The notes under the pieces are model-generated. The model ran no database searches. It worked only from the letters and a program-made list of their open reading frames with translations, and was not told the DNA's origin. The position numbers were made by a program, and so were the translations under genes. Shown piece by piece: positions 1 to 39,005 of a stretch of 39,005 nucleotides of DNA (its first letter is position 1; each line of letters opens with the position of its first letter). Source of the DNA: Candidatus Polarisedimenticolaceae bacterium (GTDB taxonomy: Bacteria; Acidobacteriota; Polarisedimenticolia; Polarisedimenticolales; DASRJG01); contig DASVAW010000168.1 in NCBI GenBank assembly GCA_036376135.1, positions 1 through 39,005 on the forward strand, given 5' to 3'.

Positions 1-1595
1 GCGTACGCCGCCGCGCGCCACGTCGAGCGGATGACGAGGTCCTTCGTCGGATCGCCCATCCCCTCCACGGCCAACGTGTCGATCTCGGCGCCGGGAACCG
101 CTTCGCGCAGCTCGTCGAGGATCGCGAGCCTGCGTTCGCTTTCGTCGAGCGGCTCGAGCCGCTCCCGCCAGCGTGCCGCCGCGATACCCACGTGGGTCGC
201 CGTCTCTTCCGCGCTCAGCGAGCCGTCGGCGCCGAGCGTCGCGTAGACGGTGCGCGTCGTCCGATTCTCCTCCGCCTTGAAGTCGGGTATCGGGACGGGG
301 GCGGTGCTGGTTCCGTCCCCCACCGCCGCGAGCACGCCGCGGAAGCTCCAGGGGACGGTCCCGGCCGGAAGCGACGACGACGGGACGAACCACACGGCGC
401 CCCCCTCCGTGTCGATCCTCACCACCGCGTCGTTGAAGAGCACCGGAAGCGGGAGATCGGCGGGGAGCGAACCGGTTCCCCGGCGCCTCACCTGCGCGAG
501 CTCCGCGCGGACGCCCGCCGCGCGCAGCGCCACGACCGCCGCGGCCGCGAGGTCGGCGGAGGTTCCCCTCCCCGCCTTCAGCAGATCGTCGGGAGACTCG
601 GTCGAGCGCCAGGCGCTCGCGTGGTCGACGACGATCTTGTCGCGAAGCGCACGGCGGATCGACTCCGCCTTCTCGACCGCCGAGCCCTTCCCCTCGGCCG
701 CGGCCCTCCCGAGCGCGGCGACCGAGGTTGCGCCCCGTTTCAGCCACGCGTCCAGCCCCTTCTTCCGGTCCTTGGCGTAGCCCAGCCAGTCGGAGCCGAC
801 GTCGACGTAGACGTCTTCGTTCTTGAAGCTGACGGTGTAGAGGATGAGCGCCTTCGACAGGTCGGCCCCCGCGGGCAGGTGCGCGAACGAGGGAAGCGGC
901 TCGACGTCGCGGAACGACCAGGCGTAAAGCCGCCCGCGCAGATGGCGCCCGACCTTCGGCTGGGACTCCTCGGGGGTGAGCTTGACCGCGGCGGTGCGGA
1001 TCCCCAGCCCCTCGGGCGAGACCAGGACGAGCCTGCTCTCGAGCACCGGGATGTCCTCCTGGAGAAGCCACCGCTCGTTGGGCCAATAGTCGCTCCCCAT
1101 CTCGATGCGGACGTCGAGGATCGCCCCGACTTCGACCTTGGGAAAGGCGACGCGGACCGTCGCGACCTCGACGTCCTTCCCGACGCGGCGCTTCTCGCGA
1201 AAGACCGTGTCCGCCGCGTCCACCACGGTGCCGTCCGGGAGCACCGTGCGCGCCGACACCTTGTTCACCCGTCCCGTCTCGAGGTCGAGCCCGAAATCGG
1301 AGTACGCGTCGACCCCGGCGGGGGTCAGGATCTTCACCCGCCGGACGTAGGCGATGTGCTGGATCCACTGGCCGTCGTCCTCCAAGGACTGCTCGATCTG
1401 CTCGGCCTCGAGGAGGACGACCGCGGGGCTCCCCGGCGCATACGTGACCGACGCGAGCGCGCGATGCGCCTCGGGAATCGGCGGGAATCCCTGCCCCAGG
1501 AAAAGCTTGGCGGCGTCGCCGTCGGCGGCGGGCGACGGCGACACGCGCGACAGCAACGCCGCCAGAAGGACAAACGCGCGACCGGCTCGAATCAT
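1..1595 (-). CDS. Secreted DUF3857 / transglutaminase-like protein, C-terminus outside the window
   Basis: The reading frame starts at ATG 1595 and runs without a stop to the window edge (531 codons visible). Residues 1-24 form a signal peptide (hydrophobic VLLAALL, then SPAADG). About residues 45-220 look like DUF3857, with the typical YVRRVKILTPAG and later DYWPNERWLLQEDIPVLESRLVL patterns. About residues 290-410 correspond to the transglutaminase-like core that normally follows. The three catalytic positions are all changed: Ser346 sits in GRGTS where the nucleophilic Cys belongs, Asp389 in LFND replaces the His, and Val404 in WFVP replaces the Asp. I therefore infer a secreted non-enzymatic relative, perhaps for binding peptide or protein. 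The start is supported by a G-rich ribosome site and a GATACT -10-like element at 1619-1624. It is divergent from the helicase gene. Its role is unknown. Confidence 0.8.
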   Translation of the reverse strand, partial: MIRAGRAFVLLAALLSRVSPSPAADGDAAKLFLGQGFPPIPEAHRALASVTYAPGSPAVVLLEAEQIEQSLEDDGQWIQHIAYVRRVKILTPAGVDAYSDFGLDLETGRVNKVSARTVLPDGTVVDAADTVFREKRRVGKDVEVATVRVAFPKVEVGAILDVRIEMGSDYWPNERWLLQEDIPVLESRLVLVSPEGLGIRTAAVKLTPEESQPKVGRHLRGRLYAWSFRDVEPLPSFAHLPAGADLSKALILYTVSFKNEDVYVDVGSDWLGYAKDRKKGLDAWLKRGATSVAALGRAAAEGKGSAVEKAESIRRALRDKIVVDHASAWRSTESPDDLLKAGRGTSADLAAAAVVALRAAGVRAELAQVRRRGTGSLPADLPLPVLFNDAVVRIDTEGGAVWFVPSSSLPAGTVPWSFRGVLAAVGDGTSTAPVPIPDFKAEENRTTRTVYATLGADGSLSAEETATHVGIAAARWRERLEPLDESERRLAILDELREAVPGAEIDTLAVEGMGDPTKDLVIRSTWRAAAY

Positions 1596-1684
1596 CGGCA
1601 ATCCCCCGAGGTGGACGGAGTATCCCCGCTCCCGCGCGCAGGGTCAACGCGCGGTCGGTCAAGCGGGCGGTATCCTCCCGGCCC

Positions 1685-3991
1685 ATGCGCGAGCCCCTTC
1701 CCATCGACGGCGCGCTCCCCCGGATCGTCGACCTCGTGCGCTCGAAACGCGCGCTCGTCGTCGTGGCCCCTCCGGGGGCGGGAAAGACGACGCGCGTCCC
1801 GCCGGCGCTCGCGGAGGACGGGCCGGTCGTGGTCCTGCAGCCCCGCCGCGTCGCCGCGCGCGCCCTCGCGCGCCGGATCGCCGAGGAGCGGGGGTGGGCG
1901 CTCGGCGAGGAGGTCGGCTGGCAGGTCCGGTTCGAGCGACGCTTCGGGCCCCGCACCCGGGTGCTCGTGGCGACGGAAGGCACGCTGACCGGCCGACTGC
2001 GCGAGGACCCGCTCCTCTCGGGATTCCGGACCGTCGTCCTCGACGAGTTCCACGAGCGCTCGATCCACGCCGACCTCGCGCTGGCCCTGGCGAGGCAGGC
2101 GTTCGAGGCCCGCGACGATCTGCGGCTGGTCGTCATGTCGGCGACGCTGGACCCGGGGCCCGTCGCCGCCTACCTCGGCGGCGCGCCGGTGATCGAGGTG
2201 GCGCACCGCCCGCATCCGGTCGAGATCCGTCACGAGCCGCACCGCTCCCCCGCGGACGCGGTGTGCGCGGCGATCGCCGAGGGCTCGGGACACGTGCTCG
2301 TGTTCCTTCCCGGCGCCCCCGAGATCGCGCGGCTCGCGCGGGAGCTGGAAGGGCGCACGGGGGACGCGGTCGTGCTGGGGCTGCACGGCTCGCTCGATCC
2401 CGACGCGCAGGACCGCGCGATCGCCCCCTCCTCGCGCCGGAAGGTGATCCTCGCGACCAACGTCGCCGAGACCTCGATCACCGTGGAGGGGGTGAGCCAC
2501 GTCGTCGACCTCGGTCGCCACAAGGTCGCGCGGCTGGATGAAGGGCTCGGCCTCGACCGGCTCGTGACCGAGCGCGTCTCGAGGGACTCCGCCGACCAGC
2601 GGGCGGGGCGCGCCGGAAGAACCGGCCCGGGCATCGCCACGCGGCTGTGGGACCCGCGCGAGGAGCTGCGCGAGCGGCGCGAGCCCGAGATCGAGCGCAT
2701 CGACCTCGCGGGGCCGGTCCTCGACCTGCTGGCGTGGGGGGGCGACCCGCGGACCTTCCCGTGGTTCGAGCCTCCCCCCGAACGGCGCCTCGAGAACGCG
2801 ATCGCGCTCCTCGCCGCGCTCGGCGCGGTGGAACGCGGCCGCGTGACGGGACTCGGCCTCGCGCTCGCGCGGTTTCCCCTGCCTCCGCGACTCGCCCGCG
2901 TGCTGGTCGCGACCGGTGGAACGCGGGAAGCCGCCGCGGCGTGCGCCGTGCTCACCGAGCGCTTCCGGATCGGCGAGGCGAGCGTCGCGACCGAATGCGA
3001 CGTGGCGGCCCGGGTGGATCGACTGGACGAAGCCCCCTTCTCCGTCCGGCGCGTGGCCGATGAGCTCCGCGAGATCGCGCGACGCGTGCCGCGCGGGGAC
3101 GCCGGCGACGCGGTTCCGCTCCGGCGGGCGTTGTTCGAGGCCTACGCGGACCGGCTCGCGCAAAGGCGCGCGCCGGGCTCCCCGCGACTGCGCCTGCGCT
3201 CGGGGCACGGCGCGGTCCTCGGGCGGGAAAGCGGCGTGCGCGAGGGCGAATACCTCGTCGCCCTCGACCTCGAGGCGGCATCGCGCGCGGGCACCGCCGA
3301 GGCGATCGTGCGCGCGGCGAGCCGCGTCGAGCCGGAATGGCTTCCGCCGGGGGAGCGCGAGGTCGTCCACCGCCTCGAGGGAAGCCGCGTGCGCGCCGTC
3401 GAGGTCGAGCGGCTCGGCGCGATCGAGATCGTGCGGCGTCCCGTCGCCCCCGACCCCGGGGTCGCGGCGGCGATCGTCGCGCGCGCGGTGCTCGAGCGCG
3501 GATTCGGGGAGGCCGGCGTCGCGCTCCGGCGGCGCCTGCGGTTCGCGGGGATCGACGTGGACCTCGAGCCGCTGGTGCTCGCGGCTTGCGCCGGCGCGAC
3601 GGAGGTGCCGACACTCGACCTCGCGTCGCTCCTCCCGCGCGCGCAGCACGAGGCGCTGCGCCGCGAGGCCCCCGAGACGGTGCCGGTCCCGAGCGGTCGA
3701 TCCGCCCGCGTCGACTACCGCGACGACGGCAGCGCGGTGGCGTCGGTGAAGCTGCAGGAGCTGTTCGGGCTTGCGGACTCCCCGCGGCTGGGGCCCCGGA
3801 AGGAGCCCCTGGTCTTCGAGCTGCTCGCGCCGAACGGACGCCCCGTCCAGACCACGCGCGATCTCCGTTCGTTCTGGGAGCGCACCTACCCGGAGGTGCG
3901 ACGCGAGCTGCGCGGGAGATACCCGAGACACCCGTGGCCGGAGGATCCCTGGACCGCCCGTGCGACCCACCGCACGCGCCGTCGGGAGTGA
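1685..3991 (+). CDS. hrpB: ATP-dependent helicase HrpB
   Basis: This 768-residue DExH-box (SF2, DEAH/RHA-like) helicase is of near-usual HrpB length. Visible motifs are motif I APPGAGKTT (residues 28-36), motif II DEFH (120-123), motif III MSATLD (about 149), motif VI QRAGRAGRTGPG (about 305), and the HrpB-specific C-terminal domain ending in RDLRSFWERTYPEVRRELRG and YPRHPWPEDP. The RDLRSFW...YPRHPWPEDP tail separates HrpB from HrpA and from DEAH splicing helicases. HrpB proteins are cytoplasmic RNA-dependent ATPases; their substrate is poorly known. The ATG at 1685 is preceded by TATCCT (1671-1676) with only 8 nt between, so the message may be leaderless. It stands alone; the next gene starts 29 nt downstream but has its own -10-like element. 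Confidence 0.95.
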   Translation: MREPLPIDGALPRIVDLVRSKRALVVVAPPGAGKTTRVPPALAEDGPVVVLQPRRVAARALARRIAEERGWALGEEVGWQVRFERRFGPRTRVLVATEGTLTGRLREDPLLSGFRTVVLDEFHERSIHADLALALARQAFEARDDLRLVVMSATLDPGPVAAYLGGAPVIEVAHRPHPVEIRHEPHRSPADAVCAAIAEGSGHVLVFLPGAPEIARLARELEGRTGDAVVLGLHGSLDPDAQDRAIAPSSRRKVILATNVAETSITVEGVSHVVDLGRHKVARLDEGLGLDRLVTERVSRDSADQRAGRAGRTGPGIATRLWDPREELRERREPEIERIDLAGPVLDLLAWGGDPRTFPWFEPPPERRLENAIALLAALGAVERGRVTGLGLALARFPLPPRLARVLVATGGTREAAAACAVLTERFRIGEASVATECDVAARVDRLDEAPFSVRRVADELREIARRVPRGDAGDAVPLRRALFEAYADRLAQRRAPGSPRLRLRSGHGAVLGRESGVREGEYLVALDLEAASRAGTAEAIVRAASRVEPEWLPPGEREVVHRLEGSRVRAVEVERLGAIEIVRRPVAPDPGVAAAIVARAVLERGFGEAGVALRRRLRFAGIDVDLEPLVLAACAGATEVPTLDLASLLPRAQHEALRREAPETVPVPSGRSARVDYRDDGSAVASVKLQELFGLADSPRLGPRKEPLVFELLAPNGRPVQTTRDLRSFWERTYPEVRRELRGRYPRHPWPEDPWTARATHRTRRRE

Positions 3992-4020
3992 CTTGCCCCT
4001 CGGGTCTATCCTGTGCGGCG

Positions 4021-5352
4021 ATGATCGGCATCCGTCGAGAGGACAAGAACCGCTGGGAGCGCCGCGTCCCGCTCACGCCCGACCACGTCGCCGTCCTCCG
4101 TCGCGAACACGGCGTCGAGGTCCGGGTGCAGCCCTCGCCCCTTCGTTGTTATCCCGACCCCGCCTATCGCGCGGTCGGCGCGGAGGTCGCCGAGGACCTC
4201 GCGGGGTGCGGCGTCGTGCTCGGCGTGAAGGAGGTCCCGCTCGACCGGATGATCGCGGGGACGACCTACGTCTACTTCGCGCACGTCCTCAAGGGGCAGC
4301 CCTCGAACATGCCCATGCTGCGGCGGCTGATGGACCTCGGCTGCTCGCTCGTGGACTACGAGAAGGTCACCGACGACCGCGGGAGGCGGCTGATCTTCTT
4401 CGGCCGGCACGCGGGGTACGCCGGGATGATCGACACGCTGCACGCCCTCGGGCGGCGGCTGGAGCGCGAGGGGATCGAGACGCCCTTCGCCGCGATCCGG
4501 CTCGCGCACGAATACGCCGACCTCGACGAGGTACGCGACGCCCTCGACCGCGTCGGCGACGCCATCCGCCACGACGGCATCCCGCCGGAGCTGCACCCCC
4601 TCGTCGTCGGGATCACCGGCACCGGGAACGTCTCGCAGGGTGCGATCGAGATGTTCTCCGAGCTTCCCTGGGAGGACGTCTCCCCCGACGACCTCGCCGA
4701 CCTCGCCGGCGACAGGGACCGGCCGCGCAACATCCTCTACCGCGTGGTCCTCGACGGCGCCGATCGCGTCGCGCGCGAGGACGGCGCGCCGTACGACGAC
4801 GCCGACTTCCGCGCGAATCCCGCGCGGTACCGCAACACGATGGCGCGCCACCTTCCGTACCTCACCGTGCTCGTCAACGGCATCTACTGGGCCCCCGGCA
4901 TGCCGCGCGTCGCCTCCAAGGAGGAGCTTCGCGCCTTGTGGTCGGGGCCGACGCCGCCTCGCCTGCGCGTGATCGGCGACATCTCGTGCGACCTCGAAGG
5001 CTCGATCGAGGCGACGATGCGGATCACGACCCCGGGCGACCCCTTCTTCGTGTGGAACCCCGACACGGACCGCGAGACCTCCGGGATCGAGGGGAAAGGG
5101 CCGGTGATCCTGGCGGTGGACAATCTTCCCTGCGAGATCCCGGTCGACGCCTCGCAGTACTTCGGCGACGCGCTGGTGCGGTTCATCCCGGCGCTCGGGC
5201 GGTGCGACTTCGACGCGCCTCTCGACTCGCTCGCGCTTCCCCCCGAGATCCGGCGCGCGCTGATCCTCCACCGCGGCCGCCTCACCCCGGAGTTCGCGTA
5301 CCTCGAAAGGCACGTCGACGCCGAGGCTCCCCGTCGCGGAGGGTCCGCATGA
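4021..5352 (+). CDS. Lysine-ketoglutarate reductase (saccharopine-forming) half of the lysine degradation pair
   Basis: The 443-residue protein matches the N-terminal, LKR half of the plant/animal bifunctional alpha-aminoadipic semialdehyde synthase. It opens with an alanine dehydrogenase/PNT-type domain (IGIRREDKNRWERRVPLTPDHV), followed by FAHVLKGQPSNMPMLRR, GRHAGYAGMIDTL, GTGNVSQGAIEMF and GDISCDLEGSIEAT, all hallmarks of LKR. The expected reaction condenses L-lysine with 2-oxoglutarate and NADPH to give saccharopine in the cytosol. The stop overlaps the next gene's ATG (ATGA, 5349-5352), so the two steps are translationally coupled. The ATG at 4021 lies 8 nt after TATCCT (4007-4012), with no Shine-Dalgarno, so it may be leaderless. 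Confidence is high for the family and good for the substrate because of the neighbour. Confidence 0.9.
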   Translation: MIGIRREDKNRWERRVPLTPDHVAVLRREHGVEVRVQPSPLRCYPDPAYRAVGAEVAEDLAGCGVVLGVKEVPLDRMIAGTTYVYFAHVLKGQPSNMPMLRRLMDLGCSLVDYEKVTDDRGRRLIFFGRHAGYAGMIDTLHALGRRLEREGIETPFAAIRLAHEYADLDEVRDALDRVGDAIRHDGIPPELHPLVVGITGTGNVSQGAIEMFSELPWEDVSPDDLADLAGDRDRPRNILYRVVLDGADRVAREDGAPYDDADFRANPARYRNTMARHLPYLTVLVNGIYWAPGMPRVASKEELRALWSGPTPPRLRVIGDISCDLEGSIEATMRITTPGDPFFVWNPDTDRETSGIEGKGPVILAVDNLPCEIPVDASQYFGDALVRFIPALGRCDFDAPLDSLALPPEIRRALILHRGRLTPEFAYLERHVDAEAPRRGGSA

Positions 5353-6623
5353 AACGGGTCCTCGTCCTGGGCGCCGGCCTCGTCAGCCGGCCGATCGTCC
5401 GCGACCTGCTCTCGCGCGGCATCCCCGTCACCGTCGCCGACCGGGCGCCGGAGCGTGCCGAGGCGCTCGTGGCGGGGGTCCCGCACGGCCGCGCGACCTC
5501 GGTGAACGCCGACGACGACGACGCGCTGGGCGCCCTCGTCCGCGACGCCGACCTCGTCGTGAGCCTGCTCCCCTACACGCGGCACGTCGCCGTCGCCCGC
5601 GCGTGCCTGGCCCTGCGCCGCGACCTCGTCACGACCTCCTACGTCTCCCCGGAGATGCGCGCGCTCGACAACGAGGCCCGGGCGTCGGGCCTGCTCTTCC
5701 TCAACGAGTGCGGGCTCGACCCGGGGCTCGATCACATGTCGGCGATGCGCGTGTTCGCGAGGCTTCGCGCCGAGGGGACGACGCTCGTCTCCTTCTGGAG
5801 CTCGACGGGAGGGCTTCCCGCCCCGGAGGCGGCGACGAACCCGTGGGGGTACAAGTTCTCGTGGAGCCCCCGCGGCGTCCTGCTCGCGGGGCGCAACGCC
5901 GCGCGATTCCTCGAGAACGGCGCGGTCGTGGAGGTTCCCGGCCCCCGGCTGTTCGACCGGGTCGCGCCCATGGAGGTCCCCGGGATCGGCGCGTTCGAGT
6001 ACTACCCGAACCGGGACTCGCTCCCGTACGTCGACACCTACGGGATGCACGGCGTGCGATCGATGTTCCGCGGCACGATCCGTTACCGCGGCTGGAGCGC
6101 GATCCTGCGGGAGGTGGGACGGATCGGCCTGCTCGACGTCGAGCCGCGGGCGTGGCCGGAAGGCGCGACCTGGCGGGACGCGATGCGCGCGCTCGCTCCC
6201 GACGCGACCGCCTCGGATCCCCGTTTCGCGGCGCTGGCGTGGGCGGGTTGTTTTTCCGACCGACCGATCGGGACGACTGCGGCGGCGCCGATCGACCTGC
6301 TCTGCGCCCTGCTCGAGGAGCGGCTCGCCTACGCCCCCGGCGAGCGCGACATGATCGTGATGGAGCACCGCTTCGAGGCGACGGCCGGCGCCGCCCGACG
6401 CCGCGTGGTCTCGCGCCTCGTCGCCTTCGGCGAGCCCGGAGGCGACTCGGCCATGGCGCGCACGGTCACGCTCCCCGCGTCGATCGCGGTGCGCTTGCGT
6501 CTGTCCGGAGACCTCCCCCTCGCGGGAGTGCACATCCCCGTCGCCCCCGGGATCTACGAGCCGGTGCTCGCGGGGATGGAGTCGTTCGGGGTGCGGTTCG
6601 AGGAGTCCGAGACCGCGCTCTAG
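5349..6623 (+). CDS. Saccharopine dehydrogenase (glutamate-forming) half
   Basis: The 424-residue protein is the partner of the preceding reductase. It has an N-terminal Rossmann fold VLVLGAGLVSRPIVRDLL (residues 4-21), then LVVSLLPYTRHVAVARACL, TTSYVSPEMRALD and NECGLDPGLDHMSAM, the classic saccharopine dehydrogenase signatures, followed by the Sacchrp_dh_C substrate domain. It should oxidise saccharopine to glutamate and alpha-aminoadipate semialdehyde with NAD(P). In animals and plants the two activities are fused; here they are two genes overlapping by 4 nt. Its stop codon TAG shares the self-complementary tetranucleotide CTAG (6620-6623) with the stop of the convergent polyphosphate kinase gene, leaving no room for a terminator between them. 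Confidence 0.92.
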   Translation: MKRVLVLGAGLVSRPIVRDLLSRGIPVTVADRAPERAEALVAGVPHGRATSVNADDDDALGALVRDADLVVSLLPYTRHVAVARACLALRRDLVTTSYVSPEMRALDNEARASGLLFLNECGLDPGLDHMSAMRVFARLRAEGTTLVSFWSSTGGLPAPEAATNPWGYKFSWSPRGVLLAGRNAARFLENGAVVEVPGPRLFDRVAPMEVPGIGAFEYYPNRDSLPYVDTYGMHGVRSMFRGTIRYRGWSAILREVGRIGLLDVEPRAWPEGATWRDAMRALAPDATASDPRFAALAWAGCFSDRPIGTTAAAPIDLLCALLEERLAYAPGERDMIVMEHRFEATAGAARRRVVSRLVAFGEPGGDSAMARTVTLPASIAVRLRLSGDLPLAGVHIPVAPGIYEPVLAGMESFGVRFEESETAL

Positions 6624-8758
6624 CCCTGGCGGGGCTGCAGCCGTCGCTTGAGGAACCACCCCTGCGCGCTGACGGGCGACTCGCCGTCGCCGGCGCGGAC
6701 GCGTTCCCACGTTCCGTCGGGACGCAGGAACCTCGCCTTCACGTTGTCGGCGAGATACGCCCCGAGGACCTCGAAGCGCAAGAGCTCGACCAGGCGCGGA
6801 TCGAGGACCGGGAACAGCACCTCGACGCGGTTGTTGATGTTGCGCGGCATCAGGTCGGCGCTCCCGAGCCAGATCTGCTCGTCGCCGGCGTTGCGGAAGT
6901 AATACACCCGGCTGTGCTCGAGGAACCGGCCGACGATGCTCGTGACCCGGATGTTCTCGCTGACCCCGGGAACGCCGGGAACGAGCCCGCAGATCCCCCG
7001 GCAGATCAGGTCGGCGCGGACCCCGGCCTGCGAGGCCTCGTAGAGCAGCCGGATCATCCGCCGGTCCACCAGCGAGTTCATCTTGAAGATCAGGTGCGCG
7101 GGCTCCCCGGCGCGCGCGTGGGCGATCTCGCGCTCGATCAGGCTCTCGAGGCGCTCGCGGAGGTTGACGGGGGCGACGAGCAGCCTGCGGTAGTCGCGCT
7201 TGGCGGAGTAGCCGGTCAGGAAGTTGAAGAGGTCCGTGGCGTCCGCGCCGATCTCCTCGTTGCAGGTCAGCAGGCCCAGGTCGGTGTAGAGCTGCGCGGT
7301 GACCGCGTTGTAGTTGCCGGTCGACAGATGGACGTAGCGGCGGAGGCGCTCCCCCTCGCGGCGCACGACGAGGGCGATCTTGGAGTGCGTCTTGAGTCCG
7401 AGCAGGCCGTAGACGACGTGCACGCCCTCGTTCTCCAGCGCGCGCGCCCACTCGATGTTCCGCTCCTCGTCGAAACGGGCCTTGAGCTCGACGAGCACCG
7501 TGACCTGCTTTCCCTCCTCCCGCGCCTCCATCAGCGCCTGCACCACGGGCGCGTTCCGCCCCACGCGGTACAGCGTCATCTTGATGGCGAGCACGTCGGG
7601 GTCGGCCGCCGCCTGACGGAGGAAGTCCACCACCGGCGTGAACGAGTCGAAGGGGTGGTGCAGGAGCAGGTCCTCGCGACGGATCGCCGCGAAGAGGTCG
7701 GGCTTCTTGTCCGCCTTGGCTTCGAGCGCCGCGGGGACGGTCGCGAGGAACGGCGCCTCCTTGAGGTCGTGCCGGTCGGTGCCGTAGACGACCATGAGGT
7801 GGCTGAGCGCCAGCGGCCCCTCGACGACGTAGAGGTCCTCCCGGTCCGCCTCGAGATTCGACAGGAGCAGCTCGCGGGTCCCGGCCGGCATTCCCGCCTC
7901 GACCACGACCCGCGTGACGAACCCGAACTGGCGCTGGCGGACGCCCTCCTCGATCTGCTCGAGCAGGTCGCCCGCCTCGAGCTCCTGCAGGATGACGTCG
8001 GCGTTCCGGGTCACGCGGAAGGGGTGGACCTCCACGACGTCGAGCCCCGGGAACAGGTCGCCGAGGTTCGCGACGACGATCTGCTCGAGCGGGACCCATC
8101 GGTGGCGCCGCGGCGGGGATCCCGGCTCGGCGACTCCGGGGAGGTGCGACACGAGCACCCACTGCGGAAGCGTGCCCGGGACCTTCACCCGCGCGAAATG
8201 CTCCCCGCCCTCGGCGTCGCGCACCGTGACCGCGAGGTTCATCGTGAGGTTCGAGATGTGAGGGAACGGGCGGGAGGGGTCGACCGCGAGCGGCGTGAGG
8301 ACCGGGAAGACCTTCTCGTCGAAATAGGCCTTCGCCGCGGCGCGCTCGACGGACTCGAGGGCTTCCCAGTCGAGCAGGTCGACCCCCGCCGCGGCGAGCG
8401 CGGGAACGAGCTCGTGCAGGAAGGTCGCCCGCGCGTCGTGCATCAGCGTCGCGCAGCCGCGCCGGACGTCGGCGAGCGCCACGGCCGGCGTCCGGCCGTC
8501 GGGACCGGGGTCGAGCACCCCCGCCTCGACCTGCTGCATGAGGCCGGCGACGCGGATCATGAAGAACTCGTCGAGGTTCGATCCGACGATCGACAGGAAC
8601 TTCACCCGCTCGAGCAGGGGGTTCGCCGGATCCCTCGCCTCGTCGAGCACCCGCCACTGGAAGTCGAGCAGCGACAACTCGCGATTGGCGTACAGACGCG
8701 GATCGTCGAGCGCCGGGGGGCCGGCGGAGGGGCTCGTGGCGGGCGCGACGTCGTTCAT
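6620..8758 (-). CDS. ppk1: Polyphosphate kinase 1
   Basis: The 712-residue protein has the usual PPK1 length and domain order. The N-terminal domain has YANRELSLLDFQWRVLDEA (residues 23-41) and LSIVGSNLDEFFMIRVAGL. The C-terminal phospholipase-D-like domains carry GLKTHSKI with His458 (equivalent to the autophosphorylated His435 of E. coli) and FLEHSRVYYF with His615 (equivalent to His592). It reversibly polymerises ATP gamma-phosphate into polyphosphate, typically at the inner membrane. I chose ATG 8758 because NDVAPATSP leads into the conserved start of the family; a longer frame to 8914 would run through the promoter. It stands alone, convergent with the saccharopine genes and divergent from the Liv operon. 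No ppx is adjacent. Confidence 0.95.
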   Translation of the reverse strand: MNDVAPATSPSAGPPALDDPRLYANRELSLLDFQWRVLDEARDPANPLLERVKFLSIVGSNLDEFFMIRVAGLMQQVEAGVLDPGPDGRTPAVALADVRRGCATLMHDARATFLHELVPALAAAGVDLLDWEALESVERAAAKAYFDEKVFPVLTPLAVDPSRPFPHISNLTMNLAVTVRDAEGGEHFARVKVPGTLPQWVLVSHLPGVAEPGSPPRRHRWVPLEQIVVANLGDLFPGLDVVEVHPFRVTRNADVILQELEAGDLLEQIEEGVRQRQFGFVTRVVVEAGMPAGTRELLLSNLEADREDLYVVEGPLALSHLMVVYGTDRHDLKEAPFLATVPAALEAKADKKPDLFAAIRREDLLLHHPFDSFTPVVDFLRQAAADPDVLAIKMTLYRVGRNAPVVQALMEAREEGKQVTVLVELKARFDEERNIEWARALENEGVHVVYGLLGLKTHSKIALVVRREGERLRRYVHLSTGNYNAVTAQLYTDLGLLTCNEEIGADATDLFNFLTGYSAKRDYRRLLVAPVNLRERLESLIEREIAHARAGEPAHLIFKMNSLVDRRMIRLLYEASQAGVRADLICRGICGLVPGVPGVSENIRVTSIVGRFLEHSRVYYFRNAGDEQIWLGSADLMPRNINNRVEVLFPVLDPRLVELLRFEVLGAYLADNVKARFLRPDGTWERVRAGDGESPVSAQGWFLKRRLQPRQG

Positions 8759-8836
8759 CGTTTCGGTCCGGCCCGTCGACCCGTCGGGAGCCGCGCTTCG
8801 GTGGATGCGTCGGATCCTCACGCGCGACGGTTGTAG

Positions 8837-8865
8837 AACATAGGCACCCCGGAGCCAAGTGACAA
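8837..8865 (-). promoter_or_regulatory. Predicted sigma-70-type promoter of ppk1
   Basis: On the minus strand TTGTCA (8865-8860) is followed by exactly 17 nt and TATGTT (8842-8837). Transcription would begin near 8830, giving a leader of about 70 nt before the ppk1 ATG at 8758. The AT-rich hexamers stand out in this GC-rich sequence. No Pho-box-like repeat was seen. Confidence 0.6.
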
Positions 8866-8916
8866 TTCGGGGGGGCCGGGTTAGCCTTCCCGCCGCCCGA
8901 CGGAGGATCCGCATCG

Positions 8917-10077
8917 ATGACCGCCTCGAAGTTCCTGCGCGCCGTCCTGCCCGTGCTCCTCCTCGCCGGTTGCGGCGGCTCCGCCCCCTCGCCCTCCTCC
9001 GCCCCGGGCGGCGGATCGAGCGACGGGATCCTGATCGGCCACTACGGCTCGATGACCGGCTCGGAGGCGACCTTCGGGCAGTCGACCGACAACGGGATCC
9101 GCCTCGCGATCGAGGAGTTCAACGCGGCCGGCGGCCTTTCCGGTCGCCGGATCGAGCTCAAGACCTACGACACCCAGGGGAAGAGCCAGGAGGCGGGGAC
9201 GGCGGTCACCCGGCTCATCACCGACGACAAGGTCGTCGCGGTCCTCGGCGAGGTCGCCTCGTCCCTTTCGATCGCGGGGGGGCGGGTCGCCCAGCAGTTC
9301 GGCGTGCCGATGATCACCCCCTCCTCGACGAACCCGGCGGTCACCCAGATCGGCGACAAGGTCTTCCGGGTCTGTTTCCTCGATTCGTTCCAGGGGCGCG
9401 CCGCCGCGCAGTTCGCCCGCGACCATCTGAAGGTCAGCCGCGCGGCGATCCTCTACGACCAGGGGCAGGCCTATTCGAAGGGGCTCAAGGACTTCTTCAA
9501 GGAGGCGTTCGTCGCGCGCGGCGGGACGATCACGACGGAACAGGCCTACGGCGGCGGCGACCAGGACTTCAGCGCGCAGCTGACCACGATCCGCGCGACC
9601 GCCCCCGAGGTGATCTACGTCCCCGGCTACTACACCGACGCGGGCAACATCGCGCTCCAGGTGCGCAAGCTCGGCCTGAAGGCGCCGCTGCTCGGCGGCG
9701 ACGGGTGGGACTCGACGCAGCTCGTGGCGATCGGGGGCGAGGCGATCGAGGGGAGCTACTTCACCAACCACTACTCGCACCAGGACCAGCGCCCCGAGGT
9801 CGACAACTTCGTGCAGCGGTACCGCGCCAAGTTCGGCCAGGTCCCGGACGGGCTGGCCGCGCTCGGCTACGACGCGGCGCGGCTCCTGTTCGACGCGATG
9901 GCCCGAGGGAAATCGCTGTCGGGGGCCGACCTCGCCGCCGCGATCGCCGCGACCCGGGACTTCCCCGGGGTCACCGGCCGCATCACGATCGACCCGAACC
10001 GCGACGCGCAGAAGTCCGCGGTCGTCGTGCAGGTCCGGGGCGGCGTCCCGGTCTACGTCGCCACCGTCGAGCCGTGA
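8917..10077 (+). CDS. livK: Branched-chain amino-acid ABC transporter, substrate-binding lipoprotein
   Basis: The 386-residue protein begins with a lipoprotein signal, FLRAVLPVLLLAGC, so Cys19 should be lipidated and anchored in a membrane. The mature part is a Leu/Ile/Val-binding (type I periplasmic binding) fold: ILIGHYGSMTGSEATFGQSTDNGIRLAIEEFNAAGG, GRRIELKTYDTQG, VLGEVASSLSIAGGRVAQQFGVPMITPSSTNP and LGYDAARLLFDAM. It is first of five genes for a complete HAAT-family importer. A GGAGG ribosome site precedes ATG 8917, and a TAGCCT -10-like element lies at 8882-8887. The true ligand (branched-chain, other amino acids, amides or urea) cannot be told from sequence; the lysine catabolism genes nearby make a broad amino-acid role plausible. 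Confidence 0.92.
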   Translation: MTASKFLRAVLPVLLLAGCGGSAPSPSSAPGGGSSDGILIGHYGSMTGSEATFGQSTDNGIRLAIEEFNAAGGLSGRRIELKTYDTQGKSQEAGTAVTRLITDDKVVAVLGEVASSLSIAGGRVAQQFGVPMITPSSTNPAVTQIGDKVFRVCFLDSFQGRAAAQFARDHLKVSRAAILYDQGQAYSKGLKDFFKEAFVARGGTITTEQAYGGGDQDFSAQLTTIRATAPEVIYVPGYYTDAGNIALQVRKLGLKAPLLGGDGWDSTQLVAIGGEAIEGSYFTNHYSHQDQRPEVDNFVQRYRAKFGQVPDGLAALGYDAARLLFDAMARGKSLSGADLAAAIAATRDFPGVTGRITIDPNRDAQKSAVVVQVRGGVPVYVATVEP

Positions 10078-10096
10078 CGACCTCCCGCCCCCGCCG

Positions 10097-11023
10097 GTGA
10101 CGAAGCTCCTGCAGACCCTCTCGGACGGCCTCGCCGTCGGCAGCCTGTACGCGCTGATCGCGCTGGGCTACACGATGGTCTACGGCATCCTGCAGTTCAT
10201 CAACTTCGCGCACAGCGACGTCTTCGTCGTGGGCGCGTGGGTCTCCTACACGCTCGCCCTGGCGTTCGGCCTCGCCGGGGCGACATCCGCCCCCTCCCCG
10301 GCGGCGGGGTTCGCGATCCTCCTCGGGGCGATGCTCGCGTGCGGCGCGCTCGGGTTCGTCATCGAGCGCTTCGCGTACCGGCCGCTGCGCGCGGCGCCGC
10401 GGCTCAACGTGCTGATCACCGCGATCGGGGTCTCGCTGTTCCTCCAGAACGTCGGCCAGCTCCCGTGGATGTTCGGGACCCAGCCCCAGCGGATGCCGAG
10501 CCTGCTTCCCGACACGACGCTGTTCGAGGCGGCGGGAGTCCGGTTCGGGCTCGTGGACCTCGCCGGCGCCGCGACGGCCGTCGTGCTCATGCTCGCTCTC
10601 GAGGCGCTGATCTACCGGACGCGCCTCGGGCGCGCGATGCGCGCCTGCGCCTTCGACACGCGCGTCGCCGCCCTCATGGGAATCCCGGTCGACCGGGTGA
10701 TCTCCTTCACCTTCGTGCTCGGCTCGATGCTCGCGGCGGCGGCGGGGTTCCTGTACGCGATGAAGTACCCGGGGCTCAACCAGCCCGCGCACGCGACGTG
10801 GGTCCTGCTCGGCCTCAAGGCCTTCGTCGCCGCCGTCGTCGGCGGGATCGGCAACGTGCGCGGCGCGATGCTCGGCGGCGTGCTGATCGGACTCGTGGAG
10901 ATGTTCGGCGCCGCCTACCTCTCCCCGCACCTGCGCGACATCTACGTCTTCTCCCTGCTGATCGTCGTGCTGCTCGTCCGGCCCAGCGGGATCCTCGGCC
11001 GGGCGACGGCGGAGAAGGTATGA
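10097..11023 (+). CDS. livH: Branched-chain amino-acid ABC transporter permease LivH
   Basis: This 308-residue integral membrane protein has about eight hydrophobic segments. It shows the LivH-type opening LLQTLSDGLAVGSLYALIALGYTMVYGILQFINFAHSDVF and the conserved KAFVAAVVGGIGNVRGAMLGG near the C-terminus. It forms one half of the inner-membrane channel with LivM. Translation starts at GTG 10097, 19 nt after the binding-protein gene. Its stop overlaps the livM start (ATGA at 11020). Confidence 0.95.
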   Translation: MTKLLQTLSDGLAVGSLYALIALGYTMVYGILQFINFAHSDVFVVGAWVSYTLALAFGLAGATSAPSPAAGFAILLGAMLACGALGFVIERFAYRPLRAAPRLNVLITAIGVSLFLQNVGQLPWMFGTQPQRMPSLLPDTTLFEAAGVRFGLVDLAGAATAVVLMLALEALIYRTRLGRAMRACAFDTRVAALMGIPVDRVISFTFVLGSMLAAAAGFLYAMKYPGLNQPAHATWVLLGLKAFVAAVVGGIGNVRGAMLGGVLIGLVEMFGAAYLSPHLRDIYVFSLLIVVLLVRPSGILGRATAEKV

Positions 11024-12075
11024 CCGGACCGTTCCTGCGCGGGTTCGTCCCGCTCCTCCTCGGGATCGCCCTCGCGGTCGCCGTGCAGTCCGTCGCCGCG
11101 ACGTGGATCGGCCCGTTCTACGGGAAGCTGCTCATGGACATCGGGATCAACGTGATCCTGGCGGTCTCCCTCAACATCGTGAACGGCTACACGGGACAGT
11201 TCTCGATCGGTCACGCCGGTTTCATGGCGGTCGGCGGCTACACCGCGGGCGCGATCACCTACTACGGGTCGTTCGCGGCCTTCGGCTCCGCGCAGCCGGT
11301 GCCGGGGCTGGTCTCGACGGGGGACGCGCTGTTCGTCGCGTCGTGCGTCGCCGGGGGGCTCGCGGCGGCGCTCGCCGGGCTCGCCGTCGGGCTTCCGTCC
11401 CTGCGGCTTCGGGGTGACTACCTGGCGATCGTGACCCTGGGCTTCGGCGAGATCGTGCGCGTGCTCCTCCAGCGCAGCGGGGACGTGCTGGCCACGGCCG
11501 ACGAGGTACGGGCGGCCTCCCCCGCGAAGCTGGCGACGAGCCTGGGAGGCTCGCTCGGCTTCACCGGGATCCCCTACTACACGGACCTTTTGTGGGTGGG
11601 CGTCTTCGTCGCCGTGACGCTGTTCGTCGCCGCGCGCCTGAAGGACTCCGGCATCGGCCGGAGCATGCTCGCGATCCGCGAGAACGAGGTGGCCGCCGAG
11701 GCGGTGGGGGTCCCGACGACGCGCTACAAGGTGCTCGCGTTCGTGCTCGCGGCCGGGTTCGCCGGGATCGCGGGGGGACTGTTCGCACACGAGGTCGGAA
11801 CGTCGCTCAACCCGCGGGAGCTGGGCTTCCAGAAGTCCTTCGACATCGTGATCATGGTCGTGCTGGGCGGCATGGGATCGATCTCGGGGTGCGTCGCCGC
11901 GGCGATCGTGCTGACGGTCCTCCCCGAGGCCCTTCGCGACTTCGCGCAGTGGCGCATGCCGGTCTACGCGCTCCTGCTCATCCTCATGATGATCGTCCGT
12001 CCGCAAGGCCTGTTCGGCCTGCGCGAGCTCGGGGACGTCGTCCCGTTCCTCCGGCGGCGCAAGGAGTCGGCGTGA
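11020..12075 (+). CDS. livM: Branched-chain amino-acid ABC transporter permease LivM
   Basis: The 351-residue multi-pass membrane protein has LivM hallmarks: INVILAVSLNIVNGYTGQFSIGHAGFMAVGGYTAG, then LRGDYLAIVTLGFGEIVRVLL, GRSMLAIRENEVAAEAVGV and VVLGGMGSISGCVAAA. It pairs with LivH. It starts in the ATGA overlap at 11020 and ends overlapping the livG GTG (GTGA at 12072), so these genes are translationally coupled. Confidence 0.95.
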   Translation: MTGPFLRGFVPLLLGIALAVAVQSVAATWIGPFYGKLLMDIGINVILAVSLNIVNGYTGQFSIGHAGFMAVGGYTAGAITYYGSFAAFGSAQPVPGLVSTGDALFVASCVAGGLAAALAGLAVGLPSLRLRGDYLAIVTLGFGEIVRVLLQRSGDVLATADEVRAASPAKLATSLGGSLGFTGIPYYTDLLWVGVFVAVTLFVAARLKDSGIGRSMLAIRENEVAAEAVGVPTTRYKVLAFVLAAGFAGIAGGLFAHEVGTSLNPRELGFQKSFDIVIMVVLGGMGSISGCVAAAIVLTVLPEALRDFAQWRMPVYALLLILMMIVRPQGLFGLRELGDVVPFLRRRKESA

Positions 12076-12857
12076 GCCCGGCGCCGGTCCTGCGCGTCCG
12101 CGGGGTCTGCGTCGCCTTCGGCGGCCTCAAGGCGCTCCAGGACTTCTCGCTCGAGCTCCCCGAGGGCGGGCTGCACGGGTTGATCGGACCGAACGGCGCG
12201 GGGAAGACGACGGCGTTCAACGTGCTCACCGGGGTCTACCGCCCGGATGCCGGGTCGTTCGCGCTCGCGGGGACCGAGCTCGCCGGCATGCGGCCCAGCC
12301 GCATCGCGCGGGCCGGCCTCGCCCGGACCTTCCAGAACATCCGCCTGTTCCCCGACCTGTCGGTGCTCGACAACGTGCGCGTCGCGCGGCACTGCCGGAG
12401 CGATCACGGCCTGCTCGCGACGCTCCTGCGCGTCCCGTCGGTCCGGCGCCGGGAGGCCGACGACGAGGCGCGCGGCCGCGAGCTGCTGCGCCTGTTCGAC
12501 CTCGAGCGCCGCGCGCACGAGGAGGCGCGAGGCCTCCCCTACGGCGACCAGCGACGCCTGGAGATCGCCCGCGCCCTCGCCACCGGGCCGCGCTGCCTGC
12601 TCCTCGACGAGCCGGCCGCGGGCATGAACCCCGCGGAGACGGCGGCCCTGGCGCGTCTCATCCGCCGCCTCCCCGCCGAGTTCGGGGTCGGCGTGCTGCT
12701 GATCGAGCACGACATGGGTCTCGTCATGGAGATCTGCGAGCGGATCACCGTGCTCGACCACGGCGTGACGATCGCCTGCGGCCCTCCCGAGGCGATCCAG
12801 AAGGACCCCGCGGTGATCGAGGCCTACCTCGGCGAGCCCCAGCAGGCGGAGGGATGA
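12072..12857 (+). CDS. livG: Branched-chain amino-acid ABC transporter ATPase LivG
   Basis: This 261-residue ABC ATPase has Walker A GPNGAGKTT (about residues 38-46), the LivG-typical ARTFQNIRLFPDLSVLDNVRVA, an ABC signature degenerate to LPYGDQRRLEIARAL, Walker B LLLDEPAAGMNP and the switch His in LLIEHDMGLVMEIC. The signature begins LPYGDQR rather than LSGGQQ, which is normal for LivG. It energises uptake from the cytoplasmic side. The GTG start at 12072 overlaps the livM stop; the stop overlaps the livF ATG. Confidence 0.95.
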   Translation: MSPAPVLRVRGVCVAFGGLKALQDFSLELPEGGLHGLIGPNGAGKTTAFNVLTGVYRPDAGSFALAGTELAGMRPSRIARAGLARTFQNIRLFPDLSVLDNVRVARHCRSDHGLLATLLRVPSVRRREADDEARGRELLRLFDLERRAHEEARGLPYGDQRRLEIARALATGPRCLLLDEPAAGMNPAETAALARLIRRLPAEFGVGVLLIEHDMGLVMEICERITVLDHGVTIACGPPEAIQKDPAVIEAYLGEPQQAEG

Positions 12858-13567
12858 TGGCGCTCCTCGAGGTCGAGGGACTCGACGTCCACTACGGCGC
12901 GATCCACGCCCTGCGCGGGGTGTCGCTTCGAGTCGAGCAGGGCGAGATCGTGACCCTCATCGGCGGCAACGGCGCCGGCAAGTCGACGACGCTGCGCGCG
13001 ATCTCCGGGATGATCCGTCCGACGCGCGGGTCGATCCGCTTCGACGGCCGGGACCTGCGCGGCCGGCGGCCGGACCAGATCCTCCTCGCGGGGCTCGCGC
13101 ACGTGCCCGAGGGGCGCGGGATCTTCGCGAATCTCACCGTGGACGAGAACCTCGACCTGGGCGCCTACACGCGACGCGACCGCGAGGTCGGGGCCGACCG
13201 CGAGAAGGTCTTCGCGTTGTTCCCGCGGCTGAAGGAGCGGCTCGCGCAGCGCGCCGGCACGCTCTCCGGCGGCGAGCAGCAGATGCTCGCGATCGGACGC
13301 GCGCTGCTCGCGCGCCCCCGCGTGATCCTGCTCGACGAGCCGTCGCTCGGCCTCGCCCCGCAGCTCGTCCAGACGATCTTCCGCGTGGTGCGCGAGATCA
13401 ACGCCTCGGGGACGACGGTGTTCCTCGTCGAGCAGAACGCGCACATGGCGCTCCAGGTCGCCCATCGCGCCTACGTCCTGGAGACGGGCTCGGTCGCGGC
13501 GGAAGGGAAGGCGAAAGACCTCGCCGCGAGCGAGGAGGTCCGCCGCGCCTACCTCGGGGGCCTCTGA
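12854..13567 (+). CDS. livF: Branched-chain amino-acid ABC transporter ATPase LivF
   Basis: This 237-residue second ATPase of the importer has Walker A GGNGAGKST (about residues 37-45), HVPEGRGIFANLTVDENLDLGAY, the ABC signature LSGGEQQMLAIGRAL, Walker B ILLDEPSLGLAPQLV and the C-terminal VEQNAHMALQVAHRAYVLETG that defines LivF. It starts at ATG 12854 in an overlap with livG (a second in-frame ATG follows at 12857). It is last in the operon. The 87 nt to the next gene contain GC-rich sequence without a clear hairpin-T-tract terminator. Confidence 0.95.
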   Translation: MMALLEVEGLDVHYGAIHALRGVSLRVEQGEIVTLIGGNGAGKSTTLRAISGMIRPTRGSIRFDGRDLRGRRPDQILLAGLAHVPEGRGIFANLTVDENLDLGAYTRRDREVGADREKVFALFPRLKERLAQRAGTLSGGEQQMLAIGRALLARPRVILLDEPSLGLAPQLVQTIFRVVREINASGTTVFLVEQNAHMALQVAHRAYVLETGSVAAEGKAKDLAASEEVRRAYLGGL

Positions 13568-13654
13568 CCCCCGCCCGCGGCGGCGCCGTCGCGCGCGGCC
13601 GTTCATAATGAGCGCGATCGACTCCGTGGAATCCGGGTCACGAGGGAACGATCG

Positions 13655-15055
13655 ATGCCCCTTCGGCTCGTCCCGCTCGCGCTCGCCGCCTGGCTGGGCA
13701 CCTCGCCGCCCGTGCCGGAGTCGCCGTCGCGCCCCGCGATCCCCGGGAGCTATCCGAGCGGGCCCGTCTCGCCGTCCCCCGACGTTCCGGCCGAGCTCGT
13801 CGCGCGGCGCAACGCCCTCTCGCTGGGCGACGTGATCGACGTGGCGCTCCGGAACGATCCCGCCACGCGCGGCGCGTGGCACCGCGCGCGCGAGGCCGCC
13901 GCCGACGCCGCGTCGCGCGCCTGGGTCTACTTTCCCGTGGTCGGCGTCGCCGTCGACGCCGTCCGCGCGCGCAGCGCCGGATTCGGCGGGCGCTTCAGCA
14001 ACGTCGGGACGACGTGGGGGCCCGCCCTCACCGTCGACTGGATCCTCCTCGATTTCGGCGAACGTTCCGGCGACGTCGAGGCCGGCCGGCGCGAGGCGAT
14101 CGCCCGCGTGTGGGAACACGGCGACGCGGTGCAGCGCTCCATCCTGCGGGCGACCGAGGCGTATTACGACTACCTCGACGCCAAGGCGCAGCTCGAGGCG
14201 GCCCGGACCGGCGAGAACGAAGCCCGCACCTTCCTCGAGGCCGCCGAGCGCCGTCGCGACGCGGGGGTCGCGACGATCGCCGACGTCCTGCTGGCCCGCA
14301 CCGCCTATTCGCAGGCGACCCTCGACCGGCTGTCGGTCGAGGGGCGGATCGGATCGCTGCGCGGCGGCCTCGCGACCGCGATGGGGCTTCCGGTGAGCGT
14401 CTCGTTCGACGCCCTGCCCCTCCCCGACGAGATTCCGGTCGAGACGGCCGTGCGCGACGTCGAGGCGCTCCTCGAGGAGGCGACCTCCCGGCGCCCCGAC
14501 CTCGCCGCCGCGCGCGAGAGCTGGCTCGCCGCGCAGGCCGAGGTCCGCCGCGCGAGGGGGGAAGGGCTCCCGCGCCTGTCCTTCTCGGGAAGCGCGGGGA
14601 GGGACTGGTACGACCCCGACACCTTCGGCGACTCCGCGGACGTGTGGAGCGCGGCGCTCCGACTCCACATTCCGGTCTTCACCGGGTACCGCAACACCTA
14701 CGACGTCGCCAAGGCGAAGGAGACCGTCGCCGTCGCCGCCGAGGACGCCCGCGCCCTCGAACAGGCCGTCGTGCTCGAGGTGTGGACCGCCTTCTACGAG
14801 CTCGAGACCGCCGGTCAGCGCGTGGTCACCAGCCGCGACCTGCTGGCGAGCGCGGAGGCCTCGGAGGAGGTCGCGCTCGGCCGTTACCGGGAGGGCGTCG
14901 GGAACCTCCTCGACCTGCTCGCCGCCCAGGGAGCCCTCGCGAGGGCCCGCGCGCAGGAGATCACCGCGCGCGTCGACTGGCTCGTCGCCAGGGCCCGGCT
15001 CGCCGCCGCCACCGGCACCCTCGCTCCGCCCGCCTCCCCAGGAGGGAGCCCGTGA
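13655..15055 (+). CDS. TolC-family outer membrane efflux channel
   Basis: The 466-residue protein has an N-terminal signal (LRLVPLALAAWLG) and two outer-membrane-efflux-protein repeats. The first contains LSLGDVIDVALRNDPATRGAW and the coiled-coil ATEAYYDYLDAKAQLEAA; the second contains ATSRRPDLAAARESWLAAQAEVRRARGEGLPRLSFSG and GRYREGVGNLLDLLAAQGALARARAQ. It should trimerise as the outer-membrane exit duct of the pump encoded by the next two genes. The ATG at 13655 follows a GAGGGAACG ribosome site, and CATAAT at 13604-13609 may be the -10 element. It is coupled to the adaptor through the overlap TGATG at 15053-15057. Confidence 0.92.
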   Translation: MPLRLVPLALAAWLGTSPPVPESPSRPAIPGSYPSGPVSPSPDVPAELVARRNALSLGDVIDVALRNDPATRGAWHRAREAAADAASRAWVYFPVVGVAVDAVRARSAGFGGRFSNVGTTWGPALTVDWILLDFGERSGDVEAGRREAIARVWEHGDAVQRSILRATEAYYDYLDAKAQLEAARTGENEARTFLEAAERRRDAGVATIADVLLARTAYSQATLDRLSVEGRIGSLRGGLATAMGLPVSVSFDALPLPDEIPVETAVRDVEALLEEATSRRPDLAAARESWLAAQAEVRRARGEGLPRLSFSGSAGRDWYDPDTFGDSADVWSAALRLHIPVFTGYRNTYDVAKAKETVAVAAEDARALEQAVVLEVWTAFYELETAGQRVVTSRDLLASAEASEEVALGRYREGVGNLLDLLAAQGALARARAQEITARVDWLVARARLAAATGTLAPPASPGGSP

Positions 15056-16176
15056 TGAACCTCCCCGTCGCGCTGCGCCTTCTCGCCCTTCCCGTCGCCG
15101 CGGCGGCCGCGGCCGGCTGCTCGGGGGGCGGAACCGCGGCGGCGCGCGCCGTCGCCCCCGTCCCCGTCGTGACGGGGACCGTGGAGACCCGGGACGTGCC
15201 GGTGGAGGTCGTCGCCATCGGCAACGCGGAGGCGGTCGAATCGGTGGCGATCCAGCCCCGCGTGGGGGGGGAGATCGTCGGAGTCCACTTCGCCGAGGGG
15301 ACGGAGGTGGCCCGCGGGCAGCTCCTCTTCACGATCGACCCGCGCCCGTACCGGGTGGCCCTGGAGCAGGCGGAAGCGCGGCTCGCGCGCGACGCGGCGC
15401 TGCTCCGGAAGGCCGAGGAAGACGTCCGCAGGTACGAGCGGCTCGTGAAGCAGGAGTACGTGACCCGCGAGCAATACGACAACGCCGTCGCGCAGGCGGA
15501 AGCGCTGCGCGCGACGATCCGCGGGAACGACGCGGACGTCGAGCGCGCCCGCCTCGAGCTCGAATACGCCTCGATCCGCGCTCCGATCTCCGGGCGCGCG
15601 GGGCGCGTGCTCGTCGAGCGCGGGAACCTCGTGAAGGACAACGACGACCGCACCCTCGTCACGATTCTCTCCACGCGCCCGATCGAGGTCGCCTTCGCCG
15701 TCCCCGAGCGCCACCTCGCGGAGATCCGGGCCCGCCACGCCGAGGGGCGGCTCGAGGTGTCCGCACGTCCGCGGGACGGACGGGGCGACGCCGCGATCGG
15801 CCGCGTCGTGCTCGTGGACAACGCCGTCGACCGGGCGAGCGGCACGATCCGACTGAAGGCGCGTTTCGAGAACGCGGACGGGGCGCTCTGGCCCGGGCAG
15901 TACCTCGAGGTCGCGCTGCGCCTGGAATCGCTGAAGGGGGCGATCGTGGTCCCGCGCACGGCGGTCCAGACCGGCCAGTCGGGGACGTACGTCTTCGTCG
16001 TGCGGCCCGACGGCACGGCCGAGACCCGCGCGGTCGAGGTCGCCTTCACCCGGGACGACGTCACGATCGTACGCGGCGCCCTCGCCGCCGGCGAGACGGT
16101 GATCACGGACGGCCAGCTGCGCGTCGTTCCCGGCGCCCGCGTCGAGGCGAAGCCCGCCGCCGGGAAGTCCTCGTGA
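15055..16176 (+). CDS. RND efflux periplasmic adaptor (membrane fusion) lipoprotein
   Basis: The 373-residue protein begins with a lipoprotein-type signal (hydrophobic Ala run, then AGCSGG), so it is probably lipid-anchored in the periplasm. It has the HlyD/AcrA order: the barrel-sandwich half-motif GNAEAVESVAIQPRVGGEIVGVHFAEGTEVARGQLLFTIDPRPY, an alpha-hairpin (LEQAEARLARDAALLRKAEEDVRRYERLVKQEYVTREQYDNA), the second sandwich half IRAPISGRAGRVLVERGNLVK, then beta-barrel and membrane-proximal domains. It resembles MdtA/AcrA. I prefer ATG 15055 over the in-frame GTG at 15052 because of the GGAGGGAG ribosome site. It links the RND pump to the TolC-like duct. Confidence 0.93.
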   Translation: MNLPVALRLLALPVAAAAAAGCSGGGTAAARAVAPVPVVTGTVETRDVPVEVVAIGNAEAVESVAIQPRVGGEIVGVHFAEGTEVARGQLLFTIDPRPYRVALEQAEARLARDAALLRKAEEDVRRYERLVKQEYVTREQYDNAVAQAEALRATIRGNDADVERARLELEYASIRAPISGRAGRVLVERGNLVKDNDDRTLVTILSTRPIEVAFAVPERHLAEIRARHAEGRLEVSARPRDGRGDAAIGRVVLVDNAVDRASGTIRLKARFENADGALWPGQYLEVALRLESLKGAIVVPRTAVQTGQSGTYVFVVRPDGTAETRAVEVAFTRDDVTIVRGALAAGETVITDGQLRVVPGARVEAKPAAGKSS

Positions 16177-19100
16177 ACGTCTCCGGGCCCTGGATCCGGC
16201 GCCCCGTCGCCACGACCCTCGTGATGGCGGCGATGCTGGCGTTCGGCATCGGGGCGTTCCGCCTGCTCCCGGTGAGCGACCTCCCCAACGTCGACTTCCC
16301 CACGCTCCAGGTCACGGCTGCGCTTCCCGGCGCGAGCCCCGAGACGATGGCCTCGTCGGTCGCGACCCCACTCGAGCGGGAGTTCTCCACGATCGCCGGG
16401 CTGGACTCGATGAACTCGACCTCGTCGCAGGGGTTCACGCAGGTCACCCTCCAGTTCGACCTCTCGCGCGACCTCGACGCCGCCTCCCAGGACGTGCAGT
16501 CGGCGATCGCCCGCGCGGTCCGCCAGCTCCCGCCGGACATGCCCTCCCCGCCCTCCTACCAGAAGGTCAACCCCGCCGACCAGCCGATCCTCTACCTCGT
16601 GATGGCCTCCGCGACCCTCGCGCCGTGGACGCTCAACGAATACGCCGACACGACGGTCGCGCAGCGCATCTCGCAGGTGAAGGGGGTCGCGCAGGTCCAG
16701 GTGTTCGGCTCGCAGAAATACGCCGTGCGGGTGCAGGCGGATCCGAACGCGCTCGCCTCCCGCGGGATCGGGATCGACGAGGTGGCGGCCGCCCTGCGCG
16801 GGGCGAACTCCAACCTCCCCACGGGGACGCTGTTCGGCCCCGACCGCGCCTACACCGTCGAGGCCGACGGCCAGCTCTCCGAGGCGGCGCAGTACCGCCC
16901 CGTGATCGTCACCTACCGCGACGGCAGACCGGTCCGGCTCGAGGAGGTCGCGCGCGTCCTCGACGGCGTCGAAAACGACAAGACCGCCGCGTGGTTCGGC
17001 GAGAAACGGGCGCTGATCCTCGCGATCCAGCGTCAGCCCGGGACCAACACCGTGGAGGTCGCCCGCGCGGTGCGCGACCTCCTCCCGCGGTTCCGCGAGC
17101 AGATCCCCGCCTCGGTCTCCCTCGACGTGAACTTCGACCGGTCGGAGACGATCCGCGAGGCGGTGCACGACGTGCAGCTGACCCTCGTCGGCACGATCGT
17201 GCTCGTCGTCCTCGTGATCTTCGCGTTCCTGCGGAACCTCTCGTCGACCGTGATCCCGAGCCTGGCGCTCCCCCTCTCGCTGTTCGGCACGTTCGCGGTC
17301 ATGTACGCGCTCGGATTCAGCCTCGACAACCTCTCGCTGATGGCGCTCACGCTGTCGGTCGGGTTCGTGGTCGACGACGCGATCGTCGTTCTCGAGAACG
17401 TCGTGCGCCACCTCGAGATGGGGAAGAGCCCGCTGCGCGCCGCCCTCGACGGCTCGAGCGAGATCGGCTTCACGATCGTCTCGATGACGCTTTCCCTGGT
17501 CGCCGTGTTCATCCCCGTGTTGTTCCTCGGAGGGATCCTCGGCCGGCTGTTCCGCGAGTTCTCGATCACGATCGCGGTGGCGGTGCTGCTGTCGGGGTTC
17601 ATCTCGCTCACGCTCACGCCGATGCTGGCGAGCCGCTACCTCAGGCCCGAGGGGGAGCGACGTCACGGCCGGCTCTTCCGGACGACGGAACGATGGTACG
17701 AGGCCTCGGTCGCGCTCTACGGCCGCGGCCTCACGTGGTCGCTCGCGCACCGCGGCGTCGTGATGGCGGGGACCTTCGCCGTGATGGCGGCGACCGTCTG
17801 GCTCTTCGGCGCCATCCCGAAGGGCTTCATCCCCGACCAGGACAACAACACGATCGTGGGATTCACCGAGGCCCAGGAGGGGATCGGCTTCGAGGCGCTC
17901 ACCGCGCACCAGGAGGCCGTCGCCGCGATCGTCCGTCGAAACCCGAACGTCCTCCGGTTCACCTCCTCGATCGGCTCGCGCGGCGGGATCGGGGGGTCGA
18001 ACCAGGGGATCCTGTTCATCCGCCTGAAGGACCGCGACGAGCGCAAGGCGTCGGTCGCGCAGGTGATCCAGGAGCTCCGCGCGGCGACGGCGGGGATCCC
18101 CGGCATGCGCGTGTTCTTCCAGAACCCCCCGCCGATCCGCCTCGGAGGCCGGCTGACCAAGAGCCAGTACCAGCTCACCCTGCAGAGTCCCGTCACCGCG
18201 GACCTTTACGCCTACGGGCCGAGGCTCGAGGCCGAGCTGCGCAAGCTCCCCGAGCTGCGGGACGTCACGACCGACCTGCTCCTGCGCAACCCGACCGTGA
18301 ACGTCCGGATCGACCGCGACAAGGCCTCGGCCCTCGGGCTCACCGTCGAGCAGGTCGAGGACGCGCTCTTCAGCGCCTTCGGGACGCGGCAGGTCTCCAC
18401 GATCTACGCGCCGAACAACACCTACAAGGTCATTCTCGAGGTCGACAAGCCGTACCAGGCGGACCCGTCGGCCCTCTCGCTGCTGTACGTGCGCTCGGCC
18501 GCCGGTGCGCTCGTGCCGCTCGACACGGTCGCCGGGCTCGACACCGGAGTCGGTCCGCTCACCGTCAGCCACTCCGGTCAGCTCCCGTCGGTGACCGTGT
18601 CGTTCGACCTCGCTCCCGGCACGGCCCTGAGCCAGGCCGTCGAGGCGGTCTCCCGGATCTCCCGCGACCTCCTCCCCGCCGGGATGACCACGAGTTTCCA
18701 GGGGACCGCGCAGGCCTTCCAGGACTCCCAGCGCGGGCTGGGGTGGCTCCTGCTCCTCGCGGTCGTGGTGATCTACATCGTCCTCGGGATCCTGTACGAG
18801 AGCTTCATCCACCCGCTGACGATCCTCTCGGCGCTCCCCTTCGCCGGATTCGGCGCGCTCGTCACCCTGCAGGTCTTCGGCAAGGAGCTTTCGGTCTTCG
18901 CCTTCGTCGGCGTCATCCTGCTCGTGGGACTCGTGAAGAAGAACGGGATCATGATGGTGGACTTCGCGATGGAGGCGATGCGCCACGGCGCCGGGGACGC
19001 CTCGGCCGCGATCCACGAGGCGTCCCTGGTGCGCTTCCGCCCGATCATGATGACGACGATGGCCGCCCTGCTCGGGACCCTGCCGATCGCCCTGGGCCTG

Positions 19101-19298
19101 GGCGCCGGCGCGGAGGCGCGTCAGCCCCTCGGCCTGGCGGTGGTGGGGGGACTCCTGTTTTCCCAGTCCCTGACCCTGTTCGTGACCCCCGTCGTCTTCA
19201 CGTACATGCACGCGTTCGAGGGGTGGACGCGCAGGCGGCTGGGCGCGCTCACCGGCCGCTCGATCGCGGAGCCGGCGACCGGAGAGGTTCCCCGATAG
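16173..19298 (+). CDS. RND multidrug efflux permease, HAE-1 type (MdtB/MdtC-like)
   Basis: This 1041-residue, 12-helix inner-membrane transporter has full RND length. It opens with the HAE-1 pattern [31 protein letters not shown]. The proton-relay pair Asp401-Asp402 lies in [21 protein letters not shown], and a Lys sits in the helix-10 motif [20 protein letters not shown]. These are proton/drug antiporter signatures rather than metal-pump (CusA) ones. [12 protein letters not shown] and [18 protein letters not shown] recall MdtB/MdtC. Unlike mdtBC, only one permease is encoded, so it is probably a homotrimer. The GTG start at 16173 overlaps the adaptor stop. No TetR- or MarR-type regulator adjoins the operon. 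Confidence 0.95.
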   Translation: [1041 protein letters not shown]

Positions 19299-19313
19299 CC
19301 GATCAGATCGGCT
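19297..19313. repeat. Short palindrome covering both convergent stop codons
   Basis: The 17 nt read AGCCGATC-A-GATCGGCT, a perfect inverted repeat of 8-nt arms around one base. It overlaps the TAG of the efflux permease (19296-19298) and the TGA of tryptophanase (19305-19303). It could form a small 7-bp hairpin in either transcript, but no T-tract follows, so termination is only a guess. Confidence 0.4.
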
Positions 19314-20673
19314 CCAGCCTCGCCGAGAAGTGCCGCAGCTGGGGGGGCTCCTCCACGATCCGGAGGCCCCGCAGCCCCTCGCGCCGTCGCGCGACCTCGC
19401 CCGCGACCTCGATCACGTAGTCCACGTGGCTTTGCGTGTAGACGCGTCGCGGGATCGCCAGGCGCAACAACTCCAGGCGCGCGGTGCGCTCGCGGCCCGT
19501 CGCGGGGTCCTTGCCTCCGAACATCAGCGTGCCGACCTCGACCCCGCGGATCCCGCCCTCCTCATAGAAGGCGCACGCGAGCGCCTGCGCGGGGAACGCG
19601 GTCGGCGGGACGTGCGGGAGGAACGCCCCGGCGTCGATGTACACCGCGTGCCCGCCCGGAGGCTGCACGATCGGGAACCCCTGGCGCACGAGCCCCTCGC
19701 CGAGGTACCGCGTGGACGCGGTCCGGTACTCGAGGTAGTCCTCGTGCACCACCTCGCGCAGGCCGACCGCGATCGCCTCGAGGTCGCGCCCCGCGAGCCC
19801 GCCGTAGGTCGGGAATCCCTCGGTCAGGATCAGCAGCTGCTCCTCGCGGCCGGCGAGGCGGTCGTCGTTCGTCGCGAGGAACCCGCCGATGTTCGCGAGC
19901 CCGTCCTTCTTCGCCGAGAAAGTCGCGCCGTCGGCCAGCGAGAACATCTCGTTCGCGATCGACTCGACCGAGCGGCCCGCGTAGCCGTGCTCGCGCATCC
20001 GGATGAAGTACGCGTTCTCCGCGAATCGGCAGGCGTCGAGGTAGAACGGCACACCCGCCTTCCGGCAAAGCTCCGACGCCCCGCGGATGTTCGCCATCGA
20101 CGCGGGCTGGCCGCCCCCCGAGTTGTTGGTCACCGTCATCAGGACGCACACCACGCGCCCCTCGGCCCCGCCGAGGAGCCGCGCGAGGGCCTCGAGGTCC
20201 ATGTTCCCCTTGAACGGGTGGTGCGCCTGCGGCTCGAGGGCCTCGGGGATCGGGATGTCGATCGATCGCCCGCCGAGATACTCGACGTTGGCGCGCGTCG
20301 TGTCGAAGTGGGTGTTCGCGACGACGACCTGTCCCTGCACCCCGAGGCACGCGAAGAGGATGCGCTCCGCCGCCCGCCCCTGGTGCGTCGGGATCACGTG
20401 GCGGAACCCGGTCAGCTCCTTCACGCGCGCCTCGAATCGGAACCACGATCGCGCCCCTGCGTACGACTCGTCGCCGCGCATGATTCCCGCCCACTGCTCG
20501 GCCGACATCGCGCCGGTCCCGGAGTCGGTGAGGAGATCGATCAGGATGTCGTCCGCGGGGATCTTGAACAGGTTCCACCCGGCCTTCTCGAGCAGGCCCC
20601 GGCGCTCCTCCCGCGTGGTCAGCCGGATCGGCTCCACGACCTTGATGCGGAAGGGCTCGATGATCGTCTTCAA
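19303..20673 (-). CDS. tnaA: Tryptophanase (tryptophan indole-lyase)
   Basis: This 456-residue PLP-dependent beta-eliminating lyase cleaves L-tryptophan to indole, pyruvate and ammonia. The PLP lysine lies in SAKKDG (255-256); GDESYAGARSWFRFE and PTHQGRAAERILF are family motifs. It is told from tyrosine phenol-lyase by three positions: Val380 in GIRGVEVG where TPL has its substrate-binding Arg, His448 in QLRHFSARL where TPL has Phe, and Asp124 in HFDTT. All three fit tryptophanase. The start is TTG at 20673, 6 nt after GGAGG of a strong Shine-Dalgarno (GGAGGTGA, 20684-20677); no in-frame ATG fits better. No tryptophan permease or tnaC-like leader peptide with Trp is visible upstream. Confidence 0.93.
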   Translation of the reverse strand: MKTIIEPFRIKVVEPIRLTTREERRGLLEKAGWNLFKIPADDILIDLLTDSGTGAMSAEQWAGIMRGDESYAGARSWFRFEARVKELTGFRHVIPTHQGRAAERILFACLGVQGQVVVANTHFDTTRANVEYLGGRSIDIPIPEALEPQAHHPFKGNMDLEALARLLGGAEGRVVCVLMTVTNNSGGGQPASMANIRGASELCRKAGVPFYLDACRFAENAYFIRMREHGYAGRSVESIANEMFSLADGATFSAKKDGLANIGGFLATNDDRLAGREEQLLILTEGFPTYGGLAGRDLEAIAVGLREVVHEDYLEYRTASTRYLGEGLVRQGFPIVQPPGGHAVYIDAGAFLPHVPPTAFPAQALACAFYEEGGIRGVEVGTLMFGGKDPATGRERTARLELLRLAIPRRVYTQSHVDYVIEVAGEVARRREGLRGLRIVEEPPQLRHFSARLEPI

Positions 20674-20735
20674 GGGTCACCTCCCCGAATGCCGAACGAG
20701 GAACGGGATGCTGGTCCATCCGCGCCCCGCCGCCC

Positions 20736-20751
20736 CGTGACCTAGATCATG
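20736..20751. promoter_or_regulatory. Candidate CRP/FNR-family operator between tnaA and the PAS gene
   Basis: GTGA-CCTAGA-TCAT (20737-20750) is a near-palindrome of the GTGA-N6-TCAC type bound by CRP/FNR-family regulators. It lies 64 nt upstream of the tnaA start. It is also centred about 43 nt before the PAS-gene start codon, whose TAGATT -10-like element (20775-20780) lacks a recognisable -35. That geometry resembles a class II activator site. A single site of this length can occur by chance. Confidence 0.35.
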
Positions 20752-20786
20752 GGGCCGGACGCGGACGGAAACGGTAGATTCTCCAC

Positions 20787-21425
20787 GTGCACCCGCGTGC
20801 CCGATCCACCGCACCCGAAGGGTACGAGGCCGACGCGGCGTTCGCCGTCCGGCTCACCGGGCGAAGGCTGGACGCGATCGCGCGCGAGCGCGCGACCGTC
20901 TGCGGCCTCTGGCCCGACCTCACGATCGCCCTCGTCAACCACGCATGGTGGCGCTTCGCCGAGGAGAACGGCGCCCCCCCCGATTTCGCCGGCCGCTTCG
21001 GGCTCGGCTGCGCGATGGGCGACGGCATCTCGGGGCCGCAGCGGCCCTACTACGAGATCGCGCTGCGCCGGGTCCTCGAGACCGGGCGTCCCTGGAGGCA
21101 CATCTACCGGTGCCCGTCGGTGACGCTCGACCGCACCTACCATCTCGAGGTGATCCCCGTCGGCGACCGGCGCGGCCTGCTTCTCACCCACGCCCCGCAG
21201 GGGATCGTCCCGCACGCCGACCGCGGGGACGACGTCCAAGCCGACCCCGCGAGCTACCTCGACGCCCGGGGGCTCCTCCGCCAGTGCGGGCATTGCCGCC
21301 GGGTCCGCCGCGTCGACGACCCGAGCCGCTGGGACTGGGTCGCCGCCTGGATCGCCGCGGTCCCGCGCCGGGTCTCCCACGAGTTGTGTCGGCTCTGCCT
21401 GGAGCTTCACTACGTCGAGAGCTGA
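20787..21425 (+). CDS. PAS-like sensor protein with C-terminal four-cysteine (CxxC...CxxC) module
   Basis: The 212-residue protein has no signal peptide or membrane helix. About residues 30-140 look PAS-like ([47 protein letters not shown], then [18 protein letters not shown]). The C-terminus (165-209) carries CGHC (167-170) and CRLC (201-204) framing [30 protein letters not shown]. This is the CxxC-KRVR...W-V...SHGICPDC module often found at the end of PAS-containing signalling proteins, probably a metal or redox site. No kinase, cyclase or output domain is present, so it may act as a stand-alone sensor. The GTG at 20787 follows TAGATT by 6 nt with no Shine-Dalgarno; the start is uncertain. 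It is divergent from tryptophanase. Confidence 0.7.
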
Positions 21426-21505
21426 CCCCTCCCCTCTGGCCCGCGCAAGCCGACCGCTGCTACCATCCGCCCGTCCGAAACCCCCACAATCCAAGAGGAT
21501 CGTCG

Positions 21506-23164
<1,659 letters not shown>

Positions 23165-23190
23165 GCCCCTTCGAGGGAGGAGCGAGATCC

Positions 23191-23571
23191 ATGTCCGTCC
23201 GCCGCGCTTCCAGGGCCGCCTTCTCCCTCAAGGCGTTCGGCGTCTACCTCCTCGGCCTGGGGGCGATCCTGGCGCTGGTGCCGAATCTGTTGCTGACGAC
23301 CTTCGGCTTCGCGGCGACCGAGGAAATCTGGATCCGCGTGCTGGGCGTCGTCGTCTTCAACATCGGCATCTACTACTGGTACGCGGGGGTCTGCGAGGCG
23401 CGCGCGTTCTTCGTCGCCTCGGTCTTCGCGCGTCTGCTGGTCCTGCTCTCCTTCGCCACGTTCGCGGCGCTGGGGCTCGCGAAGCCGAACCTGGTGACGT
23501 TCGGTGTTCTGGATGCTCTCGGCGGGGCATGGACGTGGGCGGCGCTCCGGGCGGATGCCCGGAGCTCGTGA
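23191..23571 (+). CDS. Small four-helix membrane protein of unknown function
   Basis: The 126-residue protein has four hydrophobic segments: AFGVYLLGLGAILALVPNLLL, the stretch from WIRVLGVVVFNIGIYYW, AFFVASVFARLLVLLSFATFAALG, and a weaker C-terminal one around GVLDALGGAWTWAAL. There are no recognisable motifs; it resembles generic small inner-membrane proteins. GAGGGAGGAGCG gives a strong ribosome site for ATG 23191. It lies 26 nt downstream of ettA and 7 nt upstream of a lipoprotein gene, so the three may be cotranscribed. Confidence 0.75.
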   Translation: MSVRRASRAAFSLKAFGVYLLGLGAILALVPNLLLTTFGFAATEEIWIRVLGVVVFNIGIYYWYAGVCEARAFFVASVFARLLVLLSFATFAALGLAKPNLVTFGVLDALGGAWTWAALRADARSS

Positions 23572-23578
23572 GGTGAAG

Positions 23579-23950
23579 ATGTCCCGACGCCACTTCGTGC
23601 CGCTCGTATTGGTTCTCCTCGCAGCCGGCTGCGCCGGCACGCACCAGGAAGCGGACGACCTTCCGTCGATCGAGCTCGCCGGGACCTTCACGCAAGGCGA
23701 AGGGGCGAGCTGGCTCGAACCCTGCGCTGCGCCGCCCGACGACCCGAAGGTGTGGATCACGTTCACCGGCGTCTCCGTCGAGCAGGCGGAGCGCGCGAAG
23801 TCGGACGGGCGGCTCGCGCCGAACCGCCCGGTGTTCCTGCGCGTGAAGGGCGTCCGCTCGAGCTCGGTCGGTCCGAACGGGAACGGGTTCCTCGTCCGCG
23901 AGGTCGTGGAGCTGCGGCCCCCGGACCCGAAGGACTGCCCGGTTCGCTGA
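23579..23950 (+). CDS. Small hypothetical lipoprotein
   Basis: The 123-residue protein has a clear lipobox (FVPLVLVLLAAGC, lipid-anchored Cys at about residue 18). The rest is a short beta-rich domain (IELAGTFTQGEG, VWITFTGVSVEQAERAK, VFLRVKGVRSSSVGPNGNGFLVREVVEL) with two further cysteines that could form a disulfide. I do not recognise a family. I chose ATG 23579, just after AGGTGA, over a longer frame from 23504 that would overlap the preceding gene and hide the signal. Confidence 0.7.
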   Translation: MSRRHFVPLVLVLLAAGCAGTHQEADDLPSIELAGTFTQGEGASWLEPCAAPPDDPKVWITFTGVSVEQAERAKSDGRLAPNRPVFLRVKGVRSSSVGPNGNGFLVREVVELRPPDPKDCPVR

Positions 23951-23961
23951 CGCCCCGTCGC

Positions 23962-24100
23962 AGGACCTCCTCCCCGGACGCCGTCGTTCCGGGGGCTGCA
24001 CCGGGTCACGGTTCTGGAGATCTCCGGGCCCCGTCTCCGGGTCGCGCAGCTCGAGGCGGTCGACGGCACGCCCGTCCTCGACCTCAAGCCGGTGGTGTGA
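23962..24100 (+). pseudogene. Frameshifted 3' remnant of a TrmO/YaeB (TsaA-family) tRNA methyltransferase
   Basis: From 23993 to the TGA at 24098-24100 one frame reads GLHRVTVLEISGPRLRVAQ followed by LEAVDGTPVLDLKPVV. This is the C-terminal signature of the TrmO (tRNA m6t6A37 methyltransferase, UPF0066) family, which typically reads GLH/SRV..LLEVEG..LRV.GLD..DGTPVLDIKP. Just upstream, in another frame (23962-23979), RTSSPD resembles the family's preceding TRSPDRPNPIG motif, and the stretch between is about 2 nt too short. Only about 45 codons survive; the 5' part is gone and the lipoprotein gene occupies its place. I infer a decayed gene. It has no start codon or ribosome site of its own. Confidence 0.7.
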
Positions 24101-24174
24101 CTTTGGTCGCAGCCCCCGCGTCTGCCGCCTGCTTAAACGGACGCGGGAGTCGTCCGACCGCGCAGGAGGGAACC

Positions 24175-24672
24175 ATGAACGCGAGAACGATGCTGCTCGT
24201 CGCCGCCCTGGGTGCTTCGGCCGTCGCCGCGGCCGAGGGGCCGCCCGCCGCGAGGAAGATCCCGGGGATCAATGCCGAGGATCCGTTCCCGAACGGCTGC
24301 GTCGATTGCCACTTGAACTACGCCGACAAGAAGCTGGATACCCGCTTCGGCACCTTGCTCCGGCAGTGGGGCGAGAAGGTCGAGCCGAGTCTCCTCGAGA
24401 AGGCCCGCGCCGCGGCACCGTCGGGTCTGACGCTCGCGGGGCGGCACCCGGAGGCGTCGGGCTCCGTCGCGAGCGTGCCCGGGAAGTGCCTGGCCTGCCA
24501 CGGCCGGACTTCGAAGATGGCCCCCCCCTTCGCCGGGATGATCCACGCGATCCACCTGACCGGCGGCGAGCAGAATCCCTACCTCACCGTCTTTCAGGGG
24601 GAGTGCACGCACTGCCACAAGCTCGACCTCGCGAGCGGTCGGTGGAGGCTTCCCAGCGCGCCGGAGCGGTAG
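24175..24672 (+). CDS. Secreted tri-haem c-type cytochrome
   Basis: The 165-residue protein has an N-terminal signal peptide (TMLLVAALGASAVAAAEG) and three CXXCH haem-attachment motifs: CVDCH (42-46), CLACH (105-109) and CTHCH (144-148). His91, His124 and His127 are candidate distal ligands. It is expected in the periplasm as an electron carrier. The last motif lies 17 residues from the end, and the protein has no membrane anchor. ATG 24175 follows AGGAGGG. An 8-nt inverted repeat (CCCGCGTC / GACGCGGG, 24115-24122 and 24140-24147) lies in the leader. No respiratory partner genes or cytochrome maturation genes adjoin it, so its redox partner is unknown. Confidence 0.85.
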   Translation: MNARTMLLVAALGASAVAAAEGPPAARKIPGINAEDPFPNGCVDCHLNYADKKLDTRFGTLLRQWGEKVEPSLLEKARAAAPSGLTLAGRHPEASGSVASVPGKCLACHGRTSKMAPPFAGMIHAIHLTGGEQNPYLTVFQGECTHCHKLDLASGRWRLPSAPER

Positions 24673-24704
24673 GCCCGATCGCCGTTCCGTTCCGGGCGCA
24701 CGCT

Positions 24705-25538
24705 TCACTTCGCCCACGCCCCTCGCGCCGCCGCCTCCCGGGCCCACTCCCCGAAGTCCCGCGCCTCGCGGCCGAGGGCCTGTCGGACGCCGTCGCCCGC
24801 ACGGGCGTTACGGCCGTCGAGAATCGTGCCGAACAGATACCCGAGCAGGTCCGCCTCGGGAAGGGGGACTCCCGCCTCGAGCAGTCCGGTGCGGAACGCC
24901 TCGTGGGAGATCGGGACGAACCGGACGTTCCGACCCGACGCCGCCGCGATCTCCTCCACCGCCCGCGCGAAGGTCCACGCGCGGCGACCGGTGACCTCGT
25001 AGACCCTGCCCGCGTGACCGGCTTCGGTCAGCGCGGCGACGACGACGTCCGCGAGGTCGTCGGCGTCCACGAACGGCTCCGCGACTCCGTCCACGGGGAG
25101 CGCCACCTCCCCGCCGAGGACGAGGTCCAGGAAGGCCCCTTCGCTGAAGTTCTGGCAGAACCAGCTCGCGCGCACGATCGTCCACGCCGCTGCGGAGTCC
25201 TGGACGATCCGCTCACAGCGCTGCGCCTCCTCCTCGCCCCTTCCGGAGAGGAGGACGAGGCGGCGGACGCCGCTCCGGACGGCAAGCTCGGTGAAGTGCC
25301 GGATCGCGGCGGCGGCGGCCGGCACGGCGAGATCCGGGGCGTAGACGACGTACGCGGCGCGAACGTCCCGCAGCGCCGCCGGCCACGTCGCCGGGTCGTT
25401 CCAGTCGAACGGGACCGCGCTGCGGCGCGTTCCCGCGCGCGTGGGGACGCCGCGCGCGTGAAGGCGATCGAGAACGCGCCGGCCGGTCTTTCCGGTGGCG
25501 CCGAGAACGAGCGTGGGGTTCGTGTCCGCGTGCGTCAT
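24705..25538 (-). CDS. NmrA-like / atypical SDR NAD(P)-binding oxidoreductase
   Basis: The 277-residue protein begins after a short leader with a Rossmann nucleotide motif LVLGATGKTGRRVLDRL (about residues 10-26). RRLVLLSGRG, WTIVRASWFCQNF and FVDADDLADVVVAAL match NmrA/QOR2-type atypical short-chain dehydrogenases. It lacks the YxxxK pair of classical SDRs in the usual place, so it may be a quinone- or NADPH-sensing reductase; the substrate is unknown. ATG 25538 begins 109 nt from the divergent AraC gene, an arrangement typical of a regulator and its target. It converges with the cytochrome gene. Confidence 0.88.
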   Translation of the reverse strand: MTHADTNPTLVLGATGKTGRRVLDRLHARGVPTRAGTRRSAVPFDWNDPATWPAALRDVRAAYVVYAPDLAVPAAAAAIRHFTELAVRSGVRRLVLLSGRGEEEAQRCERIVQDSAAAWTIVRASWFCQNFSEGAFLDLVLGGEVALPVDGVAEPFVDADDLADVVVAALTEAGHAGRVYEVTGRRAWTFARAVEEIAAASGRNVRFVPISHEAFRTGLLEAGVPLPEADLLGYLFGTILDGRNARAGDGVRQALGREARDFGEWAREAAARGAWAK

Positions 25539-25646
25539 GACCGGGGTCTCCTCGACCGGGCACGATAGGGGAGCCCTCCGAGCGTTCCCATGATCGGGGC
25601 GCCCGATCTCGTGCCCGATCGTCCACGGCCCCGTAAACTCCCCTCC

Positions 25647-26639
25647 ATGAACCCGGGCGAGATCACGATCGGCCCTCCGGAGGCGCCCTGGACCCCCGTC
25701 GACCCCGTGGGGGAGGCGCTGCACGTGGTGCACATGAGCGGGGTCGTCTACACCCGATCCGAGCTCACGGCGCCGTGGGGGATCGAGCTTCCCGCGCTCC
25801 CCGGCTGCCTCATGTTCCACGTCGTCACGACCGGGCGCTTGTGGGTCGAGGTCCCCGAGGCCGAGCCGAGGTGGCTCGTACCCGGCGAGGTCCTGCTCGT
25901 CCCCCACGGCGAAGGTCACCGCATCGCGAGCGCACCCGGAACACCGACGCGAATGCTCTTCGATCTTCCCCGCGAGCGCCTGAGCGAGCGCTACGAACTC
26001 CTCCGGTTCGGCGGCGGCGGCGAGCCGACCCACCTGATGTGCGGCGCCGTGCGATTCGACCATCCCGCGGCGCGACGGATCGTCGCGATGCTCCCCGGGC
26101 TGCTCTCGATCCGTGCGGAACGCGCCCCCGACGCGGAGTGGATGCGCGGAACGCTGCGCTGGATGGCGGCGGAGGCGGGCGAGATGCGCCCCGGCGGCGA
26201 GGCGATCCTCTCGCGGCTGGCCGACGTCCTGGTGATCGAGGCGATCCGGAGCTGGATCGCGGAGGATTCCACCGCGCGGTCCGGCTGGCTCGGCGCGTTA
26301 CGGGACCCGCAGATCGGGCGGGCGCTCGCGCGCATCCACCGCGAACCGGCACGCCCCTGGAGCGTCGCCGCGCTCGCGGCCGAAGCGGCCATGTCGCGCT
26401 CCGCGTTCGCCGCGCGCTTCGCGGAGCTCGTCGGCGAGCCGGCGATGCGGTATGTCGCGCGATGGCGCATGCAGGTCGCCTTGCGCTGGCTCCAGGAGGA
26501 CGACGTCTCGATCGCGGAGGTCGCCGGTCGCCTGGGGTACGCTTCCGAGGCGGCCTTCAGCCGGGCCTTCCGACGCGTGGTCGGCGCCTGGCCCGGATCG
26601 GTGAAGCGTCGCCGGGGAGCGCGGGGAGGCGTGGCATGA
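25647..26639 (+). CDS. AraC-family transcriptional regulator with N-terminal cupin (Cupin_6)
   Basis: The 330-residue protein has a cupin-like sensor domain at about residues 15-180 (SGVVYTRSELTAPWGIELP, GCLMFHVVTTGRLWVEV, LVPGEVLLVPHGEGHRI) of the Cupin_6 type. A double helix-turn-helix domain follows at about 230-325 (PWSVAALAAEAAMSRSAFAARFAELVGEPAMRYVARWRMQVAL, then DVSIAEVAGRLGYASEAAFSRAFRRVVG). It probably regulates the divergent oxidoreductase gene. TAAACT at 25634-25639 lies 7 nt before ATG 25647 with no Shine-Dalgarno, suggesting a leaderless message. The stop overlaps the next gene's ATG (26636). Confidence 0.92.
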   Translation: MNPGEITIGPPEAPWTPVDPVGEALHVVHMSGVVYTRSELTAPWGIELPALPGCLMFHVVTTGRLWVEVPEAEPRWLVPGEVLLVPHGEGHRIASAPGTPTRMLFDLPRERLSERYELLRFGGGGEPTHLMCGAVRFDHPAARRIVAMLPGLLSIRAERAPDAEWMRGTLRWMAAEAGEMRPGGEAILSRLADVLVIEAIRSWIAEDSTARSGWLGALRDPQIGRALARIHREPARPWSVAALAAEAAMSRSAFAARFAELVGEPAMRYVARWRMQVALRWLQEDDVSIAEVAGRLGYASEAAFSRAFRRVVGAWPGSVKRRRGARGGVA

Positions 26640-27448
26640 CTCACTTCGCCGAGCGTTGCGTCAGGTTCCGTCGGCTTCACGAGTCGGGGTGTTTCGTGAT
26701 CCCCAACCCGTGGGATCTGGGGAGCGCCCGTGTGCTCGAGCAACTCGGTTTCCCGGCGCTCGCGACGACGAGCGCGGGGTTCGCCTGGTCGATGGGGCGG
26801 CCCGACAACGGCGTCACCCGCGACGACGTCCTCGCGCACCTGCGGACGATCGCGCACGGGGTCGGGGTTCCGGTCAACGCCGACTTCGAAGGGGGGTTCG
26901 CCGTGGGCCCCGACGCCGTCGCCGCGAACGTGGCCGCGGCCGTGGCGACGGGAATCGCCGGCCTCTCGATCGAGGACTCCACGGGCGACCCCTCGAATCC
27001 CCTCTTCGAGCTCCCCGTCGCCGTGGCGCGGATCGAGGCCGCGCACCACGCGATCCACGCCTCCGGAACGGGAGTGCTGCTGACGGCCCGCTCCGAGGGG
27101 TTCCTCGTGGGCCGGCCCGACCTCGGGGAGACCCTGCGCCGTCTGGTCGCCTTCGTCGAGGCGGGCGCGGACTGCGTCTACGCTCCGGGGATCCGGAGCC
27201 TCGAGGACATCGCCGCGATCGTGCGGGAGGTCTCGCCGGTCCCGGTGAACGTCCTCGTGGGGAGCGACTTCGCCACCGTCGACGCCCTCGCGGCACTCGG
27301 CGTCCGGCGCATCAGCGTCGGAGGCGCCCTCGCGCGAACGGCGTGGGCGGGCTTTCTCGAGGCCGCGCACGAGATCGCCCGGCACGGCACCTTCCGCGCC
27401 CTCGGACGCGCAGTCCCGTTCGCGGAAATCAACGGCAGGTTCGCCTGA
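26636..27448 (+). CDS. PEP mutase / isocitrate lyase superfamily protein
   Basis: The 270-residue TIM-barrel protein has the family pattern FVIPNPWDLGSARVLEQLGFPALATTSAGFAWSMGRPD, the metal-binding NADFEGGF, GIAGLSIEDS, LLTARSEGF and ADCVYAPGI. Members act on 2-oxo acids and C-C or C-P bonds with Mg2+. The KKCGH catalytic loop of true isocitrate lyases is absent, and IEDSTGD replaces the EDK loop of PEP mutase, so the reaction cannot be named (an oxaloacetate decarboxylase-like activity is possible). It overlaps the AraC gene by 4 nt, so regulator and enzyme are translationally coupled. Confidence 0.85.
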   Translation: MTHFAERCVRFRRLHESGCFVIPNPWDLGSARVLEQLGFPALATTSAGFAWSMGRPDNGVTRDDVLAHLRTIAHGVGVPVNADFEGGFAVGPDAVAANVAAAVATGIAGLSIEDSTGDPSNPLFELPVAVARIEAAHHAIHASGTGVLLTARSEGFLVGRPDLGETLRRLVAFVEAGADCVYAPGIRSLEDIAAIVREVSPVPVNVLVGSDFATVDALAALGVRRISVGGALARTAWAGFLEAAHEIARHGTFRALGRAVPFAEINGRFA

Positions 27449-27505
27449 GCGTTCGAGGTCCGATTCCGGCGCGCGGCGACGCGCTCGGGAAGGCATCCTT
27501 CGGTC

Positions 27506-27976
27506 ATGAGCCACTTCCGGTTGGTCGCACTCGCCCACGAGCCGTTCGAGCCCCTCTTCGGTCTTCCCGCGCCGCAGCTCGCCGAAATCGGCGCCATGCG
27601 GGTCCGGGCGGACGAGAAGCCGGGCTACCCCTGCCGGGTCAGCCTCGAGGACGCCGAGGTCGGCGAGGAACTGCTCCTCCTCCCCTGGTCTCACCTGCCC
27701 GAACGTTCCCCCTACCGATCGGTCGGGCCGATCTTCGTCCGGCGCGGGGCGAAGTCCCGGACGCTCGCACCCGGGGAGATCCCCGACACCGTCGCCTCGC
27801 GCCTCATCTCGGTGCGCGCCTACGACGCCGCGCACCTCATGGTCGGCGCCGCGGTCTGCGAGGGGACGGAAGTTGCCGCGGAGATCGAGCGGCAGTTCCG
27901 GCGGGAGACCGTCGCCTACATTCACCTGCACAACGCGAAGCCGGGGTGCTTTTCGTGCGCCGTGCGTCGGGTGTAG
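27506..27976 (+). CDS. DUF1203 family protein
   Basis: The 156-residue soluble protein matches DUF1203 in order: FRLVALAHEPFEPLFGLP, MRVRADEKPGYPCRVSLEDAEVGEELLLLPW, SPYRSVGPIFVRRGA, VSVRAYDAAHLMVGA-like RLISVRAYDAAHLM, and AYIHLHNAKPGCFSCAVRRV. Its function is unknown. Cys43 (PGYPC) and the closing CFSC are conserved-looking cysteines that might bind metal. The ATG at 27506 has only a weak CATCCT element 6 nt before it. It is followed 11 nt later by the SRPBCC gene. Confidence 0.85.
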   Translation: MSHFRLVALAHEPFEPLFGLPAPQLAEIGAMRVRADEKPGYPCRVSLEDAEVGEELLLLPWSHLPERSPYRSVGPIFVRRGAKSRTLAPGEIPDTVASRLISVRAYDAAHLMVGAAVCEGTEVAAEIERQFRRETVAYIHLHNAKPGCFSCAVRRV

Positions 27977-27987
27977 CCTCCGCGGGC

Positions 27988-28428
27988 ATGACGTTTCAAC
28001 CCGAGCCCGGCACGATCCGCTGGAAGATGCACTTCGCCTCCCCTCCGGAGGCGGTCTACGACGCCCTCGCGACCCCCGCCGGCCGCGAGCGGTACTGGGC
28101 CGAGTCCTCCCCGGAGGCGGGGGACACGATCACCTTCCACATCCTCGGCTACCCGCCCTTCTCCGGCGGCGTCCTCCGCCGCGATCCACCGCGCCGGTTC
28201 GCGCTCGAGTACTTCGGGACACGGACCGAGTTCTCGCTCGCCCCGGACGGGAAGGGAGGGACCGACCTGACGCTCGTGGCGAGGGAGGTCGACGCGTCGA
28301 TGTGGGACGAGATGCTGTCGGGCTGGGTCTCGGTTCTGATGGCCATGAAGGCCGCGGTCGACCACGGCGTCGACCTGCGCAATCACGACCCCGAGCGCAC
28401 CTGGCAGCACGGATATGCGGATAATTAG
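27988..28428 (+). CDS. SRPBCC / AHSA1-like domain protein
   Basis: The 146-residue soluble protein has the START/Bet v1-type ligand-pocket pattern: MHFASPPEAVYDALATPAGRERYWAESS, then FSGGVLRRDPPRRFALEYFG, TEFSLAPDGKGGTDLTLVARE and a closing helix WVSVLMAMKAAVDHG. The N-terminal ASPPEAVYDAL segment is diagnostic. The ligand is unknown. TAGCCT at 27974-27979 ends 8 nt before ATG 27988, so transcription may begin at the start codon. The carbonic anhydrase gene starts 3 nt after its stop. Confidence 0.85.
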   Translation: MTFQPEPGTIRWKMHFASPPEAVYDALATPAGRERYWAESSPEAGDTITFHILGYPPFSGGVLRRDPPRRFALEYFGTRTEFSLAPDGKGGTDLTLVAREVDASMWDEMLSGWVSVLMAMKAAVDHGVDLRNHDPERTWQHGYADN

Positions 28429-28431
28429 CGC

Positions 28432-29076
28432 ATGAGGACCCTGCACCACCTGTTCGACGCGAACCGGGCCTGGGCCGAGGGGATCCGGCGGCAGCAGCCG
28501 GACTTCTTCGCCGAGCTCTCGCACCAGCAGTCGCCCGGTTACCTCTGGATCGGCTGCTCGGACAGCCGCGTCCCGGCCAACCAGATCGTGGGGCTGATGC
28601 CCGGCGAGCTGTTCGTCCACCGCAATCTCGCGAACCTCGTCGTGCACACCGACCTGAACTGCCTCTCGGTGATGCAGTTCGCCGTCGAGCTCCTGAAGGT
28701 CCGTCACGTGATCGTCTGCGGGCACTACGGCTGCAGCGGCGTGCGGGCGGTACTCCGTCGCGACCGACTGGGGCTCAGCGACAACTGGCTGCGCCACGTC
28801 GAGGACGTGCGCCGGAAACACGTCGAGAGGCTCGCCGCGATCGAGGGCGACGCGGAAGTGCACGCAAGGCTGTGCGAGCTCAACGTCATCGAGCAGACGG
28901 CGAACGTCTGCCAGACGACGATCGTGCGCGACGCGTGGGAGCGGGGTCAGGAGTTGACCGTCCACGGCTGGATCTACGGACTCGAGGACGGACTGCTGCG
29001 AGACCTGAAGGCCACCGTCACCGCCCCCGACGAGGCGGCGGACGCCTGGCACGCGGCAATCGCGGCGCTGGCCTGA
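28432..29076 (+). CDS. can: Beta-class carbonic anhydrase
   Basis: This 214-residue cytosolic zinc enzyme interconverts CO2 and bicarbonate. The zinc ligands are at Cys42, Asp44 (CSDSR), His98 and Cys101 (CGHYGCSGV), exactly the numbering of E. coli Can. RVPANQIVGLMPGELFVHRNLANLV and the C-terminal VHGWIYGLEDGLLRDL are family motifs. GATAAT (28420-28425) ends 6 nt before ATG 28432, overlapping the end of the SRPBCC gene, so it may have its own leaderless promoter as well as read-through. Confidence 0.96.
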   Translation: MRTLHHLFDANRAWAEGIRRQQPDFFAELSHQQSPGYLWIGCSDSRVPANQIVGLMPGELFVHRNLANLVVHTDLNCLSVMQFAVELLKVRHVIVCGHYGCSGVRAVLRRDRLGLSDNWLRHVEDVRRKHVERLAAIEGDAEVHARLCELNVIEQTANVCQTTIVRDAWERGQELTVHGWIYGLEDGLLRDLKATVTAPDEAADAWHAAIAALA

Positions 29077-29153
29077 CACCGCCGGGCCGCTTCGCCGCTT
29101 TCCGCTTGCCGCCCCCGGCTCCGGGGCGTAATCGCCCCTCCGAAGGAGGCCCC

Positions 29154-29588
29154 ATGCGATTCGCCCTCGCTTGCCTGGCCGTCGTCGCGTTCGCGCTCCC
29201 GGCTTCGGGCCAGACGAGCGACGCTCCCCCGCCCCCGCCGGACGTCGTGCACGTCGCGTCCCAGGTCTTCTTCCCCGCCGCGACGCCGGGCGGGGCCAAC
29301 GAAGGGATCTGCACCGTCGCGAATGCGACGGACGGCGACGTCCGCGTCCGGCTGCAGGCCGAGGTGGAGTACTCGGACGGCACCGTCTCGCGGCTGACCG
29401 GGAACTTCGACCCCGGATTCCTCGGTCCCGACGGCGGCTTCGAGCTCGCGATCTTCTTCGTCGTGCCCCCGGACACGGCGATCGGTCCCGCGGTCTTCCG
29501 GTGCGACGTGCAGGCGCAATCCCTCGACCTGCGGGGGCGCCCGGAGCACGACGCCTCGGCCGCCTTCTTCGAGGTCGTCGCTCCCTGA
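29154..29588 (+). CDS. Secreted hypothetical protein
   Basis: The 144-residue protein has a cleavable signal (FALACLAVVAFALPASGQ) and a mature domain that looks like a single beta-sandwich: ANEGICTVANATDGDVRVRLQAEVEYSDG, DGGFELAIFFVVPPDTAIGPAVFRCDVQA. Two cysteines (in GICTV and FRCDV) could pair. I do not recognise the family. ATG 29154 follows GAAGGAGG. Confidence 0.65.
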   Translation: MRFALACLAVVAFALPASGQTSDAPPPPPDVVHVASQVFFPAATPGGANEGICTVANATDGDVRVRLQAEVEYSDGTVSRLTGNFDPGFLGPDGGFELAIFFVVPPDTAIGPAVFRCDVQAQSLDLRGRPEHDASAAFFEVVAP

Positions 29589-29667
29589 ATCGGGTCCGGC
29601 CCGCTTTCGTCGTGGACACGCCCTCCCGGAACGGGCAGACTTTGCCGCGCCGCGAAAGGAGCGCCCC

Positions 29668-30156
29668 ATGGGAGGTTTGTCGCCGCTCGGCCTGTTTCAC
29701 ACGTTGATCGCCCTCGTGGCGCTGGTGTTCGGCGTCGCGGCGCTGATCCGGGACAGGGAGATCCTCCTCGACAACCGCCTCGGGCAGCTCTACCTCGGCG
29801 CGACCTTCGTCGCCGCGGCCACCTCGCTCGGGATCTTCCGCCACGGGACCTTCGGCCCGCCGCACGTCCTCGCGGTTCTGACCCTCGTCGCCCTGGCGGT
29901 CGGAACGCTCGCGGGAGCGACGGAGCTGTTCGGCCGCCGCGCGCGCGCCGTCCGGATCGTCAGCTACACCTTCACCCTGCTGCTCGGCCACCTCATCCCC
30001 GGTTTCGCGGAGACCCTGACCCGGGTCCCGCGCGGGGCCCCGATCGCCGCGTCCCCGGACGACCCGATCCTCCGCCCGATCCTCGGCGGGCTCGTCGCGG
30101 TCTTCGCGGTCGTCGTCTTTCTGCAGCTCCGGCGGGCGAAGAACGCAACGGCCTGA
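29668..30156 (+). CDS. Multi-pass membrane protein of unknown function
   Basis: The 162-residue protein has four or five hydrophobic helices (LFHTLIALVALVFGVAAL, LYLGATFVAAATSLGIF, VLAVLTLVALAVGTLAG, IVSYTFTLLLGHLIPGF, LGGLVAVFAVVVFLQL). The pattern recalls small DUF2306-like membrane proteins but I cannot assign it firmly. ATG 29668 follows GAAAGGAGCG. Confidence 0.65.
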   Translation: MGGLSPLGLFHTLIALVALVFGVAALIRDREILLDNRLGQLYLGATFVAAATSLGIFRHGTFGPPHVLAVLTLVALAVGTLAGATELFGRRARAVRIVSYTFTLLLGHLIPGFAETLTRVPRGAPIAASPDDPILRPILGGLVAVFAVVVFLQLRRAKNATA

Positions 30157-30222
30157 TCCCGGGGTCGGCGAATTGGGGTAGCCTCGTTCGTGCTCGCGCC
30201 ACCGCGCGATCGAGGTGATGCC

Positions 30223-30444
30223 GTGGGTGCATTCGGCGGGTTCGAGGTCCTCGTCCTTCTATTGGTCGCGGTCCCCGTCGCGTGGTTTTACCTGTGGACC
30301 TGCTGGCGCGTCGTGAAGCGGCTGGGCTTTCCCGGCTCGCTCGCCCTGCTGGCGCTGACAGGCCCGTTCGTCCTCATCCTGGTGCTCGCGTTCGTCGAGT
30401 GGCCGATCGAGCGCGAGCGACGGCCCGTCCACGGCGACCGATGA
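30223..30444 (+). CDS. Small two-helix membrane protein
   Basis: The 73-residue protein has two hydrophobic segments (EVLVLLLVAVPVAWFYLW and SLALLALTGPFVLILVLAFV) separated by the basic TCWRVVKRLG, ending in a charged tail. I chose GTG 30223 because GAGG lies 8 nt before it; an in-frame GTG at 30190, 5 nt after TAGCCT (30179-30184), is an alternative and would add 11 residues. Its function is unknown. Confidence 0.5.
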   Translation: MGAFGGFEVLVLLLVAVPVAWFYLWTCWRVVKRLGFPGSLALLALTGPFVLILVLAFVEWPIERERRPVHGDR

Positions 30445-30493
30445 CCGCCCCCGCTGCGGTCTCGGCGACGCCGAGGTAGGAGGTGTGCCGGTC

Positions 30494-30814
30494 ATGATCG
30501 CCCGCATGTGGCACGGTCGCGTCCGCCGCGAGGACGCCGGTCGGTATCACGAGGTCGTCGCGGCGACGGGCCTCGAGGAGTACGGCGCGAGCGCCGGAAT
30601 CCGCGGCATCTACTACCTGCAACGGCACGACGGGGACGTCACCCACGTCGTGACGCTGACCTTCTGGGACTCCTGGGAGGCGATCCGCGCGTTCGCGGGC
30701 GACGACGTCTCGCGGGCGAAGTATTACCCCGAGGACGAACCGTTCCTGCTCGAGAAGGAGCCCACCGTCACCCACTACGAGGTGGTCGACGCGATTCTGC
30801 GCGGCCAGGGGTAG
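30494..30814 (+). CDS. ABM-like (dimeric alpha-beta barrel) protein
   Basis: The 106-residue protein has the antibiotic biosynthesis monooxygenase fold pattern: IARMWHGRVRREDAGRYHEVV, GIRGIYYLQRHDGDVTHVVTLTFWDSWEAIRAFAGDD, and a closing strand. Many such proteins bind haem or quinones, but function is not predictable here. ATG 30494 lies 10 nt after TAGGAGG (30477-30483); the in-frame GTG at 30485 is too close to that site. Confidence 0.75.
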   Translation: MIARMWHGRVRREDAGRYHEVVAATGLEEYGASAGIRGIYYLQRHDGDVTHVVTLTFWDSWEAIRAFAGDDVSRAKYYPEDEPFLLEKEPTVTHYEVVDAILRGQG

Positions 30815-30823
30815 GCCGCCGGC

Positions 30824-31216
30824 ATGGTCCGCTGGCTGATCTCGGTCGTGCTCGTCCTCGTGACCGGCGTCGTCGGGCTGTCGGGGGTCTTCGCCGACGC
30901 GGCGCCCGGCGAGTCGATGCTCGGGCGCGCGATGTTCGTGGGCGGCGCCTATCTCCTCGGGTGCGGCGCGATCGGGGCGATGCTCGACCGGTATTGGTGG
31001 CTCGCCGGGCTCGCGTCGTGGGGTCCCGTCCTCGTGGGAGTCGGGAGCGCGATGGCGCTGGCCCGCGCGACGGAGTACGGCCCGGCGGTGCCGCTTCTGG
31101 TGCTCAACGTGGTGTTGTTCCCCGCGCTCTCCCTGGCCTGCGGCCTTGCGGGACGGTGGGGCTGGCGGAAATTCCGGGCGAGTGCATCCTCCGCGGGTGC
31201 GGGAGGCCCCCGATGA
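30824..31216 (+). CDS. Four-helix membrane protein of unknown function
   Basis: The 130-residue protein has four hydrophobic segments (WLISVVLVLVTGVVGLSGVF, MFVGGAYLLGCGAIGAML, WWLAGLASWGPVLVGVGSAMAL, VPLLVLNVVLFPALSLACGL) and a basic C-terminus. There is no recognisable motif. It starts 9 nt after the ABM gene, and its TGA overlaps the next gene's ATG (31213-31216). Confidence 0.6.
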   Translation: MVRWLISVVLVLVTGVVGLSGVFADAAPGESMLGRAMFVGGAYLLGCGAIGAMLDRYWWLAGLASWGPVLVGVGSAMALARATEYGPAVPLLVLNVVLFPALSLACGLAGRWGWRKFRASASSAGAGGPR

Positions 31217-31419
31217 CGAAGTTCCTGCTCTGGCTGATTCTCCTGATCCTCTGCTGGCCGCTCGCGCTGATCGCGCTGATCCTCTACCCGATCGTCTGGA
31301 TCGTCCTGCTTCCGTTCCGCCTGCTCGGCATCGCGGTCGACGTCGTCTTCCAGACGCTCAGGGCGATCCTGCTCCTCCCGGCGCGGGTGCTGCGGGGACC
31401 CGGCCGCGCGACCTCGTGA
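31213..31419 (+). CDS. Very hydrophobic 68-residue membrane peptide
   Basis: The 68-residue product is almost entirely hydrophobic (FLLWLILLILCWPLALIALILYPIVWIVLLPF), with basic residues toward the C-terminus. It is probably one long or two short membrane helices. It overlaps the preceding gene by 4 nt. Its 3' end overlaps the convergent iron-sulfur protein gene by 62 nt (31358-31419). Its function is unknown. Confidence 0.55.
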   Translation: MTKFLLWLILLILCWPLALIALILYPIVWIVLLPFRLLGIAVDVVFQTLRAILLLPARVLRGPGRATS

Positions 31420-32680
31420 AGAGTCGCTCGAGGTAACGCGACTTCATCTGCCGGCTCGCCATCGCGCGCGAGACCGGCGGGAGCTTGAGGATCACCCCCA
31501 GGACCGCCGCCATCGCCCGATGGCTCCACAGGACGTGCCGGTCGAAGAGGAGGTTCTGGAGCTTCCCCCGCTCGATCGCCATCACGACGGCCTTGTGGGT
31601 GGAATCGAGCGGCGTGATCACGCGCTCGGCGCGCGGGACGAGGCGGATCCCCCGGCGGTCGCATGCCGACGCGCACACCCCGCACCCGAGGCAGGTCGCG
31701 GCGTCGAGGCGCGCGGCCTTCCGCTTCGGGTGGGCCGGGTCGTTCGCCGAGACGAGCCCCATCGCCTCGACCGGGCAGGCGTCGGCGCACTTGCCGCACC
31801 CGTTGCAGAGGGCGCGGTCGACCTCCGGGAGGAAGTTCGTCGTGTGGACCGGATGGAGCATCCCGAAGCGCCGTGCCGCGATCATCGCCTCGCAGCAGCA
31901 GCCGCAGCAGTTGCACACGAAGCTCACGCGCTCGCGGACGTTTTCCCCGAACTGGACGAGACGGCGGTCGCGGGCCTCCTGGAGCAGGTCGAGCCCCTCG
32001 ACCACGTCCACCTCGCGCGCGATCCCGTGGCGGATCAGGGATCTCGCCACGCCGTTGAACGTCATGCAGATCTGCTTGGGCGCGTCGCAGTCGCGGCCGA
32101 GGTGCTCGGCCTTGTGGCGGCAGTAACAGGTCCCCACCGCCATCGGCGCCGCGGACTTCACCACCCAGCTGGCCCGCTCGTAGTCCAGTACCCGGAGCGA
32201 AGGCTCGGACGGGAGCATCCCTTCGTGGACGAAGGTCCGGCCGATCTGGGTCTCCCCCGTGGTGAACAGGCTGCGGATGAACTCCTCCTCGACGTTGATG
32301 TACTCGTGGAAGAGCTCCGCGAGCGCCTTCTGGTCGAGGTCGGCGCGCACGCGCATCATCGAGAACTCGAAGAACCCCGCCATTGGCGGCGGGAGGACGT
32401 ACGTCATCCCCGCCTCGCTCCCGCAGTCCAGGAGGATCCCGCGGTCGGCGAGCCCGTCGAGGATCGCCCGCGCCCGATCTTCCGGCAGCTTCCAGACCCT
32501 CGCGGCGAGCGCGACGCGGAACGGCCGGATCGGGAGCCGCGCGACCAGCGCCGCCTCCCGCTCGCTGAAGAGCATCTTCAGGATCGCGAAGAGGACGGAG
32601 GAGGGCGGGGCCCCCTGCGGGAACCGGTTGATCCGGTCCGCGAGACGGCCGTAGGCCGACTGCGTCGCGAGGTGCGCCAC
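31358..32680 (-). CDS. 4Fe-4S protein with possible winged-helix N-terminus and extra cysteine clusters
   Basis: This 440-residue cytosolic-looking protein is last in the ligase-ACP-Kbl operon. The N-terminal 100 residues (LARLPIRPFRVALAARVWKLPEDRARAILDGLADRGILL is the core) resemble a winged-helix domain. Cysteine groups follow: Cys185, 187, 198 and 205; a dense CNCCGCCC (256-263); and two classical 4Fe-4S ferredoxin motifs, CNGCGKCADACP (292-303) and CLGCGVCASACD (330-341). The last two predict two 4Fe-4S clusters; the first two groups may hold another cluster or metal. A hydrophobic patch (VLWSHRAMAAVLGVILKLPPV) lies near the C-terminus. The start is GTG 32680 after TAAGG. It could be an electron carrier or a redox sensor; I cannot decide. 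Confidence 0.8.
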   Translation of the reverse strand: MAHLATQSAYGRLADRINRFPQGAPPSSVLFAILKMLFSEREAALVARLPIRPFRVALAARVWKLPEDRARAILDGLADRGILLDCGSEAGMTYVLPPPMAGFFEFSMMRVRADLDQKALAELFHEYINVEEEFIRSLFTTGETQIGRTFVHEGMLPSEPSLRVLDYERASWVVKSAAPMAVGTCYCRHKAEHLGRDCDAPKQICMTFNGVARSLIRHGIAREVDVVEGLDLLQEARDRRLVQFGENVRERVSFVCNCCGCCCEAMIAARRFGMLHPVHTTNFLPEVDRALCNGCGKCADACPVEAMGLVSANDPAHPKRKAARLDAATCLGCGVCASACDRRGIRLVPRAERVITPLDSTHKAVVMAIERGKLQNLLFDRHVLWSHRAMAAVLGVILKLPPVSRAMASRQMKSRYLERLFTRSRGRVPAAPAPGGAGSP

Positions 32681-32684
32681 GGCC

Positions 32685-32888
32685 TTACGGGCAGCCCTCG
32701 ACCGCGTCGAGCAGCGTGAGGTCGCTCAGCTCCCGGAGCGCCTCCTCGCGGCTGTCCGCGACGGCGCGCTCGTGATACGACCCCTTGCGCGCCTCGGCGA
32801 CCCATCCGAGCTTCCAGCGGACCTCCCACCCCTCGCGCTCGAGCTTCTCGACGATGTCGCGCTCCGTGTCCTTCAATTCGACGACCAT
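32685..32888 (-). CDS. Small charged protein in the Kbl operon
   Basis: The 67-residue protein reads MVVELKDTERDIVEKLEREG, then WEVRWKLGWVAEARKGSYHERAVADSREEALRELSDLTLLDAVEGCP. It is compact and charged, probably beta-strand plus helices, without signal or membrane segment. It starts 14 nt after the Kbl stop with GGTGAGG as ribosome site and ends 4 nt before the iron-sulfur gene. I do not recognise a family. Its fixed place between the two suggests a partner protein. Confidence 0.65.
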   Translation of the reverse strand: MVVELKDTERDIVEKLEREGWEVRWKLGWVAEARKGSYHERAVADSREEALRELSDLTLLDAVEGCP

Positions 32889-32902
32889 GGCCTCACCCGC
32901 TT

Positions 32903-34150
32903 TCAGAGGCCGAACGCCTCGACGAGCTCCTTGCGACCCTTGCCGAGCACCCCGTAACGCCGGCCGACCTTGTGAAACGCCTCGATGCCGAGATCGAGGT
33001 GGTGCAGCTCGTGCGCCGCCGAGACCTGTGTCCGGATGCGCGCCTGCCCCTTCGGGACGACCGGGAAGAAGAACCCGACGACGTAGATCCCCTCCGTGAA
33101 CAGGTCGCGCGCCATGTCCTGCGCGAGCTTCGCGTTGTAGAGCATCACCGGCACGATCGGGCTCTCCCCCGGCCGCACGTCGAATCCGGCGTTCACGAGG
33201 AGCTGGCGCCAGTAGACCGCGTTGCGCTCCAGGCGATCGCGGCGCTCGGTCGAGCGGGTGAGGATCTCGAGCACGCGAAGCGCCCCGGCGACGATCGGCG
33301 GGGCCACGGCGTTGGAGAACAGGTACGGCCGCGCACGCTGGCGGCACAGCTCGACCAGCTCGCGCCGGCCGCTGACGCATCCGCCGGAGGCGCCGCCGAG
33401 CGCCTTGCCGAGCGTCGTCGTGATCAGGTCCACACGCCCGACGACCCCGCAGCGCTCGTGCGTGCCGCGGCCGCGCGGCCCCATGAACCCGGTCGCGTGC
33501 GAGTCGTCCACGCAGACCATCGCGTCGTGGCGGTCGGCGAGATCGACGATCTCGTCGAGCTTCGCGACGTCGCCGTCCATCGAGAAGACGCCGTCGGTGA
33601 CGATCATCCGGAAGCGCTTGTCGCGGTGCTCGAGGAGCTTCTCCTCGAGGTGCGCCATGTCGGAGTGCTTGTAGGTGTCCTGCATCGCCTTGCACAGGCG
33701 CATGCCGTCCACGATCGAGGCGTGGACGAGCCGGTCGGCGATCAGGACGTCCTTCTCGCCGAGCAATGCCTCGAAGACGCCCGCGTTGGCGTCCATGCAC
33801 GACGGGAACAGGAGGGTGTCCTCGGCGCCGAGGAACTCGGTGAGGGCGATCTCGAGATCGCGGTGGATGTCCTGCGTTCCGCAGATGAAGCGCACCGAGG
33901 ACATGCCGTATCCCCGTGCGTCGAGGCCGTCGATCGCCGCGGAGACGACCTCGGGGTCGGACGCCAGGCCCAGGTAGTTGTTCGCGCAGAGGTTGATCAC
34001 CCGCCGGGCCGGCGTGCCCGGGGGGAACTCGACGTCGATCTCGGCGCCCTGCGCGCCGTGGATGAACCGCTCCTGCTTGAGCAGACCGGCGTCGCGGATG
34101 GAGTCGAGCTCCTGCCGGTACCACCGGCGTGTGTCCGGGGAGTAGGCCAT
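32903..34150 (-). CDS. kbl: 2-amino-3-ketobutyrate CoA ligase (glycine C-acetyltransferase)-type alpha-oxoamine synthase
   Basis: This 415-residue PLP enzyme follows E. coli Kbl closely: VINLCANNYLGLASDPEVV, GYGMSSVRFICGTQDIHRDLE, VTDGVFSMDGDVAKL, DDSHATGFMGPRGRGTHE (215-232), TTTLGKALGGASGG with PLP Lys249, RARPYLFSNAVAPPIV, and VVGFFFPVVPKGQARIRTQVSAAH. The family condenses glycine with acetyl-CoA to 2-amino-3-oxobutyrate or runs in reverse in threonine breakdown. The GFG-type active site here is Kbl rather than BioF, HemA or serine palmitoyltransferase. No threonine dehydrogenase (tdh) adjoins it. Instead it follows an acyl carrier protein gene by 9 nt, with GGAGGG overlapping the ACP stop, so the acyl donor may be an acyl-ACP. 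Confidence 0.92.
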   Translation of the reverse strand: MAYSPDTRRWYRQELDSIRDAGLLKQERFIHGAQGAEIDVEFPPGTPARRVINLCANNYLGLASDPEVVSAAIDGLDARGYGMSSVRFICGTQDIHRDLEIALTEFLGAEDTLLFPSCMDANAGVFEALLGEKDVLIADRLVHASIVDGMRLCKAMQDTYKHSDMAHLEEKLLEHRDKRFRMIVTDGVFSMDGDVAKLDEIVDLADRHDAMVCVDDSHATGFMGPRGRGTHERCGVVGRVDLITTTLGKALGGASGGCVSGRRELVELCRQRARPYLFSNAVAPPIVAGALRVLEILTRSTERRDRLERNAVYWRQLLVNAGFDVRPGESPIVPVMLYNAKLAQDMARDLFTEGIYVVGFFFPVVPKGQARIRTQVSAAHELHHLDLGIEAFHKVGRRYGVLGKGRKELVEAFGL

Positions 34151-34159
34151 CGCGCCCTC

Positions 34160-34426
34160 CTAGAGCCCCGCGGGAGCCGCGGACCGGATTTTCCCGACCA
34201 GGGCCGCGATGCGCTCGACGGTGTCGAACGCGTCGGGGGTCGCCTCGGCGTCCGGGATCGCGATCCCGTAGCGCCGCTCGAGGAATCGCTTCAGCGACAC
34301 CATCGAGAAGGAGTCCACGATCCCGCCGGTGATGAGCGGCGTCGTCGCGTCGAGCGTCCGGTCGTCCCCCTCCTCGAGGTACTCCCGGACGACGTAGTCG
34401 AGGATCGTGCGCTTGAGGTCGTCCAT
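34160..34426 (-). CDS. Acyl carrier protein
   Basis: The 88-residue acidic protein has the carrier fold and the phosphopantetheine-attachment motif GGIVDSFSM with Ser39 (GxDS[LF]), followed by SLKRFLERRYGIAIPDAEATPDAFDTVERIAALV. Its ATG (34426) directly abuts the stop of the upstream ligase gene, with no spacing. It is not in a fatty-acid synthesis cluster, so it is a specialised carrier serving the ligase and Kbl on either side. Confidence 0.9.
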   Translation of the reverse strand: MDDLKRTILDYVVREYLEEGDDRTLDATTPLITGGIVDSFSMVSLKRFLERRYGIAIPDAEATPDAFDTVERIAALVGKIRSAAPAGL

Positions 34427-36139
34427 CTATTCCTCCATCAACGTCGACACGTCGCCGACGGGCTCGCCGAACTCCCGCGCGCGGAGGATGCGGCGGACGA
34501 TCTTGCCGCTGCGCGTCTTCGGCAGCCCCTCGACGAACTCGATCTTCTGCGGCATCGCGAGCGGAGAAAGGCGCTTGCGGAGCGCGTTCATCAGCTCGAG
34601 CTCGAGGTCGACGTCGCCGAGCACCCCCGGCTTGAGCACGACGAACGCCTTCACGACCTCCATGTTGATCGGATCGGGGCTTGCGACCGCCGCCGACTCC
34701 GCGACCGCGGGATGCTCGAGCAGCGCCGACTCGATCTCGAACGGGCCGACGAGGTGCCCGCCGGTGTTGATGACGTCGTCGTCCCGCCCCACGAACCAGA
34801 AGTACCCGTCGGCGTCGATCGACGCGCGGTCGCCGGTGAGATAACGGCCGTTGCGGAACTTCGCGGCGTACGCCTCGGGTTTGTTCCAGTACGCGCGCAT
34901 CATCGACGGCCATCCGGGAGCGAGCGCGATCAGCCCGGCCCTCCCCGGTTCCCGCATCGGCTCGAACGTCTCCGGATGCACGACCGTCGCGTCGATCCCC
35001 GGGAACGGCTTCCCCATCGAACCCGGCTTCACCGACATCCCGGGGTAGTTGGCGATCACGATGCAGCCGGTCTCCGTCTGCCAGTAGGTGTCGTGAAAGG
35101 GGGTGCCGAAGGTCTGCCGAGACCAGATCACCGCCTCGGGATTGAGCGGCTCCCCCACGCTCGCGAGGTGCCGGAGCGCGGAGAGATCGTGGCGCCGCGC
35201 CACTTCGGCCCCCTCGCGCATGAGAAGCCGGATCGCGGTCGGCGCCGAGTACCAGACGGTCGCGCGGTGTTTCTCCAGGAAGCCGTACCACCGCTCGGCG
35301 TTGAATCCCGAGTCGAGCACCAGCTGCGTGACGCCGCAGGACCACGGTCCGAGGATGCCGTACGAGGTCCCGGTCACCCACCCGGGGTCGGCGTTGCACC
35401 AGTACCGGTCGCCGGGGTGGAGGTCGAGGACGGCGCGCGAGGTGAGGTACTGCGCGACGAGCGATCCGTGGACGTGCAGCGCCCCCTTCGGCTGGCCGGT
35501 CGTCCCCGACGTGTAGTGCAGGATCGACGGCGTCTCCTCGGCCGCGGGGAAGAAGTCGAATCGGTCGACGCGCGGGAGCGCCGCGAGGTCGAGCGCGCGC
35601 TCCCCCTCGCGCAGCTCGAGCCCCGCGGCGTCCACCACGACGACCTGGCGCAGCGCGGGGAGGCCGGCGCGGATGCGCCGGACCTTCCCGAGGTGCTTGC
35701 GCTGCGTGAGGACGATCGAGGTCGAGGCGTCGGCCAGGCGCGTGAGGAGCGACTCCTCCCCGAACGCGGAGAACAGCGGCTGCGCGATCGCCCCGAGCTT
35801 GAGGATCCCCAGCATCCCGAAGTACAGCTCGGGAATCCGGTCGAGGAACAGGCAGATCCGGTCTCCGGGTTCGGCCGCAAGCCCCCGGAGCGCCGCCGCC
35901 GTCGCGTTCGACAACAGGCGCAGGTCGTCGTAGTCGTAGCGGCGCTCGTGCCCGGCGGCGTCCTCCCAGATCATCGCGACGGCGTGGGCGAGCCCGATCG
36001 TGCACAGGCGGTCGCTGCACTGCCAGCCGAGGTTCGCGGGCGCGCCGCGGGCGAGTCCGAGCTCCCGACGGCCGTGCTCCCAGTCGAGTTCCGCGACGCA
36101 ATCGGGTAACGCCGCGACCCCGGGAAGGGTGACGCGCAT
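34427..36139 (-). CDS. Acetyl-CoA synthetase (AcsA)-like AMP-forming ligase, probably acyl-ACP loading
   Basis: The 570-residue ANL-family enzyme has AcsA length and motifs: A3 YTSGTTGQPKGALHVHG (209-225), DPGWVTGTSYGILGPW, SVGEPLNPEA, A5 DTYWQTETG (350-358), LTGDRASIDADGYFWFVGRDDDVINTGGHLVGPFEIES, and A10 Lys546 in TRSGKIVRR. Trp353 occupies the position that limits acetyl-CoA synthetases to small acids, so acetate or propionate is likely. It would adenylate the acid and transfer it to CoA or, given the adjacent carrier gene, to ACP. ATG 36139 follows GGAGGCTGCG; a longer frame to 36298 would run into the divergent gene. It is first of five tightly packed genes. Confidence 0.88.
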   Translation of the reverse strand: MRVTLPGVAALPDCVAELDWEHGRRELGLARGAPANLGWQCSDRLCTIGLAHAVAMIWEDAAGHERRYDYDDLRLLSNATAAALRGLAAEPGDRICLFLDRIPELYFGMLGILKLGAIAQPLFSAFGEESLLTRLADASTSIVLTQRKHLGKVRRIRAGLPALRQVVVVDAAGLELREGERALDLAALPRVDRFDFFPAAEETPSILHYTSGTTGQPKGALHVHGSLVAQYLTSRAVLDLHPGDRYWCNADPGWVTGTSYGILGPWSCGVTQLVLDSGFNAERWYGFLEKHRATVWYSAPTAIRLLMREGAEVARRHDLSALRHLASVGEPLNPEAVIWSRQTFGTPFHDTYWQTETGCIVIANYPGMSVKPGSMGKPFPGIDATVVHPETFEPMREPGRAGLIALAPGWPSMMRAYWNKPEAYAAKFRNGRYLTGDRASIDADGYFWFVGRDDDVINTGGHLVGPFEIESALLEHPAVAESAAVASPDPINMEVVKAFVVLKPGVLGDVDLELELMNALRKRLSPLAMPQKIEFVEGLPKTRSGKIVRRILRAREFGEPVGDVSTLMEE

Positions 36140-36235
36140 CGCAGCCTCCGAACCACCGGGCCGCGCGAGGCGGGAGACACCCGCATCGTGGCACCGCGCG
36201 GGAGGTGCACCAAGGACAAAAGTCAAAACCGCCGC

Positions 36236-36251
36236 TGGCACCGATGCCGCA
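36236..36251 (+). promoter_or_regulatory. Possible promoter elements of the COG2403-type gene
   Basis: TGGCAC (36236-36241) and GC at 36249-36250 have the GG-N10-GC spacing of a sigma-54 promoter, with an exact -24 block but a weak -12 block (CCGCA). An alternative is GATAAT at 36260-36265, a good -10 hexamer without a matching -35. Which, if either, is used cannot be decided. Confidence 0.25.
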
Positions 36252-36296
36252 CCGCGGCCGATAATCAGGGCCGTTTCCCGCCCGAGGAGGTTCCGC

Positions 36297-37604
36297 ATGC
36301 CCCGCCGCGTCCTGATCCTGGGTGCCGCCGGTCGCGACTTTCACAATTTCAATACGGTGTTCCGGAACGATCCGTCGAACGACGTGGTGGCCTTCACCGC
36401 GACGCAGATTCCCAACATCGAGGGCCGCCGATATCCGGCCGAGCTCGCGGGGAAGCTCTACCCGAACGGCATCCCGATCCACCGCGAGGAGGATCTCGAG
36501 CGACTGGTGCGCGAGCTGAAGGTGGACGAGGTCGTCTTCTCCTACAGCGACGTGTCGCACGAGAGCGTGATGCACATGGCCTCGCGCGCCCTCGCGGCGG
36601 GGACCGACTTCCGGCTGATCGGGCCGAACGCGTCGATGATCCCGTCGCAGGTCCCCGTCGTCTCGGTGTGCGCCGTGCGCACGGGGTGCGGAAAATCGCA
36701 GACGACCCGGCGCGTGGTTTCGATCCTCAAGAAGAAGGGGCGGCGGGTCGTCTCCGTGCGTCACCCGATGCCGTACGGCGACCTCGCCGCGCAGAAGGTG
36801 CAGCGGTTCGCCGCCCTCGCCGATCTCGACAAGCACCAGTGCACGATCGAGGAGCGCGAGGAGTACGAGCCGCACATCGCGATGGGGAGCGTGATCTACT
36901 CCGGGGTCGATTACGGCGCGATCCTGGCGGAAGCCGAGAAGGAGGCCGACGTCGTCCTCTGGGACGGCGGGAACAACGACCTCCCCTTCTATCGCGCCGA
37001 CCTCGAGATCGTGATCGTCGACCCCCACCGCCCCGGCCACGAGCGGACCTACCACCCCGGCGAAGCGAACCTCCGCCGCGCGCACGTCGTCGTGATCAAC
37101 AAGATCGACTCCGCGGACGGCGCCGGGATCGAGGCGGTCCGCCGCTCGATCCGCGAGCTCAACCCCGAGGCGATCGTGGTGGACGCCGCCTCGCCCCTCT
37201 ACGTCGAGGACGCCCGCGCCATCCGCGGGAAGCGTGTGTTGTGCGTCGAGGACGGCCCGACCCTCACCCACGGCGAGATGAAATACGGCGCCGCGGTCCT
37301 CGCCGCGATGAAGCACGGAGCCCGGGAGATCGTCGACCCGCGCGCCTTCGCCGTCGGGACGATCGCGGACACCTTCGAGAAGTACCCCGGGATCGGGACG
37401 CTCCTCCCCGCGATGGGGTACGGCGAGCGGCAGATGGCCGACCTCGCCGCGACGATCGCGAAGACCCCGTGCGATCTCGTCCTGATCGGGACGCCGATCG
37501 ACCTGAGGCGCACGATCGCCCTCGCGAAGCCCGCCCAGCGGGTCAGCTACGAGCTCGAGGAGATCGGCACGCCCACGCTTGAGGACGCCTTGGCGCGGTT
37601 CTGA
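36297..37604 (+). CDS. COG2403-type P-loop GTPase (cyclic 2,3-diphosphoglycerate synthetase-like)
   Basis: This 435-residue cytosolic protein starts with a nucleotide-binding-like strand-turn RVLILGAAGRDFHNFNTVFRN. It continues with FTATQIPNIEGRRYPAELAGKLYPNGIPI, a Walker A RTGCGKSQTTRR (128-139), LWDGGNNDLPFYRADLEIVIVDPHRPGHE (221-249) and a GTPase-like NKID (268-271). These are the features of the family that contains the archaeal cyclic 2,3-diphosphoglycerate synthetase; bacterial members have no proven role. GAGGAGG precedes ATG 36297. It is divergent from the ligase-ACP-Kbl operon across 157 nt, which hints at shared control. Its stop is 1 nt before a long palindrome. Confidence 0.82.
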   Translation: MPRRVLILGAAGRDFHNFNTVFRNDPSNDVVAFTATQIPNIEGRRYPAELAGKLYPNGIPIHREEDLERLVRELKVDEVVFSYSDVSHESVMHMASRALAAGTDFRLIGPNASMIPSQVPVVSVCAVRTGCGKSQTTRRVVSILKKKGRRVVSVRHPMPYGDLAAQKVQRFAALADLDKHQCTIEEREEYEPHIAMGSVIYSGVDYGAILAEAEKEADVVLWDGGNNDLPFYRADLEIVIVDPHRPGHERTYHPGEANLRRAHVVVINKIDSADGAGIEAVRRSIRELNPEAIVVDAASPLYVEDARAIRGKRVLCVEDGPTLTHGEMKYGAAVLAAMKHGAREIVDPRAFAVGTIADTFEKYPGIGTLLPAMGYGERQMADLAATIAKTPCDLVLIGTPIDLRRTIALAKPAQRVSYELEEIGTPTLEDALARF

Positions 37605-37605
37605 T

Positions 37606-37742
37606 AAATAGGGACAGCAACCTATTTCGGGAGGATTGGGGACAGTCACCCTATTTCCCCGATCCCGAAGCGCACAATTACGGGATCGGGGGAATAGGGT
37701 GACTGTCCCCAATCCTCCCGAAATAGGTTGCTGTCCCTATTT
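37606..37742. repeat. 137-nt near-perfect palindrome (REP/MITE-like), possible bidirectional terminator
   Basis: Arms 37606-37667 and 37681-37742 (62 nt each) pair with a single mismatch (a possible G-U pair in RNA) around a 13-nt loop (37668-37680). Each arm holds two related modules, AAATAGGGACAGCAACCTATTT-like and ATTGGGGACAGTCACCCTATTT-like, sharing GGGACAG and CCTATTT ends. Its lower GC content and modular design differ from the surroundings and recall REP-type repeats mobilised by RAYT transposases. It begins right after the GTPase stop, and the stop of the convergent TonB-C-like gene (37739-37737) lies inside it. In RNA it would form a very strong hairpin in both convergent transcripts. 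Confidence 0.85.
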
Positions 37743-38120
37743 TCCCGCTTCGAAGTGGAAGTGCACCTCGAGGGTCGGGTAGACCCACGACTTGGGGAGC
37801 TTCGGGAACGGCGCGGCCTTCTTCACCGCCTCGATCGCCGTAGCGTCCCACCCCGCAACCCCCGTGGTGAGGTGCTCCCGCAGGCCGAGAAGCGCCCCGT
37901 CCCGGGAGATCGATGCGATCAGGACGGTCTTTTTCCCGACCGCCGGGGCGGCGGTGGGCTTCCACCCCGCGACCACCTTCTTGAACGCCGCCTGCTGCCA
38001 GGCGGTGTCGTCGAACCCGGTCTGGAAGTAGGCGTTGGCCTTCGGCTTCACCCCGCCCGCGGCGAGGGCCGTTCCCGCGGCGACGACGAGCGCGATCGCG
38101 AGGCGGAGCGTCCGCTTCAT
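37737..38120 (-). CDS. Secreted TonB C-terminal-like domain protein without membrane anchor
   Basis: The 127-residue protein has a signal peptide (RTLRLAIALVVAAGTALAAG) and a short domain ending in WDATAIEAVKKAAPFPKLPKSW followed by YPTLEVHFHFEAGK. This matches the end of the TonB C-terminal fold, which typically has EAVRRA.PFPPLP...V.F.F. It has no proline-rich spanner or uncleaved anchor, so it cannot act as a classical TonB. The stop codon and last codons come from the palindromic repeat, so the original C-terminus may have been changed. ATG 38120 lies in a 4-nt overlap with the upstream gene. Confidence 0.7.
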   Translation of the reverse strand: MKRTLRLAIALVVAAGTALAAGGVKPKANAYFQTGFDDTAWQQAAFKKVVAGWKPTAAPAVGKKTVLIASISRDGALLGLREHLTTGVAGWDATAIEAVKKAAPFPKLPKSWVYPTLEVHFHFEAGK

Positions 38121-38635
38121 CGTGGCGCGGCCGCCTTTCGCTCGACGACCGGCGTCGCCGGCGGCGGATTGTCGGGATCGTATTTCGGCTGCAGCCACCC
38201 GTCACGGCAGAGGGCGGAGATCACGTTGCGGCCGATCGTCCGCCATGTGGCGGCGTCGCGGGAGGCCCCGTCGGCGGTCGTCCGCCCGTCGGCGACCCAC
38301 GCCGTCGTCCCGTCGTGGGTGATGAGGCTCGCCTCGAAGGCGACGGATCCCGAGTCCGGCGCGTCCTCGAGGAATCGCACGACCAGGGTGTAGTCGGGGG
38401 ACGGATCCCCCGCCCCGTCCTTCACGTGCGAGAGACGGAGCACGTCGGAGGTCATCCACGCGTGGAATGTGTCGAGGGCGACCGGACCCGTCCCTTCGAC
38501 CTGCACGCGCAGCGAGGGGAGCCCGAGCTTCGGGAGAGCCGCGTCCTGCGTCCGCAGCGCCACCGTCGTCGTCTGCGCGGACGCGGTGCCGGCGAGGAGC
38601 AACCCGACGACACCCAACCGAGCGAGTCCCCTCAT
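38117..38635 (-). CDS. Secreted hypothetical protein
   Basis: The 172-residue protein has a signal peptide (LARLGVVGLLLAGTASAQ) and a mixed alpha-beta mature domain: LPSLRVQVEGTGPVALDTFHAWMTSDVLRLSHV, DYTLVVRFLEDAPDSGSVAFEASLITHDG, TWRTIGRNVISALCRDG, with a proline-rich tail. The pattern is like small periplasmic or outer-membrane-associated proteins, but I do not recognise the family. GGGAGG precedes ATG 38635. Its stop overlaps the start of the TonB-C-like gene, so the two form an operon. Confidence 0.7.
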   Translation of the reverse strand: MRGLARLGVVGLLLAGTASAQTTTVALRTQDAALPKLGLPSLRVQVEGTGPVALDTFHAWMTSDVLRLSHVKDGAGDPSPDYTLVVRFLEDAPDSGSVAFEASLITHDGTTAWVADGRTTADGASRDAATWRTIGRNVISALCRDGWLQPKYDPDNPPPATPVVERKAAAPR

Positions 38636-38661
38636 GGGACACAACCTCCCTGTGTGCGCGG

Positions 38662-38690
38662 AGAGTAGGACGAGCCTCACTCGAAATCAA
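38662..38690 (-). promoter_or_regulatory. Predicted sigma-70-type promoter of the two-gene secreted-protein operon
   Basis: On the minus strand TTGATT (38690-38685) and TACTCT (38667-38662) are separated by 17 nt. Transcription would begin near 38655, giving a leader of about 20 nt that includes the ribosome site before ATG 38635. Confidence 0.55.
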
Positions 38691-38791
38691 CGACGGGAAG
38701 CGTAAGGCAACCGTCCCCCGAACCCGACGTCGCGGAAAGTGATCCGCCCCGGGGAGGCTCCGGCGACGTCGCCCGAGCCATGACACAAACG

Positions 38792-38824
38792 CCCCTTGAA
38801 GGAGCCCTTCAAGGGGGGTACTTT
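38792..38824 (+). promoter_or_regulatory. Predicted promoter with overlapping 11-nt inverted repeat upstream of the riboswitch
   Basis: TTGAAG (38796-38801), 17 nt and TACTTT (38819-38824) form a good sigma-70-type promoter with a start near 38831, just before the aptamer. The -35 and spacer are covered by an inverted repeat, CCCCTTGAAGG (38792-38802) and CCTTCAAGGGG (38806-38816), separated by AGC. This is a plausible repressor operator that would add transcriptional control to the riboswitch. Confidence 0.5.
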
Positions 38825-38830
38825 GCCGGT

Positions 38831-38952
38831 GACATCCGGAGAGGCCCGCACGTGCGGGCCCGGCAACCTGGGACGGACAGCCCAAGGTGCCAACCCGGAC
38901 GGCGGCCTTCCGAAGGCCGCCGCCCGGGGATGCGGAGCGGGAGGTCCCCGCT
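38831..38952 (+). promoter_or_regulatory. SAM-clan (SAM-I / SAM-IV-like) riboswitch
   Basis: The leader shows the SAM-clan core in order. P1 is TCCGG/CCGGA (38835-38839 with 38895-38899), followed by AGAG (38840-38843). P2 is GCCCGC-ACGT-GCGGGC (38844-38859), followed by CGGCAACC (38861-38868). P3 is TGGG/CCCA with an 8-nt loop (38869-38884), followed by AGGTGCCAA (38885-38893). P2 is a plain hairpin without the kink-turn of SAM-I, which points to SAM-IV or the SAM-I/IV variant. A 9-bp hairpin GGCGGCCTT/AAGGCCGCC follows (38901-38921). A stem AGCGGG/CCCGCT (38936-38941 with 38947-38952) encloses the GGGAGG ribosome site, suggesting translational control. SAM riboswitches switch off methionine/SAM genes when SAM is plentiful. 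Confidence 0.8.
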
Positions 38953-38959
38953 CAACCAA

Positions 38960-39005
38960 GTGTCCGCGCGGCTGGCCCCGCGATACCGGGTGTCTTCTCG
39001 GGCCG
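38960..39005 (+). CDS. Possible start of the riboswitch-controlled gene, cut by the window edge
   Basis: GTG 38960 lies 15 nt after GGGAGG and opens a frame (MSARLAPRYRVSSRA) that runs to the edge. By its position behind a SAM-clan riboswitch it should be a methionine, SAM or sulfur-assimilation gene. Only 15 residues are visible and the true start may lie further downstream. Confidence 0.25.
   Translation, partial: MSARLAPRYRVSSRA

Follow-up and report, generated by a model that had tools for sequence, protein, structure and literature searches.

The window, by which we mean the whole 39,005-nucleotide stretch analysed here, carries a long palindrome between two convergent genes (Table 1). 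The upstream gene (called at 36291-37604) has a weak match to the CobW nucleotide-binding domain, while the gene facing it (ORF 37737-38198, minus strand) encodes a short protein with a TonB_2 domain. According to the first-pass annotation, the palindrome starts 1 nt past one stop codon and carries the other, and this arrangement was confirmed (TGA ending at 37604, TAG read from 37739 to 37737). The same annotation proposed that the insertion may have rewritten a C-terminus. At this locus it did not lengthen or shorten the right gene, compared with two remote homologues from Acidobacteria MAGs: the protein ends HFHFEAGK*, and the homologues (loci L131 and L132) end HFHFEVIK* and HFHFEVVK* (DNA read by eye). 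Since all three end at the same place, the position of the stop is unchanged, though the stop itself lies in the element. At another copy of the element, L077, both genes are shorter than in genomes G004 and G001. At L131 and L132, the gene next downstream of the TonB_2 homologue reads, by eye, like a helicase.

Table 1. Parts of the palindrome and the stop codons that border it, in window coordinates.
Feature	Position	Strand	Remark
Stop codon TGA, upstream gene	37602..37604	+	1 nt before arm
Stop codon TAG, convergent gene	37737..37739	-	inside right arm
Left arm	37606..37667	+	62 nt
Right arm	37681..37742	-	61/62 complementary to left arm
Outer module AAATAGGGACAGCAACCTATTT, left copy	37606..37627	+	equals terminal inverted repeat of C179 transposase unit
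Outer module, right copy	37721..37742	-	
Spacer separating layers	37628..37638	+	mirrored in right arm
Inner module GGGACAGTCACCCTATTT, left copy	37639..37656	+	
Inner module, right copy	37692..37709	-	one mismatch
Core hairpin	37657..37691	.	includes 13-nt loop 37668-37680; other copies have related cores

As noticed at first pass, each 62-nt arm holds two sub-repeats, so that the palindrome comprises four modules, the outer GGGACAGCAACCTATTT and the inner GGGACAGTCACCCTATT[T/C], each present twice. The pattern GGGACAGNNACCCTATTT, with up to three mismatches allowed, matches the window only at the two inner modules; two matches were found in none of 100 dinucleotide shuffles. Folded as a single strand, the palindrome reaches -130.7 kcal/mol (z -21.3), a value equalled by none of 200 shuffles. 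By both measures it lies far beyond chance. A search of positions 37400-37950 for intrinsic terminators (a GC-rich stem followed by a T-run) gave no sites, no known RNA family was matched within the window at the gathering threshold, and neither the plasmid collection nor the phage collection gave a match. A match to the module motif in the available text of PMC4853749 is a PCR primer.

The genome to which the window belongs (4.38 Mb in 179 contigs, 97.6% complete) was searched for further copies. The inner pattern, again with up to three mismatches, gave 32 matches against two for a reversed control. Blastn with the element retrieved 112 pieces that merged to at least 39 places, and the pattern added six, bringing the total to about 45. 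These numbers are lower bounds, since the blastn search scored 40 of 66 first-look candidates and since the repeat breaks the assembly at contig ends. The dispersed family suspected from the window alone was thus borne out by the genome-wide search; a single copy, present at the same site in all relatives, would have spoken against it, and what we found was many places and three other copies with empty orthologous sites (see below). Together with a second transposase unit on contig C30, 46 places were examined. Thirty-one form palindromes whose arms measure 24-87 nt, that is, dispersed terminal inverted repeat (TIR) copies arranged as dimers. The 15 left out of the palindrome counts are two transposase units, one copy cut by a contig end (L201) and 12 places with arms shorter than 24 nt, eight of them at contig ends. 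Overall, contig ends coincide with at least nine of the 46 places, and contigs C61, C63, C82, C112, C123, C133, C157, C161 and C172 end on repeat copies. No convincing direct target duplication was seen at any of eight offsets tested: offset 0 stood out (1 of 2000 permutations; next lowest was offset 4, with 65 of 2000), a signal that we read as the same A/G letter at the module edge on both sides of a copy.

With a codon model for gene calling that was trained on three of the window's ORFs, 21 of the 31 copies lie between convergent genes, five between tandem and two between divergent genes, and three lack a readable context. The convergent site described for the window copy is therefore shared by 21 of the 28 copies with readable context; within the window, five of 31 gene junctions are convergent, the palindrome's own included. 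In 17 of the 21 convergent copies the stops of both genes fall within 13 nt of the palindrome edges, mostly just inside; a stop lies deeper inside in L064, L074 and L196, and one stop of L070 lies 54 nt outside. The same codon model, less reliable outside the window's genome, called 9 convergent among 17 elements examined, out of 40 retrieved, in three other genomes.

A search of the genome for a transposase, as suggested at first pass, gave two Y1 (HUH) transposase genes above the Pfam cut-off, on contigs C179 (238 aa) and C30 (235 aa). The C179 protein matches PF01797 (E 1.8e-14) and contains the motifs NHVH and YVELNP, which we compared with Table 1 of PMC6006769; at E 0.01 a single relative of known structure was retrieved, TnpArep 4er8 (E 8.6e-6). 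For both proteins the best model is the NCBIfam REP_Tyr_transpos, at scores below its cut-off (70.7 and 77.7 vs 80). The C179 gene is flanked by perfect TIRs (25/25 nt) that contain the outer module of the window palindrome, with 100% identity over 24 nt at C179:82054-82077 and 82932-82955. The C30 gene has perfect TIRs of 27/27 nt, of GGGGTCAGGCCCC type; this second TIRYT-type unit (G000:C30, L062:757-1650) also lies between convergent genes ending in TAG. A protein search found a third, diverged Y1 transposase-like gene (C90:6235-6615, L236), which is possibly domesticated, and no GGGG-type TIR was among the inverted repeats listed for it. No Y1 gene bearing the inner module as its TIR was found; the C90 gene showed none either.

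TIRYTs are Y1 transposases flanked by TIRs, some of which share the motif GGGGWSAS; in the available text of Di Nocera et al. 2013 (PMC3733652), this motif is common to some, not all, of the TIRs, the TIR families are dispersed as dimers or clusters, and the Acidobacteria form a sharply defined group of TIRYTs. Judging by two named but remote homologues, the window too probably comes from an acidobacterium. A motif of this type occurs as GGGGTCAG at C30, as AGGGACAG (one mismatch) at C179 and as GGGGACAG in many dispersed copies. Quentin et al. 2018 (PMC6006769) assigned 20 of 26 TIRYTs to subclass 2.1, with a median length of 238 aa, and did not find REP-like sequences in the vicinity of genes of this subclass. 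The C179 protein has exactly this median length, and the C-terminal helix-turn-helix of the subclass gave no Pfam match in it at E 0.1. The association extends to relatives. Among 22 Y1 loci (our two and 20 from relatives), 18 have flanking inverted repeats scoring above the best of 30 shuffles, and 16 of these 18 contain GGGG[AT]CA or AGGGACAG. Read by eye, the palindromes of G003 have the TIR type of a transposase in their own genome, GGGGACAGATTTATTTT, in all seven listed (of 24), and those of G006 have theirs, GGGGACAGGCAC, in four of seven listed (of nine). Of 297 genomes from the phylum, 36 have inverted GGGGACAG pairs, 15 of them at least three; since the reversed control gave one pair in each of 14 genomes and never more, genomes with a single pair mean little. 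A published but little-studied group of transposases, the TIRYTs (mostly of subclass 2.1), is in this way tied to a palindrome family dispersed through the genome that encodes the enzyme, and two further genomes show comparable pairings.

The 31 palindromes were sorted by hand into layer classes from a listing of their motifs. A CAACC-type module encloses a TCACC-type module in eight copies, the window's among them (L066 has GCACC outside and L063 has ACACC inside), and an inner TCCC- or TCCT-type module in five; four copies have reverse layer orders (L079 and L080; L074 and L076), the inner layer of L069 is decayed, and 13 copies have a single layer. The layer order is the same in both arms of 27 of the 31 copies, the exceptions (L067, L076, L080 and L193) each having one arm with a motif that is mutated or additional. 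Different layers enclose related core hairpins. Arms were compared in 11 two-layer copies whose outer module is of CAACC type: identity is 95.5% within copies and 68.5% between them, and the right arm nearest to each left arm is its own partner in every case. Departures from the consensus that are common to both arms number 112, compared to a mean of 27 (maximum 70) in 1000 partner shuffles, while 13 are confined to the left arm and 19 to the right. Since the arms of one copy change together, the 61/62 match in the window does not imply the recent origin that had been read from it. Covariation alone is not new, because compensatory changes in the spacers of REPIN hairpins were already reported in the available text of PMC3116915.

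Mirroring also reaches beyond the repeat. Outward of the outermost GGGACA-type motif, the two flanks of a copy have a mean match of 7.16, compared to 2.57 between copies (31 copies; a few letters at the edge of the module itself count towards the scores), and none of 20,000 permutations was as high (permutation maximum 4.55). For L076 the right side was anchored at the wrong module owing to mutations in the outer one, which lowers the within-copy score. The highest scores belong to L198 (29), L074 (15) and L071, L185 and L024 (11 each); the window copy scores 5. In L198, 24 nt outside the module are mirrored, a 20-nt piece of which (up to three mismatches) occurs in the genome only at the two arms, and the mirrored stretch holds the apparent start codons of two divergent genes. 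Two single cases, read by eye, concern gene ends: the left gene of L080 ends YSLN* vs YSK*, YARP* and YSR* in relatives, and its added bases mirror the right flank; the right gene of L066 ends V* vs L* in two relatives, mirroring the left flank. Results from other genomes were mixed. Among 40 elements of seven genomes, taken from the first places listed for each, and by raw permutation counts from seven separate tests, flanks were mirrored beyond permutation in G186 (42/5000), G099 (11/5000) and G159 (38/5000), weakly so in G001 (200/5000), and not above permutation in G003 (599/5000), G031 (2058/5000) and G006 (2524/5000, two copies).

The family, the ends it has in common with a Y1 unit, the nested mirrored structure, the covariation, the convergent context and the empty sites of other copies are all read directly from sequence. 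We consider it probable that the palindrome is a non-autonomous (MITE-like) TIRtron/TIRYT element, a nested and mirrored composite whose arms are kept alike by fold-back template switching. Its outer layer is the TIR of the C179 Y1 HUH unit, whose transposase most likely mobilises the element as single-stranded DNA. The inner layer and the core belong to further repeat families of the same kind, which makes the whole a two-layer composite nested around a core hairpin. Such a composite was probably dispersed as a unit, since the eight copies with CAACC-type outside and TCACC-type inside have the same layer types. Insertions mostly occupy sites where the 3' ends of convergent genes meet, with the arms often carrying both stop codons. 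From the covarying arms and the mirrored host flanks we infer that fold-back template switching during replication maintains the identity of the arms and at times carries them outward into host sequence. In the available text of Monttinen and Loytynoja 2022 (PMC8794818), template switching is described as a process in which reverse-complement copying makes and repairs the arms of hairpins; there it concerns the stems of RNA genes, whereas here it would act on a mobile repeat family.

The arms could instead be kept complementary by selection for the hairpin, as a single-stranded substrate of the transposase or, in RNA, as a bidirectional terminator or a protector of mRNA 3' ends, with no special copying mechanism. 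This alternative would agree with the very stable fold, the prevalence of convergent sites, the compensatory changes known from REPIN spacers and the flanks of G003, G031 and G006, which are not significantly mirrored. It would not, however, predict that host DNA outside the repeat is mirrored in the window's own genome, the 24 nt of L198 included, and no T-tract terminator was found. Selection on the hairpin is thus possible but, in our judgement, not the likely cause. Nested mirrored structure combined with mirrored flanks makes the origin and upkeep of long, perfect bacterial palindromes testable, in that hairpin selection can be set against template switching.

Relatives provided information on sites before insertion, though not for the window copy: its two flanking genes are neighbours in none of the 29 loci examined from the 36 relatives that have the upstream gene, and a scan of relatives' contigs for the downstream gene gave two remote loci, both without the upstream gene. 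At three other copies an orthologous gene pair has no element. The genes flanking L076 are 18 nt apart in G002, those flanking L077 overlap in G004, and those flanking L063 are separated by 155 nt in G004. No TIR motif and no long palindrome was seen at these sites (arm scores 9, 9 and 9 vs shuffled maxima of 8, 9 and 10). The L076 site is occupied in G001, by a palindrome from another TIR family together with what is left of a CAACC module. The L066 pair is uninformative, its stops being 775 and 951 nt apart in G001 and G004, with two six- or seven-base motif matches in the 951-nt stretch. Occupation of a gene end can be shared by both genera: the G001 orthologues of the right gene of L065 and the left gene of L074 also run into GGGGACAG modules. 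At L204, L227 and L237 of G001, gene ends that are occupied in the window's genome are occupied too, by other TIR families. Shared occupied ends in G001 may be either hotspots or long-lived sites with sequence turnover.

These sites bear on a further alternative, in which elements insert at the axis of pre-existing palindromes (terminators or older elements), which would make both layers and flanks mirror images at the outset. Mirrored layers in copies of both orders would be expected, as would the short mirrored stretches directly outside GGGGACAG in G159 and G099. In addition, orthologues of occupied sites meet an element in G001 as well, at two gene ends and at one gene pair. Against axis insertion, no long palindrome is seen at the three sites that are empty in G002 or G004, admittedly distant relatives; L198 would require a perfect palindrome of about 48 bp to have been there beforehand; and the same core type lies inside different layers, with no remnants of old cores seen by eye between layers. 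We therefore regard axis insertion as rather unlikely. Template switching after insertion could produce the same architecture by matryoshka growth, a proposal that we advance tentatively: fold-back switching would copy one arm onto the other and run into host sequence, and layers inserted in one arm would become mirrored. If so, the end or start of one gene (its stop, last codons, even a 5' leader and ATG) would be copied onto its neighbour, and a mobile repeat would edit the termini of adjacent genes. The nested mirrored structure and the mirrored flanks also bear on how repeats alter the stops and starts of the genes beside them.

As to its kind, the family fits the published TIRtron/TIRYT type rather than GTAG-tagged REPs. 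It shares with TIRtrons a Y1 HUH transposase flanked by TIRs with a GGGGWSAS-type motif, and TIR copies in dimers or clusters; it differs from those described in the available text in that its copies nest several TIR families into one composite, whose long mirrored arms are near-perfect and whose host flank is mirrored as well. From bacterial MITEs, which are likewise short non-coding elements with ends common to an autonomous element, it would differ in relying on an HUH instead of a DDE transposase and in having no convincing direct target duplication. The first-pass comparison with REP/RAYT elements was right in so far as there is a Y1/HUH transposase with dispersed repeats, although the nearest kind is the one with GGGGWSAS ends. 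Mobilisation of a canonical REP or REPIN by an E. coli- or Pseudomonas-group RAYT is very improbable. Paired inverted repeats, an extragenic site, a genomic Y1 transposase and the REP_Tyr_transpos model point that way, and REPINs (Bertels and Rainey 2011, PMC3116915) resemble the copies as non-autonomous hairpins of two inverted units with compensatory spacer changes. The canonical type was nevertheless rejected, as the tetranucleotide GT[AG]G is absent at the foot of the outer module (the arm begins AAATAGGGACAG, most other outer modules AAAT[AG]GGGACAG, by eye); the repeat motif is another one, matching the GGGGWSAS of TIRs, and the arms, compared with the REPINs of the available text, span two or more repeat families. 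The literature searched, mostly without subscription papers, yielded no account of TIR palindromes that are nested and have mirrored host flanks.

An assembly artefact of the draft genome, to which the copies at contig ends might point, is hardly credible in view of the asymmetric loops, the many arms with mismatches, the differing flanking genes and comparable palindromes elsewhere, for instance in the genomes G001 and G003. A different, GTTAACTGTTGACTGTTAAC-like repeat follows the orthologue of the right gene of L061 in G001 (L229; contig C1, about 107.5 kb).
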